A stretch of 64,000 bases of DNA. It comes from Bacteroidota bacterium (GTDB lineage: Bacteria; Bacteroidota; Bacteroidia; NS11-12g; UBA955). This document shows, one piece after another, positions 1 through 64,000 of this stretch. Numbering within the stretch: the first letter of the stretch is position 1; each line of letters opens with the position of its first letter. The DNA lies in assembly GCA_027488835.1 (NCBI GenBank), contig JAIYAW010000009.1:248001-312000 (forward strand). Direction: 5' to 3'. The notes beneath the pieces are model-generated. The model made no database searches and was not told the origin of the DNA. It worked only from the letters and a program-made list of their open reading frames with translations. Made by a program: the position numbers and the translations under genes.

Positions 1-1980
1 ACCATGAACCCCAATGCGGCTTGAATCAACATATTTCAAGTCTTTTAAATAGCCCAAAGCAAATAATTGGTCTTCCATTTCGATAGTGCCCAATTGACGG
101 TGGGTTGCATTTTCGAAATCGAAACCGCGGTGTGATGAACCTCTGTTGTCAACGGTAAATACGATATATCCCTTTTGAGCCATGAAATGCATCCATAAGT
201 TTCCACCGCCCAACCAAGAATTCGTAACCATTTGCGCGTGTGGACCTCCATACAAATAAACTACCACAGGGTATTTCTTGTTCACGTCAAAATGAGGAGG
301 GAAGAAGGTTCTTGTATATAAATTGATTCCGTTGTTATTTAATTTATCTATTTTCGGTTCGTTTACATCAAATTCTTCAATTGGATTTTTAGAAACAAAT
401 AAGGTTTGAGGTCTTGTTACAATCAATTTTCTGTCGTTCCACTCTTTGATGTAAGTTGCAATATCCAAAGAAAACAACATTTTGGGTGTGTGAACATTTG
501 AAAACATTGAAGCAATAAGTCCATTGCCAAGGTTTCCCATTAAAGAATGTGTACCGTTCAAAGTGGAACCTGTAAATAAAATCACAGGATTGTATTTTGG
601 ATTTTTCCAACTAATAGCCATTGGGCAGCGACTGGTTGGATCTTCTTTATCTAAAAGAGGGTCATTGCTTCTGGTGGTATTTACAATTACGTATTGCCCT
701 GAATTATCAAATCCCAATACGTCTGAAACTTCCCAATTGCCTTTGGTAATTTTGGTTAGCAATCCTTTGCTATATAGATAAAGGTGATTAAATCCCTCCA
801 AATTGCTTTGCCAAATAAAATCAGTAGTTGAATTAGGAACGAACAATGGTCCGTTTTGTGGTTCTACATATTTCGGATGTTTTTGAGTGAAAAGTGTTTT
901 CATGAGTGTACCATCGTTTGCTGAATATTGATTCAAGCTCATTTCATTTTGTTCGCGATTTACAATAGCTACGTAAATTGAATTTCCATCGGGAGACCAA
1001 GTAACATTGGTTAAATATTGATCGTATGGACCAACAGTATTCAAATAGGTTGTTTTGCCTGAAGTCATATTGTAAACGCCAATGGTTACAGTATGGCTGC
1101 TATCTCCGGCCATTGGATATTTGATGGTAGAAGGTTTTGCAGGTCTTTCCGTGATTGAAAACAAAGGATAATCAGTTACCCTGTGCTCATCCATTCTGTA
1201 GAATGCCAATTTTGAACCATCGTTTGCCCAGAATAAACCTTTATTGATTCCAAACTCATTTCTGTGAACTGATTGTCCGTAAACAATACCTTTTCCACCG
1301 TCTGATGTAATTTTTACATCTTTACGTTCGTTATTTAAAACATAAATGTTGTTGTCGCTTACCCAAGATAAATTCAATCCTGAGTTTTTATAAGGCAATC
1401 CTTCAATTACATGGGCACTTTGAGATTCCGAAATTTCTTGGGCATCTACATTTTCTGGCAATGTTTCATAATGCGCTATGTAACGACCCACTTTATCGCC
1501 ATCTATCGTTAAAACAAACATAAAAATGTTGTTTTTTACTTGGAAATAAGCAGGCATGGTTAAAACGCTATTTTTATCTGATGCCCTATTATAGGCTGTT
1601 AACCATTTAAACATAGGAACAAATGATACTTTGGCATCCTTATAAACGGCAGTTGGATTTGCTTTAATGAACTCAGAAAACAATGAAACAAAGTCTGTTT
1701 TGTTAGTAACCACAAAAGATGCTTTTGCTTTGTTTTTTCCATTGTAAACATTCAAAGAATTGTCTTCCAATAGGGTATAATATTCTGTTCCTGGAATCCA
1801 CTGAAACATTTTGGGGGATTCTGGATAGTACTTGGGATTAAAGCAATCTGTGATTTCGAATTTTTTGTCGGGGGCTTTGCTTACAGCCAAGGCTGGTGAC
1901 AAATCACCTTGAATTTGTGATGTGGCTGTTTGCATTGCGGCAAAGAATACCAATGCTGAGAATAATTTATATGTTTTCAT
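1..1980 (-). CDS. S9 family peptidase / dipeptidyl-peptidase IV-like, C-terminal part off the window
   Basis: Open frame read from ATG at 1980 leftwards to the window edge (MKTYKLFSALVFFAAMQTATSQ... signal peptide; ...YPVVVYLYGGPHAQMVTNSWLGGGNLWMHFMAQKGYIVFTVDNRGSSHRGFDFE...), typical of DPP-IV/S9. Missing from the ORF track because its stop is outside. Confidence 0.9.
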   Translation of the reverse strand, partial: MKTYKLFSALVFFAAMQTATSQIQGDLSPALAVSKAPDKKFEITDCFNPKYYPESPKMFQWIPGTEYYTLLEDNSLNVYNGKNKAKASFVVTNKTDFVSLFSEFIKANPTAVYKDAKVSFVPMFKWLTAYNRASDKNSVLTMPAYFQVKNNIFMFVLTIDGDKVGRYIAHYETLPENVDAQEISESQSAHVIEGLPYKNSGLNLSWVSDNNIYVLNNERKDVKITSDGGKGIVYGQSVHRNEFGINKGLFWANDGSKLAFYRMDEHRVTDYPLFSITERPAKPSTIKYPMAGDSSHTVTIGVYNMTSGKTTYLNTVGPYDQYLTNVTWSPDGNSIYVAIVNREQNEMSLNQYSANDGTLMKTLFTQKHPKYVEPQNGPLFVPNSTTDFIWQSNLEGFNHLYLYSKGLLTKITKGNWEVSDVLGFDNSGQYVIVNTTRSNDPLLDKEDPTSRCPMAISWKNPKYNPVILFTGSTLNGTHSLMGNLGNGLIASMFSNVHTPKMLFSLDIATYIKEWNDRKLIVTRPQTLFVSKNPIEEFDVNEPKIDKLNNNGINLYTRTFFPPHFDVNKKYPVVVYLYGGPHAQMVTNSWLGGGNLWMHFMAQKGYIVFTVDNRGSSHRGFDFENATHRQLGTIEMEDQLFALGYLKDLKYVDSSRIGVHG

Positions 1981-2029
1981 TGAGGGTTTACCAATTTTCT
2001 TTTGCAAATTTGCTGTAAATAAAAGCATC

Positions 2030-2845
2030 ATGCAAAATCATCAGCAAATTATTGAAGAAATTTGGAATAATCGCGAATTGTTGAAAAATGTTGAAAATGT
2101 TAAAATCATTGAAGACATTATAGAAGAGTTAGATAAAGGACGTTTGAGAGTGGCGCAACCCAATGCCGATGGCAGTTGGACAGTGAACGATTGGGTAAAG
2201 AAAGCTGTTATTTTGTATTTCCCTACAAGGGAAATGTCTGTTTCTCATGCGGGTCCAATGGAGTTTTACGATAAAATGCCTTTGAAAAAGAATTACAAAG
2301 AGTTGGGCATTAGGGTTGTTCCTCATGCTGTTGCACGACACGGTGCATTTATTTCACCAGGGGTGGTTTTAATGCCGTCTTATGTGAATATTGGGGCTTT
2401 TGTTGATGCCGGAACCATGGTTGATACTTGGGCAACAGTTGGAAGCTGTGCGCAAATAGGCAAAAACGTTCACTTGAGTGGCGGAGTGGGTATTGGCGGT
2501 GTTTTAGAACCTGTTCAAGCTGCACCAGTTATTATTGAAGATGATGCTTTTGTTGGAAGCAGATGCATTGTAGTTGAAGGCGTTCATGTAGGAAGAGAAG
2601 CAGTGTTGGGTGCTGGTTTAACGTTAACAATGAGTACCAAAATATTTGATGTAAATACCGGCGAAGAATTGCCAAAAGGATATATTCCCCCAAGAAGTGT
2701 GGTGATTCCAGGTAGCATTAAAAAAGAATTTGCAGGTGGTGAATTTTATGTGCCTGCCGCTTTAATTATTGGTCAAAGAAAAGAAAGTACCGATACAAAA
2801 ACTTCTTTGAACCAAGCCTTAAGAGATTTTAACGTAGCAGTTTAA
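2030..2845 (+). CDS. dapD: 2,3,4,5-tetrahydropyridine-2,6-dicarboxylate N-succinyltransferase
   Basis: Hexapeptide-repeat acyltransferase with GPMEFYDKMPLK, GAFVDAGTMVDTWATVGSCAQIGKNVHLSGGVGIGGVLEP; start reassigned to MQNHQQ. Confidence 0.95.
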   Translation: MQNHQQIIEEIWNNRELLKNVENVKIIEDIIEELDKGRLRVAQPNADGSWTVNDWVKKAVILYFPTREMSVSHAGPMEFYDKMPLKKNYKELGIRVVPHAVARHGAFISPGVVLMPSYVNIGAFVDAGTMVDTWATVGSCAQIGKNVHLSGGVGIGGVLEPVQAAPVIIEDDAFVGSRCIVVEGVHVGREAVLGAGLTLTMSTKIFDVNTGEELPKGYIPPRSVVIPGSIKKEFAGGEFYVPAALIIGQRKESTDTKTSLNQALRDFNVAV

Positions 2846-3894
2846 TGCGTATTGGATTTGATGCAAAACGGTTTTATCAAAACAACTCTGGATTAGGAAA
2901 CTATTCTAGGCAGTTGATTGCCGATTTGCATCAATTTCAACCGAATTTGGAACTTAAACTCTTTGTTCCAAAGAATATTGAATCTACTTCGGAGTCAATT
3001 GTTTATCCTGATAAATTTTCCAAAATTTGGAGGGTTTACGGCATGGGTAAATCAATGATTCTAGAAAAGCTCGATGTTTTTCATGGTTTATCGAATGAAT
3101 TTCCTTTTGATGTCCCTCAAAATATCAAAAAAATCGTGACCATTCACGATGTTATTTTCAAACAATTTCCAGATTATTACCCGATTTTAGATAGAAATAT
3201 CTATCATTTGAAAACGAAATTTGCATTGGGAAAATCCGATAAAGTGATTGCTACCAGTCAAGCTACGGCAAATGAGATTCAAAAATTCTATAAAGTAGAT
3301 TCAAATAAAATTGAAGTGGTTTATCAAGCGGTTGCTGTTTCATTTTATGAAAATGCTGCTCACTTTTTGAATGATGAAAAGTATTTCATTTACACTTCGA
3401 GTTTTACCAAGCGTAAAAATCATTTGACTTTATTACAAGCGTTTGATCTTACAAAAAACCAACATCAATGGAATTTGAAATTGGTGGGATTGTCGGGCGA
3501 AATGCTAGAAATTGTGCGCAATCAAATTGCGCAATTAAACTTGCAAAACAGGGTAGAAGTGATTGTGAATGCAAGCCATGAGCAAATGTTATTGCTTATG
3601 AAAAATGCTTCGGCATTTGTTTATCCTAGTTTTTTTGAGGGATTTGGGATTCCATTAGCAGAGGCTGCCGCGGTTGGTTTACCCATGGCTGTTTCGAGAA
3701 TTTCTGTGTTTACAGAATTGGCTGAGGATGCTGCTTTGTATTTCCATCCAAACGACGAACGCGAATTGGCCTCGCAGTTGTTGTTGTTGACCTTTGATGA
3801 AACGAGGATCATGCAATTGCAGAATCGCAAAAGTTTACTTCATAAAATTGATTCCAAGCAAATTGTGAATCAATTGATGCGCATTTATTCTTGA
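2845..3894 (+). CDS. Glycosyltransferase family 4 (GT-B)
   Basis: SSFTKRKNHLTLL...VYPSFFEGFGIPLAEAAAVGLP GT4 motifs; start overlaps dapD stop (TAATG). Confidence 0.85.
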   Translation: MRIGFDAKRFYQNNSGLGNYSRQLIADLHQFQPNLELKLFVPKNIESTSESIVYPDKFSKIWRVYGMGKSMILEKLDVFHGLSNEFPFDVPQNIKKIVTIHDVIFKQFPDYYPILDRNIYHLKTKFALGKSDKVIATSQATANEIQKFYKVDSNKIEVVYQAVAVSFYENAAHFLNDEKYFIYTSSFTKRKNHLTLLQAFDLTKNQHQWNLKLVGLSGEMLEIVRNQIAQLNLQNRVEVIVNASHEQMLLLMKNASAFVYPSFFEGFGIPLAEAAAVGLPMAVSRISVFTELAEDAALYFHPNDERELASQLLLLTFDETRIMQLQNRKSLLHKIDSKQIVNQLMRIYS

Positions 3895-3936
3895 TGTTCA
3901 TTATTGATTGTCTATCAAAGACTGATTAACTTCACT

Positions 3937-3944
3937 TATCTTTG
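3937..3944 (+). promoter_or_regulatory. Bacteroidota-type -7 element TAnnTTTG upstream of DUF4265-like gene
   Basis: TATCTTTG 5 nt before ATG 3950; motif match only. Confidence 0.45.
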
Positions 3945-3949
3945 TAATT

Positions 3950-4438
3950 ATGCATGAAATGGAAGAAGAAACCGACGGTAATTTTGTAAAGATTGTTTTT
4001 CAATTTTACAGCGAACTTTTTGAACAAGACATGGTTGAAACTTTATGGGCAATCATTGTTGATGTTGAAAACGGGGTTTATAAACTCGATAATATTCCAT
4101 TTTATGTGCCGTTGTTGGCATCTGAGGATGTGGTTTATGCAGAATTCGACGAAAACGAAAACTGTTTGATTTACCGCAAAACATTAGAAGATTCAGGAAA
4201 TTCTACCATTCACGTTGTAATACTCGATGAAAATGTAGATATCAATACCATTTGCGATGAGTTTTTCGATTTGGAATGTTTGTACGAAGGCGTAAATGAA
4301 AGTTATTTCGCTATGGAAGTTCCCAAATCCGTAAATTACGTTGCAATTAAGGCAAGGTTAGATCAACTCGAAACCCAAGGAACCATTGGCTATTCCGAAT
4401 CGTGTTTGTCGGAATTGCATTTTGCACAACTCGCATAA
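3950..4438 (+). CDS. DUF4265-like protein
   Basis: Acidic ~160 aa protein resembling DUF4265 (VETLWAIIVD..GVYKLDNIPFYVPLLASEDVVYAE). Confidence 0.6.
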   Translation: MHEMEEETDGNFVKIVFQFYSELFEQDMVETLWAIIVDVENGVYKLDNIPFYVPLLASEDVVYAEFDENENCLIYRKTLEDSGNSTIHVVILDENVDINTICDEFFDLECLYEGVNESYFAMEVPKSVNYVAIKARLDQLETQGTIGYSESCLSELHFAQLA

Positions 4439-4447
4439 ATCTACTAT

Positions 4448-5974
4448 TTGAGAAAATTGCAGGCATATTCATATTCTTTGGGCTTTTTTGTGGTCTTAAG
4501 GATATTTATGTTTGTTGTTTTCTCTGGGAATTATACTGACAGCGATCAATGCATCACTTGGCAAATGGCCCAAGATTATGCAAATTTTGAATTCCATTCT
4601 CCATTTTTTTACGGTCAGGCCTATAATTTAGGAATCGAAGCTTTTTTTGCTGTTCCCTTAATTTGGCTGCATGTTCCTGTTTACTATGCTGTTGCAATCA
4701 GTACTTTTGTCATTTCAACCCTGCCATGGATATGGATGTACCAAATTGGTAGAGACAATTGGGGTCCTAATTTGGGACTTATTCCGTTGTTAATTGGTTT
4801 ATGTTTTCCGGTGGCGTTTTGGCAACAAGGTTTGTTGGCAAGAGGATTTATACAAGGTATTTTTTTTGTTGCACTGGCAATTAAAATAGAATCGATAATT
4901 TGGACCTTGGTCTTGACTTTTTTAGGAATATTGATTAATCCCAATGCCATTTTTATGTTGCCAATTCTTTTATTGAAATTCGATAATTGGAAAGTTGTCA
5001 ATTTAAAAAGTGGTTTGGTTGCGCTGTTTGTAATGGTATTGATTTTTATTGGATTTCAATGGCTTGAACATAGTTATTTGCAATTTTCAATTCATCCCAA
5101 TCCACGCAAAAGCTTTGGTTGGAATTTCTTAACTGAAAACATCAATCGTGTTGAATTATTATGGAATCAGGTTGTAGGATTTCAAGGAGAATATTTTTTG
5201 GTGGGTATTTTCTTTATGCTAATGCTTGTTGTTTTGCTTTTGAAACAGGAACGGTCATGGTTAAATTCTTTGTTATTTGTTTCAGGAATTTTAATTCTGG
5301 GTTTGATTAGTTTAGGCATGGAAAAGGTGAATGATGGGAGGGACAATGTGTTTTACAGTTACGGGAGGTACTTTTTGGCAATCCCCGTTGCCATTGGTTT
5401 TGTGGCTGCTTTTTCTCGGCCGAGCAGAAGTATGTTGAAGATAGTAACGAACTATCCAATTGTATTTAATTTGACTGTATGTTTTTTGATTTTGATTAAG
5501 GGATTTTTGTTTTGGAACGATACGAAAGGGGAGGATTTCGGAGCAGAAAAAGATTCACCTGTAATGGTGTTTCATTATTATTCTCTAAAAATGGAAGCAA
5601 AGAAAGTAAAACAATTTTGTGAATCTGAAAAAATAAAATCGATATTGTACGGATATCATTTTTTTAGAGAATGCGGCAGCATTGGATATTCATATTTTGA
5701 ACCCAAGATGCCATTTTCTACCCGTATATTTTTCGAACGCAGAACCTGGATAACCAAATTAAATTCAAAGTCTTACAAATATAATTTAGTACCCCAAAAG
5801 GTGTTGTTGTACGATTTGTATTTAGACAGCAATGATTTTAAAAAGCATTTTCCTCAAAGCATCCAAACCAAATTTGGTGCAAGAAGTTTTGTGATTCCCA
5901 CTGGTAATCAAACTTTAAAACAAATTGTGGAAGAGATTAAAAGAATCAAAGCGCATCCAAAACCACAAGTTTAA
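4448..5974 (+). CDS. Polytopic membrane protein, possible GT-C fold glycosyltransferase
   Basis: Multiple hydrophobic segments, acidic motif YTDSDQ after TM1; TTG start inferred. Confidence 0.5.
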   Translation: MRKLQAYSYSLGFFVVLRIFMFVVFSGNYTDSDQCITWQMAQDYANFEFHSPFFYGQAYNLGIEAFFAVPLIWLHVPVYYAVAISTFVISTLPWIWMYQIGRDNWGPNLGLIPLLIGLCFPVAFWQQGLLARGFIQGIFFVALAIKIESIIWTLVLTFLGILINPNAIFMLPILLLKFDNWKVVNLKSGLVALFVMVLIFIGFQWLEHSYLQFSIHPNPRKSFGWNFLTENINRVELLWNQVVGFQGEYFLVGIFFMLMLVVLLLKQERSWLNSLLFVSGILILGLISLGMEKVNDGRDNVFYSYGRYFLAIPVAIGFVAAFSRPSRSMLKIVTNYPIVFNLTVCFLILIKGFLFWNDTKGEDFGAEKDSPVMVFHYYSLKMEAKKVKQFCESEKIKSILYGYHFFRECGSIGYSYFEPKMPFSTRIFFERRTWITKLNSKSYKYNLVPQKVLLYDLYLDSNDFKKHFPQSIQTKFGARSFVIPTGNQTLKQIVEEIKRIKAHPKPQV

Positions 5975-6207
5975 CAAACCTTACTCATTCACTTTCAATA
6001 ATTCATGGTTATTGATTATTTAGTGTGATGTCTAAACCTAATGAGTTATCAAAATAATTAGGAATAATTGTTGTGAATTGATAGAATAACAATTTATATT
6101 TCAATGATTTATTGTCATTTTTTTGTCATTGAGATTGGTTGCTTATTTTAGTTTAATAAATTGCACCATGATAATAAATCAATAATTTAAAATACAATCG
6201 AAATACA

Positions 6208-7059
6208 ATGGGGGATATGAAAAAATTTATATTAGGTATGTTGTTAACGATGTTAACCCTTACCAGTTACGGAAAGTGTGATTGGAGTAATTACACAATG
6301 TCAGTTTATTATCAGATAGTTTCTGGTCAACGAGTATATCACTCTAGTGCTAAATATTTAGGTAATGAGATTTGGGGAGATTCTTGTATTAAAGTTCAAT
6401 ATTCAATATATAATCATGAGTCTAAAAAATTAAGTGGTGGATTGGGGTCGTATTTAACTTTGTATCCAAGTGGTTTTAATCATAATAGGTATACCATTTA
6501 TTGTAAACTATCGAATATCTGTCAAAATTGTGACACAACGTATTCTTATACAATTGAAGTTAAAAATTTTAATAAGTACTGTTTTTTTGAAGAGAAAAAA
6601 GCGTGTGGTAAATACCTGTATGAAATGTGTCTTATACCAAATACTGATACAAGTTGTAAATACAATTACTATTTTTCTATTTGGGGTGGTAGTTCTTTGG
6701 ATAAGTTAGCACAAAAACAATGGGACACAATATCTGCCCAGTATTTAGGTTTTCTGTACAACTATCCTAGCTCAGATTTAGTAACACAACAAAATGGTGG
6801 TGTATTTGTTTATCAATATCCAAAAAACGGTAGATACCTTTTAGTAAAACAAGTAATAAGTTGTCTTTCTGACACAACTACTTTTGAGAAAGTTACTATT
6901 GACTGTCTAGCAGGAATTGAAGATTTACACAAACCAGAGCCTAAATTAATTGGAACATATGATATGTTAGGTAGACCTGTAGATAAAGTTGAAGACAACA
7001 TTCCATATATATTCCTTTACGATAACGGACAACGTAAAAAAATAATAAAAGTAAAATAA
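6208..7059 (+). CDS. Secreted protein with T9SS-like C-terminal segment, unknown function
   Basis: Signal peptide (MKKFILGMLLTMLTLTSYG), Cys-containing body, C-terminal YDMLGRPV...IPYIFLYDNGQRKKIIKVK. Confidence 0.6.
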   Translation: MGDMKKFILGMLLTMLTLTSYGKCDWSNYTMSVYYQIVSGQRVYHSSAKYLGNEIWGDSCIKVQYSIYNHESKKLSGGLGSYLTLYPSGFNHNRYTIYCKLSNICQNCDTTYSYTIEVKNFNKYCFFEEKKACGKYLYEMCLIPNTDTSCKYNYYFSIWGGSSLDKLAQKQWDTISAQYLGFLYNYPSSDLVTQQNGGVFVYQYPKNGRYLLVKQVISCLSDTTTFEKVTIDCLAGIEDLHKPEPKLIGTYDMLGRPVDKVEDNIPYIFLYDNGQRKKIIKVK

Positions 7060-7154
7060 ACGTAATTCATTTGTTTGATTTCATTTTTTAGAACAAACTA
7101 AAATTGTTCAACAACCAAAATTTTTGAAAAATTTACTGATCCTCAAATTTGAGG

Positions 7155-7712
7155 TTACACATTCCCTTTGAATAATTTTACGGCGATGGCCAATAAAATT
7201 ACCCCGAAGAATTTGCGGATGGTGATCATGCCGGCTTTGCCTATTTTTCGCTCAATAAATCCTGTCGATTTCAACACAATAAAAATTAACAATATATTGG
7301 GTAGTATTCCCATTAAAATTGTGCTTTTATCGTAAATTGCCTTTAAAGATAAAATTGTGGTTAAAGTTCCTGATCCCGCAATAATAGGGAAGGCCACAGG
7401 CACAATGCTGCCACTGGGTGTATTGGGATCAGTTCTGAAAATATCTACTCCCAAAACCATTTCCAAGGCCAAAATGAACATCACAATACTTCCGGCCAAT
7501 GCAAACGATTTGATGTCTATACATAAATATTTCAAGAAATAATCTCCAACATACAAGAAGCCAATCATTAACGCAGCTGAAGCTAAGGTGACTTTTGTAG
7601 GATTGATATCTGGAATTTTTTCCTTCAACGAAACCAAAATCGGTATAGATCCGAGCATATCAATTACCGCGAAAAGCGTAAAGAAAACAGTGATTATTTC
7701 GTTAATATTCAT
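7155..7712 (-). CDS. MarC family integral membrane protein
   Basis: FTLFAVIDMLGSIPILVSL... and PVAFPIIAGSGTLTTILSL MarC/UPF0056 motifs. Confidence 0.85.
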   Translation of the reverse strand: MNINEIITVFFTLFAVIDMLGSIPILVSLKEKIPDINPTKVTLASAALMIGFLYVGDYFLKYLCIDIKSFALAGSIVMFILALEMVLGVDIFRTDPNTPSGSIVPVAFPIIAGSGTLTTILSLKAIYDKSTILMGILPNILLIFIVLKSTGFIERKIGKAGMITIRKFFGVILLAIAVKLFKGNV

Positions 7713-7763
7713 ATTGTTTTGTTTAATTCTTGTGTGTCATTTCATCAAACCCTAAACCCTAAA

Positions 7764-8570
7764 CTATGTAAAAGGTGAATTTGGTTCTTTTTTGATTACA
7801 TTATATGTAAGTATATCAGTGAGTTTTGACGATATTTTATTTAAAAAAACAGCCATTTTGCCTTGTAAAGTGAGAATTAAATACGAGTTTCTTTTCTCAA
7901 TTGCTTTCCAAATCTCAGTAGCAACAACATCGGCCGACATTAACTTAGACTCATATAAAGGTGTGTCGCCTTGTTGTTGTCCTTTGTCGTTCAACGCCGT
8001 ATTTCTGATGTTTGAGGCTGTATAACCCGGACAAGCGATCAACACATGTAAGCCTGTTTTTAAATTCTCAACCCTTAGGCTTTCTAAAAAGCCTTGCATG
8101 GCAAACTTGCTGGCACTGTATCCCGTTCTTGCAGGAAGTCCCTTAAATCCCGCAATAGACGAAACCCCAACCACAGAACCTTTGCTTTCAAGTAAATAGG
8201 GCAATGCAAATTTCGTACAGTACACCGTCCCCCAAAAATTTGTGTTCATCAATGATTCAATCACATTTAAATCAACATCCTTGAAAAGTGAACGCATGCT
8301 AATTCCAGCGTTGTTAATCAAGAAATCAATCTTTCCAAATTCTTGAATCGTATTGGTTATGAGGGATAAACAATCATTTTGAACAGACACATCCCCTTGC
8401 GTAATGAGTATATTTACGTTTGAAAATTGCTGTATCTCAGCTTTTAAATCGTTTAATGCAGCACTGTTTCTTGCAAAAAGCGATAAGTGAAAGCCATTTT
8501 TAGCACCTTGAATGGCCAACGAGCGACCAATGCCGCTGCTTGCTCCGGTGATAATGGCTACTTTGGTCAT
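7764..8570 (-). CDS. SDR family NAD(P)-dependent oxidoreductase
   Basis: TGASSGIG, NNAG, YSASKFA motifs. Confidence 0.92.
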   Translation of the reverse strand: MTKVAIITGASSGIGRSLAIQGAKNGFHLSLFARNSAALNDLKAEIQQFSNVNILITQGDVSVQNDCLSLITNTIQEFGKIDFLINNAGISMRSLFKDVDLNVIESLMNTNFWGTVYCTKFALPYLLESKGSVVGVSSIAGFKGLPARTGYSASKFAMQGFLESLRVENLKTGLHVLIACPGYTASNIRNTALNDKGQQQGDTPLYESKLMSADVVATEIWKAIEKRNSYLILTLQGKMAVFLNKISSKLTDILTYNVIKKEPNSPFT

Positions 8571-8571
8571 T

Positions 8572-9096
8572 TTATTTCCACTTAATACTACAACCTTCAG
8601 CTTCTACTTCAGGATAGTCAATGTCAATACCGTCTAAGGTATATTCAATGGCATCATCTAAATAGACGCTCATCACAGTAGATTCATTGTCCCAACTATC
8701 ATCAATTGCACCTTTGTAAACCAATTCGCGTTTAGAATTAAATAGGAAAACTTCAGGAGTTTTTGTAGCGCCCAATTGTTTCATCACCTTTTGTTCATCA
8801 TCGTGGAGATAAGGAAATGAAAGTCGGAATTGTTTCGCCAAACTTTGCATATTTTCAAAACTATCTTGAGGTTGTATGCTTGGGTCATTGCCACAAATGG
8901 CAACCACACCCAAATTGTCTTCTTCAAATTTCTCTGCCAATTTGATCATACGGGGCCAATATGCTTGGGCGTAAGGGCAGTGATTACAAGTAACCAAAAC
9001 CAAAAACGCATATTTGTCTGAAAAATCATAAGTGCTCACAACTTTGTTGTGGGTGCTCTTTAATTGAAAAGGTTTTAAAATGTCTCCAATATTCAT
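8572..9096 (-). CDS. Thioredoxin family / AhpC-TSA-like protein
   Basis: CNHCPYAQAYWPRM active-site region and ATKTPEVFLFN cis-Pro motif. Confidence 0.85.
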   Translation of the reverse strand: MNIGDILKPFQLKSTHNKVVSTYDFSDKYAFLVLVTCNHCPYAQAYWPRMIKLAEKFEEDNLGVVAICGNDPSIQPQDSFENMQSLAKQFRLSFPYLHDDEQKVMKQLGATKTPEVFLFNSKRELVYKGAIDDSWDNESTVMSVYLDDAIEYTLDGIDIDYPEVEAEGCSIKWK

Positions 9097-9210
9097 AACT
9101 ACTGCAAAATAAACATGAAAACTGATAGTATGATATAAAAATTTGAATAATAGTATAAACAGTTGAAAAGTTGTGTTGTGAACCTCGAAATATTAGAGTT
9201 ATTTTGCACC

Positions 9211-10896
9211 ATGCAACAGTTTATTGTTTCAGCAAGAAAATATAGGCCAACTACATTTGCCGATGTGGTGGGTCAAAAGCATATTGCTGATACCTTGATG
9301 CATGAAATTACCAATAATAAATTGGCTCAAGCTTTTTTATTTACTGGACCAAGGGGAGTGGGTAAAACCACCTGTGCCCGAATTCTGGCCAAAGTAATTA
9401 ACTCTCAAAACGAGGCTGAAAATCCCAATCAAGATTTTGCATTTAACATTTTCGAATTAGACGCAGCTTCAAACAATTCAGTTGACGATATTCGTCATTT
9501 GGTAGACCAGGTGCGCATTCCACCTCAAGTTGGTAAATACAAAGTATATATCATTGATGAGGTTCATATGTTGTCGAATCAGGCTTTCAATGCCTTTTTG
9601 AAAACGCTTGAAGAGCCGCCATCTTACGCAATCTTTATTTTAGCAACTACAGAAAAGCATAAAATTCTTCCAACGATTTTGAGCCGTTGCCAAGTGTTTA
9701 ATTTTAACCGTATCGAAGCTTCTGATATGGTTGAACATTTGAAAATGATTGCCAAAAATGAAAACATTGAAGCTTCAGAAGATGCATTGCACTTGATTGC
9801 AAGAAAAGCGGATGGTGGATTGCGTGATGCACTGAGTTTGTTTGATCAATTGGTAAGTTTTTCTGGTGGCGACGTTACTTACGCCAAAGCAGTTGAAATT
9901 TTAAGTATTCTAGATATGGATACATTCTTCGCTGTAACTGAGGAAATATTGAACAAAAACATTGCCCAATCATTGTTGATTTTTGACAATGTTTTGAACC
10001 AAGGATTTGATGGCTCTTTGTTTGTGTCTGGAATGGCACAGCATTTTAGAAACCTCATGGTTTGTAAAAATGAAAGCACCCTTAAGCTTCTCGATGTTTC
10101 TGAAGCATTTAAATTGAAATACCTAGAACAAGGTAAGAAATTAGATTTGGGACTGATTATCAATGCCCTGAATTTAACCAACGAAACCGACGAGAAATAT
10201 AAGTTTAGTCGAAATCCTAGGCTACTTGTAGAGCTCATGCTCATTAAACTTGCCCACCTTGCTCAATTTATTGCTGAAATCCCCACTTTGGAGGATATAA
10301 AAAAAAAAATAGCTAATCCTACTTTAGCGGCACCTGCTCCAACACCTGTGAATGTTGTTACAAAAGATAGGGCAGTACCAACCATAAAAGAGGCGATTGA
10401 AACCAAAGTGTCATCTACCCGGCTAGGGAAATTAGACAGGGATTCATTCAAGCAAAGTAAACTTGAAAAAGCTACTCTTGCTGAGGAAGCAACAACTTTG
10501 GAAGCTTCTCAGAATGCCATTTCTGTTGACGATTTAAATCATACAAATAATAAAATTCCTTCCATCCAAGAAATCATGGATGAATATTGTAATACACAAT
10601 CTCAACGCGTAAGTGGGTTAATCAAGTCAATTAGTTATTCTTTGAATAATAGTGATTTGATTTTGACTGTTTCGAGCAAAGCACAGGAACTTGCTGTTGA
10701 AGATTTACGAATTCCGTTATTGCAACATTTGTTAAAAGTTTCTAGAAATACAATTACCAATGTTTTGTGTGTTATGGGAAAGGTTGAAGAAGCCGAAAGA
10801 AGGCCATATACCGACAAAGAAAAACTAGATTTTTTCCTGAAAAAGCATCCTGAATTAAACAAGGCAATTGAAAAATTGCATTTGCGTTTGCTTTAA
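9211..10896 (+). CDS. dnaX: DNA polymerase III subunit gamma/tau
   Basis: MQQFIVSARKYRPTTFADVVGQKH, GPRGVGKTTCARILAK, IIDEVHMLSNQAFNAFLKTLEEPP; start reassigned to ATG 9211. Contains A11 tract 10299-10309. Confidence 0.95.
   Translation: MQQFIVSARKYRPTTFADVVGQKHIADTLMHEITNNKLAQAFLFTGPRGVGKTTCARILAKVINSQNEAENPNQDFAFNIFELDAASNNSVDDIRHLVDQVRIPPQVGKYKVYIIDEVHMLSNQAFNAFLKTLEEPPSYAIFILATTEKHKILPTILSRCQVFNFNRIEASDMVEHLKMIAKNENIEASEDALHLIARKADGGLRDALSLFDQLVSFSGGDVTYAKAVEILSILDMDTFFAVTEEILNKNIAQSLLIFDNVLNQGFDGSLFVSGMAQHFRNLMVCKNESTLKLLDVSEAFKLKYLEQGKKLDLGLIINALNLTNETDEKYKFSRNPRLLVELMLIKLAHLAQFIAEIPTLEDIKKKIANPTLAAPAPTPVNVVTKDRAVPTIKEAIETKVSSTRLGKLDRDSFKQSKLEKATLAEEATTLEASQNAISVDDLNHTNNKIPSIQEIMDEYCNTQSQRVSGLIKSISYSLNNSDLILTVSSKAQELAVEDLRIPLLQHLLKVSRNTITNVLCVMGKVEEAERRPYTDKEKLDFFLKKHPELNKAIEKLHLRLL
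10299..10309 (+). repeat. A11 homopolymer within dnaX (candidate slippage site)
   Basis: gaggatat-AAAAAAAAAAA-tagctaatcc read directly; the longest coding homopolymer I noticed in the window. Confidence 0.95.
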
Positions 10897-10991
10897 GTTA
10901 AATTCTGTTCAACATTGTGCTTGTTTTTTGGAATAACAAAAGATTTTTCTTTCTGCTATGCTGCTTTTGACGTTACTTTGTAGAAAGGATT

Positions 10992-12161
10992 ATGCAGGTG
11001 AATTCAAACATCTCTTTTCAGGATACTGCAACAGCATTTGCGCATAAAACCGATAAGGATTTAAGCAGGGCTCGTTTACTTTTTCGTTCATTCGATTATC
11101 CGATTTTGTTGAAGTGGGGACCTGCTTTGGCGAAAATTGCCGTTTCATTGGGATTTAAATTTGTAATTAAAAATACTATTTTTAAACAATTTTGTGGGGG
11201 TGAGAATATCAACGATTGCGTGACTGCAATTCAAGGTTTATCGCATTCCGGCATTGGAACGATATTAGATTATTCTGTTGAGGGAGAAGAAAGCGAAGTT
11301 GTATTCAAACATACTGCTGCTGAAATTAAAAAGACCATCGATATAGCCAAAGGGAATTCAGATATTCCTTTTGCGGTTTTTAAAGTTACCGGAATCATAG
11401 ATTCTCATGTACTAGAAAAGAAATCTGCCAATGACCAATTAAGTCCCTCAGAAGAAATTTTATGGAACAATGGAAGCAAAAGATTTTTTGATGTTTGTGA
11501 GCATGCCAAAAATTGTGATGTAAGGTTATTTATTGATGCTGAAGAGTCTTGGATTCAAGAAGCAATTGATAGGTTGGCAGAGCAAGCAATGTCTCAATTC
11601 AATAGCGAAAAAGCAACTATTTACAATACTGTTCAATTATATCGCCACGACCGCTTGGCATACTTAAAAAAACAGATTGCCGAAAGTGAAGTTTTTCTTG
11701 GTTTCAAATTGGTTCGTGGAGCTTACATGGAAAAAGAAAGAGCACGTGCGGTTGAAAAAGGATATGAAGACCCAATTCAACCAAACAAAGCAAGCACTGA
11801 CAACGATTATAATGCGGCTGTGACTGTTTGTCTTGAAAACCACAATAAAGTGAGTGTTTGTATTGGAACCCATAACGAGAATAGTTCTATGTTGGGAGTT
11901 CAATTGTTGGAGAAACACAATTTGCAACCAAACGACAAAAAAGTTTACTTTTCACAACTTTTAGGGATGAGTGATCATATAAGTTTTAATCTTTCTCATT
12001 CAAAATATAACGTTGCTAAATATGTGCCTTACGGTCCTGTAACAGCGGTGATTCCATATTTAACCCGCAGGGCACAAGAAAACAGCAGTGTGGCTGGTCA
12101 AATGGGAAGAGAATTGGCTTTGATTGACTCAGAAATTACGAGACGTAGCAATGCAAAGTAA
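10992..12161 (+). CDS. Proline dehydrogenase
   Basis: KLVRGAYMEKERARA, IGTHNENS, FSQLLGMSDHISF, YVPYGPVTAVIPYLTRRAQEN motifs. Confidence 0.92.
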   Translation: MQVNSNISFQDTATAFAHKTDKDLSRARLLFRSFDYPILLKWGPALAKIAVSLGFKFVIKNTIFKQFCGGENINDCVTAIQGLSHSGIGTILDYSVEGEESEVVFKHTAAEIKKTIDIAKGNSDIPFAVFKVTGIIDSHVLEKKSANDQLSPSEEILWNNGSKRFFDVCEHAKNCDVRLFIDAEESWIQEAIDRLAEQAMSQFNSEKATIYNTVQLYRHDRLAYLKKQIAESEVFLGFKLVRGAYMEKERARAVEKGYEDPIQPNKASTDNDYNAAVTVCLENHNKVSVCIGTHNENSSMLGVQLLEKHNLQPNDKKVYFSQLLGMSDHISFNLSHSKYNVAKYVPYGPVTAVIPYLTRRAQENSSVAGQMGRELALIDSEITRRSNAK

Positions 12162-13233
12162 TTCTACGGGATATAAAATTATTAAAATTGGAAGTATAGT
12201 ACTTATACTTTATGTGTTGATTGGTGGGTTGTTTTTGCCATTGAAGACCGGAATTACTGGGGTTAATAACGGACAATTGAAAAGCAATGAATTACAAACG
12301 TTTTCTGTAGATTTATACAATCCGGGTAGCGGTTTTGTTGCAGAAAAAGTGATTTTAAAACATAAGAATTTGGTTTTTCAATCACAAGAAAACCAATACA
12401 ATGAAGCCGGTTATTTAAATACCAAAATCAAAGTGGTATTGGGTGATACCCAGCATTCACAACTTTTTGATGTGTTTGTTTTCGGTTCTTCTAACGTTTC
12501 GCCTAAGCAGTGGATGTATTTCCCAGATGCGGTTTGGATTGAAAAGAGCAAATCAGATACAGGTGCTTCAAACAAAATTGCTTTAAGTAATTTAACCTCA
12601 TTGGTGAAACAAGATGTACAATCTGGATTTCCAAATAGACCTATATTAAATGAGAGTATTCGCAACTTGTTGTATCATGTGCCAATGTGGTTTTCAATGA
12701 TGTTCTTACTATTGTTGTCTGTGATTTTTGCCATCAAATACTTGATGAAAAATCATTTGAGGGACGATTTGTGGTCGGAGAGTTTTATTAAAATTGGAAT
12801 ACTAAACGGAATTTTGGGTTGTGTAACTGGTTCTTCTTGGGCGAGCATCACTTGGGAAAGCTGGTGGCCTAGCGATGATCCAAAGCTAAATGGGGTTGCC
12901 ATTGGTATGTTTATGTACTTGGCATATCTGATATTGAGAACTTCTTTAAAAGACCCATATCAACGTGCCAGAATATCAAGCGTGTATGCCATTTTGATTT
13001 ATCCAATTTTCATGGCATTGATTGCAATTATGCCAAAATTGTCGGCCGATACATTGCACCCAGGTTCTGGTGGAACCGTTGGTTTTAACAAATATGATTT
13101 AGACAATACCTTAAGGTTGTTCTTTTACCCAGCGGTAATTGGATGGATATTGTTTTTTTTATGGATCTCTATTTTGAGATACCGTTTTGAAACAATCAAA
13201 AATAAACAAATAGAAAGAGATGAAAATGAATAA
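12151..13233 (+). CDS. CcmC/CcsA-like cytochrome c biogenesis protein with extra periplasmic domain
   Basis: YHVPMWFSMM..., WASITWESWWPSDDPKLNG, LHPGSGGTVGFNKYDLDNTLRLFFYPAVIGW; start reassigned to 12151; upstream of ccmD/E/F-like genes. Confidence 0.8.
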   Translation: MQSNSTGYKIIKIGSIVLILYVLIGGLFLPLKTGITGVNNGQLKSNELQTFSVDLYNPGSGFVAEKVILKHKNLVFQSQENQYNEAGYLNTKIKVVLGDTQHSQLFDVFVFGSSNVSPKQWMYFPDAVWIEKSKSDTGASNKIALSNLTSLVKQDVQSGFPNRPILNESIRNLLYHVPMWFSMMFLLLLSVIFAIKYLMKNHLRDDLWSESFIKIGILNGILGCVTGSSWASITWESWWPSDDPKLNGVAIGMFMYLAYLILRTSLKDPYQRARISSVYAILIYPIFMALIAIMPKLSADTLHPGSGGTVGFNKYDLDNTLRLFFYPAVIGWILFFLWISILRYRFETIKNKQIERDENE

Positions 13234-13471
13234 ATTAAAAGCAGTTATATTAATAATTGATTTAAGTTCAATGAACTTTGTGATTGCAGGTGACTCTTCA
13301 GTTTCAGGTGCAAATGCGGTATCAGATGCTGCAACCAATATGTTGCGTGGCAATGCGAAATTCAATGTTGTTGCAACGGTTCTGGTTTTAATATTTATTG
13401 GAATCGTGCTCTATTTATTTCGTTTAGATAGAAAAATGACCAAATTAGAAAAACAAATCAATCAAAAATGA
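13220..13471 (+). CDS. CcmD family protein
   Basis: Small single-TM protein NVVATVLVLIFIGIVLYLFRLDRKMTKLEKQ between ccmC-like and ccmE-like genes. Confidence 0.7.
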   Translation: MKMNKLKAVILIIDLSSMNFVIAGDSSVSGANAVSDAATNMLRGNAKFNVVATVLVLIFIGIVLYLFRLDRKMTKLEKQINQK

Positions 13472-13872
13472 AGCCATTACACATTGCACTGTTAATTATT
13501 GCCAGCCTTGGTGTGGCAGCTGTTGTTAGCTTGTATGGCAATACAACTCAAATTGTTTCATTTAATGGCGCTGATTCTTTGGCTAAAGAAAATCCGAACA
13601 AGGAATACCATATTTACTGCAAACTAAACAAAGCGAAACCAGTTCAATACGATCCACAAACAGATCCAAACTTGTTGATATTTTCAGCAATAGATTCACT
13701 GGGGACAGAAAGGATGGTTAAGTACTTAAAACCGAAACCACAAGATTTAGAGCGAGCAGAAAAAATGCTCATCATAGGAAAAAGTGAAGGTCAATATTTT
13801 CACGCAGAAACTATTTTCAGTAAGTGTCCCTCAAAATACGAAGACACACCTGTTAATTCCACAAACAAATAA
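13468..13872 (+). CDS. ccmE: Cytochrome c maturation protein CcmE-like
   Basis: N-terminal TM, EYHIYCKLNKAKPVQYDPQTDPNLLIFSAIDSLG, ...GKSEGQYFHAETIFSKCPSKYED resembles the CcmE C-terminus. Confidence 0.8.
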   Translation: MKPLHIALLIIASLGVAAVVSLYGNTTQIVSFNGADSLAKENPNKEYHIYCKLNKAKPVQYDPQTDPNLLIFSAIDSLGTERMVKYLKPKPQDLERAEKMLIIGKSEGQYFHAETIFSKCPSKYEDTPVNSTNK

Positions 13873-16517
13873 TGCAAACAAAACCTGAAATCATTTCGTT
13901 CGTAGGAGAATGGCTATGGCTAGGAAATCTTGGCCAATTTTTTTCTGTATTGATGTTCGTTACAGCCATTTTATCGGCTGTTTTTTACTTTAGATCAGAG
14001 AGAAATCAAATCGTTGGTGAAGCTAACTTCGCCAGAACCTCTTTTTATATCCATGCATTTTCGGTAGTTGCTGTTTTTGTAATCTTGTTTGCAATTATTT
14101 TCAATCACCGTTTTGAATATTATTACGCTTGGCGACATAGCAGCAAATCACTTCCTGTTTATTACATGATTTCATGTTTTTGGGAAGGACAAGAGGGTAG
14201 CTTTTTGTTATGGTTGTTTTGGAATTCAATCATTGGAATGATCCTTATTCGGGTTTCCGGAAAATGGGAAAGAAGCACCATGGCGGTGGTTGCTTTTGCA
14301 CAAATTGCATTGAGTTCAATGCTGGTTGGCTTCCATTTGGGGGACTTTAAAATTGGAAGTAGTCCTTTCGATTTGCTCCGTGAACAACGTCCAGAGTTTT
14401 TACAGATTCCTATTTTGGGACAATTGGGTGTTGGGAATTATTTAAAGGTATTTACCGATGGAAACGGATTGAATCAGCTTTTACAGAATTATTGGATGGT
14501 CATTCACCCTCCGACTTTGTTCTTGGGATTTTCGCTCGCCATTGTGCCATTTGCTTATTCGATTGCCGCTTTGTGGCGTAAAGATGATAGATCTTGGATT
14601 AATCCTGCATTGATTTGGGGATTGGTTTGTGTGGGTATTTTAGGAACTGGAATCATCATGGGTGGTTTCTGGGCATACGAAAGTTTATCGTTTGGCGGTT
14701 ATTGGGCTTGGGATCCCGTAGAAAACGCGTCGCTGTTGCCGTGGTTAATTATGGCTGCTGCAGTGCATTTGTTATTGATTTCTAAAAATACGGGCCGACA
14801 TATATTTACATCGCATTTATTGGTACAATTGTCGTTTTGGTTGGTTTTGTACGCAACATTCTTAACCCGAAGTGGAATATTGGGTGAAGCCAGTGTACAT
14901 TCATTTACAGACTTGGGATTATCGGGTCAGCTTTTGATATTCTTATTGGGCTTCATTTATTTGAGTTTGGTTTCTACCTTCCCAAGCGAGAAAAGTCAAA
15001 ATAACATGTTGTTGATCGCCTTTTTGGTACTTGTTGCTATTATAGGATTGTCTTACATCATTCCTACAGACAAATCAACGTTAAGCACTGTTTTTCATGG
15101 TGTTGTAAAAAATGGCGGAATTGTAGGGTTTCTCTCTGTCATTGTTTTGTTTATCATCCGTTTGTACAAACGAACGAAAACTGCATTGGGCGATGAACAT
15201 TTGTCGTCAAGAGAATTTTGGATGTTCATGGGTTCCATGTTCTTGATATTGAGTTTGATTCAAGTTTTCTCAGGAACTAGTATACCGGTTTTTAATAAAT
15301 TATTTGGATACAAAACTGGTATTCCGGTAGCCGCAGATTATAACCGAGTTCAATTGTGGATGGCCATGCCAATTATGGCATTGATGGCTCTTGGACAATA
15401 TTTTAGTTACAGAGAATCAAACACGAAAATGGTATTGAAACAGGTGTTTATCACTTTGGCCATTTCTTTGGTGGTGACAATATTGGTAAATCTTAATTTC
15501 AACATTGAAGGATTGAACTTTTTAATATTCTTATTTTTGGCAATTTGGGTCATTGTTGCCAATTTATTTTATTTCAGAAATGGATTGAAATCGAAGGTAA
15601 TTACTTGGGGTGCAAGTATTTCTCACGTTGGATTTGGTGTTTTGTTGGTGGGTGTTTTGGTTTCGTCTGTAAATCAAAAAATCCTTACACGTTCTAATGA
15701 GGGAATTGATATGGCTCCTGAAACCAACGAAAAAGGTCAAACCGATAAAAAGGGAATGGCATTCAACCGTGAGAACAGAATACTTTATAAGGATAAACCA
15801 ATTACCGTTGGAAATTATACTGCCAATTATACCCACAAAGTTGTTGGTATTGGAAAAGATTCAATAGATAAATACTTCCATGTGTTGTTTGTAAATAATC
15901 AAACCAAAGATTCATTTTATTTGACTCCTAAAACGCAAAACAATCCGAAAATGGGATTGTTGGCTGAGCCATCTACCAAACATTATATGTCGAATGACGT
16001 GTTTACACATGTAAACTACGAAAGTGGAATGGATAAAGTAGAACCTTATAGTGGCTTTAAAACTTCGGAAGTAAAAGTAGGCGAGACGTTTATAACGGAA
16101 TCAGGTAAAACAAAAATGACATTGAGGGATATTGAACGTTTCAGTTCTAATCTCGGAGTTGTATTGCGATTGACAGTTCTAGCTGACAGATTGGGCGATA
16201 CAGCTACCATATTTCCTGAGTTTCGAGTGAATCAAGAATCCGGTGCTTTTGAATCAAATCCCGCTGAAAGCAATGAACTTGGATTGATGTTGATGATTCA
16301 GAATATTAAAATTTTAGATCCAGATCCTTCAAAGCAGAATATTGAGTTTAGCATTCAATCAGGGGAGAAAACTCCTGTGAAAGAATATATTGTATTAAAA
16401 ATCATTCAATTTCCTTGGATCAATTTGGTTTGGGCAGGTACCATTATCATGTTAATAGGATTTTGTATTGCGGTATTAAAACGGATTAAAATTCAGCGGA
16501 ATTTGGCTAAATCATGA
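13872..16517 (+). CDS. Heme lyase CcmF/CcsA family cytochrome c biogenesis protein
   Basis: IHPPTLFLGF, GGYWAWDPVENASLLPWL (WWD motif), LTRSGILGEASVHSF. Confidence 0.92.
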   Translation: MQTKPEIISFVGEWLWLGNLGQFFSVLMFVTAILSAVFYFRSERNQIVGEANFARTSFYIHAFSVVAVFVILFAIIFNHRFEYYYAWRHSSKSLPVYYMISCFWEGQEGSFLLWLFWNSIIGMILIRVSGKWERSTMAVVAFAQIALSSMLVGFHLGDFKIGSSPFDLLREQRPEFLQIPILGQLGVGNYLKVFTDGNGLNQLLQNYWMVIHPPTLFLGFSLAIVPFAYSIAALWRKDDRSWINPALIWGLVCVGILGTGIIMGGFWAYESLSFGGYWAWDPVENASLLPWLIMAAAVHLLLISKNTGRHIFTSHLLVQLSFWLVLYATFLTRSGILGEASVHSFTDLGLSGQLLIFLLGFIYLSLVSTFPSEKSQNNMLLIAFLVLVAIIGLSYIIPTDKSTLSTVFHGVVKNGGIVGFLSVIVLFIIRLYKRTKTALGDEHLSSREFWMFMGSMFLILSLIQVFSGTSIPVFNKLFGYKTGIPVAADYNRVQLWMAMPIMALMALGQYFSYRESNTKMVLKQVFITLAISLVVTILVNLNFNIEGLNFLIFLFLAIWVIVANLFYFRNGLKSKVITWGASISHVGFGVLLVGVLVSSVNQKILTRSNEGIDMAPETNEKGQTDKKGMAFNRENRILYKDKPITVGNYTANYTHKVVGIGKDSIDKYFHVLFVNNQTKDSFYLTPKTQNNPKMGLLAEPSTKHYMSNDVFTHVNYESGMDKVEPYSGFKTSEVKVGETFITESGKTKMTLRDIERFSSNLGVVLRLTVLADRLGDTATIFPEFRVNQESGAFESNPAESNELGLMLMIQNIKILDPDPSKQNIEFSIQSGEKTPVKEYIVLKIIQFPWINLVWAGTIIMLIGFCIAVLKRIKIQRNLAKS

Positions 16518-17272
16518 TTTCGAAAATTTACATTGTAGGATATGGAAACTTAGGCAAACATCTGTCGGAGTACTTCTTAGAAAATAATGTGAATTTTGGA
16601 GGAATATTTACAGATCAGCATTTAAGTATTTCTGGGATTGGTGTTTATCGTAAAAGCGAAATAAACACAATATTAAAAGGTGGAGATGTGTTGTTTGTAA
16701 CCACCAAAGATGACGAAATTGTAAGTCTCATTCGTCAAATTGAGAATCCTGAAATTGTTAAAATTTATTGCAGTGGAAGTGTTTCTTTAGAGTCATTTGA
16801 AAACATCCGCAATTGCGGTGTTTGGTATCCATTGTATAGTTTCTCTGGCAATACATCAATTGATTGGAAAAAAGTACCTGTATTTTTAGAATACTCAAAT
16901 GAGTATGTATTTGAATTGCTTTCAAATATATGCGGTCAATTGAATAAATCGTTTCAAGTATTAAATTCAAACCAGCGCAAACAACTCCATTTGGCAGCTG
17001 TTTTTGCCAATAATTTTGTGAATGCCTGTTTCATTGGGGCAAACGAAGTTATCAAAGGGAATGAATCATTGAAATTTGCCTATTTGTTGCCCATTATTCA
17101 GCAAACCATCGATAAAATTTCAGTTGGTAATCCTACTGAAAGTCAAACAGGTCCTGCAAAGCGAAATGATGTATCAACCATGTCTGAGCATTTAAAAATG
17201 TTATCAAATTCTACATCAGAACAAGAATTATATTCAGCCATTTCCAAATTTATTAAACAAAATTTTAGTTAG
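16514..17272 (+). CDS. Rossmann-like / DUF2520 domain protein
   Basis: IVGYGNLGKHLSEYF, HLAAVFANNFVNACF, QTGPAKRNDVSTMSEHL. Confidence 0.8.
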   Translation: MISKIYIVGYGNLGKHLSEYFLENNVNFGGIFTDQHLSISGIGVYRKSEINTILKGGDVLFVTTKDDEIVSLIRQIENPEIVKIYCSGSVSLESFENIRNCGVWYPLYSFSGNTSIDWKKVPVFLEYSNEYVFELLSNICGQLNKSFQVLNSNQRKQLHLAAVFANNFVNACFIGANEVIKGNESLKFAYLLPIIQQTIDKISVGNPTESQTGPAKRNDVSTMSEHLKMLSNSTSEQELYSAISKFIKQNFS

Positions 17273-17323
17273 GGTATTGAAAAATTAAACAATTTGAATT
17301 AAATTTGATTTTAACTCAATTGA

Positions 17324-17659
17324 ATGACTCAGCAATTGTTATCATCAAAGCCTCAAATTGGCCTTTACGAATACTTTGGTATTGAAGTATATTTCTTGTC
17401 TTCTGATACTCAGCCATTGGTTGTTTACGGCGAATTTCAATCTTGTAAATCGAAGATTATTATTCATTTAGAAAATGGTGTGTATAGTCATTTAACAGTA
17501 ATGACTGTAGAGGACTTTCAGCCACTCGACGCAAAAGCTTTAGATAAATTCACCAAGGTGGTTAGCAATAATTTACCTGATATTATCAGAAGCTGGTCTA
17601 ACCACTACATCTATCGAAAAGATATTCAATTCGAAAAAATCACTAAACCCATTCTCTGA
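17324..17659 (+). CDS. Conserved-looking small protein, possibly distant DUF4160-like
   Basis: 111 aa ORF in a gap between clear genes; weak visual similarity only. Confidence 0.4.
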   Translation: MTQQLLSSKPQIGLYEYFGIEVYFLSSDTQPLVVYGEFQSCKSKIIIHLENGVYSHLTVMTVEDFQPLDAKALDKFTKVVSNNLPDIIRSWSNHYIYRKDIQFEKITKPIL

Positions 17660-17661
17660 GT

Positions 17662-19674
17662 TTACTTAATATTAAATCGAATTCCTGAGTAAAAATTTAC
17701 ACCATTCGCTGGAGCCCATGAATTTGCTGCGTCAAAAATTTCGCCTTGGCTATTTTTAATGCTTAAAATAGGATCTTCCTGTTTTACATTTCCAATGTTC
17801 TCAATGCCTAAATAAAATTCAAAACTGTTGCTATAGGCTTTTCTGATTTGAAAGTTTGCGATGACAAACGAAGGGCTATATTTATTTTCTGTTTCAGAGA
17901 AATAGGCGAATCTTTTTTGACCATTAATTTGCGCTACTCCATCAAAATACCATTTATTCCTTGTTTTATAGCCAATAACCAATAATCCTCTGTGAATACT
18001 TTGAAAAGGTGAAATTTGGAATTTGTTATTTAGCCATTGGAGGTTTTTGGCATATCTATAAGCGAATTTAACTTCCATTCTACGAATAGGATGAATGGTC
18101 CATTCTGCATGGATACTGTTTGTTGTGCCGGCAAATTGTCCCCCATAAGAATGAATTAGAGTTTGCTTCAAACTCAAATCTCTGTCAATCACTGTTTGTT
18201 GCGAAAATCGAGTCGAAAAGACATCGATGGTAAGTGTACTTGGATAATCTAGAAAGAAGAAGTTTTTCAAATAACTAATTCCACCGTTAAATCCTTTTTC
18301 TTGAGCCAATCCATAGGGCATTGAGGAATTTGTTGTTGAAATTAAAATTTCTTTGTTCGTAATAAAGAGTGGTAGGTTTTCAATTAAAGCATAAGAAGTA
18401 CGACGGCCTAATCCAGCTTGTAAAAACAACTTGTTATTTTTATTGAACTCAATTTTAGCATGTACACGTGGTGTGAAAAAGTAGCCGAATAAATTGTGGT
18501 AATCCTCGCGAAGTCCCAATACCCAAGATAATTTTTTTGTGGTCATTACTAATTCTCCAAATACTCCAAACTGTTTTTCAGAGAAATTGAAATTTAATGG
18601 GGCAGTAGCTAGAAATAAATTATCGGCAATGGACTCATTGAGTTGATTTACCATGGCAGAAATCCCTGTCTTTATCTTAAAAAGTTCATTGAGTTGATTC
18701 TCGTAAACACCTGAATAACTAATTTTCGATTCTTTACCAATGTAATTCCGATTAATACTAAAATTCAACAAAGTTCTGTTTTGATGGTTTGAAATATTGA
18801 GGATACTTCCAATACTTGAATTTGAGTCGAGAATGATGCCAAACTTGGTAAAAACATCCAATCGATTCTCATTTTGCACAAAGTGAAAATTATTCAATGT
18901 ATTATCGAATTGATTAGTTCCAACTTTCATCGCGCCAGCATCTTTCGATTCAGTCCAATAGGTTGCGCCAAATTGTCCTTCTAGATTTTTTCCTTGATAA
19001 TTAGTTTGGTTTCCAACAAAAATCCTTGAGGTTTGAGGCATGTCTGAATATCCATCTTTATTCATATCGGTTGGATACCATTGTTTTCCTATATGCAGGA
19101 AACTATGTGATGTCCACTTACTTGATAGGATTGACTTTTGAACCAAATTCAATTCCGAACGACCTTGGTTGTTTTGGTAGGCGTTGACCTGCCATGACGG
19201 ATCGGCAATGTCCGATTTAAGGCCGTAATCAATGCCACCTGTTAATCCTTCATATCCAAGCGTTACTGAACCCGTTCCTTTTGCAAGTCGAACGTCTGAA
19301 ACCATGGGGCCAGGAATGTTATTCAATCCGTTTAAAGTTGCCAAACCGCCCAATTGAGGAATATTGTCGCGGGTCATTAAGGCATATTTTCCATTTAGTC
19401 CCATCATCTCTATTTGTCGAATGCCAGAAACCCCGTCGGCATTAGAAATTTCAACGGTATTGCTTAGCTCAAAGCTTTCCGAAAGGGTACAGCAAGCTGC
19501 CTTTTTAAATTCGGTAGAATTTAAAACTTGTTTCAATCTGGCACCAGTGCTTTCTTCAAACGAACCCGCTTTTTCACCATGTATTTCAATGGTTTTGATG
19601 GAATCAATTATTGGTTGGCAAAAGACCAGGGGCGAAATTAGAAACAATAAGGCAAATACAATTAATGATCGCAT
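17662..19674 (-). CDS. TonB-dependent receptor (probable metal uptake)
   Basis: Plug domain (RQIEMMGLNGKYALMTRDNIPQLGGL...), beta-barrel C-terminus; downstream of HMA and HYC_CC_PP genes. Confidence 0.88.
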   Translation of the reverse strand: MRSLIVFALLFLISPLVFCQPIIDSIKTIEIHGEKAGSFEESTGARLKQVLNSTEFKKAACCTLSESFELSNTVEISNADGVSGIRQIEMMGLNGKYALMTRDNIPQLGGLATLNGLNNIPGPMVSDVRLAKGTGSVTLGYEGLTGGIDYGLKSDIADPSWQVNAYQNNQGRSELNLVQKSILSSKWTSHSFLHIGKQWYPTDMNKDGYSDMPQTSRIFVGNQTNYQGKNLEGQFGATYWTESKDAGAMKVGTNQFDNTLNNFHFVQNENRLDVFTKFGIILDSNSSIGSILNISNHQNRTLLNFSINRNYIGKESKISYSGVYENQLNELFKIKTGISAMVNQLNESIADNLFLATAPLNFNFSEKQFGVFGELVMTTKKLSWVLGLREDYHNLFGYFFTPRVHAKIEFNKNNKLFLQAGLGRRTSYALIENLPLFITNKEILISTTNSSMPYGLAQEKGFNGGISYLKNFFFLDYPSTLTIDVFSTRFSQQTVIDRDLSLKQTLIHSYGGQFAGTTNSIHAEWTIHPIRRMEVKFAYRYAKNLQWLNNKFQISPFQSIHRGLLVIGYKTRNKWYFDGVAQINGQKRFAYFSETENKYSPSFVIANFQIRKAYSNSFEFYLGIENIGNVKQEDPILSIKNSQGEIFDAANSWAPANGVNFYSGIRFNIK

Positions 19675-20021
19675 TTTGCGCCGTCTCTATATTTGCAACA
19701 ATCAGGAAGGTTGGAATAGACTACATTGTCGGCTTTTACAACTTCCGTATCGTGACCAACCATGGCTACCATATTATGGAATTGCTCTTCTTTAAAAAGC
19801 AAAGGGTTATAAGTAACAGTGAGTTGCTCAGTTTTGAAGTTATAAATTGCTTTATAAATGCCTTTTCTGTCGAGTGCATTTTCAATTCGTTCTTTGCACA
19901 TTTCGCAAACTCCAAATACTTTGAAGCTGTAGGTAGTTTTTTTCGGGGGATTGATGGCCATTCCGGTCATCAATATGATTGTGAACAAGGCAAGGCTTGT
20001 TGTTTGAATAAATTTTTTCAT
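19662..20021 (-). CDS. Heavy-metal-associated (HMA) domain protein, exported
   Basis: Signal/TM, FKVFGVCEMCKERIENALDRKGIYKAIYNFKTEQLTVTYNP (CxxC HMA fold), Cys-rich C-terminus. Confidence 0.88.
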   Translation of the reverse strand: MKKFIQTTSLALFTIILMTGMAINPPKKTTYSFKVFGVCEMCKERIENALDRKGIYKAIYNFKTEQLTVTYNPLLFKEEQFHNMVAMVGHDTEVVKADNVVYSNLPDCCKYRDGAKCDH

Positions 20022-20100
20022 CTTTTTTCTTATTTAAATTTTAACATATTGTTATTTAATGGCATAACAAATTAAGCCAATTCGAAAAAAAGAAATGATT

Positions 20101-20508
20101 TTAAATAATCCAAACACAATTTAGCTCGCAATACGGATGATTGAGAGGTGAATTGGGTGGTTTTTGATTGAAATAAACTTCGGTACCAGCATTGTTGTTT
20201 AATGCCAATGTTTCCAGAAAGATTGGCATTAAAACCGATTTTGCCATAGGAATAGTAAGTTTCTTTTTCGATCCCTCAAAATACTTAGGGGTAATATAGT
20301 AAACTTGGATATTGGTGCAGCATACAGACGGTTCAACTTCAAGTTTATCTTTAGCTGAACAGCATTTTGGGATGTTTTCGTGCGGGTTACAGCAAGATTT
20401 TACTGGCTGCATCTTTTCTGTTGAAGTGCATACGTGAAACGCAATATTCATCATTCCACTGCTTAAAACAGTGAAGAGAATAGTGATAATCAGGAGTATG
20501 CGCTTCAT
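20101..20508 (-). CDS. HYC_CC_PP family protein
   Basis: MKRILLIITILFTVLSSGMMNIAFHVC...SCCNPHENIPKCCSAKD...VCC...NQKPPNSP. Confidence 0.75.
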   Translation of the reverse strand: MKRILLIITILFTVLSSGMMNIAFHVCTSTEKMQPVKSCCNPHENIPKCCSAKDKLEVEPSVCCTNIQVYYITPKYFEGSKKKLTIPMAKSVLMPIFLETLALNNNAGTEVYFNQKPPNSPLNHPYCELNCVWII

Positions 20509-20575
20509 TATAACAAATATAATAAATTTATTTGATTTCGACCTTATTCTAACGTAATATCGTAGTCGGATTAAT

Positions 20576-22225
20576 ATGTTTAAATCACTCTTTCGTAGAA
20601 AAACCAATTTTCATTATGAGTCGGAACATGAGCTGCATAAAGTGCTCAATGTTAGAGATTTGACTTTTTTTGGGATTGCTGCAATTATTGGGGGAGGAAT
20701 TTTTAGTTCTATAGGTCAAGCATGCTATGAAGGCGGGCCTGGTGTTGTTTTCTTGTTTATTATATGCGCAGTGGCCTGTGGATTCGCGGCCTTGTGTTAT
20801 GCGGAGTTTTCAAGCCGAATTCCAGTTTCTGGTAGTGCTTATACTTACGCATATGCTTCGTTTGGTGAATTGTTTGCTTGGATTATTGGTTGGGCACTGT
20901 TAATGGAGTATTCCATCGGAAATATTTATATTGCTTTTTCGTGGTCGGGTTATTTTACCCATTTGCTCGATGCAATGAATATGCATAGTCCACGTTGGCT
21001 GATAACCGATTATAAAACAGCGAGTGGTGTATCTGTTATTCGGGGAACTGTTTTGAACGAAGACGAATTGTCGGCATTACAAGCATGGAAATCGGCTCCA
21101 ATGATAGGGTCCCTCAAAATTATTTTTGATTTGCCCGCACTCATTATTAATGTATTGATTACAATGTTGGTATATAGGGGTATCAACGAATCGAGAAAAA
21201 CGAGCAACGCCATGGTGATTTTAAAGTTGGCAGTAATCATTCTTATTATTGTTGTTGGTGCTTTTTATATTGATATTGAAAATTATAAGCCATTTGCTCC
21301 CAAAGGATTCGATGGTATTATGCAAGGAGTTTCGGCTGTGTTTTTTACCTATATTGGTTTTGATGCTGTGAGCACATTGGCTGAGGAAAGTAAAAATCCG
21401 CAACGTGATTTGCCTAGGGGGATGTTTTATTCACTTATCATTTGTACTGTATTGTACATTCTAATTTCGTTGGTTTTAACGGGTATGGCTCCATACAGTT
21501 TGTTGAAAGTAGATGATCCATTGGCTTTTGTTTTGAACTACAAAGGAATCAAATGGTTAGAGTACATTGTTTCAATCAGTGCTATCATTGCAATGACAAG
21601 CGTTTTATTGGTGTTTCAAATGGGTCAACCCCGTATATGGATGTCAATGAGCCGCGATGGATTATTGCCAAAAGCATTTTCTAAAATTCATCCGAAGTAT
21701 AAAACGCCTGGATTTTCTACAATAGTAACGGGATTGGTTGTTGGGGTTCCAATTTTATTTACAGACGCGAATTTTGTGTTGGATTTCACCTCTATTGGAA
21801 CCATTTTTGCCTTTATATTGGTTTGTGGTGGTGTTTTGTTATTGCCAAAACGCGATAAAGTAACAGGTGGTTTTCATATGCCATATGTCAACTCTAAATT
21901 TATATTTCCTGCTATCATTATAATCACTATTTTGTTTACATATTATAACGTCCCGAATTATTTTATAGGCGTTTTAAATTTGAAGAATTGGGACATTTTC
22001 AACTTGTCTCACCGATTGATGTGGATAGCATTATTGTTTTTATCGGCATTATCCTATAAAAAACAATATTCTTTGATACCCATGTTGGGATTAACAACTT
22101 GTATGTATTTGTTGACTGGAATGAAGGCTGAAAATTGGATTTGGTTTTTCATTTGGTTTTTTATTGGATTAATTTTGTATTTCGCTTACGGATACAGAAA
22201 AAGTAATTTGGCGCATGGAAAATAA
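20576..22225 (+). CDS. APC superfamily amino acid permease (cationic amino acid transporter-like)
   Basis: FFGIAAIIGGGIFSSIGQACYEGGPGVVFLFI, FFTYIGFDAVSTLAEESKNPQRDLPRGM. Confidence 0.92.
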   Translation: MFKSLFRRKTNFHYESEHELHKVLNVRDLTFFGIAAIIGGGIFSSIGQACYEGGPGVVFLFIICAVACGFAALCYAEFSSRIPVSGSAYTYAYASFGELFAWIIGWALLMEYSIGNIYIAFSWSGYFTHLLDAMNMHSPRWLITDYKTASGVSVIRGTVLNEDELSALQAWKSAPMIGSLKIIFDLPALIINVLITMLVYRGINESRKTSNAMVILKLAVIILIIVVGAFYIDIENYKPFAPKGFDGIMQGVSAVFFTYIGFDAVSTLAEESKNPQRDLPRGMFYSLIICTVLYILISLVLTGMAPYSLLKVDDPLAFVLNYKGIKWLEYIVSISAIIAMTSVLLVFQMGQPRIWMSMSRDGLLPKAFSKIHPKYKTPGFSTIVTGLVVGVPILFTDANFVLDFTSIGTIFAFILVCGGVLLLPKRDKVTGGFHMPYVNSKFIFPAIIIITILFTYYNVPNYFIGVLNLKNWDIFNLSHRLMWIALLFLSALSYKKQYSLIPMLGLTTCMYLLTGMKAENWIWFFIWFFIGLILYFAYGYRKSNLAHGK

Positions 22226-22511
22226 AGAGAATAGGGAGAAGCCCATTGGTAATGTGCTAGATGCAATGTTTAAGAAGTATAGACTTCAGCCTAAAATGCA
22301 CGAAATAGACATTGTAAACCGCTGGGAAGAAATAGTTGGAAGTTTGGTTTTCAAACACACGTCAGAAATTAAAATGCTCAATAAAACACTTTATGTAAAG
22401 TTTGACAATGCACCGTTGAAAAACGAGATGTTTTTACAAAAGGATTTACTCTTAAAAAGAGTCAATGATACATTTGAGGAACAAATTATTGAGAAAATTT
22501 TTATTGGATAA
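22215..22511 (+). CDS. DUF721 / DciA-like protein
   Basis: VNRWEEIVGSLVFKHTSEIKMLNKTLYVKFDNAPLKNEMFLQKDLLLKRVN. Confidence 0.8.
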   Translation: MENKENREKPIGNVLDAMFKKYRLQPKMHEIDIVNRWEEIVGSLVFKHTSEIKMLNKTLYVKFDNAPLKNEMFLQKDLLLKRVNDTFEEQIIEKIFIG

Positions 22512-23511
22512 GTGCATCTGCATCCGCTTTTCTTTTCTTTGAAATCTCTACTTTATCAATACTTGCATTTAATTCAAATCCTATCAGGATAATCATGATA
22601 TTCATATAAATAAGCACCATTAAGGCTAAAATTGCACCAATTGAGCCATAAACTTTGTTGTAGCTATCAAAATTATTTACATATAAGCTAAAACCGATTG
22701 TAGTCAAAATTGACAAAACTGTTGTAAAGACTGCCCCAACAGAGAAGAATCTCCAACGCTGATGATTGGAGGGAGCAAAAAAGTAAATGCTAGATATTGC
22801 AAACAAGAACAATGTGCACATTAAAAGATATTCGAATATGGTCAATATTACCGAGTACACTGAAAAAAGTGGCCATTTATGCGCTTCCATATAGGATTCT
22901 ATTTGGAAACTCCAAGTAACCAATAATAAAAAGAAAATGATTAAAATACACATCCAAAAAGTCAAGAAAACCGCTTTTCCTCGAATATGTAACCAACTTT
23001 TCTTTTGAGGGATGGCGACCCGTCTGTTAAAGGTATTGATCATTAAATGGAATGAGTTCGATGCGAAATAAATGGTTAATATAAAACCAAACGACAGTAA
23101 GCTTGAGTTTTGCTTGTGAAGAATTTCTAAGATGGTACTTGAAATTTCTTCATAGGTTTTTTTCGGAAGAATTAATGCCAATTGTTGAATAAATTGGGAT
23201 TTTATTCCCTTAATTGGCAAATAAGCTATTAGTGTAAGTAAAAAGATGAGTGCTGGAAACAGTGCTGTAAAGAAATTGAAACTTAAACTGGTTGCTCTAA
23301 TATTTAAGTTTTCTAAGAACATGGAACGAAAGAAATATTTGCCCACATCATAAATGGAATGTCCATTAAGTCCTTTGATAGTAGTTCTCTTAAAATACTG
23401 TAAAACAGGATGTAATGGTTTATCTTCTACGATCTCTTCGGATGCATTTTTATCATCAATGGGCTTATTATGGTGTATTTTATTATCCTTAGATCTATAA
23501 AAATGTGCCAT
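22501..23511 (-). CDS. YihY/BrkB family membrane protein
   Basis: LNIRATSLSFNFFTALFPALIFLLTLIAYLP and GSIGAILALMVLIYMNIMIILIGFELNA. Confidence 0.9.
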   Translation of the reverse strand: MAHFYRSKDNKIHHNKPIDDKNASEEIVEDKPLHPVLQYFKRTTIKGLNGHSIYDVGKYFFRSMFLENLNIRATSLSFNFFTALFPALIFLLTLIAYLPIKGIKSQFIQQLALILPKKTYEEISSTILEILHKQNSSLLSFGFILTIYFASNSFHLMINTFNRRVAIPQKKSWLHIRGKAVFLTFWMCILIIFFLLLVTWSFQIESYMEAHKWPLFSVYSVILTIFEYLLMCTLFLFAISSIYFFAPSNHQRWRFFSVGAVFTTVLSILTTIGFSLYVNNFDSYNKVYGSIGAILALMVLIYMNIMIILIGFELNASIDKVEISKKRKADADALIQ

Positions 23512-23513
23512 AA

Positions 23514-23909
23514 TTAATTCATTAAAAACACTTTGTATTGCTCAGGTAGTTTTATTGGGCGCAAGTCTGATTTTCTCACAAAAAACAATTCTGTTTCACC
23601 CGTATTCAACAATTCGCCATTTTGGTTGAATGTTTTGTATTCAAACTTACATCTCACCTCAGGGGGAGCGGTTAAGTTTACTTCAATGGTTAGTAAATCA
23701 TCATATTTGCCTGCTTTCAGAAAAGTAAATTTCATGCTTCTTACTGGCATTAATATTCCATCATCCTCCAGATCTTTATAAGAAATACCACGATTTCTTA
23801 ATATTTCAGTTCTGGCTTCTTCGTAATAGAGGGCATAAATGGAATGGTGAATAAATCCCATTCTGTCGCATTCTGCATATCGTACCCTAATTTGATGTGA
23901 ATGTGTCAT
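23514..23909 (-). CDS. Acyl-CoA thioesterase (4HBT, YbgC-like)
   Basis: RVRYAECDRMGFIHHSIYALYYEEARTEILR hot-dog active-site motif. Confidence 0.9.
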   Translation of the reverse strand: MTHSHQIRVRYAECDRMGFIHHSIYALYYEEARTEILRNRGISYKDLEDDGILMPVRSMKFTFLKAGKYDDLLTIEVNLTAPPEVRCKFEYKTFNQNGELLNTGETELFFVRKSDLRPIKLPEQYKVFLMN

Positions 23910-24659
23910 TTAATATCGCAATATAAACTTTTGTTTGATTTGTTCGGTACGAAAAAATATAATTCCCATTTTGAACAATTCAACACTGGCTGTAACCTCA
24001 GGCAAATTGGTAATTTGTTGCCAGTTGATATAATGGTCATTTGTATGTCTAATATTGGTGAAAATTACCATTGAATGAGTATGAAATCTTGTTTTGAAAT
24101 TGTCGTAAAACTTCCAAAAATCATCTGCATCTGATGTACCATGAATGAGACAAAGGTCAAAATAAGTTTGATTGTCCAATTCTGTATTGTAAAAATTTTC
24201 AAACAAATTTGATTGATAATAATTTGCAAATTCGGAATTTGTGTGTAATTTGATTTTATCTAACTTATTTGTAGTCAATAGGAAATTATGAGATAAAATT
24301 GGAAAGTCATGAATGATTGAATTAGACAATAAATAGTTCGATTCAATACCATTGTTCATTCCCAATTCAATCAAATGTTGTGGCTTATAAAACTCAACTA
24401 TACGTTGAAGGAGTTTTCCATATTTTGCATCTAAAGTAAATTTGTTGGTGTATTTAGATAGGGTAGAATGATCTAATTTACTTTTGCTTTGAAGCATCAA
24501 CATCCGCTGGTGCTCTATCATTTCAAAATTCATAGTAGAAGAATGATAAAGCACTTCGTCGGCAAAAGTATATACGAAAGGAGAATGTAAACCGTGACGC
24601 GAAGTTCCGGCTAAGTAGTATGAAATATAATCAGAGATTTCTAAAAACGCATTAAGCAT
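23910..24659 (-). CDS. SAM-dependent methyltransferase-like protein
   Basis: GTSRHGLHSPFVYTFADEVLY and LIELGMNNGIESNYLLSN. Confidence 0.65.
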   Translation of the reverse strand: MLNAFLEISDYISYYLAGTSRHGLHSPFVYTFADEVLYHSSTMNFEMIEHQRMLMLQSKSKLDHSTLSKYTNKFTLDAKYGKLLQRIVEFYKPQHLIELGMNNGIESNYLLSNSIIHDFPILSHNFLLTTNKLDKIKLHTNSEFANYYQSNLFENFYNTELDNQTYFDLCLIHGTSDADDFWKFYDNFKTRFHTHSMVIFTNIRHTNDHYINWQQITNLPEVTASVELFKMGIIFFRTEQIKQKFILRY

Positions 24660-26463
24660 TCGCTTTTTTAGCTTGAATCACCAATTGAAGTTCTTTTTGG
24701 AGTTTTTCTAACTGTTCTTTTGATTTTTTAATTTTATCATCGAACTGTTTCAACATCGCCTCTGCATTTTTTGAATGAAGAAAAAACCCTTTGTTATTTT
24801 CAATGGTACTTAATTCGTCTTGGATTTTCTTCATTAAATCTCTCAATCGTTTTTCTTCACTTTGCAATTTGTATTTTGCATCGGGAGAAGCAGAAATTGA
24901 ATTCAAGTTATCTTTAACCATTGTTTCACGTTCAGCATTGCTGTTGTTACGTAAACCTTGGAAAAGTCCATCCATCAAGCCTTGGTATTGTTTATTCAAA
25001 CTTTGGAATTTCTTTCCAGAAACAAACCCAGAATCATTCCATTTGTTTTGTATGGCTTTTAAGTCGTTGAAATTTAATTTCTTATCAGTATTTTTTGTTA
25101 AGTTATCTAATTCAACTATAATTGCCTCCTTAGCAGTAACTGCTCCTGTTTCCTGTGTTTTACGTTCAGCAAACCATTTATTCTTTCTTTCATAGAAATG
25201 ATCAAACGCAGCACGGAAACGTTTCCAAATTATTTCGTTCTGTTCTTCTGGAACAGGACCAATTACTTTCCACTGATCTTGTAGGGCTTGAAATTGCTCA
25301 GAAGTTTTCATAAACTCATTGGCTTCTTGCATTTTTTCCGCTTGTTCACACAATGCAATTTTTTTAGCTAAATTATCTTTTCTATCAAATTGTATTTTCT
25401 TAAAGAAAGTTTTTCTTTCAGCATAAAATGCGTTCCTCGCACCTTGGAATCTTGTCCATATTTCTTCATTTTTTTCAGAAGGAACAGGGCCAATTTTCTT
25501 CCAATCTTCCAACATAGCATCAATTTCTTCAGCCATCTTGTTCCATTCTTTATTTGAAGATGGGAGAGCAGTAATTGCTGTTTCTGCTTTTTCAACCAAA
25601 AGAATTTTCTTTTCTAAATTTTGTTGACGTTGCGCATCAACTTCAGATTGATGTGCTTTTTGTACGTCAATTACCAAATCACTTGCGGCTTTAAATCGAG
25701 TCCAGATTTCGTCAGAAATTTCTTTACGCACTGGACCTGTATTTTTCCATTCATCGTGAATTTTATTCAAACTAATCATGGCTTTTCTGATGTTTTTCTC
25801 ATCCTTTAAGGCTTCTGCACGTTTGATCAATTCAATTTTGATTTCAAGATTTTTTTCGCGGTCTAAATCCTTTAACTCATTGAATTTTGATAAGTTATCG
25901 TAATATTTATCTAAGTGAAATTTGTATTTTGAATAAAGTGCTTCTTGATGTTCCTTTGGAATTTGTCTAATTTCTTTCCATTGGCGCATCAAATCGCGCA
26001 AATCATTCAAACTTGATTCATTCTCTTCAGATTCAACCAAAGCAACGATCTTGTCTAGAATGGCTTGTTTTTTATTTAAGTTTATCAGCTTTTCTTCTTC
26101 GGCACGTTTTCTTTCCACTTCACGCATTTCTTTAAACTTTTGAACTACTTCAAATAGTTTAATTTTTTGGTCGTCTTGTGGAGAAATAAAATCTTTAGGA
26201 TCATTTCCGGAAGCAACCCATTCTTTAATGAGCAAAGGTCTTTCCTGGTCTAAAAGGTTCTCAAATGCTTTACGAAGTTCCTGTAAGGTTTCGTAAGCTT
26301 GTTTCACATTTGTTGTGTGCAACAATGACTGAGCATGAGAAACAATTTGTTCCTTAGAAAAAGTGGCAAAGTTTTCTTTTAATTGAGCATCATCCTCATT
26401 TTGAAGAATCAATTTTTCTGCTTCGCCTAACTGATCATTGTAATTCTCTGAAAACTGATCCAT
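24652..26463 (-). CDS. DUF349 repeat protein
   Basis: Repeated WKxxGPVPxExxExIWxRFxxAxxxFYxxR units. Confidence 0.92.
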   Translation of the reverse strand: MDQFSENYNDQLGEAEKLILQNEDDAQLKENFATFSKEQIVSHAQSLLHTTNVKQAYETLQELRKAFENLLDQERPLLIKEWVASGNDPKDFISPQDDQKIKLFEVVQKFKEMREVERKRAEEEKLINLNKKQAILDKIVALVESEENESSLNDLRDLMRQWKEIRQIPKEHQEALYSKYKFHLDKYYDNLSKFNELKDLDREKNLEIKIELIKRAEALKDEKNIRKAMISLNKIHDEWKNTGPVRKEISDEIWTRFKAASDLVIDVQKAHQSEVDAQRQQNLEKKILLVEKAETAITALPSSNKEWNKMAEEIDAMLEDWKKIGPVPSEKNEEIWTRFQGARNAFYAERKTFFKKIQFDRKDNLAKKIALCEQAEKMQEANEFMKTSEQFQALQDQWKVIGPVPEEQNEIIWKRFRAAFDHFYERKNKWFAERKTQETGAVTAKEAIIVELDNLTKNTDKKLNFNDLKAIQNKWNDSGFVSGKKFQSLNKQYQGLMDGLFQGLRNNSNAERETMVKDNLNSISASPDAKYKLQSEEKRLRDLMKKIQDELSTIENNKGFFLHSKNAEAMLKQFDDKIKKSKEQLEKLQKELQLVIQAKKANA

Positions 26464-26486
26464 GGTTTAATAAGTTATGTGATATT

Positions 26487-26966
26487 TTATTTAGAAATTG
26501 ATAGTAATTGTAATGCTGTTTGAGCAGCTTCGTTTCCTTTGTTTCCGTGTGAGCCACCCGCTCTGTCAAAGGCTTGTTGTTCTGTATTGGTTGTGATTAC
26601 ACCAAAAATACAAGGTTTGTTAAATTTTAATCCAACATCCATGATGCCATTCATTGCACCTGTGCAAACGAAGTCAAAATGTGGCGTATCTCCTTTAATC
26701 ACGCAGCCAAGACAAAGCACAGCATCGATATTGCTATTACTGTTGAAATGCCATTGAGCTCCAAGAGGTAGTTCGAAAGCTCCTGGAACTTTTGAAATAT
26801 GTATTTGATTGCGTGACAAACCAAAAGAAGTTAATTCTTGAATTGCACCATCAAGTAAAATATCTGTGATGTGATTATTCCATGTAGAAACCACTATTCC
26901 TATATTTAAAGAAGTAGAATCTAGAGAAATATTAGAAGAGCCAAAGCTGAAACCCGCGGTAGACAA
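26487..26966 (-). CDS. ribH: 6,7-dimethyl-8-ribityllumazine synthase
   Basis: VPGAFELPLGAQ, VLCLGCVIKGDTPHFDFVC, PCIFGVITTNTEQQAFDRAGGSHGNKGNEAA. Confidence 0.96.
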   Translation of the reverse strand: MSTAGFSFGSSNISLDSTSLNIGIVVSTWNNHITDILLDGAIQELTSFGLSRNQIHISKVPGAFELPLGAQWHFNSNSNIDAVLCLGCVIKGDTPHFDFVCTGAMNGIMDVGLKFNKPCIFGVITTNTEQQAFDRAGGSHGNKGNEAAQTALQLLSISK

Positions 26967-26981
26967 TTTGATGGTATCTAA

Positions 26982-27659
26982 TTATGGGTTAAATTCACCC
27001 ATAAGCGCTTTCACTTTGTAGATATATTTTTCAATATCAGAACCTTCTGCTGTTGCTGAATACTTTTTCAAAATAGTATCATAGCATTTTAAAGCTGATT
27101 TGTAGTCTTTGCACATTTCATAGTGAATTCCGGCTTTCTTAAGAAAAGTAGCAGAAAAATCATTATCGTCAACGGCAGCAGCTTTTTCATACATTGAAGC
27201 AGCGTCATCGTCATCTCCTAAGTCAGACATACAACCCGCTTTCATTGCCATTACTTGAGCAGCCAAAAGTTTGTCTTTGATACTTGTTTTGTTTAAATAT
27301 TCAATAGCCTCTTTTGGTTTTCCAATTTTTGCATAAGCTATACCCGCCATTAACGCTGCTTCTTTGCCCGCTCTGGTTGATGAATAATCATCAGCAATTG
27401 TAGGAGCAGAAGTGACTTTTAAAGATTTGTTACCTTTAACAACCATATTCATAGAATCATTTTTAAAGTAAAAATGTAATCTTGCAATTTTTTCAGATGC
27501 GGTTTTTTCTTGACTTGGTTGATAAACCAATGTCCAATAAGTTGATAATCCTATAACAGCCAACACACCAATTGCGATGTAATTCACTTTTTTAGTGTTC
27601 TCAGAATAATAATTAGAGTATTTAGCTCTAGTCTCTTGCCAAAATTCTTGTACGTTCAT
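26982..27659 (-). CDS. Tetratricopeptide repeat membrane-anchored protein
   Basis: N-terminal TM (NYIAIGVLAVIGLSTYWTLVY) then TPR-like repeats; start reassigned to MNVQEF at 27659. Confidence 0.8.
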   Translation of the reverse strand: MNVQEFWQETRAKYSNYYSENTKKVNYIAIGVLAVIGLSTYWTLVYQPSQEKTASEKIARLHFYFKNDSMNMVVKGNKSLKVTSAPTIADDYSSTRAGKEAALMAGIAYAKIGKPKEAIEYLNKTSIKDKLLAAQVMAMKAGCMSDLGDDDDAASMYEKAAAVDDNDFSATFLKKAGIHYEMCKDYKSALKCYDTILKKYSATAEGSDIEKYIYKVKALMGEFNP

Positions 27660-27705
27660 TTTCTTAAAGGGGGCGAATATAATAAATTTTATTTTATAAT
27701 CTGAA

Positions 27706-28692
27706 TTAGTCCATAATAAATGGATAATCATCTTCTACATAAACATCTTTAAATAATTCAGAAGCGTCTGGGTAAGGTGAATTTTCTGCAAATTCCACAC
27801 TCGCGTTTACTTCTGCAATAATGTCTTCTTCGATTTTGTCTAACTCAGCTTCAGTAGCATATTTTTTAGCCAAAATAGTTGCTTTTGTGGTTTCAATAGG
27901 ATCTTTTTCTTTGTAAGATGCCAATTCTTCTTTCGTTCTGTAACTCGCAGGATCACTCATGCTATGTCCACGGTAACGGTAAGTTTTGATTTCCAAAAAA
28001 GTTGGACCTCCACCGTTTCTTGCAAATTCTACTGCTTCATATAATGCTTCATGAACTGTTTCACATTTCATACCATCTACTTGTTTGCTTGGCATATCAT
28101 ATCCCAAACCAATTTTATAGATATCTAACATGTTTGTAGTTCTTTCTACGCTCGTACCCATTGCGTATTCATTGTTTTCACAAATAAATATTGCAGGTAA
28201 TTTCCAAAGCATGGCCATATTAAAGGTTTCATGCAATGCACCTTGACGTACTGCACCATCACCAAAAAAGCTAATACTTACATTTTTCGTTCCTAAATAT
28301 TGTTCAGCAAAACCAAGTCCAGCACCCATTGGAATTTGTGCACCCACAATTCCATGTCCCCCAAAGAAATTATGTTCTTTTGAAAACATGTGCATACTGC
28401 CACCTTTTCCGCCCGAACATCCTGTAGCTTTACCATATAACTCTGCCATAACCGCATTTGCACTTACACCCATTGCCAAAGCATGACCATGGTCTCTGTA
28501 AGCAGTAATCACTTTATCGTCTTTGGTAGTGGCTGTGATCATTCCTGCAACCAAAGCTTCTTGTCCTATATATAAATGACAAAAACCCTTAATCTTTTGC
28601 TGACCATATAATTGCGCTGATTTTTCTTCAAATCTTCTCACCAACATCATGGTTTTGTACCATGATAGGTATTGTTCTTTCGTGAATTTCAT
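27706..28692 (-). CDS. pdhA: Pyruvate dehydrogenase E1 component subunit alpha
   Basis: ITAYRDHGHALAMGV, GGKGGSMHMFS, GDGAVRQGALHETFNMA, YRYRGHSMSDPASYRT. Confidence 0.95.
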   Translation of the reverse strand: MKFTKEQYLSWYKTMMLVRRFEEKSAQLYGQQKIKGFCHLYIGQEALVAGMITATTKDDKVITAYRDHGHALAMGVSANAVMAELYGKATGCSGGKGGSMHMFSKEHNFFGGHGIVGAQIPMGAGLGFAEQYLGTKNVSISFFGDGAVRQGALHETFNMAMLWKLPAIFICENNEYAMGTSVERTTNMLDIYKIGLGYDMPSKQVDGMKCETVHEALYEAVEFARNGGGPTFLEIKTYRYRGHSMSDPASYRTKEELASYKEKDPIETTKATILAKKYATEAELDKIEEDIIAEVNASVEFAENSPYPDASELFKDVYVEDDYPFIMD

Positions 28693-28764
28693 TCTGTTCT
28701 GAATTTCAATTTAGATCGCAAAGATAATATTTATTCAATGCTACGGCAAACAAAATCAAATTGT

Positions 28765-29583
28765 CTAAATTTTATCTTCAATGTTTTTAACTTTATCCTT
28801 GATTAATCCAATTTCTTTTTGAATTAATCGTAAGGTTGGACCAAGATCATTGTCGTCTGAATTTTTTGGTTCCTCGAACTTGGGATTGATATAATTGATA
28901 AACTTCCATATTTCTAGAATGTCTTGAACTTTAACAGCATAGGGTTTATAATTTGTATTCGTGCTACAGAGTAAGAAAGATCCATCTTCTTCAATCCTGT
29001 TGTATAAAATTTTAAATACGATACCATCTTCTTGGGTAATAACAATATATGGATGTCCGTTTTTAACCATATTCCAATCTTGCAAAAATTCTCCGGTAAC
29101 ATAAGCTCCATCAACAACTGGAGGCATACTATCACCTGAAATAGGGAAAGATCTGTATTTTTTATTTGGGGATAAAAAAGGCAAGTTGAAAGCAGGCAGA
29201 ACCTTAATATAATTTGGATCGGCATAACCCGTTGCGTATCCTGCTTTCGCTTTTACAGGAACCAATTCTATATTTTCTTCATTATCTGGCGTTACAGTGG
29301 TTGCCAAAATGCGCAGTCTGGTACCAGTTATATCAATATCATACCCACGTTCCATTTGTTCTAATTGACTTTCGGCAATGGTTGACAAATCAATTCTGAT
29401 GAGCTTGTCAATATTAACTTGGTAAAAATCGGAAAGCTTTAGCAATACTTGTATGCCTGGTTCTGCAACACCATTTTCATAGCTATTATATGCCGATCTG
29501 GTAAGACCAATATTTGCTGAAACTTCTTCTTGGCTGCGCTTTCTGCGTTTTCTAAGTAATTTAATGTTCTCTTTTAAATACAT
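28765..29583 (-). CDS. XRE-HTH / S24 peptidase-like transcriptional regulator
   Basis: KLLRKRRKRSQEEVSANIGLTRSAYNSYENG (HTH_XRE), FPISGDSMPPVVDGAYV and IVFKILYN (S24 Ser/Lys dyad). Confidence 0.88.
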   Translation of the reverse strand: MYLKENIKLLRKRRKRSQEEVSANIGLTRSAYNSYENGVAEPGIQVLLKLSDFYQVNIDKLIRIDLSTIAESQLEQMERGYDIDITGTRLRILATTVTPDNEENIELVPVKAKAGYATGYADPNYIKVLPAFNLPFLSPNKKYRSFPISGDSMPPVVDGAYVTGEFLQDWNMVKNGHPYIVITQEDGIVFKILYNRIEEDGSFLLCSTNTNYKPYAVKVQDILEIWKFINYINPKFEEPKNSDDNDLGPTLRLIQKEIGLIKDKVKNIEDKI

Positions 29584-29699
29584 AATTGATAATTATTTTA
29601 GCAATGATTTGACATGTAAATTAACAATGTATTTTTCAAACCACCAAATATTTCTTAAATAACTTTTTCTTTTGGGTATTTTATTTTTAATTTGTAGAT

Positions 29700-30110
29700 A
29701 TGAAATTTTGGCTGATTAAGTCCGAGCCTTTTAAATACAGTTGGGCTCAATTCGAAAAAGATCAGCAAACTTTTTGGGATGGTGTACGCAACTACCAGGC
29801 AAGGAATAATTTGCGAGACATGAGTGTTGGTGATAAATGTTTGTTTTATCACAGTAATGAAGGCAAAGAAGTGGTAGGTATTGCTGAAATTGTAAAAACA
29901 GCATATCAAGATCCTACAACATCAGAAACTGCTTGGGTAGTAGTTGATGTAAAGCCGTTATTAAAATTAAAGAATCCCGTATCTTTGGCAACAATGAAAT
30001 CAGATGAGCGGCTACATTCATTGGGACTTTTGAAACAGCCACGATTGTCAGTTATTGCATTGACGGAAGATGAATACAATATTATTATCCAGTTATCGAA
30101 TGATCAATGA
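29700..30110 (+). CDS. EVE domain protein
   Basis: MKFWLIKSEPFKYSWAQFEKDQQTFWDGVRNYQARNNLRDMSVGDKCLFYHS. Confidence 0.92.
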   Translation: MKFWLIKSEPFKYSWAQFEKDQQTFWDGVRNYQARNNLRDMSVGDKCLFYHSNEGKEVVGIAEIVKTAYQDPTTSETAWVVVDVKPLLKLKNPVSLATMKSDERLHSLGLLKQPRLSVIALTEDEYNIIIQLSNDQ

Positions 30111-30642
30111 ACCTAAAATATTATTAAACAGCACCAAGGCGAATTTGATTATTCGTCGTTTTGCGCTTCAAATAATTGAAAATCACAAAGATTATCAAAA
30201 TACTGCTGTTATTGGGCTACAACCAAGGGGTATTTTGTTGGCAAAATCCATACATAACGAACTTATGAATTTAGGTGCCGATGTACTTTATGGTGAAGTG
30301 GACCATACATTCTTTAGAGACGATATTGGTAGGGGTGGATTTCATATTCCTAAGCCTTCAAATGTAAATTTCTCAACTGAAAATAAAAATATCATCATCG
30401 TAGATGATGTACTTTTTACGGGAAGAAGTGTTAGGGCCGCAATTGATGCAATCATGAGTTTTGGCCGACCTAAATGTGTTGAATTAATGGTATTGGTAGA
30501 TAGAAGATTTCAACGTGAATTGCCTATAAAGCCTGATTACACTGGAGTTACAATTGACTCAAGAAACACAAATGACTTTGTAAAAGTTGAGTGGGAAAAC
30601 GACAATCAAGTTCAAGTTTGGCTATTAGAAGATAAAAAATGA
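30100..30642 (+). CDS. pyrR: Bifunctional pyr operon regulator / uracil phosphoribosyltransferase
   Basis: VIGLQPRGILLAKSI, IIIVDDVLFTGRSVRAAIDAIMSFGRP (PRTase motif); start reassigned to MINEPK. Confidence 0.92.
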   Translation: MINEPKILLNSTKANLIIRRFALQIIENHKDYQNTAVIGLQPRGILLAKSIHNELMNLGADVLYGEVDHTFFRDDIGRGGFHIPKPSNVNFSTENKNIIIVDDVLFTGRSVRAAIDAIMSFGRPKCVELMVLVDRRFQRELPIKPDYTGVTIDSRNTNDFVKVEWENDNQVQVWLLEDKK

Positions 30643-31565
30643 ATCAAGGAGAATTAAATCATTTATTAGGCATTAAGGGATTAACAGCAAGTCAAATCCA
30701 TACTATTTTTGATACTGCTGATAATTTTTTAAACTTGTTACAAGCGCCAGTTAAGAAAACACCTGCATTAAGAGATATAACCATTGCTAATTTATTTTTT
30801 GAAAACTCAACGCGTACGAGAGTTTCATTTGAATTGGCCGAAAAAAGATTAGGTGCTGATATCGTGAATTTCTCTTCTTCATCATCCAGTGTTAAAAAAG
30901 GAGAAACTTTAATTGATACTGTAAATAATATTTTAAGTATGAAGGTTGACATGATTGTTATGCGACATCCTGCTCCCGGAGCTTGTATGTTCCTAGCTAA
31001 AAATGTGAAATCTCAAATTATCAATGCCGGTGACGGTACCCATGAACATCCAACTCAAGCTTTACTTGATGCCTTTTCAATTAAAAACAAGCTAGGTTCC
31101 TTGGAAGGGAAAAAGGTTGTTATTGTGGGAGATATCAAACACTCTCGAGTGGCGTTAAGCAATATTTACGCCTTACAATTGTTGGGTGCTGAAGTGATGG
31201 TTTGTGGACCTGCAACATTAATACCAAAATATATCAATCAATTGGGCGTTAAAGTTTCTCATAACTTAGATGAAGCGCTTGCTTGGTGCGATGTTGCAAA
31301 TATGTTGCGTATTCAATTAGAACGACAAGATCAAAGATTTTTTCCATCATTAAACGAATACACTAACTTGTATGGATTAAACATGAACAGATTGAACAAA
31401 TTAGACAAAGAAATTTGTATCATGCATCCCGGTCCTATCAATAGAGGCGTGGAAATCAGTAGCGAGGTAGCAGATAGCAATCAAAGTATTATTCTTCAAC
31501 AAGTTGAAAATGGGGTTGCAGTAAGAATGGCGGTGCTATTTTTACTTGCGCAACATAAGTTATAA
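30639..31565 (+). CDS. pyrB: Aspartate carbamoyltransferase catalytic subunit
   Basis: FFENSTRTRVSFELAEKRLGAD, MRHPAPGA, DGTHEHPTQALLDA, MHPGPINRGVEI. Confidence 0.96.
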   Translation: MNQGELNHLLGIKGLTASQIHTIFDTADNFLNLLQAPVKKTPALRDITIANLFFENSTRTRVSFELAEKRLGADIVNFSSSSSSVKKGETLIDTVNNILSMKVDMIVMRHPAPGACMFLAKNVKSQIINAGDGTHEHPTQALLDAFSIKNKLGSLEGKKVVIVGDIKHSRVALSNIYALQLLGAEVMVCGPATLIPKYINQLGVKVSHNLDEALAWCDVANMLRIQLERQDQRFFPSLNEYTNLYGLNMNRLNKLDKEICIMHPGPINRGVEISSEVADSNQSIILQQVENGVAVRMAVLFLLAQHKL

Positions 31566-31566
31566 A

Positions 31567-32571
31567 ATGAATCCAATATTAGTAGAAGTCATTCGTGGCG
31601 AGGTAGTAGAGAGCTTTCACCGAGGTGTGATATGTGTGGTAGACAAAGACGGAAAGGTCATTTATTCAGCTGGAGATATCCATCAAATTGCTTTTCCAAG
31701 ATCAGCAATGAAGTATTTTCAGCATTTGCCATTATTGGTTTCTGGGGCATTTGAGAGACTGAATTTATCCTTAGAGGATTTGGCTATTATGTGTGGGTCT
31801 CACAATGGTGAAAAAATTCATGAAAATTTGGTAACCAAAATTTTAGGCAATTTAAATTTGGGGGAAGTTGACCTTCAATGCGGTGCACAAGCTCCAACAT
31901 TGAAAAAAGATCTTTATGCGTTGATTAAAGCAGATAAAAATCCAACCCAATTGCATAATAATTGCAGTGGCAAACACGCCGGATTTTTGGCTTGGTGTAA
32001 AGCACACAATGAAGATATAAAAGCTTATTTGTCCGAATCTCATCCATTACAAATAGAAATTAAAAAATATGTATCTCAATTCTATGAAGTTGCTGAAGAA
32101 GAATTGCTCATGGCAATTGATGGCTGTAGTGCTCCTATTTTTGGAATGAGTGTATACAAGCAAGCCATTGCATACAAGAATTTAATTAGCAATCAACAAA
32201 GCGAAGAGATCAATACGGCATGTAAAAAAATAGTTGATGCCGTAACCAAATATCCTGAATTGGTTGCTGGCTCTCAACGTTATTGTACCGATTTGATGAA
32301 AGTCACAAACGGAAGAATCGTTGGAAAAACAGGAGCCGATGGTGTTTATTGTTTGTCAATTCCAGAAAAAAATTGGGGTATAGCAATTAAAATTGACGAT
32401 GGTAAAATGGGTCCTCAATATCAAGTAGCCCAAGAGTTATTGATGAAGTTCAATTTAATTACCAAAGAAGAAGCTAATCAACTTAATCTATATAGAGAAT
32501 TTGAAATCACCAATTTTGCAGGAAACAAAGTGGGCAAATCGTTGGTTGTGAATGTTCCATTGTTGAAGTAA
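31567..32571 (+). CDS. Asparaginase (Asparaginase_II family)
   Basis: RGEVVESFHRGVICVVD, FPRSAMKYFQHLPL, CGSHNGEKIH, NNCSGKHAGFLAWC. Confidence 0.9.
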   Translation: MNPILVEVIRGEVVESFHRGVICVVDKDGKVIYSAGDIHQIAFPRSAMKYFQHLPLLVSGAFERLNLSLEDLAIMCGSHNGEKIHENLVTKILGNLNLGEVDLQCGAQAPTLKKDLYALIKADKNPTQLHNNCSGKHAGFLAWCKAHNEDIKAYLSESHPLQIEIKKYVSQFYEVAEEELLMAIDGCSAPIFGMSVYKQAIAYKNLISNQQSEEINTACKKIVDAVTKYPELVAGSQRYCTDLMKVTNGRIVGKTGADGVYCLSIPEKNWGIAIKIDDGKMGPQYQVAQELLMKFNLITKEEANQLNLYREFEITNFAGNKVGKSLVVNVPLLK

Positions 32572-32576
32572 AATTT

Positions 32577-34295
32577 ATGAAATCGATATTAAGAGCATTT
32601 TTAATAGTTTGTATTTTATTTGTGCAAATTAATTTGAATGCACAATATCGATTTATCAAAGCCAATTCTATAGAAGATGATCGCTTAATTTCAACCGATT
32701 TACATTTAATCAATACGAACCGATTTTATCCTCAATCCCTTGAACTATTAGAACAAACTCAAAATTCTAATTCAAACATTTCAATTTTACAATACGAGTT
32801 TTCAAACAAGAATTTCAATTATTTCAAATGGAGTAACCCAGAATATTTTGGAAATAAAAAAATAAAATTTACCAATTGGAATTTTATCAAAAAGCTAGGT
32901 CCTCAGAGTTTATATCAAAATCCCAATCGGTTTTACTCTTGGGAAAGTAAAGATAGAAAAGACTATTTTGTAATTAACCCAGTTTTAGATCTTTCTTATG
33001 CGAGGAAGTCTTCAATAAGTGATTCTATGTTGTTTAATGGAAGGGGATTGGAGTTTTTCGGTCAGTTCGGAGATAAGTTTAATTTTTATACACAACTAAT
33101 GGATTATCAAGCAGATTATATCAAATCAATTGATAATTATAATGATTCATTTAGGGTTTATCCGGGAATCGGTAATTCTTACAGAAATAGCTTTAAATAT
33201 GTTGATTATTTTTATACAACGGGTTATGTTTCAGGTAAGTTGCTAGAAAAAAAACAATATGATTCTGTTGCAAAGAAAGAAGCTTTGGTTTATCAGATTG
33301 TAGCTACCTTCGGTAACGACAAACAGTTTATTGGAAATGGATACCGCAGTTTGATTATTAGTGATTTTGCACCGCCTTCATTGTTTTTTCAAGTAAATTA
33401 TAAGTTAGGACCATTCAAGTATCAAAATTTATTCAAAGAACTAATCGGGAACTTATCAAAAGATTCAAACAAAATTCTAAATAAAAAATATTTGGCCCTT
33501 CACAGAGCTTCTCTAGAATTTGAAAAAGTTGGCTTAGAATTAGGTTTGACTGAAATGATTATTCAATCGAGAAGCAATAATGGTTTTGATGCAAATTATT
33601 TTAATCCTGTTATTTTCTACAGGGCAGTAGAAAGAGATTTGGGATCTGGTGACAATGCGCTTATTGCTTTGGATGCAAAATACAAAAAAGGTTCATTTAT
33701 GTGTTATACCCAATTTGTTTTGGATGAATTTACTGTTGGAAAAGCGTTTACAACCAATTCATATGTAAATAAATTCGCTTTTCAATTAGGTTTGTATTAC
33801 AAACCTCAATTGGCATTTATCAAACAAGGGTATGTTAATTTAGAATTTAATCAAGTAAGACCTTTTACTTATTCGCATTGGTCAAATAATTATTATTCAA
33901 CATATAACCAAGCGTTGGCACATCCATTAGAAAGCAATTTCAGAGAAGGGGTTTTTAGATTATTTATTGTCCCTCAAAATCTTCAAAGATGGTCATTTAG
34001 GAATATTACAACATTTGCATTTAAAGGTTTCGATTTAAATGGAGATAATTATGGCTCAAATATTCGCAAGAATTATTACAAAGCAGTTGATAAGAAAAAT
34101 GCATTTATTGGTCAAGGGGAACAATCAAACATATTTAATACCTTTAATGAAGTAACTTATTATGCAATGCCAAATTTGTTACTGCAATTCACACAACAAT
34201 ATAGAAGTCAAAGCAATATTGGCCAATCTATTAATTATTTGTACATTTCTATCAAGTATAATTTTACTCAAAATAGGAATCAATATATATTCTAA
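32577..34295 (+). CDS. Outer-membrane beta-barrel protein, RemB/Wzi-like
   Basis: Signal peptide; GNDKQFIGNGYRSLIISDFAPPSLFFQVNYKLGPFKYQNLFKEL resembles RemB/Wzi-like proteins. Confidence 0.6.
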   Translation: MKSILRAFLIVCILFVQINLNAQYRFIKANSIEDDRLISTDLHLINTNRFYPQSLELLEQTQNSNSNISILQYEFSNKNFNYFKWSNPEYFGNKKIKFTNWNFIKKLGPQSLYQNPNRFYSWESKDRKDYFVINPVLDLSYARKSSISDSMLFNGRGLEFFGQFGDKFNFYTQLMDYQADYIKSIDNYNDSFRVYPGIGNSYRNSFKYVDYFYTTGYVSGKLLEKKQYDSVAKKEALVYQIVATFGNDKQFIGNGYRSLIISDFAPPSLFFQVNYKLGPFKYQNLFKELIGNLSKDSNKILNKKYLALHRASLEFEKVGLELGLTEMIIQSRSNNGFDANYFNPVIFYRAVERDLGSGDNALIALDAKYKKGSFMCYTQFVLDEFTVGKAFTTNSYVNKFAFQLGLYYKPQLAFIKQGYVNLEFNQVRPFTYSHWSNNYYSTYNQALAHPLESNFREGVFRLFIVPQNLQRWSFRNITTFAFKGFDLNGDNYGSNIRKNYYKAVDKKNAFIGQGEQSNIFNTFNEVTYYAMPNLLLQFTQQYRSQSNIGQSINYLYISIKYNFTQNRNQYIF

Positions 34296-34299
34296 ATCA

Positions 34300-34330
34300 A
34301 AAAAGGCATTTGATTTTCAAATGCCTTTTT
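34300..34330. terminator. Bidirectional hairpin terminator between convergent genes
   Basis: aaaaaggcatttga-ttt-tcaaatgccttttt, 14-bp perfect stem. Confidence 0.9.
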
Positions 34331-34353
34331 AATTCATATGTGAATGATTGAAC

Positions 34354-35898
34354 TTACTTAATCAATCTAAATATTTTATTCCAACGTATTCCTTTTGTAT
34401 CGTATTCCATAGATTGGTCGTGAATTTTTGGTTCACCCATATCAGTAATTCCAATTACTTTTTTCAATCCAAAGAAGGTAAACACTGGTTTGCCAATAAT
34501 GTGATCTTCTGGAACATAACCCCAGTATCTTGAGTCAGATGAGTTGTATCTATTGTCACCCATCATCCAATAATACCCCAATTTAAAGGTGTATTCTTTA
34601 ACCTCAGCGCGGTTTCCAGCACCAGAATAGAATTTACCACCTGACTCTACTATTTCTGATTTTTCATAATGGTTGATTGCTGTTTTCAAGAAATCCCAGT
34701 TTGCCTTCGTTAATTTAATAGTTTCACCGCGTTTGGGTAAATAGAATGGACCATAATTATTCAAATCCCAACCGTGTTTCAAGAATACAGTATTGGTTGT
34801 ATCTGGAAACAATAGTCTGTTCATCCCTTCGTCGTGAGAATCATCTAAAATCATGCTTACCAAAGGATGTTTTTTGATTTTTTCCGCATTTTCTGGCCAA
34901 GTGTATATATTGTAAGGAATTAATCTACCGCCTGCATCTTCCGTCATTTTTAAGATGTCTGGAGCAATTTGCATGGGAATGTTAAAATCACCCAATTCAT
35001 TTTCAAGTAAAAACTCTTGGGTAATTCCTTCTTTCAAAAGCAATAAATAACGTTTCTGTTGTTTACCAACACGAGCCAATTTTTTATGATTGATATAAAT
35101 ATTACCTTTAATGATTTGAAAAGAGTCACCTGGAATGCCAACACAACGCTTCACGAAATTGTCCTTCTTATCTGTTGGGAATCCTTCATCTGCGGGCCAG
35201 TTAAATACAATTACATCATTGTTTTTAATGGTGTACCAACCCGGAAGTCTCATGTATGGCAATTCTAATAATTCAGAATATGCTTTAAATCCAAATATTT
35301 CTTTTGGGGCAACAACAGGCACCGTAATTGGAGTAAGTGGAATTCTCATGCCCACTTTAGCTCTGCTAACCACGAGATAGTCGCCTACCATTAAATTAGA
35401 TTCCATGGAAGGGGTAGGGATTTGATATAAATCAAAATACAAAGCCCTCATACCACCTGCAACATAAGCTGCAAACAAAAGTGCATCAGCCCACTCGCGT
35501 GATCCTGTTCCTACTGGAATATGTTTAATTTTCCAATCTTTATCTGCACCTTGTCCAAGGAATTTAAGTTTCTTATCGAAATATAAATATGGGAAATAGG
35601 CGAACGTTAAAACGATACCCAAGAATTGTTCCCAAAACTTAAATTTTCCAAAACTCCTAAGGATATCCAATTTGATATTAAAACTGAATAAGATATTCAC
35701 CCCAGGAATAACCATTCCAATCATATACCATTTTGGACGGCCCACTAATTTTAACCAGTACCACCAGTTCAAAATAGGTATCCAAGCTAAAACAGGCGAG
35801 TAGCCCGCCATTTTAAACATTCTCGACAAACCCAATCGGGTGAGAACGAATGCGGCTATCCATAAGCCTAAAAACAGAGAAATGTTATAACTTTCCAT
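34354..35898 (-). CDS. lepB: Signal peptidase I
   Basis: FDLYQIPTPSMESNLMVGDYLVVSRAKVGMRIP, NFVKRCVGIPGDSFQI, YYWMMGDNRYNSSDSRYWGYVPEDHIIGK. Confidence 0.95.
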   Translation of the reverse strand: MESYNISLFLGLWIAAFVLTRLGLSRMFKMAGYSPVLAWIPILNWWYWLKLVGRPKWYMIGMVIPGVNILFSFNIKLDILRSFGKFKFWEQFLGIVLTFAYFPYLYFDKKLKFLGQGADKDWKIKHIPVGTGSREWADALLFAAYVAGGMRALYFDLYQIPTPSMESNLMVGDYLVVSRAKVGMRIPLTPITVPVVAPKEIFGFKAYSELLELPYMRLPGWYTIKNNDVIVFNWPADEGFPTDKKDNFVKRCVGIPGDSFQIIKGNIYINHKKLARVGKQQKRYLLLLKEGITQEFLLENELGDFNIPMQIAPDILKMTEDAGGRLIPYNIYTWPENAEKIKKHPLVSMILDDSHDEGMNRLLFPDTTNTVFLKHGWDLNNYGPFYLPKRGETIKLTKANWDFLKTAINHYEKSEIVESGGKFYSGAGNRAEVKEYTFKLGYYWMMGDNRYNSSDSRYWGYVPEDHIIGKPVFTFFGLKKVIGITDMGEPKIHDQSMEYDTKGIRWNKIFRLIK

Positions 35899-35904
35899 TA
35901 TGTG

Positions 35905-36618
35905 TTAGTTGTCAAATTTAAGTAAGTCTTTCATAGTAAACACTCCTTTTTTTAATAAAAGCCATTCTGCTGCGACAATCGATCCCAAAGCGAAACCATC
36001 TCTACTTTTGGCTTCATGGCTCAACGTGATTTTATCAATTTCACTTTCATAAAAAACATGGTGTGTTCCAGGTACTTTTGGCAATCTTAAAGCTTCAATA
36101 TGAATCGATTTATCGTTTTTATTCGATAAATCCCAACCATTGTAGCCGGCGTGATTCTCAATAATACCTTCAGCCGTAGTAATGGCTGTGCCGCTTGGAG
36201 CATCTTTCTTTTCAGTATGATGGATTTCTTCAATATTACAAGAATATTCAGGGTAATTGCTCATTAACTTCGCCATATATTTATTGGCTTCAAAGAAAAG
36301 ATTTACACCCAAACTAAAGTTGGTGGCATAAAAAAGAGAAGCATTGTGTTTCAATACTGATTGTGATATTTCTTCGAAATCGGCATACCAAGCTGTTGTT
36401 CCAACAACAACCGGTAAATTCAATTTACAGCAATGTTCTATATGTTCTTTTACCAAATTAGGCTCTGTGAATTCAATTGCAATGTCGGCATTTACTGAGT
36501 TTGCATTTAAAAAAGGATTAAATTGAGAAAATTTTTCCGTGATTTCGTGACCTCTTGCAATTGCAAGTCTTTCAATGGTTTTGCCCATCTTTCCATATCC
36601 AATTAATGCAATTTTCAC
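35905..36618 (-). CDS. dapB: 4-hydroxy-tetrahydrodipicolinate reductase
   Basis: IALIGYGKMGKTIERLA, IEFTEPNLV, VVGTTAWY, EIHHTEKKDAPSGTA. Confidence 0.95.
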   Translation of the reverse strand: MKIALIGYGKMGKTIERLAIARGHEITEKFSQFNPFLNANSVNADIAIEFTEPNLVKEHIEHCCKLNLPVVVGTTAWYADFEEISQSVLKHNASLFYATNFSLGVNLFFEANKYMAKLMSNYPEYSCNIEEIHHTEKKDAPSGTAITTAEGIIENHAGYNGWDLSNKNDKSIHIEALRLPKVPGTHHVFYESEIDKITLSHEAKSRDGFALGSIVAAEWLLLKKGVFTMKDLLKFDN

Positions 36619-36703
36619 TTTTACAAAGTTACATATTCTTCACTATTTACCTAAATATTAAAGGGTTTTCACAGATTTTTCTCATTTTTGCGTTCTAATT
36701 TTC

Positions 36704-37723
36704 ATGGCAAAGAAGAAATCTAAATTCCGTATATATGCTTTTGCAACTATAGGATTGATCCTTTTGGTTCCTGTTTTTATTTTGTTTTCTACAACTTCAA
36801 ATACCTCTATGCAGACATTTAAAGTTCATAAAAATTGGAATCGCGATAGCTTAGATTATCAAATTGACAATCAATTAGGACTTACATTGCCATTTGGATT
36901 TTCAAATTGGGCTAAATTTTTAGGATATACGAAAGTGAAACCATGTTTTTTTATTATTGATCCTAATACAACTGCTTGGAAACTAATTAGAAATCTCAGA
37001 ATGAATCGCAAGCAAGCGGTAAATGTTATTATAACTTCAGGTATTTCAAGAGAATCTTTCGTTGATATTGTTACAAATAAATTAGATATTTCACCAATGG
37101 AATTACATATTGGTTTACAAGATGCTTCTTTATTAGGTCAATTTCACGTGAATGATACAACTTGGCCTTCGTTAATTATTCCAAACACGTACAATATTTC
37201 AATGAGTGTTGATATAGAGGGATTTTTAGAAAGGATGCGTCAAGAATCGGATAAATTTTGGACAGATGCCCGATTGGCAAAGGCTAAGTTGCAAAACTTA
37301 ACAAAAAATCAAATTGTTACAATAGCTTCGATTGTAAATAAAGAGAGCAACAAAGAAAAAGAATATAACAACATTGCAGGTGTATACATAAACAGATATC
37401 GAATTGGAATGAAGTTACAGGCAGACCCAACAGTTAATTTTGCAAAAGGGAAGGACGAACGCGTTGTGAATGTAAATATTGAATCTCCTTACAATACATA
37501 TTTGCACAAAGGATTGCCTCCGGGTCCTATCTGTATTCCTTCAATTTCGGCTATTGATGCGGTTTTAAATTACGCAAAGCACGATTATTTATATTTCTGT
37601 GCAAAAAGTGATTTTTCTGGATATCATACATTCGAAAAGAATTATGAAAAACATAAGAAAAATGCAAGACTGTTTATAACGGCACTAAACCGCGAAGAAA
37701 AAAAGAGGGACTCACAAAAGTAA
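36704..37723 (+). CDS. mltG: Endolytic transglycosylase MltG
   Basis: IVTIASIVNKESNKEKEYNNIAGVYINRYRIGMKLQADPTVNFA, GLPPGPICIPSISAIDAVLNYAKHDYLYFCAK. Confidence 0.93.
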   Translation: MAKKKSKFRIYAFATIGLILLVPVFILFSTTSNTSMQTFKVHKNWNRDSLDYQIDNQLGLTLPFGFSNWAKFLGYTKVKPCFFIIDPNTTAWKLIRNLRMNRKQAVNVIITSGISRESFVDIVTNKLDISPMELHIGLQDASLLGQFHVNDTTWPSLIIPNTYNISMSVDIEGFLERMRQESDKFWTDARLAKAKLQNLTKNQIVTIASIVNKESNKEKEYNNIAGVYINRYRIGMKLQADPTVNFAKGKDERVVNVNIESPYNTYLHKGLPPGPICIPSISAIDAVLNYAKHDYLYFCAKSDFSGYHTFEKNYEKHKKNARLFITALNREEKKRDSQK

Positions 37724-37730
37724 GTCCCTC
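37705..37730 (-). terminator. Hairpin terminator for the minus-strand 37755..38540 gene, overlapping the mltG 3' end
   Basis: gagggact...agtccctc; on the minus strand followed by a T7 run. Confidence 0.7.
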
Positions 37731-37754
37731 AAAAAAGGAAATAATTAAAAAATC

Positions 37755-38540
37755 TTATTTGATTACAATCGCAGTTGTATTGCGAACGTTATTTTCTGAA
37801 ACAGTTTGCAAATAATAAGTACCTGAAGGTAATTGCGAAACGTTAAGTTCTGAAGTGTTTTTTGAAGAAGCAGCAACTTGACCCTGATTGTTCCAAATAA
37901 TCATATTTTTTGCTACACCATTCAAACGAACAACCGTATTCGTGGGGTTTTCAATTACTTTTAATTTGGTTGCATCTAAAGATTTAGTATTTGAAGAAAC
38001 CATTTCGCCAATCATTGCATTTGCTGTAACTACTTGATCATTTGAATTGGCACCATTTGCATTTGAAACAACTGCAGCACCATAAATAGTCACTGTTCCT
38101 GTACCTGGAGCAGGCGCAGTCCAAATGCTTTTCCATACACCAGAAGAGCTTGTTGAAGTGTGTCCCCATATAGATTTACCTCCCGCAATGTCAATGCCAG
38201 TTCCGGATGGAGCTGCGCTAATTGCACCAGCCGCTGTATTACTCGATGTTAATATGGTAGCTTGAAATCCTTTTTTGGTTGAAGTGCCACCTGAAATCAC
38301 ATGCAGGTCATATACTTTTCCAGGAGTGTAGAATGATAAAAAGGTAGTGTCACCAATTTCTGTAATCCCAACTTTCAGAGTACCACCGAAACTTCCACCG
38401 CCATGGCAACCACTACAATCTCCCGAACTACCGGGTGATCCTGTTCTGTTTCCACCTGGACCAGAAGAATTACTAGATAAAGTCAAACCAATTACCAATA
38501 AACTAGCTAAGGTAATAGAAGATAAAATGATTTTTTTCAT
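37755..38540 (-). CDS. Choice-of-anchor V-type secreted protein with CxxCH motif and T9SS sorting domain
   Basis: Signal peptide, GNRTGSPGSSGDCSGCHGGGSFGG, C-terminal LKVIENPTNTVVRLNG...LPSGTYYLQTV. Confidence 0.8.
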   Translation of the reverse strand: MKKIILSSITLASLLVIGLTLSSNSSGPGGNRTGSPGSSGDCSGCHGGGSFGGTLKVGITEIGDTTFLSFYTPGKVYDLHVISGGTSTKKGFQATILTSSNTAAGAISAAPSGTGIDIAGGKSIWGHTSTSSSGVWKSIWTAPAPGTGTVTIYGAAVVSNANGANSNDQVVTANAMIGEMVSSNTKSLDATKLKVIENPTNTVVRLNGVAKNMIIWNNQGQVAASSKNTSELNVSQLPSGTYYLQTVSENNVRNTTAIVIK

Positions 38541-38632
38541 ATTTTTAATAGTACAAATATATTATTTTTCAATGTTCAAAAGTTTTTTTTCAGTTTTTTT
38601 AATTTTTCATGTTTAGAACACTTGCGTTGTAT

Positions 38633-38640
38633 TATTTTTG
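38633..38640 (+). promoter_or_regulatory. TAnnTTTG -7 element upstream of nuoA
   Basis: TATTTTTG 9 nt before ATG 38650; motif match only. Confidence 0.45.
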
Positions 38641-38649
38641 TAGCAAAGT

Positions 38650-39015
38650 ATGAATTCTCCTGAAAGTTATATTCCAATACTGATCCAAATAGGCGTTGCC
38701 GTTGGGTTTGTTGTTTTGACACTTAGTTTGTCGCATTTGTTAGGTCCAAACAGAAAAACAAAACAACGCGAAGAAAATTTCGAATGCGGTATTGAAAGTC
38801 AGGGAAATGCAAGATTTCCCGTTTCTGTAAAGTACTTTTTGTCGGCAATATTGTTTGTATTGTTTGATGTTGAGGTCATATTCTTTTATCCTTATGCTGT
38901 TAATTTCCAAGAAATGGGTTGGGCCGGTTTTATTTCGGTTCTTACATTTATTGGTTTTTTCTTAATAGGATTCATTTATGTTTGGAAAAAAGGTGCCCTT
39001 GAGTGGGAAAAATAA
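38650..39015 (+). CDS. nuoA: NADH-quinone oxidoreductase subunit A
   Basis: NFECGIESQGNARFPVSVKYFLSAILFVLFDVEVIFFYPYAV. Confidence 0.95.
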   Translation: MNSPESYIPILIQIGVAVGFVVLTLSLSHLLGPNRKTKQREENFECGIESQGNARFPVSVKYFLSAILFVLFDVEVIFFYPYAVNFQEMGWAGFISVLTFIGFFLIGFIYVWKKGALEWEK

Positions 39016-39021
39016 GTAAAG

Positions 39022-39567
39022 ATGGTAAACATTGTTGAACAACCGGAAGGACACGAAGGACAAGGTTTCTTTGCAACTTCAATGGATAAAGCAATTGGAT
39101 TGGCAAGAGCGAACTCGCTTTGGCCTTTGCCTTTTGCAACGTCATGTTGTGGTATTGAATTTATGGCTACGATGAGCGCAAATTATGATTTGGCTCGTTT
39201 TGGATCAGAGCGTTTGAGCTTTACACCACGTCAATGTGATTTGTTGATGGTAATGGGTACAATTTCGAAAAAACTAGGTCCCGTATTAAAACAAGTTTAT
39301 GATCAAATGGCAGAACCGAAATGGGTACTTTCAGTTGGTGCATGTGCTTGTACAGGAGGTATTTTTGATACGTATAGTGTTTTGCAAGGGATTGATAAGA
39401 TTATACCAGTTGATGTTTATGTACCTGGCTGTCCGCCACGTCCTGAGCAAATTATTGAAGGTTTAATGAAAATTCAAGAATTGGCTAAAAACGAAAGTTT
39501 GCGTAGAAGAAATAGTGACGAATATCAAAAAATGTTGGAGAGTTATAATATTGAAACTACCAAATAA
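39022..39567 (+). CDS. nuoB: NADH-quinone oxidoreductase subunit B
   Basis: SLWPLPFATSCCGIEFMA, VDVYVPGCPPRPEQIIEGLM. Confidence 0.97.
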   Translation: MVNIVEQPEGHEGQGFFATSMDKAIGLARANSLWPLPFATSCCGIEFMATMSANYDLARFGSERLSFTPRQCDLLMVMGTISKKLGPVLKQVYDQMAEPKWVLSVGACACTGGIFDTYSVLQGIDKIIPVDVYVPGCPPRPEQIIEGLMKIQELAKNESLRRRNSDEYQKMLESYNIETTK

Positions 39568-40064
39568 TGGAAAATTCAACATTACAAGATATTACCAGCA
39601 GTATTGAATCGAAATTCCCTGATTGTACAATCTCTACCGACAATTATGGAATGACCAATATTGTTTGTTCTAGAGAATCAATTATTGATTTGGTGGGACA
39701 TTTGAAGGATGATTTAGGATTTGGATTTCTAACAGATATATGTGGTGCACATTATCCATTAATTGAAAATCAAGAATTTCAAGTTGTTTATCATTTGCAT
39801 AACCTTTATAAAAACATTCGTTTGCGTTTGAAAGTAAATTTGGCGACTGTTGATTTGGCTATCCCGACCATGGTTGCTTTGTTTCCTGCGGCCAATTGGA
39901 TGGAAAGAGAAACATTTGATTTTTATGGGATTCAATTTGAGGGACATCCAGATTTGAGAAGAATATTAAATATGGATGATATGGATTACCATCCATTGAG
40001 AAAAGAATACGCACTTGAAGATGAAACAAGAAGCGATAAAAAAGATAGTTTTTTTGGAAGATGA
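39567..40064 (+). CDS. nuoC: NADH-quinone oxidoreductase subunit C
   Basis: WMERETFDFYGIQFEGHPDLRRILNMDDMDYHPLRKEYAL. Confidence 0.95.
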   Translation: MENSTLQDITSSIESKFPDCTISTDNYGMTNIVCSRESIIDLVGHLKDDLGFGFLTDICGAHYPLIENQEFQVVYHLHNLYKNIRLRLKVNLATVDLAIPTMVALFPAANWMERETFDFYGIQFEGHPDLRRILNMDDMDYHPLRKEYALEDETRSDKKDSFFGR

Positions 40065-41281
40065 GTGAATTGAAAATTAATCAAAACGGGCAACTTACTA
40101 GTTTAGACACCGTAGATGGGGAAATTGCAACCCTGAATCTAGGTCCTACGCATCCTGCCACCCACGGTATCTTTCAAAATATTTTGAAAGTGGATGGTGA
40201 AAGAATTATCAGTGCAGAACCAACCGTTGGCTATATCCATAGAGCCTTCGAAAAACTTGCTGAAAGAAGACCTTACCAGCAAGTTACTCCCATTACGGAT
40301 CGCTTAAATTATTGCTCATCGCCAATCAATAATATGGGATGGCACATGACAGTTGAGAAACTAATTGGTGCAGAAATCCCAAAACGTGTTGATTACATGC
40401 GTGTTATTGTGATGGAATTGGCGCGAATTGCAGATCACTTGGTTTGTAATTCAGTAATCGGTGTAGATACAGGTGCTTTAACTGGGTTTACTTATGTATT
40501 CCAAGAGAGAGAGAAAATTTACGATTTGTTTGAAGAAATATGCGGAGCTCGATTGACAACCAACGTTGGAAGAATTGGTGGTTTTGATAGAGATTTTAGT
40601 CCTGTATTTCTGCAAAAATTGGATAAGTTCTTAAAAGAGTTTCATATCATTTTTGATGATTTTACAAATCTTTTAGAACGCAACAGAATATTTATGGATC
40701 GCGTTATTGGCGCTGGTCCTATTACTGGTGAAAGAGCTTTAAGTTATGGATTTACTGGTCCAAACTTAAGAGCTGCAGGAGTTGATTATGATGTTCGTGT
40801 AATCAATCCATATTGTTCTTATCAAGATTTCGAATTTGATGTGCCAATTGGTAAAGACGGAGACACCTACGACAGATTTTTGGTTCGTCAAGAGGAAATT
40901 CGTCAAAGTTTAAGAATCATTCATCAGGCAAAAGACAATATACCCGCTGGCAATTATCATGGTGATGTTCCATCTTTCTTTCTTCCTCCAAAAGAAGAAG
41001 TGTATAGAAGCATGGAAGCATTAATTTATCATTTCAAAATTACCATGGGTGAAACTCCAATTCCAGCAGGTGAAGTTTATCATTCAGTTGAAGGCGCCAA
41101 TGGTGAGTTGGGATATTATTTAGTTTCAGACGGGGGAAGAACTCCATATAGATTGCATTTTAGAAGACCTTGCTTTATTTACTATCAAGCTTATCCTGAA
41201 ATGATTAAAGGATCGGTATTAAGTGATGCTATCTTAACAATGAGTAGCATGAATGTAATTGCCGGAGAGTTGGACGCTTAA
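40061..41281 (+). CDS. nuoD: NADH-quinone oxidoreductase subunit D
   Basis: LNLGPTHPATHGIFQNILKVDGE, GYIHRAFEKLAE, EGANGELGYYLVSDGGRTPYRLHFRRP. Confidence 0.97.
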   Translation: MSELKINQNGQLTSLDTVDGEIATLNLGPTHPATHGIFQNILKVDGERIISAEPTVGYIHRAFEKLAERRPYQQVTPITDRLNYCSSPINNMGWHMTVEKLIGAEIPKRVDYMRVIVMELARIADHLVCNSVIGVDTGALTGFTYVFQEREKIYDLFEEICGARLTTNVGRIGGFDRDFSPVFLQKLDKFLKEFHIIFDDFTNLLERNRIFMDRVIGAGPITGERALSYGFTGPNLRAAGVDYDVRVINPYCSYQDFEFDVPIGKDGDTYDRFLVRQEEIRQSLRIIHQAKDNIPAGNYHGDVPSFFLPPKEEVYRSMEALIYHFKITMGETPIPAGEVYHSVEGANGELGYYLVSDGGRTPYRLHFRRPCFIYYQAYPEMIKGSVLSDAILTMSSMNVIAGELDA

Positions 41282-41292
41282 TTATAAAATTT

Positions 41293-41823
41293 GTGGAAAA
41301 TCAAAATATAGAAAACATTCAATTTCCTAAAGAATTACTCGATGAAGTAAAACGTATTACTTCATTGTTTCCTGAAGGAAAACAAAAGAGCGCGTTAATT
41401 CGTGTTTTACATATTGCGCAAGCCCATTTCGGATATTTATCTGCCCCGGTTATGGATTATGTTGCAAGATTGTTATTGATTCAGCCAATTGAAGTGTATG
41501 AAGTTGCTACATTTTATTCAATGTACGACACTCAGCCAGTTGGAAAAGTGAAGTTAGAGGTTTGTCGTACTGGTCCATGTATGATCGAAGGTGCTGAGAA
41601 ACTCGTTTCTTACATTGAAAAGAAATTGGGTATCAAAGACGGTGAAACTACAGAAGATGGTGTTTTTACACTAAAGACTGTTGAATGTTTGGGTGCATGT
41701 GGATACGCGCCAATGCTTCAAGCAGGTGAAAAGTTTCACGAACACTTAACAGAAGAGAAAGTTGATGTTTTAATCGAACAATACCGATTAAATCCAGTTG
41801 CAAATTATATGGGGCAAGAATAA
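41293..41823 (+). CDS. nuoE: NADH-quinone oxidoreductase subunit E
   Basis: IEVYEVATFYSMYDTQPVGKVKLEVCRTGPC...TLKTVECLGACGYAPML; GTG start. Confidence 0.95.
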   Translation: MENQNIENIQFPKELLDEVKRITSLFPEGKQKSALIRVLHIAQAHFGYLSAPVMDYVARLLLIQPIEVYEVATFYSMYDTQPVGKVKLEVCRTGPCMIEGAEKLVSYIEKKLGIKDGETTEDGVFTLKTVECLGACGYAPMLQAGEKFHEHLTEEKVDVLIEQYRLNPVANYMGQE

Positions 41824-41824
41824 C

Positions 41825-43177
41825 ATGTCAAGAAAGTTATTATTAAACAACGTTCATGTTGAAGGAATTCATACTTACGATGTATATCGTAAGTCAGGCG
41901 GCTATGCTGCTGTAGAAAAAGCCCTCAAATCAATGACCCCTGAAGAGGTTGTTGAAGAAGTTAAAAAATCTGGCCTTCGTGGTCGTGGTGGTGCAGGTTT
42001 TCCAACTGGTATGAAATGGAGTTTCATTGCCAAACCAGAAGGTGTTCCACGTCATTTTTTGTGTAATGCCGATGAAAGTGAGCCAGGAACATTTAAAGAC
42101 AGGTATTTGATGGAGAAAATCCCTCATTTGCTTATTGAAGGAATGATTTTGTCTTCATTTGCATTGGGTTGTGAACAATCATACATTTATATCCGTGGTG
42201 AATACATGTATGTTTTAAGAATCCTTGAAAAAGCTATTGCCGAAGCTTATCAAAATGGTTGGTTAGGAAAGAATATCAAAGGATCTGGATTTAATTTAGA
42301 GTTATCTGTATCTCCGGGAGCTGGAGCTTATATCTGTGGTGAAGAGACTGCAATGATTGAAAGCTTGGAGGGCAAAAGAGGAAATCCCAGAATGAAACCA
42401 CCATTTCCTGCAATTCAAGGATTGTGGCAACGTCCAACTGTGGTAAATAATGTTGAAACTATTTGTGCGGTTGTACCAATTGTGAATGAAGGAGGAGAAG
42501 CATATGCGGGTGTTGGTATTGGCAGAAGTGCAGGAACTAAATTAATTTCGGCTAGTGGAAATATCAATAAACCAGGTGTTTATGAAATTGAAATGGGAAT
42601 TACTGTTGAGGAATTTATTTATGGAGACCAATATTGTGGGGGAATTAAAAACGGCAAGAAATTAAAAGCTTGTGTTCCCGGAGGTTCTTCAGTTCCAATT
42701 TTGCCACATTATTTGGTTTGTAAAACGGCTGAAGGTACTGATAGATTGATGTCTTATGAGAGTTTGTCCGAAGGTGGATTTGCAACAGGTAGTATGTTAG
42801 GTTCAGGTGGATTTATTGTATACGATGAAGATCAGTGTATTGTTAGAAATACTTGGAACTTCGCCAGATTCTATCATCATGAAAGTTGTGGACAATGTTC
42901 ACCTTGTCGTGAAGGAACAGGTTGGATGGAAAAAGTACTTCACAGGTTAGAATACGGTCATGGTAAAATTGAAGACATTGATTTGCTGTGGGATATTCAA
43001 CGTAAAATTGAGGGAAATACCATTTGTCCTCTTGGAGATGCTGCTGCTTGGCCCGTTGCGGCTGCAATTCGTCACTTCCGTGAGGAATTTGAGTGGCATG
43101 TTAAAGAACCGAATACTTGTATGACAAGAAATTACGGTTTAGTTACAGAAAAAGTTTTTGATAAAGTAAACGCATAA
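41825..43177 (+). CDS. nuoF: NADH-quinone oxidoreductase subunit F
   Basis: [51 protein letters not shown]; start reassigned to 41825. Confidence 0.97.
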
Positions 43178-43180
43178 AAT

Positions 43181-44149
43181 ATGTCTGAACAAATTCAGCA
43201 AATAAAAGTTACCATCGACGATCAAACCATTATGGTTGATCCGGGTACATCTATTTTAAGCGCTGCACGCCAAATTGGAGGTAACGTTGTTCCTCCTGCA
43301 ATGTGTTTTTATTCATCACTCAAAGGTAGTGGTGGGAAATGTAGAACATGTTTGGTAGAAGTGTCCGCAGGTAGTGAAAAAGATCCCCGTCCTATGCCAA
43401 AGTTGGTTGCAAGTTGCAGTACCAATGTGATGGATGGAATGATTGTTAAAAATAAAACGAGTGACCGGGTGCTCGACGCTAGAAAAGGTGTTGTAGAATT
43501 GTTATTGATCAACCATCCACTCGATTGTCCCGTTTGTGACCAAGCAGGAGAATGCAGTTTGCAAGATTTGGCATTTGAACATGGTGCAAGCCATTCCCGC
43601 TTTGAGTTTGAACGTAGAGAATTTGATCAAATTGACATCGGTGAATATATCAAATTGCATATGACACGTTGTATTTTATGTTACCGTTGTGTGTATACTG
43701 CAAATCAGTTGACCGATAACCGTGAACACGGTGTTTTGAAGCGAGGAGATGCTTCTGAAATCGGTACTTTTATTGAAAATAGCCTTGACAATGAATTTAT
43801 TGGAAATGTGATCGATGTTTGCCCGGTTGGTGCTTTAACTGATAAAACTTTCCGCTTTAGAAGTCGTGTTTGGTACACTAAGCCAATGGATGCAAGTTGC
43901 AGCTGTGGAAAATGTAGTGGCAATGTTGTGCTTTGGATGATAGGAGATGAAATTGCAAGGGTTACCGCACGTAAAGATAAATACGGTGAAGTAAAAGAAT
44001 TCATTTGTAATGATTGTCGTTTCAATAAAAAAGAACTTTCTGATTGGAAGATTGAAGGTCCACGTCATATTGATAGACATTCAGTTATTTCTGCAAACCA
44101 TTATGAAAAAGCGGCTCCAACACACACACCTTTATTAAACAAAGCTTAA
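43181..44149 (+). CDS. nuoG: 2Fe-2S/4Fe-4S NuoG-like subunit, short form
   Basis: GGKCRTCLVEV, DCPVCDQAGECSLQDLAFEHG, CILCYRCV, CSCGKCSGNV; ends before the molybdopterin-type domain. Confidence 0.9.
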   Translation: MSEQIQQIKVTIDDQTIMVDPGTSILSAARQIGGNVVPPAMCFYSSLKGSGGKCRTCLVEVSAGSEKDPRPMPKLVASCSTNVMDGMIVKNKTSDRVLDARKGVVELLLINHPLDCPVCDQAGECSLQDLAFEHGASHSRFEFERREFDQIDIGEYIKLHMTRCILCYRCVYTANQLTDNREHGVLKRGDASEIGTFIENSLDNEFIGNVIDVCPVGALTDKTFRFRSRVWYTKPMDASCSCGKCSGNVVLWMIGDEIARVTARKDKYGEVKEFICNDCRFNKKELSDWKIEGPRHIDRHSVISANHYEKAAPTHTPLLNKA

Positions 44150-44153
44150 CGAT

Positions 44154-45179
44154 ATGGATAGTGCAATGATGTTAGAAAAATTGGTACTTATACTTGTAAT
44201 CCTTGCGATTACTCTTGTAGTTGCCTTGTATCTTACTTTTGGTGAGAGAAAAATAGCGGCGTTCTTCCAAGATCGTTTGGGTCCGAATAGAGTTGGACCA
44301 TTTGGTTTGTTTCAACCCTTTGCAGATGGCGGTAAGTTGATTTTCAAAGAAGAAATCATTCCAAAAAATGCAGAAAAATGGTTGTTTATTTTAGGTCCAG
44401 GTGTTGCCATGATTGTTGCTACAATTACCAGTGCTGTAATTCCATGGGGAACGAGTATTGAACTTTTTGGCAGAACAATTGCCTTACAAGTTGCGGATAT
44501 CAATATTGGTGTTTTGTATATTGTGGGAATAGTAAGCGTTGGTGTTTACGGAATTATGATAGGTGGCTGGGCATCAAATAATAAATATTCACTTTACGGA
44601 GCAATACGCGCAAGTGCACAGATGATTAGTTATGAATTGAGTATGGGTTTATCGCTTATTGCCGTTATTATGATGAGTGGTACCTTAAGCTTAAATGAAA
44701 TCGTATCTCAACAACCAAGTTGGCATTGGAATATCTTATATCAACCGTTAGGGTTTCTATTGTTCTTTGTGTCCGCTTTGGCAGAATGCAACAGGGCTCC
44801 ATTTGATATGGCAGAATGTGAAACAGAATTAATAGGTGGTTACCATACTGAATATTCAAGTATGAAACTTGGTTTCTATTTGTTCTCTGAATACATCAAC
44901 ATGTTTATCTCGTGTGCTGTAATTTCATGCATTTATTTGGGTGGATACAATTTTCCTGGAATGAATTACATAACTGATCCTACTTGGTTAGGTTTAACTC
45001 AAGTTGCTGTGATGTTTGCGAAAATATTATTCTTGGTTTTTGTATTTATGTGGATTAGATGGACGTTGCCACGTTTCAGATATGACCAATTGATGAGACT
45101 AGGATGGAAGTCAATGATTCCATTGGCCTTGGTAAATTTGGTTATCACAGGTTTGGTAATTGGAATCATGAAATTTTAA
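44154..45179 (+). CDS. nuoH: NADH-quinone oxidoreductase subunit H
   Basis: FGERKIAAFFQDRLGPNRVGPFGLFQPFADGGKL, AECNRAPFDMAECETELIGGYHTEYSSMKLG. Confidence 0.97.
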   Translation: MDSAMMLEKLVLILVILAITLVVALYLTFGERKIAAFFQDRLGPNRVGPFGLFQPFADGGKLIFKEEIIPKNAEKWLFILGPGVAMIVATITSAVIPWGTSIELFGRTIALQVADINIGVLYIVGIVSVGVYGIMIGGWASNNKYSLYGAIRASAQMISYELSMGLSLIAVIMMSGTLSLNEIVSQQPSWHWNILYQPLGFLLFFVSALAECNRAPFDMAECETELIGGYHTEYSSMKLGFYLFSEYINMFISCAVISCIYLGGYNFPGMNYITDPTWLGLTQVAVMFAKILFLVFVFMWIRWTLPRFRYDQLMRLGWKSMIPLALVNLVITGLVIGIMKF

Positions 45180-45198
45180 TCAAAATATTTAACGGAAT

Positions 45199-45228
45199 AA
45201 AAACAGCGAGAATCTTCTCGCTGTTTTT
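45199..45228 (+). terminator. Terminator after nuoH
   Basis: aaaaacagcgagaa-tc-ttctcgctgttttt, 14-bp inverted repeat. Confidence 0.92.
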
Positions 45229-45446
45229 GTTTTGTTAAATCTAATTATTAAACGTGGTTTCTTTCTAATCAGTCTGGCTTGTCTAATCTTCCAGCTAGAT
45301 AACCAGATTTTCAATAAAAATATACAAATTAGTTTAACCTTAATGTTTACATGTTTGAGGAACTCAAATCAAGTTTTACAAAGTAAAAAAATATTAAGTG
45401 AACATTCATAAACACTTATAATCTTTCATAAACTATTATAAACCTT

Positions 45447-46763
45447 TTAATTTCCCTTCTGCTTAAAATGCTCCAAACACTTTTCCATTTTAATTCCTCT
45501 GCTGCCTTTGATATAAACGTAATTGCAATCAATAGGATGGGTGTCTAACCAAGCCAAAAGCGTATCCGCATTTGAGAATTTCATTGGGTAATTCCCAACA
45601 GCTTCGTAAAAAATTTCACCCACAAATATCGCTTCATCGATATTTAGCGATTGACTTAGCTCAAAGATTGCTTTATGTTCTGCGTATGCTGCTTCTCCTA
45701 ATTCTAACATATCACCAAGTAATACGATTTTTTTTCCCTCAAGAGTAGAAAAACTTTTTAATCCCGCTTCTACGCTACTTGGATTGGCATTGTATGCATC
45801 CAATAAAACATCACATTGCTTATAATGAATCCATTCACTTCTATTGTTTGTAGGAATATATTCACATGCACTTTCTGCGGCTGATTTTGTAGGGATATCA
45901 ACTGAAATGCCAAAACAAATTCCTGCCAAAATATTATACAAATTATGAGCCCCTCCAATTTTTGCTTCAAATTCACCAATCATTTCTTGATTATGATAAA
46001 GTTTGAAATTTAAGAATGGCATTTCAGAAATAATTTCAGCATATACATTTGCAGATTCATCAAGCACACTATAGGTCATTTTGTTTGACAAACGTTTCGA
46101 CATGTTACTTAACCAAAGATCATCTAAATTGATCATTGCCAATCCATTTGATTGCGTTAATTGAATATAAACCTCACTCTCTTCTTTGGCAACCGCTTCA
46201 ATATTGCCAAATCCTTCTAAATGTTCCTTACCAATATTTGTAATCACTCCTGAAACCGGTGAAAACATATTACAGAGATAATTCATTTCACCAGGGTGAT
46301 TGGTTCCTAGTTCTATGATGCCAATTTCCGTTGTAGGTTTTAACGCCAACAAAGTAAGTGGCACTCCGATATGATTATTAAAGTTACCTTGGGTAGATTT
46401 GGTTTCAAAATGTCCCTCCAATATACGTTGACAAATTTCTTTGGTAGTGGTTTTTCCATTGGATCCGCCAATTGCAATTAATTTAGTGGGAATTTGTTTG
46501 GCGTGATAAACTGCCAAGTCGGGGAGTGCTTGATTAGAATCGTCTACAAGAATAACACCATCGTTTTTTAACGATTTATCTTCGGTGATTACATATTTGG
46601 CACCTTTTTCTAGAGATTCTAAGGCAAACCTATTTCCATCGAAACTTTGTCCTTTTAAACAAATAAAAAGGGAATTAGGGACAATATTTCTGGAATCAGT
46701 TGAAACTTGATAGCCACATTCTTTATACTTCTCGTAAATTTCGCTAATACTCAGCATAATCAA
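45447..46763 (-). CDS. murF: UDP-N-acetylmuramoyl-tripeptide--D-alanyl-D-alanine ligase
   Basis: IAIGGSNGKTTTKEIC, STQGNFNNHIGVPLTLL, LDAYNANPSSVEAGL, VLLGDMLELGE. Confidence 0.95.
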   Translation of the reverse strand: MIMLSISEIYEKYKECGYQVSTDSRNIVPNSLFICLKGQSFDGNRFALESLEKGAKYVITEDKSLKNDGVILVDDSNQALPDLAVYHAKQIPTKLIAIGGSNGKTTTKEICQRILEGHFETKSTQGNFNNHIGVPLTLLALKPTTEIGIIELGTNHPGEMNYLCNMFSPVSGVITNIGKEHLEGFGNIEAVAKEESEVYIQLTQSNGLAMINLDDLWLSNMSKRLSNKMTYSVLDESANVYAEIISEMPFLNFKLYHNQEMIGEFEAKIGGAHNLYNILAGICFGISVDIPTKSAAESACEYIPTNNRSEWIHYKQCDVLLDAYNANPSSVEAGLKSFSTLEGKKIVLLGDMLELGEAAYAEHKAIFELSQSLNIDEAIFVGEIFYEAVGNYPMKFSNADTLLAWLDTHPIDCNYVYIKGSRGIKMEKCLEHFKQKGN

Positions 46764-46831
46764 TTTTCTTCAAATTTAAGGTTTGTTAATTGATAATCAT
46801 TTAGAATTTCGTATATTTGAGTAAATCGATT

Positions 46832-49147
46832 ATGAATAAATTGACATTAAAGTATTTAGGCCTTTTAATGTGCTTGTTGAATTTCGCCCTAATAACTGGA
46901 GTGAATGCGCAAATTCGTTATAATAAATCTGGATATATTGATTTTATACAAAATGGCAATACCCTTGAATCGCCATTTTTAGGAGGTATGAATTCGCCTC
47001 AATTGCAAATGATGGATTTGAATTTGGATGGCAAAACAGACATTATTGCTTTTGATCGATGTGATTTTAGAATTATGACTTTTTTGAGAATTTCAGGCGA
47101 TAATTTCAAATATGCTCCACAATATGAACATTTGTTGCCTCCTGGAAAATACATATATAAACTTGCCGATTTAAATAGTGATGAGAAATTGGATGTTTTT
47201 ACAATAGCAGAAACCGGAGAATTGATGATTTCCTTAAATATAACACCTACGAAAGGCCCTTTGAAATTTAAAGACTTGGGTGCACAGTATTACAGAAATC
47301 AATACGATTCAAGTTCTTTTATTTATTATAACGCCCTGAGTATTGCTAATGCAAAAACCGATTTGCCCGAGATCAAGGATTTGGACAATGATGGTGATTT
47401 AGATTTAGTAAATTATGATGCTACTTATTTAACCTACTCAATGTTTAAAGATGTCCGCGCCGAATTTAATTGGGCAAAAGATACATTTGAATTCCAAAAC
47501 ATGGATTATTGTTTTGGATACTTTTGGGAAGGTTTTGATAACAATATCAAATTAAATAATTGTTTTCTGCAAAATGGCAATCCCAATTTCAATCCTAAAT
47601 TGAAACCGCGTCCAGGACCTAGGCACAATGGTGGTGCTAGTTGTTGGTTTTTTGATGATAATAATGATGGTGATTATGAAATGTACATTTCAAACATAGG
47701 AATTAAGAAAATCACCAAATTGACCAATGGAAAGTCAGAAAATAAGAAATATTACGATACCATGATTGCTTGGGATACAATGTTTCCTACAAAGGGAAAA
47801 TCTTTCCAATCCTTTTCTTTTCCAGCTGGATATATGCTTGATATTAATTCAGACAGTTTAACAGACTTGGTATTGGCCCCCAATGGTCTCATTGATGTGA
47901 AAGAGACAAAACAGGTATTTTATTATAAAAACACAGGCACCAAAAAAGGAGCCAATTTTGAATTGCAAAAAGAAAACTTCTTGGTAGATAAATCTTTGGA
48001 TTTTGGAGCGAGGTCAGCACCCGCATTTATTGATTACGATGCTGATGGCGATTTAGATTTAATTGTTGGAAGTAATGGAGATTTTGAAATTTCGGGGGGG
48101 GTAAAAGATGAAATTTCTTACTTTGAAAATACAGGAACCCTAACGAAGCCCGCATATACATTAAAAAATTCAAAATTTTTATTGGGGGATTCTGCCTTTC
48201 AGCATATTATTCCTGTCTGTGGTGATATTGACAATGATGGCGATATAGATATTTTAATAGGCACAGGTGCTGGTAAAATTGTTTGGTATGAGAATACAGC
48301 GGGCAAAAACAATCCTTGTGTATTTAAGGTGAAAACAAATAGTTTGTTAGTTTTTGAGAACTATAACGGAGAACAGACTTTTGCCCCTGAAATTTACGAT
48401 TACAATAAAGATAATATCAATGATTTGATTGTTGGTATGTACAATGGGAGAGTGGCTGTTTTTAAAGGACTTGGAGGTGCTTTTCCTCAGTTTGAGTTGG
48501 TGAGTAAAAACGCATGGGGCATGAGAGCCAATTTGTGGCGTGATGATGTTTCTCCTGTTGGTTTTGAAAGTTATGGATATGCCGTTCCCAAAATTGCTGA
48601 TTTAGACAATGATGGAGTTGATGAACTTGTGTTAGGTACATATTTTGGTACTCCAAGATTATACCATTTTAGCAATCACAATATTACCGATAGTTTAATT
48701 GCAGATGAAACATTCCTTTATCAAATTGTTGGCAGAGATACAATTTCTCAGTACTTCGGTCAACAAATTGTACCTGCAATTGCAGATCTCAATGGCGATA
48801 GCATTCCAGAAATGTTCTTTGGGTTAAAACGTGGGGGACTTGAATTTGCCGTAAATGAAAAAAAAGGTAATTTTGGAAGAGTGAATAAGTTCACCAAGGA
48901 CTTAAAATTGAGTATTTACCCAAATCCCTCAAATAACCAATTTGTAATTAAATTACCATCGAATAACTTCAATTGGAAAGTGACTTGCTATAACATTGAT
49001 GGAAAATTAATTCAAGAATCTTTCATGAATAGAAATGAAAGAGAAGTTCAAATTCAACAACAATGGTCAAATGGGATTTACCTAATCAAAATGACCAACG
49101 AATTGGGCGAGGTACTTACAAGTAAGTTATTGGTGAATAGAAACTAA
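46832..49147 (+). CDS. FG-GAP/VCBS repeat protein with T9SS type A sorting domain
   Basis: Repeated DLDNDGDLDLV/DIDNDGDIDILIGTGAGKIVWYEN; C-terminal LSIYPNPSNNQFVIKL...NGIYLIKMTNELGE. Confidence 0.9.
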   Translation: MNKLTLKYLGLLMCLLNFALITGVNAQIRYNKSGYIDFIQNGNTLESPFLGGMNSPQLQMMDLNLDGKTDIIAFDRCDFRIMTFLRISGDNFKYAPQYEHLLPPGKYIYKLADLNSDEKLDVFTIAETGELMISLNITPTKGPLKFKDLGAQYYRNQYDSSSFIYYNALSIANAKTDLPEIKDLDNDGDLDLVNYDATYLTYSMFKDVRAEFNWAKDTFEFQNMDYCFGYFWEGFDNNIKLNNCFLQNGNPNFNPKLKPRPGPRHNGGASCWFFDDNNDGDYEMYISNIGIKKITKLTNGKSENKKYYDTMIAWDTMFPTKGKSFQSFSFPAGYMLDINSDSLTDLVLAPNGLIDVKETKQVFYYKNTGTKKGANFELQKENFLVDKSLDFGARSAPAFIDYDADGDLDLIVGSNGDFEISGGVKDEISYFENTGTLTKPAYTLKNSKFLLGDSAFQHIIPVCGDIDNDGDIDILIGTGAGKIVWYENTAGKNNPCVFKVKTNSLLVFENYNGEQTFAPEIYDYNKDNINDLIVGMYNGRVAVFKGLGGAFPQFELVSKNAWGMRANLWRDDVSPVGFESYGYAVPKIADLDNDGVDELVLGTYFGTPRLYHFSNHNITDSLIADETFLYQIVGRDTISQYFGQQIVPAIADLNGDSIPEMFFGLKRGGLEFAVNEKKGNFGRVNKFTKDLKLSIYPNPSNNQFVIKLPSNNFNWKVTCYNIDGKLIQESFMNRNEREVQIQQQWSNGIYLIKMTNELGEVLTSKLLVNRN
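48094..48101 (+). repeat. G8 homopolymer within VCBS/T9SS protein gene
   Basis: aaatttc-GGGGGGGG-taaaagatga read directly. Confidence 0.95.
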
Positions 49148-49774
49148 TTGATTCTCTCCAATTACGAATTTTTCTTTACAGAAATAATATTCATCTTCTC
49201 TGTTTGAAGCAACAATGAAGCATTTCTTGCTTTGGTATTCTTGAATTAAATTTTGATACAATTCAATTCCTTTTGTATCTAAATTTGTCAAAGGCTCATC
49301 AAGTATTGATATGGGTTCATTGCCTAATATCGATAAACAAAGCTTTATTCGCTGTTTCATACCGCTCGAATAGTGCATCAGGGGTTTGTTTTTAATTTTT
49401 GAGGGAAATTCACATAACTCAATAATTTGATTGACGGTTACACCTGGACTAAATGGTTTTAAACTTGAATGAAATTGAAACCACTCGGCAATTGTAAATT
49501 CTTCAGGCAACTCTAAAGCAGGAGAAGCCAAACTATAAAAATCTTGTCGTTCGTGCTCTTCAATAATACGGTCCTCTAATTTCCAAATGAGTGTTCCTTC
49601 GGTAGGAGAAACTTGCCCTGTTAACATCAAGGTAAATGTAGACTTTCCAGCACCGTTAGGTCCTAAAATGGCAAATGAAGAATTTGGTTTAACAGGGATT
49701 ATTAAATCGATACCTCGATATAACCAAGTTCTGTGGTAGTTCTTACCGCAATTGGATAGAACAATATCAATCAT
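49127..49774 (-). CDS. ABC transporter ATP-binding protein
   Basis: Walker A GPNGAGKST, signature YSSGMKQR, Walker B ISILDEPLTNLD. Confidence 0.9.
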   Translation of the reverse strand: MIDIVLSNCGKNYHRTWLYRGIDLIIPVKPNSSFAILGPNGAGKSTFTLMLTGQVSPTEGTLIWKLEDRIIEEHERQDFYSLASPALELPEEFTIAEWFQFHSSLKPFSPGVTVNQIIELCEFPSKIKNKPLMHYSSGMKQRIKLCLSILGNEPISILDEPLTNLDTKGIELYQNLIQEYQSKKCFIVASNREDEYYFCKEKFVIGENQLVSIHQ

Positions 49775-49779
49775 TCTAA

Positions 49780-50562
49780 TTATTTAGTTCCGTAACCTTT
49801 CATTACACCACGATCAGATTCATTGATAAAAGACATAATTTCATCTCGTTCTGGAGTTGGAGCAAATTCAGTTTCAATAATTTTGGTAGCTTTTGTAGTA
49901 TTTGAATATTTTACAAAAAGTGTTCTGTAAATATCTTGAATTTCAGATATTTTTTCATTTGAAAAACCCCTTCTCCTTAATCCAATGCTATTAACCCCTT
50001 CATAACTTAGTGGCTCTCTTGCTGCTTTTGTGTAAGGAGGGACATCTTTTCTTACGAGTGAACCACCGCTAATCATAGCATGTTTGCCAATTTTAACAAA
50101 TTGATGTACCAGTGCAGCACCACCAAGAATTGTCCAATCACCCACATTTACATGACCTGCTACTTGCACGCTATTTGCTAAAATGCAATTATCACCTATA
50201 ACACAATCATGTGCCAAATGCACATATGCCATAAGTAGGCAATTTTGGCCAACTTTGGTATATCCAAGCGCTTTTGTTCCTTTGTTTATGGTAACATATT
50301 CTCTAATTGTGGTATTATCGCCAATGATTGTGAGTGTTTCTTCTCCATCAAATTTCAAATCCTGTGGAATTGCTCCTATGGAGGCGCCAGGGAAAATTCT
50401 GCAATTTTTGCCAATTCTAGCACCTTTGAAAATTACAGCTCCGGACATCACATGAGTTCCTTCATCAATCACCACATCGGCATGAATGGTTACAAAGGGA
50501 TCTATAACCACGTTGTCGGCAATTTTTGCCGTAGGATGAACATATGCTAACGGTTGAATCAT
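49780..50562 (-). CDS. lpxA: Acyl-ACP--UDP-N-acetylglucosamine O-acyltransferase
   Basis: Left-handed beta-helix repeats, GAIPQDLKFDGEETLTIIGDNTTIREYVTINKGT, LAHDCVIGDNCILAN. Confidence 0.96.
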   Translation of the reverse strand: MIQPLAYVHPTAKIADNVVIDPFVTIHADVVIDEGTHVMSGAVIFKGARIGKNCRIFPGASIGAIPQDLKFDGEETLTIIGDNTTIREYVTINKGTKALGYTKVGQNCLLMAYVHLAHDCVIGDNCILANSVQVAGHVNVGDWTILGGAALVHQFVKIGKHAMISGGSLVRKDVPPYTKAAREPLSYEGVNSIGLRRRGFSNEKISEIQDIYRTLFVKYSNTTKATKIIETEFAPTPERDEIMSFINESDRGVMKGYGTK

Positions 50563-50563
50563 C

Positions 50564-51976
50564 TTAATTATTTATTTTTACAATTTGAGCCATCATTTCT
50601 GACTCACAAACCAATTTATCTCCAACCCAAGCGCGGCCCTTCATTACACAAATACCTCTGCGAATGGGTTCTGTTAATTCTAATTTCATTACCAACGTAT
50701 CACCAGGAACCACTTTATCCTTGAACTTTGCATTGTCAATTTTCAAGAAATAAGTTCCATAGTTTTCCGGATCATCTACTGTTCCCAATACCAATATCCC
50801 ACCTGCTTGAGCCATTGCTTCTAGTTGTAAAACACCCGGCATAATTGGATCTCCTGGAAAATGTCCATTAAAAAATGGTTGATCATAAGTAATGTTTTTC
50901 ACACCAACAATTGATGTTTTATCCATTGCTATAATTTTGTCGACCAACAAGAAAGGATGGGCGTGGGGTAGTATTTTTATAATATCTTTTGTAGCAAACA
51001 CAGGTTTCTCATTTTGATCGTAGTAAGGTCTACCATCTAATTTTCTCCGTTGTTCTTTTTTGATTGCCTGTTTGATTTTTTTAGCAAATGCAACATTGCT
51101 TGCATGGCCAGGACGAGCAGCCATTATTTGACCTTTGATAGGCATTCCTGCCAAAGCCAAATCACCAATCATATCTAAAAGTTTATGACGAGCGGGTTCA
51201 TTTTGAAATCTTAAATCTAAGTTATTTAAAATTCCTTCTTTCTTCACTTCTACCGAATCCTTCTTAAAAATCACAGCCAAACGGTCAAGTTCATCTTGAT
51301 TTACGGCACGATCAACAACTACAATTGCATTGTTTAAATCACCACCTTTGATAAGATTATTTGCCAATAAATATTCTAATTCATGCAAAAAGCAAAAAGT
51401 TCGACATGAGGCTATTTCTTTATGGAAATCAGTTAAATGTGTTAATGAGGCGTGTTGTGTACCCAAAACTGGTGAATTATAGTCAACCATAACGGTCAAA
51501 CGATATTCGTTCACTGGCATTGCAATAATTTCAACTTGGTTGTCTGGGTCAGAAAAATGAATGTTATAGGGTATTTCAAAATACTCTCTTTCGGTTTCAA
51601 GTTCCTTTAAACCTATTTTTTTAATCCCTTCCACAAAAACAATTGAACTACCATCCATGATAGGCATTTCTGGGCCATCTACGCAAATCAAAGCGTTATC
51701 ACATTCCATTCCTACCAAAGCTGCTAAAACATGCTCAACTGTTGAAACGGTAGCGCCTTTTTTTTCTAATGTGGTTCCACGACTTGTATCCGTAACCAAA
51801 TCACAATCTGCTTCAATAATTGGTTCATCAGGTAAATCGATCCTTTGAAACTTGTATCCATGATTATCTGGAGCAGGTTTTAATGTAACCGTAACACTTG
51901 CACCCGTATGCAGCCCTACGCCAGTAAAGCTTACTTCATTGTTTAATGTTGTTTGTTTAGGATTTAAATTGTTCAT
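50564..51976 (-). CDS. Bifunctional LpxC / FabZ
   Basis: N-terminal LpxC ([38 protein letters not shown]) fused to FabZ ([14 protein letters not shown]...[25 protein letters not shown]). Confidence 0.96.
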
Positions 51977-53010
51977 TTCCCTTTTAATAATGCTATTTCT
52001 CTTTTAAGTTCTGCAACTTCTTTAATAATATCGGAAATTTTACGACTTCCAATTACACCGCGAAGATAAGTATTTACATCTGTTGCAGGGGTACCACTTA
52101 ACTTTTGACCAGGTTCTTTGATAGACTGAGTGATACCAGCTTGGGCTCCAACAGAAGTGTTTTCTGCAATGGTAATATGTCCAACAATACCAACTTGTCC
52201 ACCAAAAGCACTATTGTTACCTACTTTGGTAGAGCCTGCAATTCCAGTTTGCGATGCAATTACGATATCTGTTCCTAATTCAACATTATGTGCAATCTGC
52301 ACCAAATTATCCAATTTAGTACCTCTTTTGATGATGGTAGTACCCATTGTTGCCCTGTCTATTGCACAATTCGCACCAATTTCAACATCGTCTTCTAATG
52401 TTACAATTCCTACTTGAGGGATTTTCACATATTTCCCTCCAATGGGGGCAAAGCCAAATCCATCGCTGCCAATTACAGTACCTGAATGGATAATGCAATT
52501 TTTTCCAATAATGGTTCCTGAATATATTGAAACGTTTGCATAAATTTTTGAATTGTCACTTATTTTAGAATTTTTACCAACATAAGTACCCGATTCAATC
52601 TGACAGTTATTTCCAATAATTACGTTTTCTTCAATGGTAACATGATGTCCAACATATACATTTTGGCCAATAAATGCAGTAGGATGAATGAATGAACTGT
52701 GTTCAACGCCAATTTTTTTCTCATTAGGATCGAAATATTTTGCGAGAATTGTGCAAAATGCAAAATAGGGATTTGCATGTTTAATTAATTTGGCGCTACA
52801 AGTTTGTGTTGGAACAAAATCTGAAGGTACAAAAACCACAGAACATTCAGAACTATAAAGGGCTTTTTCGTATTTTAAATTGGCAAAGAAACCCAAAGAT
52901 CCATTTTGTCCTTCTTCTAATTTACTCACAGAGTTAATTACAATATCGTCAGAGTCTTGGAATATTCCACCGGTTTCTAAAGCAATTTGTGAGGCTTTTA
53001 ATTCCATCAT
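51973..53010 (-). CDS. lpxD: UDP-3-O-(3-hydroxymyristoyl)glucosamine N-acyltransferase
   Basis: [62 protein letters not shown]. Confidence 0.96.
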
Positions 53011-53127
53011 CGAGGTGCAAAATAATACAAAATGCCCATTTTCTATAATTTTTACCCCCTAAATTTTCAAGATTCATGTGTAGAATCAAAAATTCTATCT
53101 ATTTTAGCCCCCAATTAATAAAAAAAT

Positions 53128-55053
53128 ATGGAATCAATAGAAAAGATAACTCAACAAAAGGGCCATCCAAAGGGATTGTACGTGTTGTTTGTAACTGAAA
53201 TGTGGGAGCGATTTAGCTATTATGGAATGCGCGCCTTGTTTATTTTATTCATGACGAAAGCTTTGCTTTTCGACAAAGCTCATGCTTCAGATGTTTACGG
53301 TAGTTATACTGGTTTGGTATATTTAACTCCTCTTTTGGGTGGGTATATGGCCGACAGATATTGGGGAAATAGAAAATCAATTATTATTGGTGGAGTTTTG
53401 ATGGCTTTTGGTCAGTTATTGATGTTCTTTGCAGGTACATATTATCAAGACGTTGCAATTGCTACAACCTTGATGTTTACTGGTTTAACTTTCTTAATTA
53501 TCGGTAATGGTTTCTTCAAACCAAATATTAGTACCATGGTGGGTCAATTGTATCCAGCTGGCGATAAAAGAGTTGATTCTGCATTCACTATCTTCTATAT
53601 GGGTATCAATTTAGGCGCATTTATTGCTCCTTTGTTATGTGGATATTTGGGAGATACTGGAAATCCAGGGGACTTCCGTTGGGGATTCCTAGCTGCTTGC
53701 GTGGGTATGATTATGAGTTTGATATTGTTCATTTCCTTGAAAAACAAATATATCATTACCCCAGAGGGTGAACAAATTGGTGAGAAACCAAATAGTTCAC
53801 GTCAAGATACCAATACCGAGTCTATTCCATTGAGCCCAACAAGATTAATCAGCACTTTGCTTATTCTAGTAGGATCTTTTGCAGCATTCTTTACTTATTT
53901 CGATTTAGGTTTAATCGGATCATTTATTTTCTCATTAACAATTTCTGCGCCTTATTTCATTATAACAGATCCTACATTGTCAAAAGTTGAAAAACAAAGA
54001 ATTTGGGTCGTTTACATTGCCGCGTTTTTCGTAATTTTCTTCTGGGCTGCGTTTGAGCAAGCTGGTGCATCATTGACATATTTTGCTGAAGAGCAAACCA
54101 ACAGAACAGTGATGGGAATGAATGTCCCTGCTTCTTATTTCCAAAGCGTAAATGCGGTGGCAATTGTGATTTTTGCGCCATTATTTGTGTGGTTATGGGG
54201 TTGGATGGGCAACAAAGGAATCGAACCGGCTTCTCCATTTAAACAATCTATAGGATTATTCTTATTGGCAATTGGATATTTGGTTATTGCATTTGGTGTA
54301 AAAGGATTAGATCCTTCTGCAAAAGTGAGCATGGTTTGGTTGCTTGGATTGTATACGATCCATACATTTGGTGAGCTTTGTTTATCGCCAATTGGATTAT
54401 CAATGGTAAATAAATTGGCACCGGTTAAATTGGCTTCTTTATTAATGGGAGTGTGGTTCTTATCAACAGCAGCTGCCAACAAATTTGCAGGAACTTTAAG
54501 TTCTTTGTATCCTGAAGAAGTTAAAATTGAAAAATCTTACATTCCAGAAGCAACTCCGGCTTTGATCAAAGTACTAGAGGGGAATATGTTGGATACAAAT
54601 GTTTGGAAACAAGATCCAAAAACAACTTATAAATTGAATGTTGCAAATTATGCAACAGTTAAAGTTGATACTACAGTTAAAAAAGAGGACCAAAAAGACA
54701 GTTTAATTTCATTGACTATTGATTCAATTTCAAAAACAGCTGAAATTTCTGTATTCCACTTAAAGGTAATCAAATCTAACAACAAGAATATTGATAGAGC
54801 AGTATTGTTAAGCGATACCAGTTTGTTGACTCATGAAATTGCTGAGGTAAAGAATGAAAAGACAGGCAAATTTGATAAAGTCGAAAAATTGCAATTTTGG
54901 AATTTGAAACCTACAAAACCTTCTTTTGCAGGTGCTAAAATTGAAACGCTTTACGACTTCTTCATGTTGTTTGTTTACATGGCTGGTATAGCAGCTGTAA
55001 TATTATTCTTCTTGTCATCTAAGTTATTAAAGATGATGAACGGTGTGAGATAA
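53128..55053 (+). CDS. POT family peptide MFS transporter with C-proximal insert
   Basis: LFVTEMWERFSYYGMRALFILFMT, GNGFFKPNISTMVGQLY, TFGELCLSPIGLSMVNKLAP. Confidence 0.93.
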   Translation: MESIEKITQQKGHPKGLYVLFVTEMWERFSYYGMRALFILFMTKALLFDKAHASDVYGSYTGLVYLTPLLGGYMADRYWGNRKSIIIGGVLMAFGQLLMFFAGTYYQDVAIATTLMFTGLTFLIIGNGFFKPNISTMVGQLYPAGDKRVDSAFTIFYMGINLGAFIAPLLCGYLGDTGNPGDFRWGFLAACVGMIMSLILFISLKNKYIITPEGEQIGEKPNSSRQDTNTESIPLSPTRLISTLLILVGSFAAFFTYFDLGLIGSFIFSLTISAPYFIITDPTLSKVEKQRIWVVYIAAFFVIFFWAAFEQAGASLTYFAEEQTNRTVMGMNVPASYFQSVNAVAIVIFAPLFVWLWGWMGNKGIEPASPFKQSIGLFLLAIGYLVIAFGVKGLDPSAKVSMVWLLGLYTIHTFGELCLSPIGLSMVNKLAPVKLASLLMGVWFLSTAAANKFAGTLSSLYPEEVKIEKSYIPEATPALIKVLEGNMLDTNVWKQDPKTTYKLNVANYATVKVDTTVKKEDQKDSLISLTIDSISKTAEISVFHLKVIKSNNKNIDRAVLLSDTSLLTHEIAEVKNEKTGKFDKVEKLQFWNLKPTKPSFAGAKIETLYDFFMLFVYMAGIAAVILFFLSSKLLKMMNGVR

Positions 55054-55071
55054 TCTCACAAAGTATATTTA

Positions 55072-55111
55072 AAAAAAGAAAGGCTGCGAAAATTCGCAGC
55101 CTTTCTTTTTT
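55072..55111. terminator. Bidirectional terminator between POT transporter and rfaE1-like gene
   Basis: aaaaaagaaaggctgcgaa-aa-ttcgcagcctttctttttt, 19-bp inverted repeat. Confidence 0.93.
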
Positions 55112-55126
55112 ATATAAAAAGTTAAT

Positions 55127-56116
55127 TTAACTCAATTTCTTAGCTTCAACCAACAACGCAGCTTTTTCAATAGGAACAACACCTGTTTTTTCACAAACCA
55201 AACCTCCTGCCAAATTGCTCAATTCAGCCAAGGTTTCAATATTTGTATTTAGAGCCAAACAAAGCGCAGCAACACTCACTACGGTATCTCCAGCGCCACT
55301 AACATCTGCTATGTTTCGAATATGAGCAGGAATGATTTTAACATCATCTCCTTTTTTAATCAATACACCTCTTTCACTTAAAGTAACCATGGAAATAGTA
55401 TTTCCTAATTTGCTTTCTAACAATGTTACCGCTTCGATCACTTCCTCAATAGAATCTAAGTTACTTTCTATATTTAGTCCCTCTTTGATTTCTTTCAAAT
55501 TCGGCTTAAATAAAGTCGTGTTTTTATATGTCAAAAAGTTTGATTTTTTAGGATCAACAATGGTTGGTTTATTCGCTGAATTACATTTTGTGATGAATTT
55601 TTTAATATTTTTGGAATGTAAAACACCCTTATTGTAGTCTTCCAAAATAACAACATCTGCAATTTCTAATTCTCTATTAAAATGTTCATCTAACAAAAAC
55701 GAATCTAATGTATCAATTTCAGTTTTTATTTCGTGATCAATACGTAATAATTGGTGATTGTTGCCAAGCACCCTTGTTTTCGTAGTTGTTTTACGCTTAT
55801 CGCTACTTAGTATAGCTCTAGATGTTAATCCTTGCTTATCGAGCAAGTTCTTTAGATCTTCACCTTCTTTGTCATTTCCAATAACGGAACATAAAATAGG
55901 TATAGCACCCATGGCTTTGATATTTAAAGCAACATTTCCGGCACCACCCAATCTTGAATCGAAAGAAGTAACATCAACAACTGGAACAGGTGCTTCAGGA
56001 GAAACCCTGTCAACCTTTCCAATTATGTAATTATCTACCATTACATCACCAACAATAAGTACTTTTAACCCATTGAATTTATTGAAAAGTTCGTCGAAGT
56101 TGATTTTCTTTGTCAT
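55127..56116 (-). CDS. D-glycero-beta-D-manno-heptose-7-phosphate kinase (RfaE1/HldE-N-like)
   Basis: VLIVGDVMVDNYIIGKVDRVSPEAPVPVVDV, RLGGAGNVALNIKAMGA, DVSGAGDTVVSVAALCLA. Confidence 0.9.
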   Translation of the reverse strand: MTKKINFDELFNKFNGLKVLIVGDVMVDNYIIGKVDRVSPEAPVPVVDVTSFDSRLGGAGNVALNIKAMGAIPILCSVIGNDKEGEDLKNLLDKQGLTSRAILSSDKRKTTTKTRVLGNNHQLLRIDHEIKTEIDTLDSFLLDEHFNRELEIADVVILEDYNKGVLHSKNIKKFITKCNSANKPTIVDPKKSNFLTYKNTTLFKPNLKEIKEGLNIESNLDSIEEVIEAVTLLESKLGNTISMVTLSERGVLIKKGDDVKIIPAHIRNIADVSGAGDTVVSVAALCLALNTNIETLAELSNLAGGLVCEKTGVVPIEKAALLVEAKKLS

Positions 56117-56137
56117 TATTATGCAAATATACCAATT

Positions 56138-57328
56138 TTAATTCAGTAGACTTAATGCTTTACCAATACGCTCAACAGATTCTATAATAATTTCCTCTGA
56201 GGTTGCATATGATAAACGTACACAATTTGGTGCACCAAATGGTGTGCCTGCAACAATCGAAACACCAGAAACTTCTAATAAAAACAAACATAATTCATCG
56301 GAACTGTTTATTTTATTGCCGTTATAAGATTTTCCGAGGTATGCACTCACATCAGGGAAATGATAAAAAGCACCGTCGGGATTGATGACTTTTAATCCTT
56401 CAATCTCGATTAATTTCTTATACATTAAATTTCTGCGAGTTTCAAAAATGGCTTTCATTTCGAGAACAGAATCTTGTTTTCCGGTTAATGCCTCGATTCC
56501 TGCTGCTTGTGCCACAGAATTCGCTCCGCTGGTCATTAATCCTTGAATTTTATCACATGCTTTTACCAAATCTTCAGGCCCTGCCATATATCCAATTCTC
56601 CAACCCGTCATAGCGTAACCTTTAGACAATCCGTTTACAACGGCAACCCTATTTTTCATTGAGGGATATTGGGCGATTGATATATGTTTTCCAGAATAAT
56701 TAATCTTTTCGTAAATTTCGTCGCTAATTACAAATACTTGTGGATGACGTTCAAATACTTCAACCCATGCTTCCAATTCTCCTTCACTCATTACTGAACC
56801 ACTGGGGTTGCAAGGAGAGGAGAACATAATTAACTTGGTTTTATCGGTAATTGCCGATTCTAATTGCGCGGCGGTAACTTTATAATTATTTTCTGGTAAA
56901 CCTTCTAATTCAATAGAAATACCACCAGCATAAGTAACCATTGACGGATAGCTAACCCAAAAAGGAGCTGGCAGTAAAACTTCATCACCAGGATTTAATA
57001 TTGCCAAAACGGTATTTAAAAGACTTTGTTTGGCACCATTGCTTACAATAATTTGATTTGGGCCAAAGTCTAATTGATTCTCAGTTTTTAATTTCTGGCT
57101 AATTGCCTTTCGAAATTCTAAAGTTCCAGAAACAGGAGTGTAATGTGTTTGGCCAGAATTCATTGCAGCATAGGCTGCATCGCAAATATTTTGTGGCGTA
57201 TTAAAATCTGGTTCACCAATGCTTAAACTGATGATATCCAATCCTTTTTCCTTTAATTCTCTTGCCATTTTAGTCATGGCAAGTGTTTGGCTTTCAATAA
57301 CTGTTTCTAAACGTCGACTAAGTTTCAT
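56138..57328 (-). CDS. Pyridoxal phosphate-dependent aspartate aminotransferase
   Basis: SLSIGEPDFNTPQNICDAAYAAMNSGQTHYTPVSGTLEFRKAI, SPCNPSGSVMS, VNGLSKGYAMTGWRIGYMAGP; start reassigned to MKLSRRLE at 57328. Confidence 0.94.
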   Translation of the reverse strand: MKLSRRLETVIESQTLAMTKMARELKEKGLDIISLSIGEPDFNTPQNICDAAYAAMNSGQTHYTPVSGTLEFRKAISQKLKTENQLDFGPNQIIVSNGAKQSLLNTVLAILNPGDEVLLPAPFWVSYPSMVTYAGGISIELEGLPENNYKVTAAQLESAITDKTKLIMFSSPCNPSGSVMSEGELEAWVEVFERHPQVFVISDEIYEKINYSGKHISIAQYPSMKNRVAVVNGLSKGYAMTGWRIGYMAGPEDLVKACDKIQGLMTSGANSVAQAAGIEALTGKQDSVLEMKAIFETRRNLMYKKLIEIEGLKVINPDGAFYHFPDVSAYLGKSYNGNKINSSDELCLFLLEVSGVSIVAGTPFGAPNCVRLSYATSEEIIIESVERIGKALSLLN

Positions 57329-57381
57329 GATACTTACACAATAATAGCAATCCTTTTTTAAAAAAACGTAAATAAATGTTA

Positions 57382-57389
57382 TAATTTTG
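57382..57389 (+). promoter_or_regulatory. TAnnTTTG -7 element upstream of glycosyltransferase
   Basis: TAATTTTG 6 nt before ATG 57396; motif match only. Confidence 0.45.
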
Positions 57390-57395
57390 CCATCA

Positions 57396-58610
57396 ATGAA
57401 AATCTTGTTCGTTGCCAATCGTGTGCCGTTTCCTCCATTTAGAGGCGATAAGTTGAAAATTTTCAACTTGGCCACAGAGTTATGCAAAGAACATGAGCTT
57501 CACTTAATTACCATTGCTGAAACCCAAGAAGATATTGATTCTGTTGCAAGTTTATTGCAACCTACCGAATTTAAAGATGAAAACGGCAACAAAAAGTTGT
57601 TGTTTTATTCACTCAATTTTGAATATAGACCCAAATGGAAATCTGCAATTTCTGCTGGCTTGGGTATTTTTAGCAATAGACCCATACAGGTTTCATTTTT
57701 TAGATCATCGTCATTTTCAAATAGACTCAATAAATTATTGAAGGAACACAAATTCGATGCCATCCATGTACAGCATTTGAGAATGGCTCAGTATTTCGAA
57801 AATCTAGGTTGTGAAAACGTGATATTGGACTTGCCTGATGCTTTTAGTTTGTATTGGAAAAGAAGAATACAAAAAAGCAATAATTTAGTTATTAAGTTAC
57901 TTACTTCTTTGGAGTTCAAAAGGTTATTTAAATATGAACTTCAAATGATTCCAAAATTCAAAAAGGTTTTGGTTTGTAGCAAAGAAGACCAAGAATACCT
58001 GATTGAAAATACTGGTGTTCAAGTTGAATTATTACAAAATGGCGTAAATACTGCCGTATTTAAGCCAAGAAATGATAAATACATTCAAAACAGGGTTTTG
58101 TTTACTGGGAATATGGATTATGCACCTAATATCGATGCGGTATCTTATTTTGTTGAGGAAATTTGGCCCGGTATTTTAAATAAAGTCCCAACTGCAGAAT
58201 TCATCATTGCAGGACAACGCCCCGTATCAAAAGTCCTTTCGTTGGCATCTGAGACAGTTAAAGTAACCGGTTTTATTCCCAACTTAGCCGATGAATATGC
58301 AAAAGCCCATTTGGTGGTTTCTCCATTAAGAATTGGCGCAGGAACACAAAACAAAGTGTTAGAAGCACTTTCTATGAATATTCCGGTGGTTTGCACCAAT
58401 GTAGGCTACGCAGGGTTAGAATTGTTGCCAAATGAAGGAGTTGCGTTATCAAATTCAACCCAAGAGTTTATTGAAAATGTTGTGAAAATTCTTCAAGATG
58501 AATCTTATAGAAACAACTTAGGTTCAACGGGTGGTGAGAAGATTCGCGATAAATTTTCTTGGCAAGGTATAGCCCAAAAATTAGAAAACTACTTAAAGCA
58601 AGTTTCTTAA
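57396..58610 (+). CDS. Glycosyltransferase (GT4-type, similar to sugar transferases of the TIGR03087/stp1 type)
   Basis: MKILFVANRVPFPPFRGDKLKIFNLATEL, VLFTGNMDYAPNIDAVSYFVEEIWP, VVSPLRIGAGTQNKVLEALSMNIPVV. Confidence 0.85.
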   Translation: MKILFVANRVPFPPFRGDKLKIFNLATELCKEHELHLITIAETQEDIDSVASLLQPTEFKDENGNKKLLFYSLNFEYRPKWKSAISAGLGIFSNRPIQVSFFRSSSFSNRLNKLLKEHKFDAIHVQHLRMAQYFENLGCENVILDLPDAFSLYWKRRIQKSNNLVIKLLTSLEFKRLFKYELQMIPKFKKVLVCSKEDQEYLIENTGVQVELLQNGVNTAVFKPRNDKYIQNRVLFTGNMDYAPNIDAVSYFVEEIWPGILNKVPTAEFIIAGQRPVSKVLSLASETVKVTGFIPNLADEYAKAHLVVSPLRIGAGTQNKVLEALSMNIPVVCTNVGYAGLELLPNEGVALSNSTQEFIENVVKILQDESYRNNLGSTGGEKIRDKFSWQGIAQKLENYLKQVS

Positions 58611-58709
58611 GCATATAGTTTCAAATTATCTCGCTGTTTTTTGGCATTCATAAAAAATGTTGATATTCATATTTTATTCACACATTACGGATAAACCTTT
58701 CTATTGCTT

Positions 58710-58717
58710 TATTTTTG
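58710..58717 (+). promoter_or_regulatory. TAnnTTTG -7 element upstream of BNR-repeat protein
   Basis: TATTTTTG 7 nt before ATG 58725; motif match only. Confidence 0.45.
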
Positions 58718-58724
58718 ACATTGT

Positions 58725-61700
58725 ATGAGAAAATCAATGCTGTATATATCAATGGCTATACTAAGTGTTTGTCAATTGAATCCGTTAAATGCCCAAAAGA
58801 AAGGCCCGTCAACAGCAGTTGACGCGAATAAATCCCTCAAATTAAAGGATAGTCTTTTAAAAGAGTTTCTGAATCAAGTTAATTTCAGGCAAATTGGACC
58901 AGCAACTACCAGTGGGAGAATCGTTGATTTGGCAATTAATCCCGAAAACCATTCCGAATATTACGTTGCCGCAGCATACAGTGGTGTTTGGAAAACCAAA
59001 AATGCAGGCACAACTTTTGAGCCAATTTTTGACAAATATGGCACTCAAAGCATTGGTTGCTTGGCAATTGATCCTCAAAATTCGCATGTAATTTGGGTAG
59101 GAACGGGAGAAAACAACAACCAACGTTCAGTGGGATACGGTAATGGCATTTATAAAAGTACAGATGGTGGTAAAACATTTACCAACGTGGGATTGAAAAA
59201 GTCTGAACATATTGGCATGATTAAAATTAATCCTACGAACTCCAAGGACGTTTGGGTTGCAGCTTATGGTCCCTTATGGAAAGAAGGCGGTGAAAGAGGG
59301 CTCTATCATTCATTAGACGGAGGAAAAACTTGGAATTTGGCATTCAAGATTTCTGATAATACTGGTTGTAACGAAATACACTTCGATCCATTTCAACCGG
59401 GTGTTTTGTATGCTGCATTTCATCAAAGGCGCAGACATGAATGGACTTATTTGGGCGGTGGACCAGAAAGTGCGCTATACAAATCAGACGACAATGGCGT
59501 AACTTGGAATAAAGTTGGCAATGGTTTTCCATCTGGAGAATTGGGGCGTATCTCTTTGGGAGTGAGTGTAAAAAAAGGTTTGCTTTATGCAATTGTTGAA
59601 GCTTCAAACGACAAAGGAGGGATATTTTCAAGCCATGACCATGGTTCATCTTGGACCAAAGTAAATAGCTTTACCACTGCAGGCAACTATTACCAAGAGA
59701 TAATTACCGATCCGATTAATCCATTAAAGTTTTATGTAATGGATATGATGATCAAAGTATCTGAAGATGGTGGTAAAACACTTAAAAACTTAGGAGAACC
59801 AAATAAACATGTTGATAATCATACAATTTGGGTTAATCCAAAAAATAGCGAACATATGTTGGTTGGTTGCGATGGTGGTTTATATGAAACCTTCAACCAT
59901 GGCAAAGAATGGAATTTTAAAGACAATTTGAGTATTACGCAGTTTTATAGGGTTTCAGTTGATTATGCTACACCTTTTTATAACATTTATGGGGGGACTC
60001 AAGACAATAACTCATTAGGAGGTCCGAGTAGAACCAATTCTGCCAACGGCATAGGAAACCCGGAATGGTTTGTAACTGTGGGTGGTGATGGCTTTAAATC
60101 GCAAATAGACCCAACTAATCCGAATATTGTTTATAGCCAATGGCAATATGGAGGATTAATTCGTTTTGATAAAAAAACTGGAGAATCACTTGACATTAAA
60201 CCTACAAGCCCAATTGGAAGCGGCGCTTTAAAATGGAATTGGGATGCTCCTTTGTTAATTAGTAAATACAATCACAACAAACTATATTTTGCTGCCAACA
60301 AAGTATTTTCATCAGAAAATATGGGCAGCTCTTGGAAACTAATTTCTGGTGATTTATCTCGTGGAATTGATAGGAATACTTTGCCAACAATGGGGAAAGT
60401 ATGGGGACTTGATGCCGTTGTGAAAAACCAAAGTACGAGTATATATGGAAATATCACGGGTTTATCGGAGGGACAAAAAGGACAACTTTATGCTTGTACT
60501 GACGATGGATTGACATATGTAACTATGAATGACGGGGAAACTTGGACCAAAATGAGTGAAGTATTTCCAAATGGTCCCGCGGCTGCAAAAAATGGGGCAG
60601 GATACGCTTTTGTGAGTATGATTCAAGCGGGTAAAAATATCAATACTGTTTATGCTGTTCTAGATCATCACCGTTTTGGCGATTTCCAACCTTATGTTTA
60701 CAAATCAACCGATAATGGAAATACTTGGGTGAAAATCACTTCTGGTTTACCGGAAAACGGACCTGTGAAATGTGTAATGGAAGATGAGCTTGATTCTGAT
60801 ATTGTATTGGTTGGTACAGAATTCGGTTTATTTATTTCAATTAATGGTGGAAGTACTTTTATTCAATGGACAGGTGGTTTGCCACCAACTCCAATTAAAG
60901 ACATGGTACACCAAAGAACTGCAAATGATTTGGTAGTTGCCACGTTTGGAAGAGGATTTGCTGTTTGTGACGATTACGACAGAATTCACCAATTTAAAGC
61001 CAATTTTGAAGTAAATAATCAAACAAAAATATTATTATCTTCAACCGCTAAATTATTTATACCGTCAAATCCATTGGGTGGATCGGGTAATGGCTATAAA
61101 GGAGCATCTCGATTCATGGCTCCAAATCCAAGCGAAAAAGCTGTTTTCTATTATTACATCAACAAAGAATATCCCTCAATAAAATCTAGACGGGAAAAGA
61201 AAGAGTCTGAGAATTCAAAAAATCCAAACGCATTGATCTATCCCTCAAAAGATTCAATTCTCGCGGAAGCACAAGAAGTGATACCAAAATTATTTATTTC
61301 AGTGTATAACAACGGTAATGATAAATTTCAAGTAAAGAATTTGAGCAATGTGTTGGTTGCGCGTTGGTCAATTCCAGCATCAAAGGGTTGGAATAAGACG
61401 GAGTGGAATATGAAATATTCAATTCAGCCTGTAATTTTAAAAACTGACGATAAAATCGAAACTTCATGGGGTCCATATGTTACACCAGGAACATATACCT
61501 TGGTGATAGAAGAATTTAACAATGGTAAGTACAGTGCTATGAGTACGCCTGTTGGACAAGTAGTTGAATATTTGTATGAACCAACCATTCCTTTTGATCA
61601 AAATAGAAATGAAAAAATTACAAAAATGGGTCAAGTAAGAACCATGTTAGAAAAGTCTGAAAACAAATTGACTATTTTGAAAAGTGGATTTAACGCAATT

Positions 61701-62039
61701 CAACAGCAAATTTTTCATTATGGTAATTCAGGAACGCAATTCAATTTTTACGAAACATTTCAGAATGAATTGAATGCATTAAATATAGTTTATAATGGTA
61801 ATTCAGTTTTATCAGCAAGGGAATTCGAAACGGAAGAAGGAATCTCATCTAAATTTTGGAATGCGTATTTTTCAAGTATGGATGCGTTAAATGCTCCAAC
61901 TGAAACCCATTACCAAGTTTTTTCTGACGTTGAAAACCAGGTAAAGCGCAATAATGAAAAAATGGAATTGCTTAAAAATAAATATTTAGAATTTAAAAAT
62001 TCACAAACAAATGGAAGTGAAATGCCATTGATGTGGTAA
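58725..62039 (+). CDS. WD40/YVTN/BNR-like (VPS10/sortilin-type) repeat protein, exported
   Basis: Signal peptide; repeated GxYKSTDGGKTF / SDDNGVTW / STDNGNTWVKI BNR motifs. Confidence 0.9.
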   Translation: MRKSMLYISMAILSVCQLNPLNAQKKGPSTAVDANKSLKLKDSLLKEFLNQVNFRQIGPATTSGRIVDLAINPENHSEYYVAAAYSGVWKTKNAGTTFEPIFDKYGTQSIGCLAIDPQNSHVIWVGTGENNNQRSVGYGNGIYKSTDGGKTFTNVGLKKSEHIGMIKINPTNSKDVWVAAYGPLWKEGGERGLYHSLDGGKTWNLAFKISDNTGCNEIHFDPFQPGVLYAAFHQRRRHEWTYLGGGPESALYKSDDNGVTWNKVGNGFPSGELGRISLGVSVKKGLLYAIVEASNDKGGIFSSHDHGSSWTKVNSFTTAGNYYQEIITDPINPLKFYVMDMMIKVSEDGGKTLKNLGEPNKHVDNHTIWVNPKNSEHMLVGCDGGLYETFNHGKEWNFKDNLSITQFYRVSVDYATPFYNIYGGTQDNNSLGGPSRTNSANGIGNPEWFVTVGGDGFKSQIDPTNPNIVYSQWQYGGLIRFDKKTGESLDIKPTSPIGSGALKWNWDAPLLISKYNHNKLYFAANKVFSSENMGSSWKLISGDLSRGIDRNTLPTMGKVWGLDAVVKNQSTSIYGNITGLSEGQKGQLYACTDDGLTYVTMNDGETWTKMSEVFPNGPAAAKNGAGYAFVSMIQAGKNINTVYAVLDHHRFGDFQPYVYKSTDNGNTWVKITSGLPENGPVKCVMEDELDSDIVLVGTEFGLFISINGGSTFIQWTGGLPPTPIKDMVHQRTANDLVVATFGRGFAVCDDYDRIHQFKANFEVNNQTKILLSSTAKLFIPSNPLGGSGNGYKGASRFMAPNPSEKAVFYYYINKEYPSIKSRREKKESENSKNPNALIYPSKDSILAEAQEVIPKLFISVYNNGNDKFQVKNLSNVLVARWSIPASKGWNKTEWNMKYSIQPVILKTDDKIETSWGPYVTPGTYTLVIEEFNNGKYSAMSTPVGQVVEYLYEPTIPFDQNRNEKITKMGQVRTMLEKSENKLTILKSGFNAIQQQIFHYGNSGTQFNFYETFQNELNALNIVYNGNSVLSAREFETEEGISSKFWNAYFSSMDALNAPTETHYQVFSDVENQVKRNNEKMELLKNKYLEFKNSQTNGSEMPLMW

Positions 62040-62060
62040 AATAATCAAACATAACTAACG

Positions 62061-62088
62061 AAAAAGGCTCTAGTTATAGAGCCTTTTT
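62061..62088. terminator. Bidirectional terminator
   Basis: aaaaaggctcta-gtta-tagagccttttt. Confidence 0.9.
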
Positions 62089-62796
62089 TTAATTCAATTG
62101 AATTTGAGGGATATTAATTCCCAACTGCCAAAGTCGTTCTTTGTCTCTTTCAAGAGTAGTTTTAATTTGAAACAACTTTTCCTTAATTTTCTTTTTAAAA
62201 TTTTGCTTGGTGTATCGAATATGCAAAACATTTGGTGTAAATCCGGATATTTTACTCGTCATTAAATTATAGCCATAATTCACGCTAAGTCCGCCAAAAA
62301 AAGTCAATCCGAATTCTGGTCGCAAAATCAAACTTCGTTGATTGTTAAAATCGGTTACATATTGCAGTTCAATTGCTTTGTTGAACAGCGCACCTGATTT
62401 AGATATTCCCAATGAAATACCAGTTAATTTGTCAAATCTATTTCTCAAAAACAATGCATTTAAATGAATTTCTTGAAATTTGGTAACTGAAAATAAATCT
62501 CTTTTGCCTTTGGAAACACCAATTTCAAATGTGTTAAATCCTTGTTTGGTATATCCTATATTTAGATAATTGCCTTTTAATTCAAACAATGATTGGTGAT
62601 CAACTTTAATTGCTTCATATAATCCATGTATTTCTTTAATTTTATAAATAAGTTTTATGGTAGATTGAATTGCTTTTTCGGAATTGAATTTAAACGTATC
62701 TCTTTGTTTATTCAATGTATCATTTTGAGCTTTTAAATTTACAAGAGCACAAATCAATAAAACAAAGAGGAGCGAAGCAGCTTTAATTATTTTCAT
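62089..62796 (-). CDS. Hypothetical exported protein
   Basis: Start reassigned to MKIIKAASLLFVLLICALVNLKAQ (signal peptide); beta-strand rich body. Confidence 0.6.
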   Translation of the reverse strand: MKIIKAASLLFVLLICALVNLKAQNDTLNKQRDTFKFNSEKAIQSTIKLIYKIKEIHGLYEAIKVDHQSLFELKGNYLNIGYTKQGFNTFEIGVSKGKRDLFSVTKFQEIHLNALFLRNRFDKLTGISLGISKSGALFNKAIELQYVTDFNNQRSLILRPEFGLTFFGGLSVNYGYNLMTSKISGFTPNVLHIRYTKQNFKKKIKEKLFQIKTTLERDKERLWQLGINIPQIQLN

Positions 62797-62827
62797 TAAA
62801 ACAAAGATAGGATGGTTAGATAGCAAA

Positions 62828-62857
62828 AAAAAGAGGCTGCAATTGCAGCCTCTTTTT
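62828..62857 (-). terminator. Terminator after hppA, perfect 30-bp palindrome
   Basis: aaaaagaggctgcaattgcagcctcttttt. Confidence 0.88.
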
Positions 62858-62878
62858 AAGGTATTATATAATTTGAAA

Positions 62879-64000
62879 TTATTTATTTTTGTTTTTGCAA
62901 CAAGCATCACCTTTAGAACAAGGTTTGTCATTGTCTTCATTGCAAACCGCATCACCGGAACAACCTTCTTTTTTTGTAGTTTTTCCTTTGCAGCAATCTC
63001 TTTCACATTTGCCCGTCATAAATTTACCATCGACACCATAATGAGACATGCAAATTGCTTTTTCAGTTGAATCACAACCCATGCTATCGCACATTGCAGC
63101 ACATTGATCTTTAGTCATTGTTGAACATTTGCTCATATCGCATTTACTCATTTTTTGACAATTATCAGCAGACATTTCAGTGCATTTGTTTTGCTTTGCA
63201 ACCGGTTCACCAAAAGTTTTACCTGCAATAAATGGAGCAATAACCAAAGAAACGATAGACATTAATTTAATTAAGATATTCATTGAAGGACCAGAAGTGT
63301 CTTTGAATGGATCACCAACAGTATCACCAGTAACTGATGCTTTGTGTGGCTCAGATTTTTTGTAATAAGTTTCACCATCAATAACTACACCTTTTTCAAA
63401 TGATTTTTTTGCATTGTCCCAAGCTCCACCTGCGTTTGATTGGAAAATACCCATCAATACACCTGAAACTGTAACACCAGCCAAGAGACCACCTAAAACT
63501 TCAGGTCCGAAAATGAAACCAACAATTACAGGAGTAATCAATGCAATAGCACCTGGCAACATCATTTCACGGATAGATGCTTTGGTAGAAATAGCCACAC
63601 ACTTTTCATATTCTGGCTGTGCTGTGTATTCCATGATTCCAGGAATTTCGCGGAATTGGCGACGAACTTCGTTTACCATATCCATGGCAGCTTTACCTAC
63701 TGCTTGAATACACAATGCAGAGAAAATAAAAGGAATCATTCCACCTACAAATAAACCAGCCAAAACAGGAGCTTTGTAAATATCAATATGTTCAATTCCA
63801 GCAATACCAACGAATGCAGCAAATAAAGCCAAAGAAGTTAATGCCGCCGAGGCAATAGCAAATCCTTTACCAGTTGCAGCAGTTGTATTTCCAACAGCAT
63901 CTAAATTATCAGTACGCTCGCGAACTTCAGGAGGCAATTGGCTCATTTCAGCTATACCACCTGCGTTATCAGCAATAGGGCCAAACGCATCGATTGCCAA
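62879..64000 (-). CDS. hppA: Membrane-bound (K+-dependent type) ion-pumping pyrophosphatase, C-terminal part, with Cys-rich tail
   Basis: [113 protein letters not shown]-terminus off window. Confidence 0.95.

Follow-up and report, generated by a model that had tools for sequence, protein, structure and literature searches.

A conserved poly(A) run at the gamma/tau border of Bacteroidota dnaX genes as a probable transcriptional slippage site

The dnaX gene encoded in the window (the whole 64,000-nt stretch of Bacteroidota DNA analyzed here) contains an uninterrupted run of 11 A's at the gamma/tau border, and sequence comparison indicates that this run is probably a programmed transcriptional slippage site. 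Runs of about ten A's are present in most sampled Bacteroidota, where they very probably cause slippage that lets one gene give two clamp-loader proteins, one long and one short. In the proposed mechanism, RNA polymerase would slip on A11, making a fraction of the dnaX mRNA one A longer or shorter. Transcripts of the templated length would encode full-length tau (561 aa), and slipped transcripts would stop at a TAG or TAA right past the run, giving a gamma-like subunit of about 366–368 aa with domains I–III only. The masses expected for the short and the long form are about 41 and 63 kDa, and the short form would terminate in EDIKKK or EDIKKKNS. In known systems, the C-terminal region of tau binds polymerase alpha and the helicase. 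That the gene has some form of programmed dual DnaX product is highly likely. The relevant features of the window are the following:

9211–10896, + strand: dnaX, full-length tau-like frame of 561 aa, with ATG at 9211 and stop at 10894–10896; matches NCBIfam TIGR02397
9211–10308, + strand: segment of 366 aa common to tau and the predicted gamma-like product, AAA+ domains I–II and collar domain III (Pfam)
10299–10309, + strand: A11, putative slippage-prone run at the border of domain III and the linker (sequence; comparison with 308 Bacteroidota dnaX genes)
10310–10312, + strand: TAG that would be reached by a transcript one A shorter (frame +1), stop offset 0
10314–10316, + strand: TAA that would be reached by a transcript one A longer, or by ribosomes slipping −1; stop offset 4
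10309–10893, + strand: tau-only segment of 195 aa, linker and C-terminal domain, homologous to the segment in other frames of two-ORF relatives and under purifying selection

The presence of AAA+ clamp-loader ATPase, lid and collar domains identifies the product as DnaX (TIGR02397, Pfam, PDB). It scores 397 bits against TIGR02397 dnaX_nterm (cut-off 250), the Pfam families DNA_pol3_delta2, DNAX_ATPase_lid and DNA_pol3_gamma3 cover residues 22–355, and the best PDB matches are the tau/gamma chains of E. coli. A Pfam search with the 195 residues beyond the run matched no family. Residue 355 is the last of the collar domain (DNA_pol3_gamma3); the KKK encoded by the run follows eight codons on, at residues 364–366. 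The in-frame context is GAG GAT ATA AAA AAA AAA ATA GCT AAT CCT. Removal of one A gives ATA AAA AAA AAA TAG and a product of 366 aa, and addition of one A gives ATA AAA AAA AAA AAT AGC TAA and a product of 368 aa, with the stop at most 4 nt away after either change. The preliminary description of this DNA had the run, the dnaX frame and the flanking codons exactly right, and both truncated products as well as the placement just past the collar domain are confirmed by the sequence and the Pfam boundaries. The short product, which it likened to E. coli gamma, is predicted to end only about 11 residues past domain III and is thus shorter than the 431-residue E. coli protein.

The genome containing the window (2.49 Mb in 9 contigs, about 65% AT) has 76 runs of nine or more A's on both strands, and only four of 11 or more, the dnaX run included. 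Given this rarity, the A11 in dnaX exceeds chance. Of the three others, two fall where no gene is likely, and the third (G000:C1:139119-139136) is an A18, immediately preceded by T8, at or just past the end of an AroQ-like open frame.

A total of 308 distinct Bacteroidota dnaX genes were compared, 229 of them found by whole-genome search across the genus, family, order, class and phylum of the window and 79 taken from named Bacteroidota records. A profile set the reading frame and located where the collar domain ends, and the longest A run was scored in the following 270 nt. A run of at least nine A's is present at the gamma/tau border in 259 genes: 11/11 in the genus, 46/47 in the family, 30/30 in the order, 77/93 in the rest of the class, 29/48 in other classes of the phylum and 66/79 among the named Bacteroidia. 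Two more genes carry A10 at 301 and 310 nt, just beyond the search stretch. At the family level, 54 of the 73 sampled groups have the run. In the named set it is found in all Flavobacteriales, Sphingobacteriales, Cytophagales, Chitinophagales and Saprospirales, and 11 of the 18 Bacteroidales lack it. Overall, the run is absent from 47–49 of the 308 genes, many of them from Bacteroidales, which indicates that gamma is not universally needed. The sole sampled member of the window's family without the run is L029 (genus g11), where the longest A run is 5 and tau is intact in the zero frame; this recent loss could act as a natural control.

Run lengths at the site are bimodal, either 7 or less (49 genes) or 9–12 (A9 in 29, A10 in 213, A11 in 15 and A12 in 2 genes), never 8, with a mode at A10. 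The preliminary description had taken A11 as the feature; what is kept is a run of at least nine A's, but the conserved unit is A10, carried by 9 of the 11 genus members. Likewise, the ATA codons on both sides, described as maximizing the run, do so in this species, but the nearest relatives, with DnaX 96% identical, read ATA AAA AAA AAA TTA. The comparison of relatives at the nucleotide level, proposed beforehand as a test, came out as predicted: runs of nine or more A's and close stops in the +1 and −1 frames are kept in the genus, in its family and order, in most of the class and in part of the phylum, and the linker flanks drift. Among A10 genes, nearly all flanking columns carry less than 0.35 bits of information (the run columns are full by construction), and both the phase and the flanks of the run drift among relatives, GC-rich genomes included.

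A lysine-rich linker in an AT-rich genome might happen to be encoded entirely by A's and have no function, and the base composition (about 65% AT) and the location of the run in a poorly conserved linker agree with this. However, the site is enriched about 1000-fold. In these genes, the dnaX coding sequence upstream of the site (321 kb) contains one run of nine or more A's and 1.23 Mb of other flanking DNA contains 37, and elsewhere the length distribution declines smoothly (A8 98, A9 32, A10 4). Moreover, the run is retained in genomes with GC contents up to 0.65–0.70, and in 8 of 13 genomes at 0.60–0.65; AAG makes up 31% of lysine codons elsewhere in the same genes; and two-ORF relatives exist. 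For the whole family, the run counts already refute chance, and for the window gene it is very improbable. An error of sequencing or assembly is hardly credible at all. Homopolymers are error-prone, and the window species has A11 where its sisters have A10, but A11 preserves the tau frame, the A10 sisters differ by substitution (TTA against ATA) rather than by an indel, and the run recurs in more than 250 other dnaX sequences. Single homopolymer lengths from draft genomes should nevertheless be read with care: some lone +1 cases, such as L101 (A9), could be assembly miscounts, whereas clade-wide patterns, such as that of all 15 genes in genus f1g13, are not explicable in this way.

Two architectures are present among the 259 run-bearing genes. 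In 161, including the window gene, tau is encoded in the zero frame. In the other 98, the zero frame stops 0–18 nt past the run and tau is read in a different frame, −1 (one more A needed) in 93 and +1 in five; the directly encoded gamma has a median length of 369 aa. In the 93 genes of the −1 type, the tau frame is open over a median of just 5 nt before the run begins. The possibility that the tau C-terminus is translated independently, as a gene of its own, was considered and rejected, as an ATG is within reach in only 6 of the 93. The short upstream opening and the scarcity of ATG mean that the frame change has to happen at the run. The median dN/dS of the tau-only segment is 0.161 in two-ORF and 0.182 in single-ORF genes; this similarity indicates that tau of the two-ORF genes is made and selected, and since a tau in another frame is under purifying selection, slippage must work in these genes. 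The run, its conservation, the nearby stops, the exchanged architectures and the selection on tau in two-ORF genes are all read from the sequences. The homopolymer mechanism put forward in the preliminary description thus gains from the two-ORF relatives the support that slippage is productive; for this species we infer slippage itself, its transcriptional level, its efficiency and a replisome role of gamma.

By parsimony on one FastTree DnaX tree, the architecture changed at least 35 times and the phase at least 32 times while the run was kept. Across Bacteroidota, the run is retained and the default product swapped: about one-third of the run-bearing genes template gamma, and slippage would make their tau. 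That both products remain encodable after dozens of interconversions suggests that both are selected for. In single-ORF genes, stops in both non-zero frames occur within 30 nt in 93%, as compared with 36% when the downstream codons are resampled synonymously and 31% at control positions, although some of them may be left over from earlier architecture swaps. With the run and these stops, any slip in a single-ORF gene yields a DnaX of about 360–370 aa.

The frequent architecture switches on the tree, together with the high mutability of homopolymers and run lengths of 9 to 12, would also be expected if the run changed length during DNA replication, cells switching between gamma-only and tau states. 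Such phase variation is a most improbable explanation, since the architecture is uniform in well-sampled genera (13 to 15 genes of the same type in f1g5, f1g13 and f2g15) and the lengths form a sharp peak at 10 rather than a spread. The essentiality of dnaX in well-studied bacteria also counts against it.

The remaining question is the level at which slippage occurs. In E. coli dnaX, −1 programmed ribosomal frameshifting takes place at A_AAA_AAG, aided by an upstream Shine-Dalgarno (SD) sequence and a downstream stem-loop. About 7 A's suffice for a ribosomal slip site, and the usual RNA–DNA hybrid length is close to ten. Frameshifting of this kind, or sliding of ribosomes on poly(A), could act on uniform mRNA, alone or mixed with transcriptional slippage. 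Every A10 includes the heptamer A_AAA_AAA, and the exact in-frame A_AAA_AAG is found in 53 genes. A −1 shift, the direction used in E. coli, is required by 93 of the 98 two-ORF genes; the opposite direction, required by the other five, speaks against ribosomes. For E. coli ribosomes, A_AAA_AAG is a far better slip site than A_AAA_AAC or A_AAA_AAA (PMC5009743). In the window, the heptamer A_AAA_AAA is followed by ATA, with no G after the run, and so departs from the E. coli slippery sequence. The base following A10 is not limited to G (G in 114, T in 52 and C in 47 genes), and the phase of the run relative to the frame is free among relatives. Bacteroidia ribosomes sequester their anti-SD sequence, which speaks for transcription, but in F. 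johnsoniae prfB the +1 ribosomal frameshifting operates despite the occluded anti-SD, which speaks for ribosomes (PMC8710568).

The search for ribosomal stimulators gave the following picture. GGAGG is located just 5′ of A11 in the window, and SD-core motifs are found upstream of the run in 26% of genes against 5–20% at control sites; for strong SD motifs the figures are 11% of run-bearing genes and 8–10% at downstream control sites. An Rfam scan of positions 9100–11000 returned only chance matches and no dnaX frameshift element. Downstream folding of the 259 genes has a mean z of −0.6, against −0.1 to −0.3 at control sites, which indicates no general hairpin; strong folds are confined to a few genes, several of them in the family-mate genus f1g13. 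A downstream hairpin and an internal SD sequence were accordingly rejected as general stimulators, neither standing out clearly from the control windows. Transcription is preferred to ribosomal frameshifting, and is the likely level of slippage judging from these sequences, because of the length threshold, the free phase and the lack of a general stem-loop or SD motif. In particular, nothing shorter than nine is kept at the site, with no gene with 8 and a mode of 10, near the hybrid length, though ribosomes need only about 7. A ribosomal event is unlikely but deserves more weight than the rival readings considered above.

In three members of f1g13 (L162, L164 and L174), the folds predicted right after the run are unusually strong, with z down to −6.9, and GTGATGA is kept after the run in this genus. 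A stem-loop may have been added locally downstream of the run in the two-ORF genes of f1g13.

The closest known counterpart is dnaX of Thermus thermophilus, where gamma arises by transcriptional slippage on A9 (Larsen et al., 2000, as cited in PMC1088944). Like it, the window gene combines a single tau ORF with an A homopolymer of at least nine at the gamma/tau border and nearby stops in both other frames. The slipped mRNAs giving gamma have been demonstrated experimentally in T. thermophilus, whereas those of the window dnaX are predicted from sequence. The Thermus run, A9 rather than A11 or the A10 of relatives, belongs to a different phylum and is located about seven-eighths through the gene, according to the account in PMC1088944, while that of the window lies about two-thirds through (codon 363 of 561). 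With E. coli dnaX the window gene shares the gamma/tau outcome and tau in the zero frame, but it has no Rfam stem-loop element, its relatives have no general SD or hairpin, and the run is longer than ribosomes require.

Poly(A) runs in two-ORF dnaX genes were recorded in the GeneTack survey, which lists 17 such genes from 12 genera, including Chlorobi, nine of the genes with A10 and three from Chlorobi with 7–9 A's, and proposes programmed transcriptional realignment at the dnaX poly(A) (Antonov et al., 2013, PMC3711429). The two-ORF form and A10 are therefore prior art. The genes described there resemble the window gene in having poly(A), mostly A10, at the gamma/tau border, but their zero frame yields gamma, and a slip is needed for tau; the window gene, with tau in the zero frame, is the reverse. 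As GeneTack detects frame transitions, single-ORF relatives of this type are beyond its reach. In the literature searched, which included few subscription papers, there is no account of single-ORF A10/A11 dnaX in Bacteroidota or of the phylum-wide conservation and interconversion.

It appears reasonably likely that most Bacteroidota share A10 transcriptional slippage in dnaX as an ancestral trait under selection, tuned to one length by the RNA polymerase hybrid, kept through dozens of swaps of the tau/gamma default and repeatedly lost, e.g., in Bacteroidaceae and Prevotellaceae-type Bacteroidales. If so, production of both clamp-loader forms by slippage would be the normal state rather than a rarity, and a major phylum would use slippage as a routine step in producing its replicative clamp loader, in most of the Bacteroidia sampled apart from the Bacteroides-like lineages. 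A slippage site that persists across a phylum while its default product is repeatedly reversed is a more interesting result than the window gene alone; it bears on the long dispute over whether gamma is a real and needed subunit. For genome annotation, two-ORF dnaX genes of Flavobacteriales and their relatives are at risk of being recorded as truncated or broken.

In an uncultured Bacteroidales MAG (L138:1690-2800), dnaX has no A run; an in-frame TAG falls precisely on the gamma/tau border, and tau continues in the same frame; stop readthrough is possible, as is an error in this single sequence. Another uncultured Bacteroidales MAG without the run (L128:3001-4150) changes to the +1 frame soon after the collar, near GAG TGC TAA AAA TCC, by another type of recoding or an assembly error. 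Wide searches for relatives of these two genes returned nothing close, the best match being 68% for L138 and none passing the cut for L128. In a genome of about 0.5 Mb and 21% GC (L279), dnaX ends 27 nt past the collar anchor and is followed by an open frame that looks like an unrelated gene, so that this very small genome apparently encodes a gamma-only clamp loader.
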